Assembly: GCA_016180645.1 (NCBI GenBank)
Contig: JACPAV010000045.1
Coordinates: 1-10,439, forward strand
Reading direction: 5' to 3'
From: Nitrospirota bacterium
GTDB taxonomy: Bacteria; JACPQY01
Length of the DNA stretch: 10,439 nucleotides
The position numbers and the translations under genes are program-made. How positions within the stretch are numbered: position 1 is the stretch's first letter; each line of letters begins with the position of its first letter. Shown one piece after another: positions 1-10,439 of the stretch. The notes under the pieces were generated by a model that was not told the origin of the DNA, did no database searches, and was given only the letters and a program-made list of their open reading frames with translations.

Positions 1-104
1 AAGGGGCAATCGGCCGTCACCCGGACCACGCCGTCGGCCGGCCACCGGTCCAAGGCCGATGTGAAGCGACGTAGAACATCCGCTTCGCTGCCCACGTGTG
101 ACTG
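1..104 (-). pseudogene. SpsF-like cytidylyltransferase, internal fragment, cut at its 5' side
   Basis: Read on the minus strand from base 104 to base 3, the frame is open for 34 codons. It contains HVGSEADVLRRF and, further on, VVRVTADCP. From family knowledge these match the GSE-DVL-R-(F/Y) and VVRxTxDCPL motifs in the first half of SpsF/NeuA-like nucleotidyltransferases, which activate sugars such as nonulosonic acids for surface glycans. The reading leaves the window at base 1, so the C-terminal half lies to the left. The N-terminal 70 or so residues expected before GSE are missing: family-like sequence ends at base 104, and from base 106 the DNA is the GGGGTCA end of an inverted-repeat element. 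I infer a gene truncated by the element or an associated rearrangement. Only 34 residues support the family call. Confidence 0.55.
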
Positions 105-105
105 T

Positions 106-215
106 GGGGTCAAGTCTTGACTTGATACTACTTGGCGGCGATGCGAGCGGGCGTGATTCAATGAAATGATCCTTCTATTACTCACAGTCCATATGCTATT
201 GCAAGACCTGACCCC
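106..215. mobile_element. Small inverted-repeat element (MITE-like or RAYT/IS200-related remnant)
   Basis: The left end GGGGTCAAGTCTTG (106-119) and the right end CAAGACCTGACCCC (202-215) are inverted repeats matching at 13 of 14 positions, about 82 bp apart. The interior is less GC-rich than its surroundings and has no long reading frame of its own. From general knowledge, GGGGTCA(A/G)GTCTTG ends occur beside IS200-like and REP-associated tyrosine transposase genes in many environmental genomes; I cannot search to confirm. No target duplication is obvious. The element separates the broken SpsF-like gene from the giant gene and contains the giant gene's start codon at 166. Confidence 0.6.
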
Positions 216-3200
216 CGGCACTGTTGAAGGAGAAGGTGGGGGTGAACTTCGCCTCCCGAAGGTGGATCTCTACCCCGTGCGCGATCCGGAGGGCAAGCCC
301 GTGGATTCCCAGCCTCTCGCTCCGGGCGCTTCGACGACCACGTTCGACTTCCTCAATACGCTTGGCCATCGGCTCCCCGAAGGACTCCTCGACGTTACCG
401 TGACTCTGGCCGATCGCGCTGAACCCCACGGCAACACTCGGTCGGTCTCCGACCGCTTCATTGTGGATCTCTCGGGACCCATCGTCTCTCCAACACCGGA
501 GCACCAAGCTTCCATGCCCAACCGAAACGGCAGGGAAAATCCCGTCCCTGCGCAACTCGTCGTCCACGCCGTGGATGTGCCGCGTCTGCCCATAGGCCAC
601 GCCGGCGTCCGGTCCGAAACCCTCACGCTGAACCTCCGCCACGCGGAAAGCGCCAGAGCCTACACCTACACCGCGCTGCCTCAGTTCCAAGACGCTCCGG
701 TCATAGTCTACCCCTTCACCCCCGGCCCGGCAGGGGACTTCGTGGCGACCCTCCTCGAATCCCAACGCAACGAAACCCAATACCCCGACGGCCACTACAC
801 ATGGACCACCACCGTGAGGGACCGGCTCCTGAACACCACCACCTCAACCTTCAACTTCTGCCTCGACCGCGCCGCCCCCACGCTCACGAATTTCAACATC
901 GGAAGCCCCATCGACTACCCCGCGTACAGCCTCCTGTTCATCCCCTCGCTCCAACCGATCGTCACCTACAACTGTGAAGACCGCTTCCCGACATCTCCCT
1001 CATGTGGCATGGCGAAGCTCGAAGTTGTCGCCACCCGCACCCACACCGCTCCGATCTTCGGAAGCGACGACCCCGTGGCGATTCCTTCGAGCCAACTCAC
1101 GCCCGTCCGGATCGAGATCGAGCCGACCCTGTGCGACGGGCTGGATCACTCATTCCAATTCACTCAGAGTCTAGGGCAGGAAGGGATCTGGACGTTCGAC
1201 TTGGAGGCTTTGGACAAGGCCCAAAACAAGACCGTTCTCCCCGCGGGGAACAGCTACTATCTGGACGTCACGCCTCCCTTCACCCTCCCGGATGGCCTTC
1301 TTCTCCTCCATGCCGGCGAGGGCCTCCAGCCGGTTTCCACGGTTGGCTTGCCCACGAATGACAGTAGACTTCGTCTTGGGGTGTGGTACACGAACGGTTT
1401 CAGCGGGGTGAATCCGGCCACGGTGGTCTTCAGCAATTCCGGGAGCAGCGCGGGCTGCACCGGCGCATTGGCCCTCTTATCGGCGGGTTCTCACTCAGCG
1501 CTCTCGAAGGATTTCCTCCCGTGCGAAGGGACGAACACCGCGAGCGTCTTCCTGCGCGACAAGGCCGGCAACCCCTTCACGGACTCCATCACCTACACCA
1601 CCGATTACACCCCTCCCGCCCTCACCGACATGACCATGACCTCGATTTCCATCTGCGTGAGCTGGAATGCGCTCGGCGGGTGTACCGCTTCGGCGCCGGG
1701 CGAGCGATTCAGCGCCCACGCCACGGACAACCTCTCCGGCGTGCACAAGGTGGAACTCCTGCTTGGATCGACGCGAAAGGCGTTCGTCCGCCTCGGCGGC
1801 GCCGCGGGAGACGACTACTCGATCGACATCTTCCAGACCGAATACGACGCCGCCTCCGACGTCCGCATCCAGGCCTGGGACAAGGCCGCCAACATGGCCG
1901 AAGCCCGCCAGATCGGCCCCGCCGGCGGCACCGTCAGCACCCGCAACGGCGGGATCCAGCTTGCCATCCCGGCCGGCTCGACCAGTTCCAAAACCTTCAT
2001 CGGAGTCACCTCCGTCAGCGAAAACCAGCTCGCGGAGATTTTGGGCTACAACCCCTTTGACGAAGCTACGGCAGGGAGCCATCTCACTCTGTTGAACTAC
2101 GAAGGGATGACCCTGAGCGGAGATCCTGGGACGACCTTCAGCCTACCCCCGAACAGCACCATCGGCTGCAAGAAGGATAATGCCCCCCAGGGCGAGCAGA
2201 TGTTCATGGTCGATTTCCTGGAGCCCAACCACCGGTATGACAACGAAGGGCGCGTACGCGTCCTTGCGGGAGTGAAACTTGATGAGTTCGATTACTCTGG
2301 CGGTAACACGTATTACAAACCTCTCGACATCTCCGACTGCCCTGGTCTGTCCGAGATCCATCACGCCGTCGCCTGCGTCAGCCTCAGCACGGACCACGGG
2401 AAGACGCAACTGGTCCATGGGCAGGTCAGGACATCCGGAGCCGAAATTAAGGGGCAGGTGGTGGTCGTCGATTCCAAGGAAACCACGTATGCCGATTTCA
2501 CGAAACCCAGGCTGGATTCGGAACGGCTCCAACCACCGTCGCGAAGGGTCTGGGGGTCGGCGAAGCATTTCGGCATTCAAGGCACCGCCGATGCGAACGG
2601 CCTTGCCAAGTATTGCATCCCCACTCCGGCGGAAAACGATACGAAGGCATACGCGGCCGGAGATACCGGCGCCTTTTTCAAGGACAATGGCATCGGTCTC
2701 GATCGCGTCCGCATCGCCATCGGCACGGACGGATGCGACGTGACGGTTCCGGTGACGCCTCCGAATCCGGGGAACGTCATCGCCGCGGGAACCTGCGAGG
2801 CGAAGTACATCGAGGCAGGCGGCGCCTGCGAAAACGTCCCCATCGTCCCGCCCTCCGTCAACGGCGGTCCGCCCGACTCGCTCAATCTTGCCTCGGAGAC
2901 ATACGGCGACCCGCAGTTCGCGATTTCAGGCCGGAACGGCATCGCCGGGATCACCGTGCACGTCGATCTGCGCGGGAAAGTCCCCAGTCCCCCGGGCTCC
3001 AAACTGGACCTCTTCGTCCGCAACGCAACCAGCACCGGCAAGATCCCGGACACGTTCACGAACGACACGGGCAGACAATTCTACGTCTTCCACCCCTTGG
3101 ACGTGGCGGGCTTCTCCGCCGGTGCGATTGCGATGGACAACCCCAAACTCTACTTCAATACCCGCCTGCGCCGGGACCTCTTCGCCCCGAACGCCTGCCG

Positions 3201-5571
3201 CGTCTTCGGCCGGATGGCCACGCAGAAAATCATCCCGGCGGAACTTCCCAGTCAAACCGAGACCTACGCCAATGTCTTCGGCGGAGTTGAAGGACCGAGT
3301 ACGTTTTCGGGCTTCAGCGACGAAGATGAGCGATGCACGCCGAGTCCGCCCAAGTCCGTCCCCGCCTCCAATGTGTGCTATTCCGCCTTGGAACAGGGCT
3401 GTAGGAAGGGTATTGCCGATTGGCGGCCTTGGGAGGACTTCTACGCCAATGCGGACCCCAACACGTGCCGTCCTTCGATCCGACAGCACAAGTTGATGCT
3501 CATGAAACGAGCGGGGATCAACACCGTGCGCATCGACGTGCCGTGGGGGATCGTCCAGGAATTTTCCGCCCCTGTATACAACTTCGAGAAGCAGAGGTAC
3601 CATTTGGATGCGTATATGACGATGGCGGGGGCGTACAACATGGAGATCGAGGCGGACTTCGGAGGTTGGCCGTGGTGGGGATCCTCCTGCTGCATTTCGG
3701 GGGACACTGAAGAGACGTGCGTGAGGCGCACCGCCCGGCTCACCGCCTGCGGAACGGATTGTGAGGTCGATCCCGCCCTGATTGAGGAACCCCATAAGAA
3801 GTGCTGTGCGGACAAGAAGCGCGCACAAGATCCGGCATGCGACTTTGCCTGTCTCCAAAATGAACTCGACTCCCGAGGCTGGCTCCGGACCGGCCAGTGT
3901 GTTCCGGGGGGCGTCACTTCGCTCAACCCCGAGGTCCAGCCGGACTACGCGATGTTCAAGAACTTTGTGAGAGCGACGGTTGAGGAATTCGCTCCCGGGG
4001 GCAAGCTTGCCCAGAGGCATCCGAACCTGCCCGGGATCGGAATTCGGAACTGGGGACTCGGCAATGAAATCGAGAATCCCCGCAATTTCCTGCGGATCCG
4101 CCCGGACCCGGCCTCGGTGAACGACAAGGACCACCCCGGCCTCCAGTCCTACGTGGGGCTGAAGGAATACAAGCAGCTCATCAAGCAGCTCCACGATCTC
4201 ATCCGGGTCGAACTCAATCACCCGGACCACCGGATTCATGGCGGGGGACCCAACGTCACGGCGAGGATCAGCCAAGATTGTGACTACTACGGGGACGAGG
4301 TCTCCAAGGATCGTCGCCCGAACGGTCACATCGAAATGGCCGATCTTGCCGAGCGCTGCCACGAGCAGGTCAGCATCGAGCATATCTACCAAGTGTTCCG
4401 AGACCCTAGAGTTGAAGGATATTCGCTCAACGATCCCACCTTCGACGGGGGCGTGGTGGTGAATTTCCACTGGTACCAGGAGGAGGGTCCGAATCCCAAT
4501 GCCAACGAGAGGGGGGGGCGCCAAAGGCAGGCCGACGTCCTGCGTACGTTGACGTGCATGTTCCCGAACCGCCCGATCTGGTCGAACGAGGGAGGCATTT
4601 GCGATCAGGAGTGGGCCTTGGCCCGTCTCGCGGAGGACCCAGGCGCGGACTTGCGCGAATGCATTCCCCAGTTCAATCCGGCCCCGTCGGCACTCGCCCA
4701 AGCCGGATACTTGGTGGGTGTGAGCAGCTACCTGGGACCGCGTTATTGGCCTGGCGACTGTTCAAAGGTGTATGGCACCTTCACGTGCACTTCCCAGGCG
4801 GGATTCGAGGGGCCATGCCCGTGCCCGGTTGAGAAGACTTGCGAGGGCCTCACCGATCTCCCCACCACCGGCGTGTCCGGGAACTTTGAGAAACTCTTCT
4901 GGTACCGCCCGGCGGACGGAGGGGGGGGGCTATTTGGACTCGGCGAGAGCGCCGGGGAACCGGCCACGCTCACCCTCCGCCCCGTCTACCACGCCATCAG
5001 CCCCGTGTCCGACGTGCCCATCCTGTTTGGGGTAGAAATGCCGTTCCGAACGGGAATCGACCGGAAATATGCGAGGGCGCGGGCGAATTTTTCCGCTTTC
5101 CTGAAAGCCGGGCAGAGAGTCGCCGTGACCGCCACGGGGAAGAACCTCTCCACGGGGTTGGAGAATCGCAACCTCGGTTTCGGAACGTTCGTGGAGAACA
5201 GCGCTGGGGAGACCGTGGGCGTCATCTGGCACAAGGAGAACGACCCTGAACTGTACCCCCACATCAACGAAGGAACGTTCCAGGCGTTCTCCGATGGGAC
5301 GTATACCTTCGTCATCATTCCCCACAAACTCTACGTCCCGACGGAATTGGAGACGAGTGATTCCGTCAACCATCCTGACATTTTACTGACTCCCGAGAAT
5401 ACCCTAAGCCTCTTGGAAGACCCGGACAAGGATGGTATCCGTACATTGAAGACAGCAGACCAGAGAACGAAAGTATTGAGAGCTGCCGAAGGTGCCTACG
5501 TGGAGGGCGTGATTCGATTCACGCTGATTGGCACCTCAGGTGCTCCTCCGCGAGTTGCCTGGGCACCGTAG
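166..5571 (+). CDS. Giant secreted multidomain glycoside hydrolase (clan GH-A) with Ig-like, ZU5-like and C-terminal B domains
   Basis: This 1801-residue protein probably hydrolyses an extracellular polysaccharide. Domains in order: about four or five Ig-like repeats (residues 20-585) with recurring D-x-TPP or D-x-AAP ends and DKAxN turns; a ZU5-like domain from about 584 (GPAGGTVST, then IQLAIPAGS); a beta-rich region (930-1040) with a relic copy at the far right of the window; a TIM barrel (about 1090-1600); and domain B (about 1605-1801). Barrel evidence: GINTVRIDVPWG (beta-1), GLGNEIE with Glu1301 as likely acid/base, FHWY (beta-6), and WSNEGG with Glu1475 as likely nucleophile. A barrel insertion (1175-1245) holds ten Cys. 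DPDKDG (1752-1757) resembles a calcium loop. No Shine-Dalgarno sequence precedes ATG166, and the short hydrophobic N-terminus lacks basic residues. The start lies in an inserted element, so the original N-terminus is probably lost. The exact GH family and substrate are unknown. Confidence 0.8.
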   Translation: MILLLLTVHMLLQDLTPGTVEGEGGGELRLPKVDLYPVRDPEGKPVDSQPLAPGASTTTFDFLNTLGHRLPEGLLDVTVTLADRAEPHGNTRSVSDRFIVDLSGPIVSPTPEHQASMPNRNGRENPVPAQLVVHAVDVPRLPIGHAGVRSETLTLNLRHAESARAYTYTALPQFQDAPVIVYPFTPGPAGDFVATLLESQRNETQYPDGHYTWTTTVRDRLLNTTTSTFNFCLDRAAPTLTNFNIGSPIDYPAYSLLFIPSLQPIVTYNCEDRFPTSPSCGMAKLEVVATRTHTAPIFGSDDPVAIPSSQLTPVRIEIEPTLCDGLDHSFQFTQSLGQEGIWTFDLEALDKAQNKTVLPAGNSYYLDVTPPFTLPDGLLLLHAGEGLQPVSTVGLPTNDSRLRLGVWYTNGFSGVNPATVVFSNSGSSAGCTGALALLSAGSHSALSKDFLPCEGTNTASVFLRDKAGNPFTDSITYTTDYTPPALTDMTMTSISICVSWNALGGCTASAPGERFSAHATDNLSGVHKVELLLGSTRKAFVRLGGAAGDDYSIDIFQTEYDAASDVRIQAWDKAANMAEARQIGPAGGTVSTRNGGIQLAIPAGSTSSKTFIGVTSVSENQLAEILGYNPFDEATAGSHLTLLNYEGMTLSGDPGTTFSLPPNSTIGCKKDNAPQGEQMFMVDFLEPNHRYDNEGRVRVLAGVKLDEFDYSGGNTYYKPLDISDCPGLSEIHHAVACVSLSTDHGKTQLVHGQVRTSGAEIKGQVVVVDSKETTYADFTKPRLDSERLQPPSRRVWGSAKHFGIQGTADANGLAKYCIPTPAENDTKAYAAGDTGAFFKDNGIGLDRVRIAIGTDGCDVTVPVTPPNPGNVIAAGTCEAKYIEAGGACENVPIVPPSVNGGPPDSLNLASETYGDPQFAISGRNGIAGITVHVDLRGKVPSPPGSKLDLFVRNATSTGKIPDTFTNDTGRQFYVFHPLDVAGFSAGAIAMDNPKLYFNTRLRRDLFAPNACRVFGRMATQKIIPAELPSQTETYANVFGGVEGPSTFSGFSDEDERCTPSPPKSVPASNVCYSALEQGCRKGIADWRPWEDFYANADPNTCRPSIRQHKLMLMKRAGINTVRIDVPWGIVQEFSAPVYNFEKQRYHLDAYMTMAGAYNMEIEADFGGWPWWGSSCCISGDTEETCVRRTARLTACGTDCEVDPALIEEPHKKCCADKKRAQDPACDFACLQNELDSRGWLRTGQCVPGGVTSLNPEVQPDYAMFKNFVRATVEEFAPGGKLAQRHPNLPGIGIRNWGLGNEIENPRNFLRIRPDPASVNDKDHPGLQSYVGLKEYKQLIKQLHDLIRVELNHPDHRIHGGGPNVTARISQDCDYYGDEVSKDRRPNGHIEMADLAERCHEQVSIEHIYQVFRDPRVEGYSLNDPTFDGGVVVNFHWYQEEGPNPNANERGGRQRQADVLRTLTCMFPNRPIWSNEGGICDQEWALARLAEDPGADLRECIPQFNPAPSALAQAGYLVGVSSYLGPRYWPGDCSKVYGTFTCTSQAGFEGPCPCPVEKTCEGLTDLPTTGVSGNFEKLFWYRPADGGGGLFGLGESAGEPATLTLRPVYHAISPVSDVPILFGVEMPFRTGIDRKYARARANFSAFLKAGQRVAVTATGKNLSTGLENRNLGFGTFVENSAGETVGVIWHKENDPELYPHINEGTFQAFSDGTYTFVIIPHKLYVPTELETSDSVNHPDILLTPENTLSLLEDPDKDGIRTLKTADQRTKVLRAAEGAYVEGVIRFTLIGTSGAPPRVAWAP
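3025..3281 (+). repeat. Giant-gene segment duplicated at 10003-10259
   Basis: This segment encodes residues 954-1039 of the giant protein, including KIPDTFTNDTGRQFYVF and RRDLFAPNACRVFGRM. It aligns without gaps to 10003-10259, with about 26 differences in 257 bp counted by eye. It lies just upstream of the glycosidase barrel and probably forms a beta-sandwich accessory domain. Confidence 0.9.
4511..4518 (+). repeat. G8 homopolymer inside the glycosidase domain
   Basis: Eight G in a row within the codons for Arg-Gly-Gly in the giant gene, between the beta-6 and beta-7 motifs of the barrel. Gain or loss of one base would end the protein early. Confidence 0.85.
4921..4929 (+). repeat. G9 homopolymer near the end of the glycosidase domain
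   Basis: Nine G in a row encode three of the four consecutive glycines in ADGGGGLFG of the giant gene, shortly after the FWYRP strand of the barrel. It is the longest homopolymer I noticed in the window and the frame is intact as given. Tracts of this length can slip during replication. Confidence 0.85.
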
Positions 5572-5585
5572 TCACCTCCAAGCCG

Positions 5586-6746
5586 ATGCATCGCGAGGGG
5601 GCAATTCTAGTGATCTTCTGCGTGGGGATCGGAGCTTTCGCCTGTGATGGCGAAACGGGAAATGAGGTGGCTATCGACAGCCCTGGCACGGAGGACGATA
5701 CTGCAACCGACAGCACCCTTCCTCAGGAAAAGCCTCTCATCGAGAAGCCTCTGATCGAAGTTTCGGATTCAGCCCGCGCCACGCTGAGCGCTCTTGCCGG
5801 CAGGAAATGGTCTTTTACTGTCGGGACAGGATCGGTTCCTCCGCATCCGAGCGGGGACAAATTCCTTGGACCCGATGCGAGGACATACTGGCTCTCGCGT
5901 TTTTCGCAGGCGGCCATGTATGAGAGTTGTCGGGCGAAATGGAAGGCTGGTAGTCGTCCAGACCTTGATTGTTCCAATCTCGATCTAGATGACTGGATCG
6001 ACAGGCTCTGGATCTTGGTCAGTACGGACGGCCAGTTTTTCAGCAAAATTCACCTTGTTACGAATCAAACGTACTGGTCTCGAACGCAAGCCGTGACTCC
6101 CGGTGGCCATCACGTCCGGCTCTACCTTGAGACCGAGGGCAGGATTACGACGCTGCTCTCCAAGAAAGACAACTTCGTCGAGTTCTATTCCGGGGAGGCA
6201 GGATCAGACGGGAGACGTGCCTGCCTCCCCCCTTCTTCCCTCGAAGGGGTAGGCCCCGGCAACTCCGAAGAGTGTAGCACCGACATCGCCCCCGTGACCT
6301 TCCTCGCGCCTGACGCCTCGCGCCTTGCGTCCATACGCCCCCGCGACCCTAATGTTACCATGAATGACGCGGGGGTGTATGTAATGACCTGGGACAACCG
6401 CCCCGCCACGGACGACTACTACAGCACTTGCCCCGTGTGGCCGGCCCAGGTTACTGTTCCTGCCAGCCGCACCTTCGGATTGGCCTTCAGCGTGGACGGC
6501 CTCAACTGGACGGTCGTCTCCAATGACTTGACGCTTCAGGGGATACCTGTCGTCTACGACACAAAGCCCAATACCCGTTATAGCCAGCTCACCGGCAAGC
6601 TCCGCCACGTCGTCCCGGTGTTCATCACCAACGAGCAACTCCGGATCTACTTCACGGCGGAGGCCGTGAGCCGCTGTCAGGGCAACTGCCCCGGGATCGA
6701 TACCGACCTCACCTCCTGCTCCACCGCCACCGCCATCAGCAATTGA
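5586..6746 (+). CDS. Lipoprotein A1, beta-propeller glycosidase-like; the intact A paralogue
   Basis: A 386-residue predicted lipoprotein. Its signal peptide starts MHREG, has a hydrophobic core and ends GAFAC, so Cys20 would be lipidated. Asp follows the Cys; in E. coli that favours inner-membrane retention, but the rule may not apply here. Motifs resembling five-bladed beta-propeller glycosidases (GH43/GH32-like) follow: GHHVRLYLETEG (about 174-185), a DPNVTMNDAGVYVMTWDN strand (about 254-271), an Asp-box-like FSVDGLNW (about 301-308) and LRIYFTAE near the end. The fold is inferred from this pattern and no catalytic residues are assigned. The gene starts 14 bp after the giant gene, without a clear Shine-Dalgarno sequence, and its stop overlaps the B1 start as TGATG. 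It is the only A copy with an unbroken 3' end (STATAISN) and so serves as reference for the family. Confidence 0.75.
   Translation: MHREGAILVIFCVGIGAFACDGETGNEVAIDSPGTEDDTATDSTLPQEKPLIEKPLIEVSDSARATLSALAGRKWSFTVGTGSVPPHPSGDKFLGPDARTYWLSRFSQAAMYESCRAKWKAGSRPDLDCSNLDLDDWIDRLWILVSTDGQFFSKIHLVTNQTYWSRTQAVTPGGHHVRLYLETEGRITTLLSKKDNFVEFYSGEAGSDGRRACLPPSSLEGVGPGNSEECSTDIAPVTFLAPDASRLASIRPRDPNVTMNDAGVYVMTWDNRPATDDYYSTCPVWPAQVTVPASRTFGLAFSVDGLNWTVVSNDLTLQGIPVVYDTKPNTRYSQLTGKLRHVVPVFITNEQLRIYFTAEAVSRCQGNCPGIDTDLTSCSTATAISN
6303..6337 (+). repeat. Degenerate heptamer array in A1
   Basis: About five consecutive 7-bp units fit a loose CT(C/G/T)(G/A)CGC pattern, starting at 6303, 6310, 6317, 6324 and 6331; the last fits poorly. 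They encode the stretch before RPRDPN. A2 and A3 carry short tandem repeats at the same protein position. Confidence 0.5.
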
Positions 6747-7462
6747 TGTATCTTCTCCTGCTCCTCGCACTCATCGCTCAGCACTCGGCACGCAGCACTT
6801 CCGTGGGCATCAGCGCGTGCGCGAGGCTGTTGGATATCGGGTGCCGGGCTCCCGATGGGATCGGGACGGACTGTTACGATCCGTGCCGTGATGCGGATAA
6901 CAAGGCCGCTTGCCGCGAGAAGTACCGCCCCGTGGCGGAGGCCGTGTACGGGGCCTGCCCGGACGCATCCCAAGTGAAGGTGTACTGCAACAACCGGAAC
7001 GACGTGGACGACACGGGGATGTGCACCGATCCGGCCCAGGAGCGTCCCGGGATGCCCTTCGCCATCAACGCCGCCCCCCTGGATGAGCAAGGAAACACCT
7101 TGGAGGACTACTCGTGCAATGGGTTCAACAACGGTTGCGGGGTCTTCGCCACCGGCCACGGAGACGGCAACGTCATGACCTTCACCCCCCCCTCGGGGGA
7201 TAACTTCGGCTCCCGCCGCTACTCCTTCGCCATCGTCCCCCAAAAACTCTACGTCCCGACGGAGACGCAATTCAGCGACACCTTGAGCCTCTTCGAAGAT
7301 CCTGACCAAGATGGAGTGCAAACACTCAAGGAGCCACCGGAGAGGCTCCAACTCGTCCTTGAGAAGGCTGAGGGTGCATATGTCGAAGGCGTGATCCGAT
7401 TCGAGGAAGTCCCTGCACCCTCGCAGGTCATTGCGCGGAGGCCAAGGTTACGTGCACCGTAG
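6746..7462 (+). CDS. B1, small exported Cys-rich protein with the C-terminal domain of the giant enzyme
   Basis: A 238-residue protein. ATG6746 overlaps the A1 stop (TGATG), indicating translational coupling; an in-frame TTG lies one codon upstream, but ATG fits better. A leucine-rich signal-like segment (MYLLLLLALIAQ) begins the protein. The next part is encoded by a heptamer array, then comes a region with ten Cys in total, many presumably in disulfides. The C-terminal part is homologous to the giant protein's end: FAIVPQKLYVPTE, an EDPDQDG loop (about 184-190, calcium-loop-like) and EGAYVEGVIRF, ending in RAP. The giant protein has IIPHKLYVPTE, EDPDKDG and the same EGAYVEGVIRF. B1 could therefore be a free-standing version of that domain or a shrunken derivative of a giant gene. 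No enzyme motif is seen and the function is unknown. A C8 run (7185-7192) lies within it. Confidence 0.7.
   Translation: MYLLLLLALIAQHSARSTSVGISACARLLDIGCRAPDGIGTDCYDPCRDADNKAACREKYRPVAEAVYGACPDASQVKVYCNNRNDVDDTGMCTDPAQERPGMPFAINAAPLDEQGNTLEDYSCNGFNNGCGVFATGHGDGNVMTFTPPSGDNFGSRRYSFAIVPQKLYVPTETQFSDTLSLFEDPDQDGVQTLKEPPERLQLVLEKAEGAYVEGVIRFEEVPAPSQVIARRPRLRAP
6767..6801 (+). repeat. Heptamer array, consensus GCACTCA, at the 5' end of B1
   Basis: Five 7-bp units start at 6767, 6774, 6781, 6788 and 6795. The first is a perfect GCACTCA and the others differ by one or two bases. The array encodes the end of the signal-like segment (AQHSARSTS), eight codons after the ATG. Seven is not a multiple of three, so any copy-number change shifts the frame. 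Confidence 0.75.
7001..7264 (+). repeat. B1 copy of a DNA block shared with B2
   Basis: The block runs from GACGTGGACG to the sequence encoding LYVPTE and matches B2 at 8476-8724. It includes a 79-bp stretch that is identical by eye (7052-7130 against 8527-8605). A short middle part differs in length and sequence. Confidence 0.85.
7437..7441 (+). promoter_or_regulatory. Ribosome binding site of A2, inside the 3' end of B1
   Basis: GGAGG lies 10 nt before GTG7452. It is the best Shine-Dalgarno match for A2 and supports GTG7452 over the TTG at 7431, which lies upstream of this site. A3 has the equivalent GGAGG at 8927-8931. Confidence 0.6.
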
Positions 7463-8561
7463 GGGTTCTGTCTTTCGCATTTCAGCAATCGCCGCCTTAG
7501 TCTTCGGCGCATGTAGCGACGATCTTGAGACCGAGATTGTAATTCCTGATTCTGCGCACCTTTCTTTCGATCAGCTATTGGATAAGCAGTGGCAGTTCTC
7601 TCTTCCCGCCACGGAATCGGTCAAGCCTCAGACTTTCATGGGGAATGCTCCGTGGAGGCAGGTAAGGGAGGTTGGAACCGGTTGCGCCAGAGATCCCGAC
7701 ACGGTTCCAGTCGCGAACAGTTCATCAACAGCGCCTAGAGTCTTCTACTATTCGGACAATGTTGGAACCCAGCAATTGACCGTTCTCGCCCTGCCCGACG
7801 ACACGTTTCGGGCTTACATGATTGGTTGGAACAAGCAGCAGGCGGAGGGGGCGAAATGTTGCTCGGTGGAAATGGATGTCTGGACAGTCCTCACGACAGA
7901 CCCTTCAAGCTACAAGAACTGGTCATCCCCAGAGAGGCTCTTGGGGAACTTCCCCTGGTCCCTCACCGCCGCCTTGACTCCCGGCTCCCACCACGTTCGG
8001 CTGTACTTGGAGACCGAGGGCAAGATCCAAACCATGATTTCCGAAAAAGACAACTTTGTGAAGTTCCACTCCGAATCCTCCCCCTCTTTCCTCTCGACTG
8101 ACGGCTCACGACTCACGGACTTACGCCCCCGAGATCCAAATATCACGGTCAACGATCTCGGGGTCTATGTAATGACCTGGGACAACCGCCCGGCGACGGA
8201 GGACTACGCCCCCGGCGGGAAGAAGGACGCGACCGCCGTCGCCAGGAATTTTGGCTTGGCTTTCAGCGTGGACGGCCTCAACTGGACGGTCGTGAGCAAC
8301 GAACTCTACCCGGATCTACTTCACCACCTCCGAGAGCCGCGGCACCATCTGCAAAGGCTCCCCCGGTGCCTCCTCCTGCTCCACCGCCACCGCCGTGAGC
8401 AATTGAATGTTTCTCCTGTCGCTTCAACTCTCCTTCCTGCTCCTCACGACTCGCGGGTTACGACTCACGATTCCCGACGTGGACGACACGGGGATGTGCG
8501 GGTCTTCCGCCGAGGAACGCCAGACCATGCCCTTCGCCATCAACGCCGCCCCCCTGGATGA
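7452..8561 (+). CDS. Lipoprotein A2, paralogue of A1 with frameshifted 3' end
   Basis: Starting at GTG7452 (11 bp inside the end of B1, after GGAGG), the protein begins MHRRGSVFR, has a hydrophobic core and reaches a lipobox-like FGAC with Cys21. The region after the Cys is not alignable to A1 or A3 by eye. Family motifs then appear: SHHVRLYLETEG, a DPNITVNDLGVYVMTWDN strand and the Asp-box-like FSVDGLNW. After SNELY (base 8309) the frame is wrong: it reads LLHHLREP and continues to 8561 across the B2 start. A one-base skip there would give RIYFTTSE and the proper family end at 8406, directly before the B2 ATG. Relative to A3, 81 bp are missing at this spot. As written, the protein has a scrambled tail, so it is a decaying or switched-off copy. 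Confidence 0.6.
   Translation: MHRRGSVFRISAIAALVFGACSDDLETEIVIPDSAHLSFDQLLDKQWQFSLPATESVKPQTFMGNAPWRQVREVGTGCARDPDTVPVANSSSTAPRVFYYSDNVGTQQLTVLALPDDTFRAYMIGWNKQQAEGAKCCSVEMDVWTVLTTDPSSYKNWSSPERLLGNFPWSLTAALTPGSHHVRLYLETEGKIQTMISEKDNFVKFHSESSPSFLSTDGSRLTDLRPRDPNITVNDLGVYVMTWDNRPATEDYAPGGKKDATAVARNFGLAFSVDGLNWTVVSNELYPDLLHHLREPRHHLQRLPRCLLLLHRHRREQLNVSPVASTLLPAPHDSRVTTHDSRRGRHGDVRVFRRGTPDHALRHQRRPPG
8098..8125 (+). repeat. Heptamer array, consensus CTCACGR, in A2
   Basis: Units start at 8098, 8105 and 8112, with a fourth offset by one base at 8120. The units at 8105 and 8112 differ only in the last base. They encode the residues just before RPRDPN, the same place as the A1 array. Confidence 0.65.
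8127..8310 (+). repeat. A2 copy of a near-identical block shared with A3
   Basis: 184 bp aligned without gaps to 9572-9755, with three mismatches counted by eye. It encodes PRDPN through SNELY. It starts right after the tandem repeats and ends at the shared frameshift. Confidence 0.9.
8310..8406 (+). other. Frameshift and deletion site in A2, with displaced family tail
   Basis: After GAACTCTAC (8301-8309), base 8310 is one base too many. From 8311 the +1 frame reads RIYFTTSESRGTICKG and ends STATAVSN-stop at 8406, matching the A1 end STATAISN. An 81-bp stretch present in A3 (about 9756-9836) is absent here. Confidence 0.8.
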
Positions 8562-8952
8562 GCAAGGAAACACCTTGGAGGACTACTCGTGCAATGGGTT
8601 CAACAGCGGGTGCGGGGTGTACTCCGTTGCCCACGGAGACGGCAACGTCATGACCTTCACCGCCCCCGAATCCCGCCGCTACTCCTTCGCCATCGTCCCC
8701 CAAAAACTCTACGTCCCGACGGAGGGGGTGACGAAACCATTTTTTGACAAGATAAACAATGATAACCAAACGAACCTCGAGAATAGGCTTTCTTTGATCC
8801 CGCCCGACCCGGCTCATCCCGGGCTGTCCGATATTGTGAATGCTCAGGTGCTCCAATTCTCCGAAGGTGCTTACGTGGAAGGTGTAATCCGCTTCGAAGT
8901 GGTGCCTCCACCAACTCAAATCGCCCGGAGGCCGAATGCTCGAGCTCCGTAG
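8407..8952 (+). CDS. B2, short B paralogue lacking most of the Cys-rich part
   Basis: A 181-residue protein. ATG8407 follows directly on the displaced A2 family stop (TGAATG). It opens with a hydrophobic signal-like segment (MFLLSLQLSFLLL), continues into residues encoded by a heptamer array, and then joins B1-like sequence at DVDDTGMC. The Cys-rich segment of B1 before that point is absent, leaving only three Cys. FAIVPQKLYVPTE and EGAYVEGVIRF are conserved with B1 and the giant protein, and the end is again RAP. Between these motifs lies a variable stretch that lacks the DPDxDG loop of the other copies and is encoded by an unusually AT-rich patch (about 8738-8795). It is probably exported. 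Function is unknown; it may be an accessory or a degenerating copy. Confidence 0.65.
   Translation: MFLLSLQLSFLLLTTRGLRLTIPDVDDTGMCGSSAEERQTMPFAINAAPLDEQGNTLEDYSCNGFNSGCGVYSVAHGDGNVMTFTAPESRRYSFAIVPQKLYVPTEGVTKPFFDKINNDNQTNLENRLSLIPPDPAHPGLSDIVNAQVLQFSEGAYVEGVIRFEVVPPPTQIARRPNARAP
8443..8477 (+). repeat. Heptamer array, consensus CTCACGA, at the 5' end of B2
   Basis: Five 7-bp units start at 8443, 8450, 8457, 8464 and 8471. Those at 8443 and 8464 are perfect CTCACGA; the others differ by two bases. It occupies the same place as the GCACTCA array of B1, just after the hydrophobic segment, but has a different unit. It ends where B1-like sequence resumes (8476). Confidence 0.75.
8476..8724 (+). 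repeat. B2 copy of the block shared with B1
   Basis: Matches B1 at 7001-7264, including the 79-bp block identical by eye. Downstream sequence diverges completely until EGAYVEGVIRF. Confidence 0.85.
8927..8931 (+). promoter_or_regulatory. Possible ribosome binding site of A3
   Basis: GGAGG within the last codons of B2, equivalent to the A2 site. Spacing to ATG8936 is only 4 nt, shorter than ideal, so the A3 start or its strength is less certain. Confidence 0.4.
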
Positions 8953-10300
8953 GGTTCGTTCGCTCGCGCTGGCCTCTCTGCTGATAGGGATCGCGGATTC
9001 CTGCGGAGACGGTCGTGTGGAATTACTCGTTTCCATTCCTGATTCTGCCCCTGAAAACTTGAGTGGGCTCCTTAACAAATCTTGGACGTTCTCCTACGAA
9101 GACAAGCCAGGCCAAACAGCACCAAATCGCAGCGAGAGTATGGAGTTCGTCCCAAGGCGATCACCCTCTTGTGGTCCTTCACAAGGTGGTTCAATCTATC
9201 TTCAGATGCCCGACGGCACAAGGCGGGTCTATCGGACGACCAATCCCGGAGGCATTTGCTTGTCAAACCAAGGGCCGACCGTGTTTGACCCTAAGGCTTG
9301 TCCTTCAACAGATGCCCCGGAGGCAATATGGACGGGTATTAAGTCCGATCAGAAAGGCATTGACGAAGCAAGCAAAATCTCCGACGCCTTCCCCTGGTCC
9401 CTCACTGCGGCCTTGACTCCCGGTGGCCATCACGTTCGGCTATACTTGGAAACCGAAGGAAAGATCAACACGATGCTTTCCAAGATCGACAACTTCACGG
9501 AGTTCCAGAACCGCGACGTCGGCCCCGTCTCCTTCTTCGACCTCACGGGTTCACGGGTTCACGGGATCACGCCCCGAGATCCAAATATCACGGTCAACGA
9601 TCTCGGGGTCTATGCCATGACCTGGGACAACCGCCCGGCGACGGAGGACTACGCTCCCGGCGGGAAGAAGGACGCGACCGCCGTCGCCAGGAATTTTGGC
9701 TTGGCTTTCAGCGTGGACGGCCTCAACTGGACGGTCGTGAGCAACGAACTCTACCGACCAGAGCGGCATCTCCTGTCTCGTTTCCCGCGGGGGCATCCGT
9801 CACGTCGTTCCGGTCTTCCTGACGAACGATCAGCTCCGGATCTACTTCACCACCTCCGAGAGCCGCGGCACCATCTGCAAAGGCTCCCCCGGCGCCACCT
9901 CCTGCTCCACCGCCACCGCCATCAGCAATTGATGGCCATCCTCCCGCTCGCCTCCATCCTCGCATTGTCAACCCCCATGTCTGACCCTCGGGTCTCCGAA
10001 ATGCAACCAGCAGCGACAAGATCCCGGATACGTTCACGAACGATCTGGGCAGACAGTTCTACGTCTTCCACCCCTTGGACGTGGCGGGCTTCTCCGCCGG
10101 TGCGGTTGCGATGCCGGACCCCAAGCTTCACTTCAACACCCGCCTGCGCCGGGATCTCTTCGCCCCGAACGCCTGCCATGTCTTCGGCCGGATGGCGTCG
10201 CAGAAAGTCATCCCGGCGGTGCTTCCCAACCAAACCGAGACCTACGCCAATGTCTTCGGAGTCACGGGGTCAGACATTTGTATCTGGACAATCTGGGTGA
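8936..10300 (+). CDS. Lipoprotein A3, frameshifted, read through into the remnant of a third B gene
   Basis: ATG8936 lies 17 bp inside B2. The product starts MLELRRVRS, has a hydrophobic core and a weak lipobox (ADSC, Cys23). After a region unlike A1 and A2 come GHHVRLYLETEG, a DPNITVNDLGVYAMTWDN strand and FSVDGLNW. After SNELY (base 9754) one extra C puts the frame out. In the +1 frame the family sequence goes on: DQSGISCLVSRGG, IRHVVPVFLTNDQLRIYF and the end STATAISN-stop at 9932. Unshifted, the frame instead runs through HLREP-type out-of-frame sequence, enters the ATG at 9932 of the next gene by chance in the same frame, and stops at 10300. The natural gene is therefore 8936-9932 with a frameshift, and residues after about 273 are unlikely to be functional. 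Confidence 0.55.
   Translation: MLELRRVRSLALASLLIGIADSCGDGRVELLVSIPDSAPENLSGLLNKSWTFSYEDKPGQTAPNRSESMEFVPRRSPSCGPSQGGSIYLQMPDGTRRVYRTTNPGGICLSNQGPTVFDPKACPSTDAPEAIWTGIKSDQKGIDEASKISDAFPWSLTAALTPGGHHVRLYLETEGKINTMLSKIDNFTEFQNRDVGPVSFFDLTGSRVHGITPRDPNITVNDLGVYAMTWDNRPATEDYAPGGKKDATAVARNFGLAFSVDGLNWTVVSNELYRPERHLLSRFPRGHPSRRSGLPDERSAPDLLHHLREPRHHLQRLPRRHLLLHRHRHQQLMAILPLASILALSTPMSDPRVSEMQPAATRSRIRSRTIWADSSTSSTPWTWRASPPVRLRCRTPSFTSTPACAGISSPRTPAMSSAGWRRRKSSRRCFPTKPRPTPMSSESRGQTFVSGQSG
9543..9571 (+). repeat. Octamer tandem repeat TCACGGGT in A3
   Basis: Three 8-bp units start at 9543, 9551 and 9559 (the third with one mismatch), followed by a partial TCACG. They sit just before the PRDPN codons, where A1 and A2 have heptamer arrays. 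Confidence 0.8.
9572..9755 (+). repeat. A3 copy of the near-identical block shared with A2
   Basis: Ungapped match to 8127-8310 with three mismatches in 184 bp by eye. It is bounded on the left by tandem repeats and on the right by the extra C. Confidence 0.9.
9755..9932 (+). other. Frameshift site in A3 and displaced family tail
   Basis: TAC C GAC (9752-9758) contains one base more than the A1-like TAC GAC. Skipping base 9755 restores the family C-terminus to the stop at 9930-9932, which overlaps the next ATG as TGATG. Confidence 0.8.
9932..10002 (+). pseudogene. Start of a third B-type gene (B3), truncated
   Basis: ATG9932 overlaps the family stop of A3 exactly as B1 does with A1. It encodes a signal-like segment (MAILPLASILALSTPM) comparable to the leucine-rich starts of B1 and B2. 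After about 23 codons the sequence abruptly becomes the giant-gene relic starting at 10003, in a different frame. No B domain follows in the window, so this is a truncated gene start. Confidence 0.6.
10003..10259 (+). pseudogene. Relic of a second giant glycosidase gene
   Basis: An ungapped 257-bp match to 3025-3281 of the giant gene at about 90% identity. Its frame encodes KIPDTFTNDLGRQFYVF and RRDLFAPNACHVFGRM. Several differences change residues in a moderate way (RVF to HVF, TQKII to SQKVI) and no gaps occur, so this looks like a once-functional diverged paralogue. It joins the B3 start out of frame on the left and is cut on the right six bases before a GGGGTCA element end. The piece covers only a beta-rich domain, without catalytic residues. 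Its frame stays open to 10335, but that tail is element sequence. Confidence 0.8.
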
Positions 10301-10320
10301 ACCCGGGGAAAGGGATAGGA
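10265..10320. mobile_element. Terminus of a GGGGTCA-type mobile element (left end)
   Basis: CGGGGTCAGACATTTGTATC (10265-10284) starts right after the giant-gene relic stops. It shares GGGGTCA with the element at 106 but differs inside. No inverted partner (TGACCCC) is visible in the rest of the window, so the other end would lie beyond 10439. From recall this resembles ends seen next to IS200-like transposase genes. The right limit given here is approximate. Confidence 0.4.
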
Positions 10321-10324
10321 AGGA

Positions 10325-10439
10325 TCAGTCGCTGAAGAGCGGCGAAGGGCCGAGGCCGGCGCGGAGGCGGGCCTCGCGATAGCTGCGGATGGCGGAACCA
10401 CGGTGATGGCTGTTGATCTCCATGATATCCGGCCGATTC
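10325..10439 (-). CDS. 3' end of a minus-strand gene, unidentified
   Basis: The frame is open from the window edge (first full codon at 10438) for 37 codons to a TGA at 10327-10325. It has a GC-rich third-position pattern typical of coding DNA. It contains RPDIMEINSHHRG and ends GPSPLFSD. The first motif loosely recalls the (H/R)PE-x-x-x-IN-x-H tail of SpsF-like cytidylyltransferases, which would fit the fragment at the left edge. Alternatively it is the end of a protein encoded by the element starting at 10265. There are too few residues to decide. Confidence 0.4.
   Translation of the reverse strand, partial: NRPDIMEINSHHRGSAIRSYREARLRAGLGPSPLFSD

Follow-up and report, generated by a model that had tools for sequence, protein, structure and literature searches.

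The closest described systems to the locus reported here are recombining tandem arrays of surface-protein genes, such as the antigenic-variation loci vlsE and pilE (review: PMC4534519), the staphylococcal lpl (DUF576) arrays of tandem lipoproteins, and the polymorphic toxin/immunity cassettes CDI, Rhs and MafB. The locus resembles vlsE and pilE in its conserved scaffold, its divergent segments and the gene-conversion-like homogenization of neighboring copies; homogenized flanks beside divergent segments, as in antigenic variation by gene conversion, are found in it. It is unlike them in that its divergent segment spans two different genes and that no archive of silent donors was found (a genome-wide search gave no A or Big copies besides those of the contig itself); its one named relative is a groundwater MAG. 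Like the lpl arrays, it holds lipoprotein-like paralogues arranged head to tail, with parts that are constant and parts that vary; however, its lipoprotein-like gene (A) has no Pfam match and alternates with genes for large secreted proteins (Big). As in the toxin cassettes, a large secreted-protein gene has a variable 3' end that adjoins a variable downstream partner, but here the tail, about 70 aa long, has a conserved motif and lacks a toxin domain, and its downstream partner is a long gene conserved in its second half. To our knowledge, surface-variation loci all vary one single gene; a bounded segment over one gene's end and the next gene's start would point to a coupled interface.

Organization of the array

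The window is the complete contig JACPAV010000045.1 (10,439 bp), seen whole, of the genome of an uncultured Nitrospirota bacterium (GCA_016180645.1; 4.72 Mb, 65 contigs, 97% complete). All evidence on the array comes from this one MAG contig, in one genome of its species, so the deletions and the frameshift described below may be assembly errors. The sole same-phylum comparison genome (G001; Nitrospirae groundwater MAG record, JACPQY010000055.1) shares its family with the window genome and belongs to a different genus.

The locus order is Big1-A1-B1-A2-B2-A3-B3 fragment (Table 1). The initial annotation described an alternating A/B series; its repeats were recovered in place and at the same identities, but the B genes do not form a family of their own. 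B1 and B2 align with the C-terminal end of Big1 (residues 1702-1789), and in B3, after A3, a start is followed by a copy of Big1 residues 951-1040 at 89% DNA identity. Because B1 and B2 match the C-terminus and B3 copies the interior, the repeat unit is Big followed by A, with the Big copies shrunken after the first, and B1, B2 and the broken B3 are internally deleted copies of the upstream Big gene. Big1 may itself be truncated, its 5' end lying inside an inverted REP pair. G001 shows the same arrangement: its contig ends inside an A gene, whose 3' part is followed by two other ORFs, then Big and then another A. In the window, the A1 stop and the B1 start overlap in a TGATG, as do the A3 stop and the next start; B2 begins at the first base past the A2 stop, and A2 and A3 each start before the preceding B gene (B1 and B2, respectively) has ended. 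These overlapping and adjoining starts and stops suggest translational coupling in the array.

Table 1. Positions of the genes, blocks, segments and repeats in the window
Feature	Position	Strand	Remarks
Inverted REP pair GGGGTCARRTCTTG	106-215 (106-119 +, 202-215 -)	.	surrounds Big1 start
Big1	166-5571	+	1801-aa ORF; Ig-like region, barrel weakly resembling GH clan A, C-terminal domain common to B1/B2
Low-GC4 divergent segment, unit 1	5347-6089	+	Big1 tail and A1 head
A1	5586-6746	+	intact 386-aa lipoprotein-like gene; signal peptide, Cys then acidic/Gly residues
Degenerate period-7 array in A1	6302-6329	+	same protein position as A2 and A3 arrays
B1	6746-7462	+	signal peptide, Cys-rich segment, Big C-terminal domain
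Homogenized block B1	7000-7264	+	partner 8475-8724; dS 0.18
Low-GC4 divergent segment, unit 2	7265-7948	+	B1 tail and A2 head
A2	7452-8406	+	A paralogue; frameshift at about 8303; lacks 81 bp found in A3
Degenerate period-7/14 array in A2	8091-8118	+	about 9 nt ahead of homogenized block
Homogenized block A2	8127-8406	+	partners 9572-9755 and 9836-9932
B2	8407-8952	+	signal peptide, Big C-terminal domain
Homogenized block B2	8475-8724	+	partner 7000-7264
Low-GC4 divergent segment, unit 3	8725-9387	+	B2 tail and A3 head
A3	8936-9932	+	A paralogue; frameshift at about 9748; C-terminus in another frame, 9783-9929
Period-8 array in A3	9543-9571	+	ends at homogenized block edge
Homogenized block A3	9572-9932	+	partner 8127-8406
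B3 remnant	9932-10259	+	signal-peptide-like start, then copy of Big1 3017-3281 (89%), cut at REP-like element

The family was not recognized at the outset, and profile searches of A and B gave none. For A, Pfam, NCBIfam and PADLOC yielded no family, solved structures no match, and phage and viral collections no relative; for B, none of the three family libraries matched and no solved-structure profile match was significant. A is an orphan family on present data, known from two genomes, because in 84,980 species genomes scanned with a pattern a relative turned up only in G001 and a profile search of 386 genomes placed only the window genome and G001 above chance. Weak matches in other genomes of the 386 (E 0.003-0.008) were at chance level and were rejected. 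On present data, the protein family is restricted to one poorly sampled phylum-level lineage, with no match in the libraries searched. AlphaFold models from four-row alignments (pLDDT 34 for A and 38 for B) were of no use. Big matched PF01301, tested for a GH35 or clan GH-A glycosidase, below the cut-off (E 0.007), a solved-structure search with Big gave no match, and no Pfam or NCBIfam toxin family was found in Big, B1 or B2. The G001 Big homologue carries an in-frame TGA (L018 4420-4422) inside the barrel-like domain, at a position that codes for Trp in the window.

Every A protein has a Cys after a hydrophobic stretch; the VSAC of G001 is canonical, and the AFAC, FGAC and ADSC of A1-A3 are non-canonical. 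A2 and A3 depart from the A profile at the same profile position, 275 (8306 and 9751), and the 81 bp missing from A2 correspond to A3 9755 to 9836. The lesion common to both was most likely copied along with their 98% block, since it is located at the end of that block. A2 and A3 look broken and the later units degenerate, though the frameshift may mean either dead genes or a sequencing or assembly error.

Recently homogenized blocks beside old segments

The repeats first reported between the paralogues hold up. A2 and A3 share 184 nt at 98% identity (8127-8310 and 9572-9755), including a 100-nt exact run, and a further 97 nt at 96% (8310-8406 and 9836-9932). The 79-nt exact run of B1 and B2 (7052-7130 and 8527-8605) lies inside a longer block of about 85% identity, which holds a second exact run of 54 nt; when the 25 mismatched positions in the ungapped B block of 193 nt were shuffled, a run of 79 arose in none of 20,000 trials. 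Divergence along the paralogues, proposed beforehand as a test, is not uniform, with dS about 0.05-0.18 in the blocks and saturated between them. Between A2 and A3, dS is saturated in the head, 0.7-1.0 from the PWSL anchor to the period-7/8 array and 0-0.09 beyond, with about 0.05 for the 3' parts. Between B1 and B2, it is 0.18 through the KLYVPTE anchor and reaches saturation in the tail beyond, where dN is 0.45. One unit pair was thus recently homogenized on both flanks of an old segment. In all comparisons with G001, and between A1 and A2/A3 outside the recent blocks, dS is high or saturated throughout; the 'constant' blocks of A1 for that reason reflect protein constraint and not recent exchange. 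Recent homogenization is clear only for the A2/A3 3' parts and the B1/B2 middle.

The old segments are not unrelated, as had been supposed from A N-terminal halves that seemed not to align and from B1/B2 stretches that seemed to share nothing: protein anchors align throughout, and both the A heads and the B tails are homologous. The heads have 18-20% aa identity among window copies and up to 30% with the other genus (19% for A2 against A3, 29-30% for either against G001), with saturated dS, and are very old. A four-taxon test of the heads against an A2+A3 clade reached only p about 0.08, and the four-taxon topology tests gave no single ancestry for the modules.

A low-GC segment across the Big/B-A junction

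In every unit, a low-GC segment of about 0.7 kb runs from the last approximately 70 codons of Big or B into the first approximately 165 codons of A. The initial annotation rightly saw the divergent parts as less GC-rich (52.6-57.4% against 62-65%), and the divergent segment is a composition-defined stretch in all three units. From the KLYVPTE to the PWSL anchor, fourfold-site GC is 0.53-0.60 in each of the three units, against 0.78-0.91 alongside and a genome background of 0.77. Each of the six half-modules shows the drop, with p from 2e-5 to 0.002; because the units are homologous, these cases are not fully independent. The G001 Big tail shows the drop as well (p 2.5e-4), and the G001 A head gives a non-significant p of 0.19. 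As a control, none of 71 close same-strand gene junctions in 514 kb of the window genome was spanned by a segment with a value of 0.60 or less or showed a 0.2 drop in either half.

In all four Big/B genes the changepoint is 12-33 nt away from the KLYVPTE anchor end (changepoint/anchor end: Big1 5358/5345, B1 7297/7264, B2 8736/8724, G001 5781/5763). On the A side the changepoints fall at 6113 for A1 (anchor 6090) and 9463 for A3 (anchor 9388); those of A2 and the G001 A gene are poorly located. There the composition edge, at the PWSL anchor, is about 180 bp from the edge of recent homogenization (8127/9572), and the two thus do not coincide in a single breakpoint. As silent sites are saturated between the homologous units, the module composition is probably maintained and not merely inherited.

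Proposed history of the array

We propose, as somewhat more probable than its negation, an old tandem operon whose scaffold is under concerted evolution, with a two-gene module left out of homogenization and the later units decaying. The operon would consist of ancient paralogous pairs of a large secreted protein (Big) followed by the lipoprotein-like A. Later Big copies would have lost most of their interior, giving B1, B2 and B3, possibly by internal deletion at short repeats with decay following, and A2 and A3 share one frameshift. Recombination between units, by gene conversion or unequal crossing-over, would recently have homogenized the A2/A3 3' half and the B1/B2 middle, and the segment between the blocks, Big/B tail plus A head, would have retained its old divergence as a two-gene module set apart by its base composition. 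A functional link between tail and head is suggested by their adjacency and by the composition and edges that they share; the two may form a co-adapted interface in which the tail of Big docks on the head of A at the surface of the cell. The pattern suggests that the junction stretch of each pair is kept variable or swapped, and module exchange is possible. That the junction block of about 0.7 kb is exchanged or hyperdiversified as one, its two interacting ends changing together and both scaffolds being homogenized, we hold to be quite unlikely.

The dS pattern fits either segments swapped into a recent duplicate or converted flanks of old copies. Of the gene conversion or cassette exchange that had been read from the locus, recombination homogenizing a scaffold beside divergent segments is supported (dS about 0.05-0.18 against saturation). 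Active cassette exchange is a weaker candidate: the 97%-complete genome has no donor copies elsewhere, and equally old segments left in place while their flanks were converted give the identical pattern. An active system swapping the tail-head module between units or strains through the anchors KLYVPTE and PWSLTAALTPGGHHV, with paired new surface specificities, would account for module edges that fall on anchors of exact identity between copies (20 nt across Big1, B1 and B2; 18-22 nt in A), for the distinct composition of every module and for ancient modules between recently shared flanks; however, besides the missing donors, no two modules are recent copies of one another and A2 and A3 are frameshifted, and we consider it unlikely. 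An ordinary domain pair with no exchange is a real possibility, though short of an even chance; its silent sites would have drifted to the composition set by mutation, the flanks being kept GC-rich by GC-biased conversion or by selection on codons. Relaxed codon use, or a lack of GC-biased conversion, would suit the low GC of the module as well. The module fourfold sites use the four bases about equally, the ORF-free DNA of the genome has 51% GC (845 bp only), and GC-biased conversion is proposed for recombining bacterial genes in PMC4450053; the composition edges are, however, sharp, the tail is not fast-evolving as a protein (37-57% identity, EGAYVEGVIRF conserved), and the non-conserved N-terminal half of Big1 has high GC3.

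Collapse or mis-joining of full-length Big-A units by the assembler is distinctly improbable: the contig does end near a repeat that is also close to the ends of other contigs, and the G001 contig likewise ends inside an A gene, but the longest exact repeat in the array, 100 nt, is resolvable by ordinary short reads, and B1 and B2 are open from start to stop and adjoin A stops (with overlap in B1). A diversity-generating retroelement was also considered and rejected; the genome has no RVT_1 match while control genomes matched, and the contig has no near-identical template repeat, its copies differing by many indels.

Small repeats and REP elements

Degenerate period-7/8 repeats are also present at 6767-6799 and at 8443-8474, the latter in B2, by eye just ahead of the block shared with B1. 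The window repeats resemble genome-wide (TCACGAC)n arrays (30 overlapping matches to the pattern, compared with 2 to the reversed control), among them a 109-bp near-perfect array on contig C58 (L041 7274-7382). The REP sequence GGGGTCARRTCTTG has 30 copies in the genome against 0 for the control, often as inverted pairs, and the binning of the window contig is supported by the REP sequences that it carries, which are of this genome's own type. Y1 transposase genes on contig C34 are flanked by two REP pairs. By eye, the B3 fragment is flanked by the similar inverted sequence ATGTCTGACCC / GGGTCAGACAT, at about 9978-9988 and 10268-10278.
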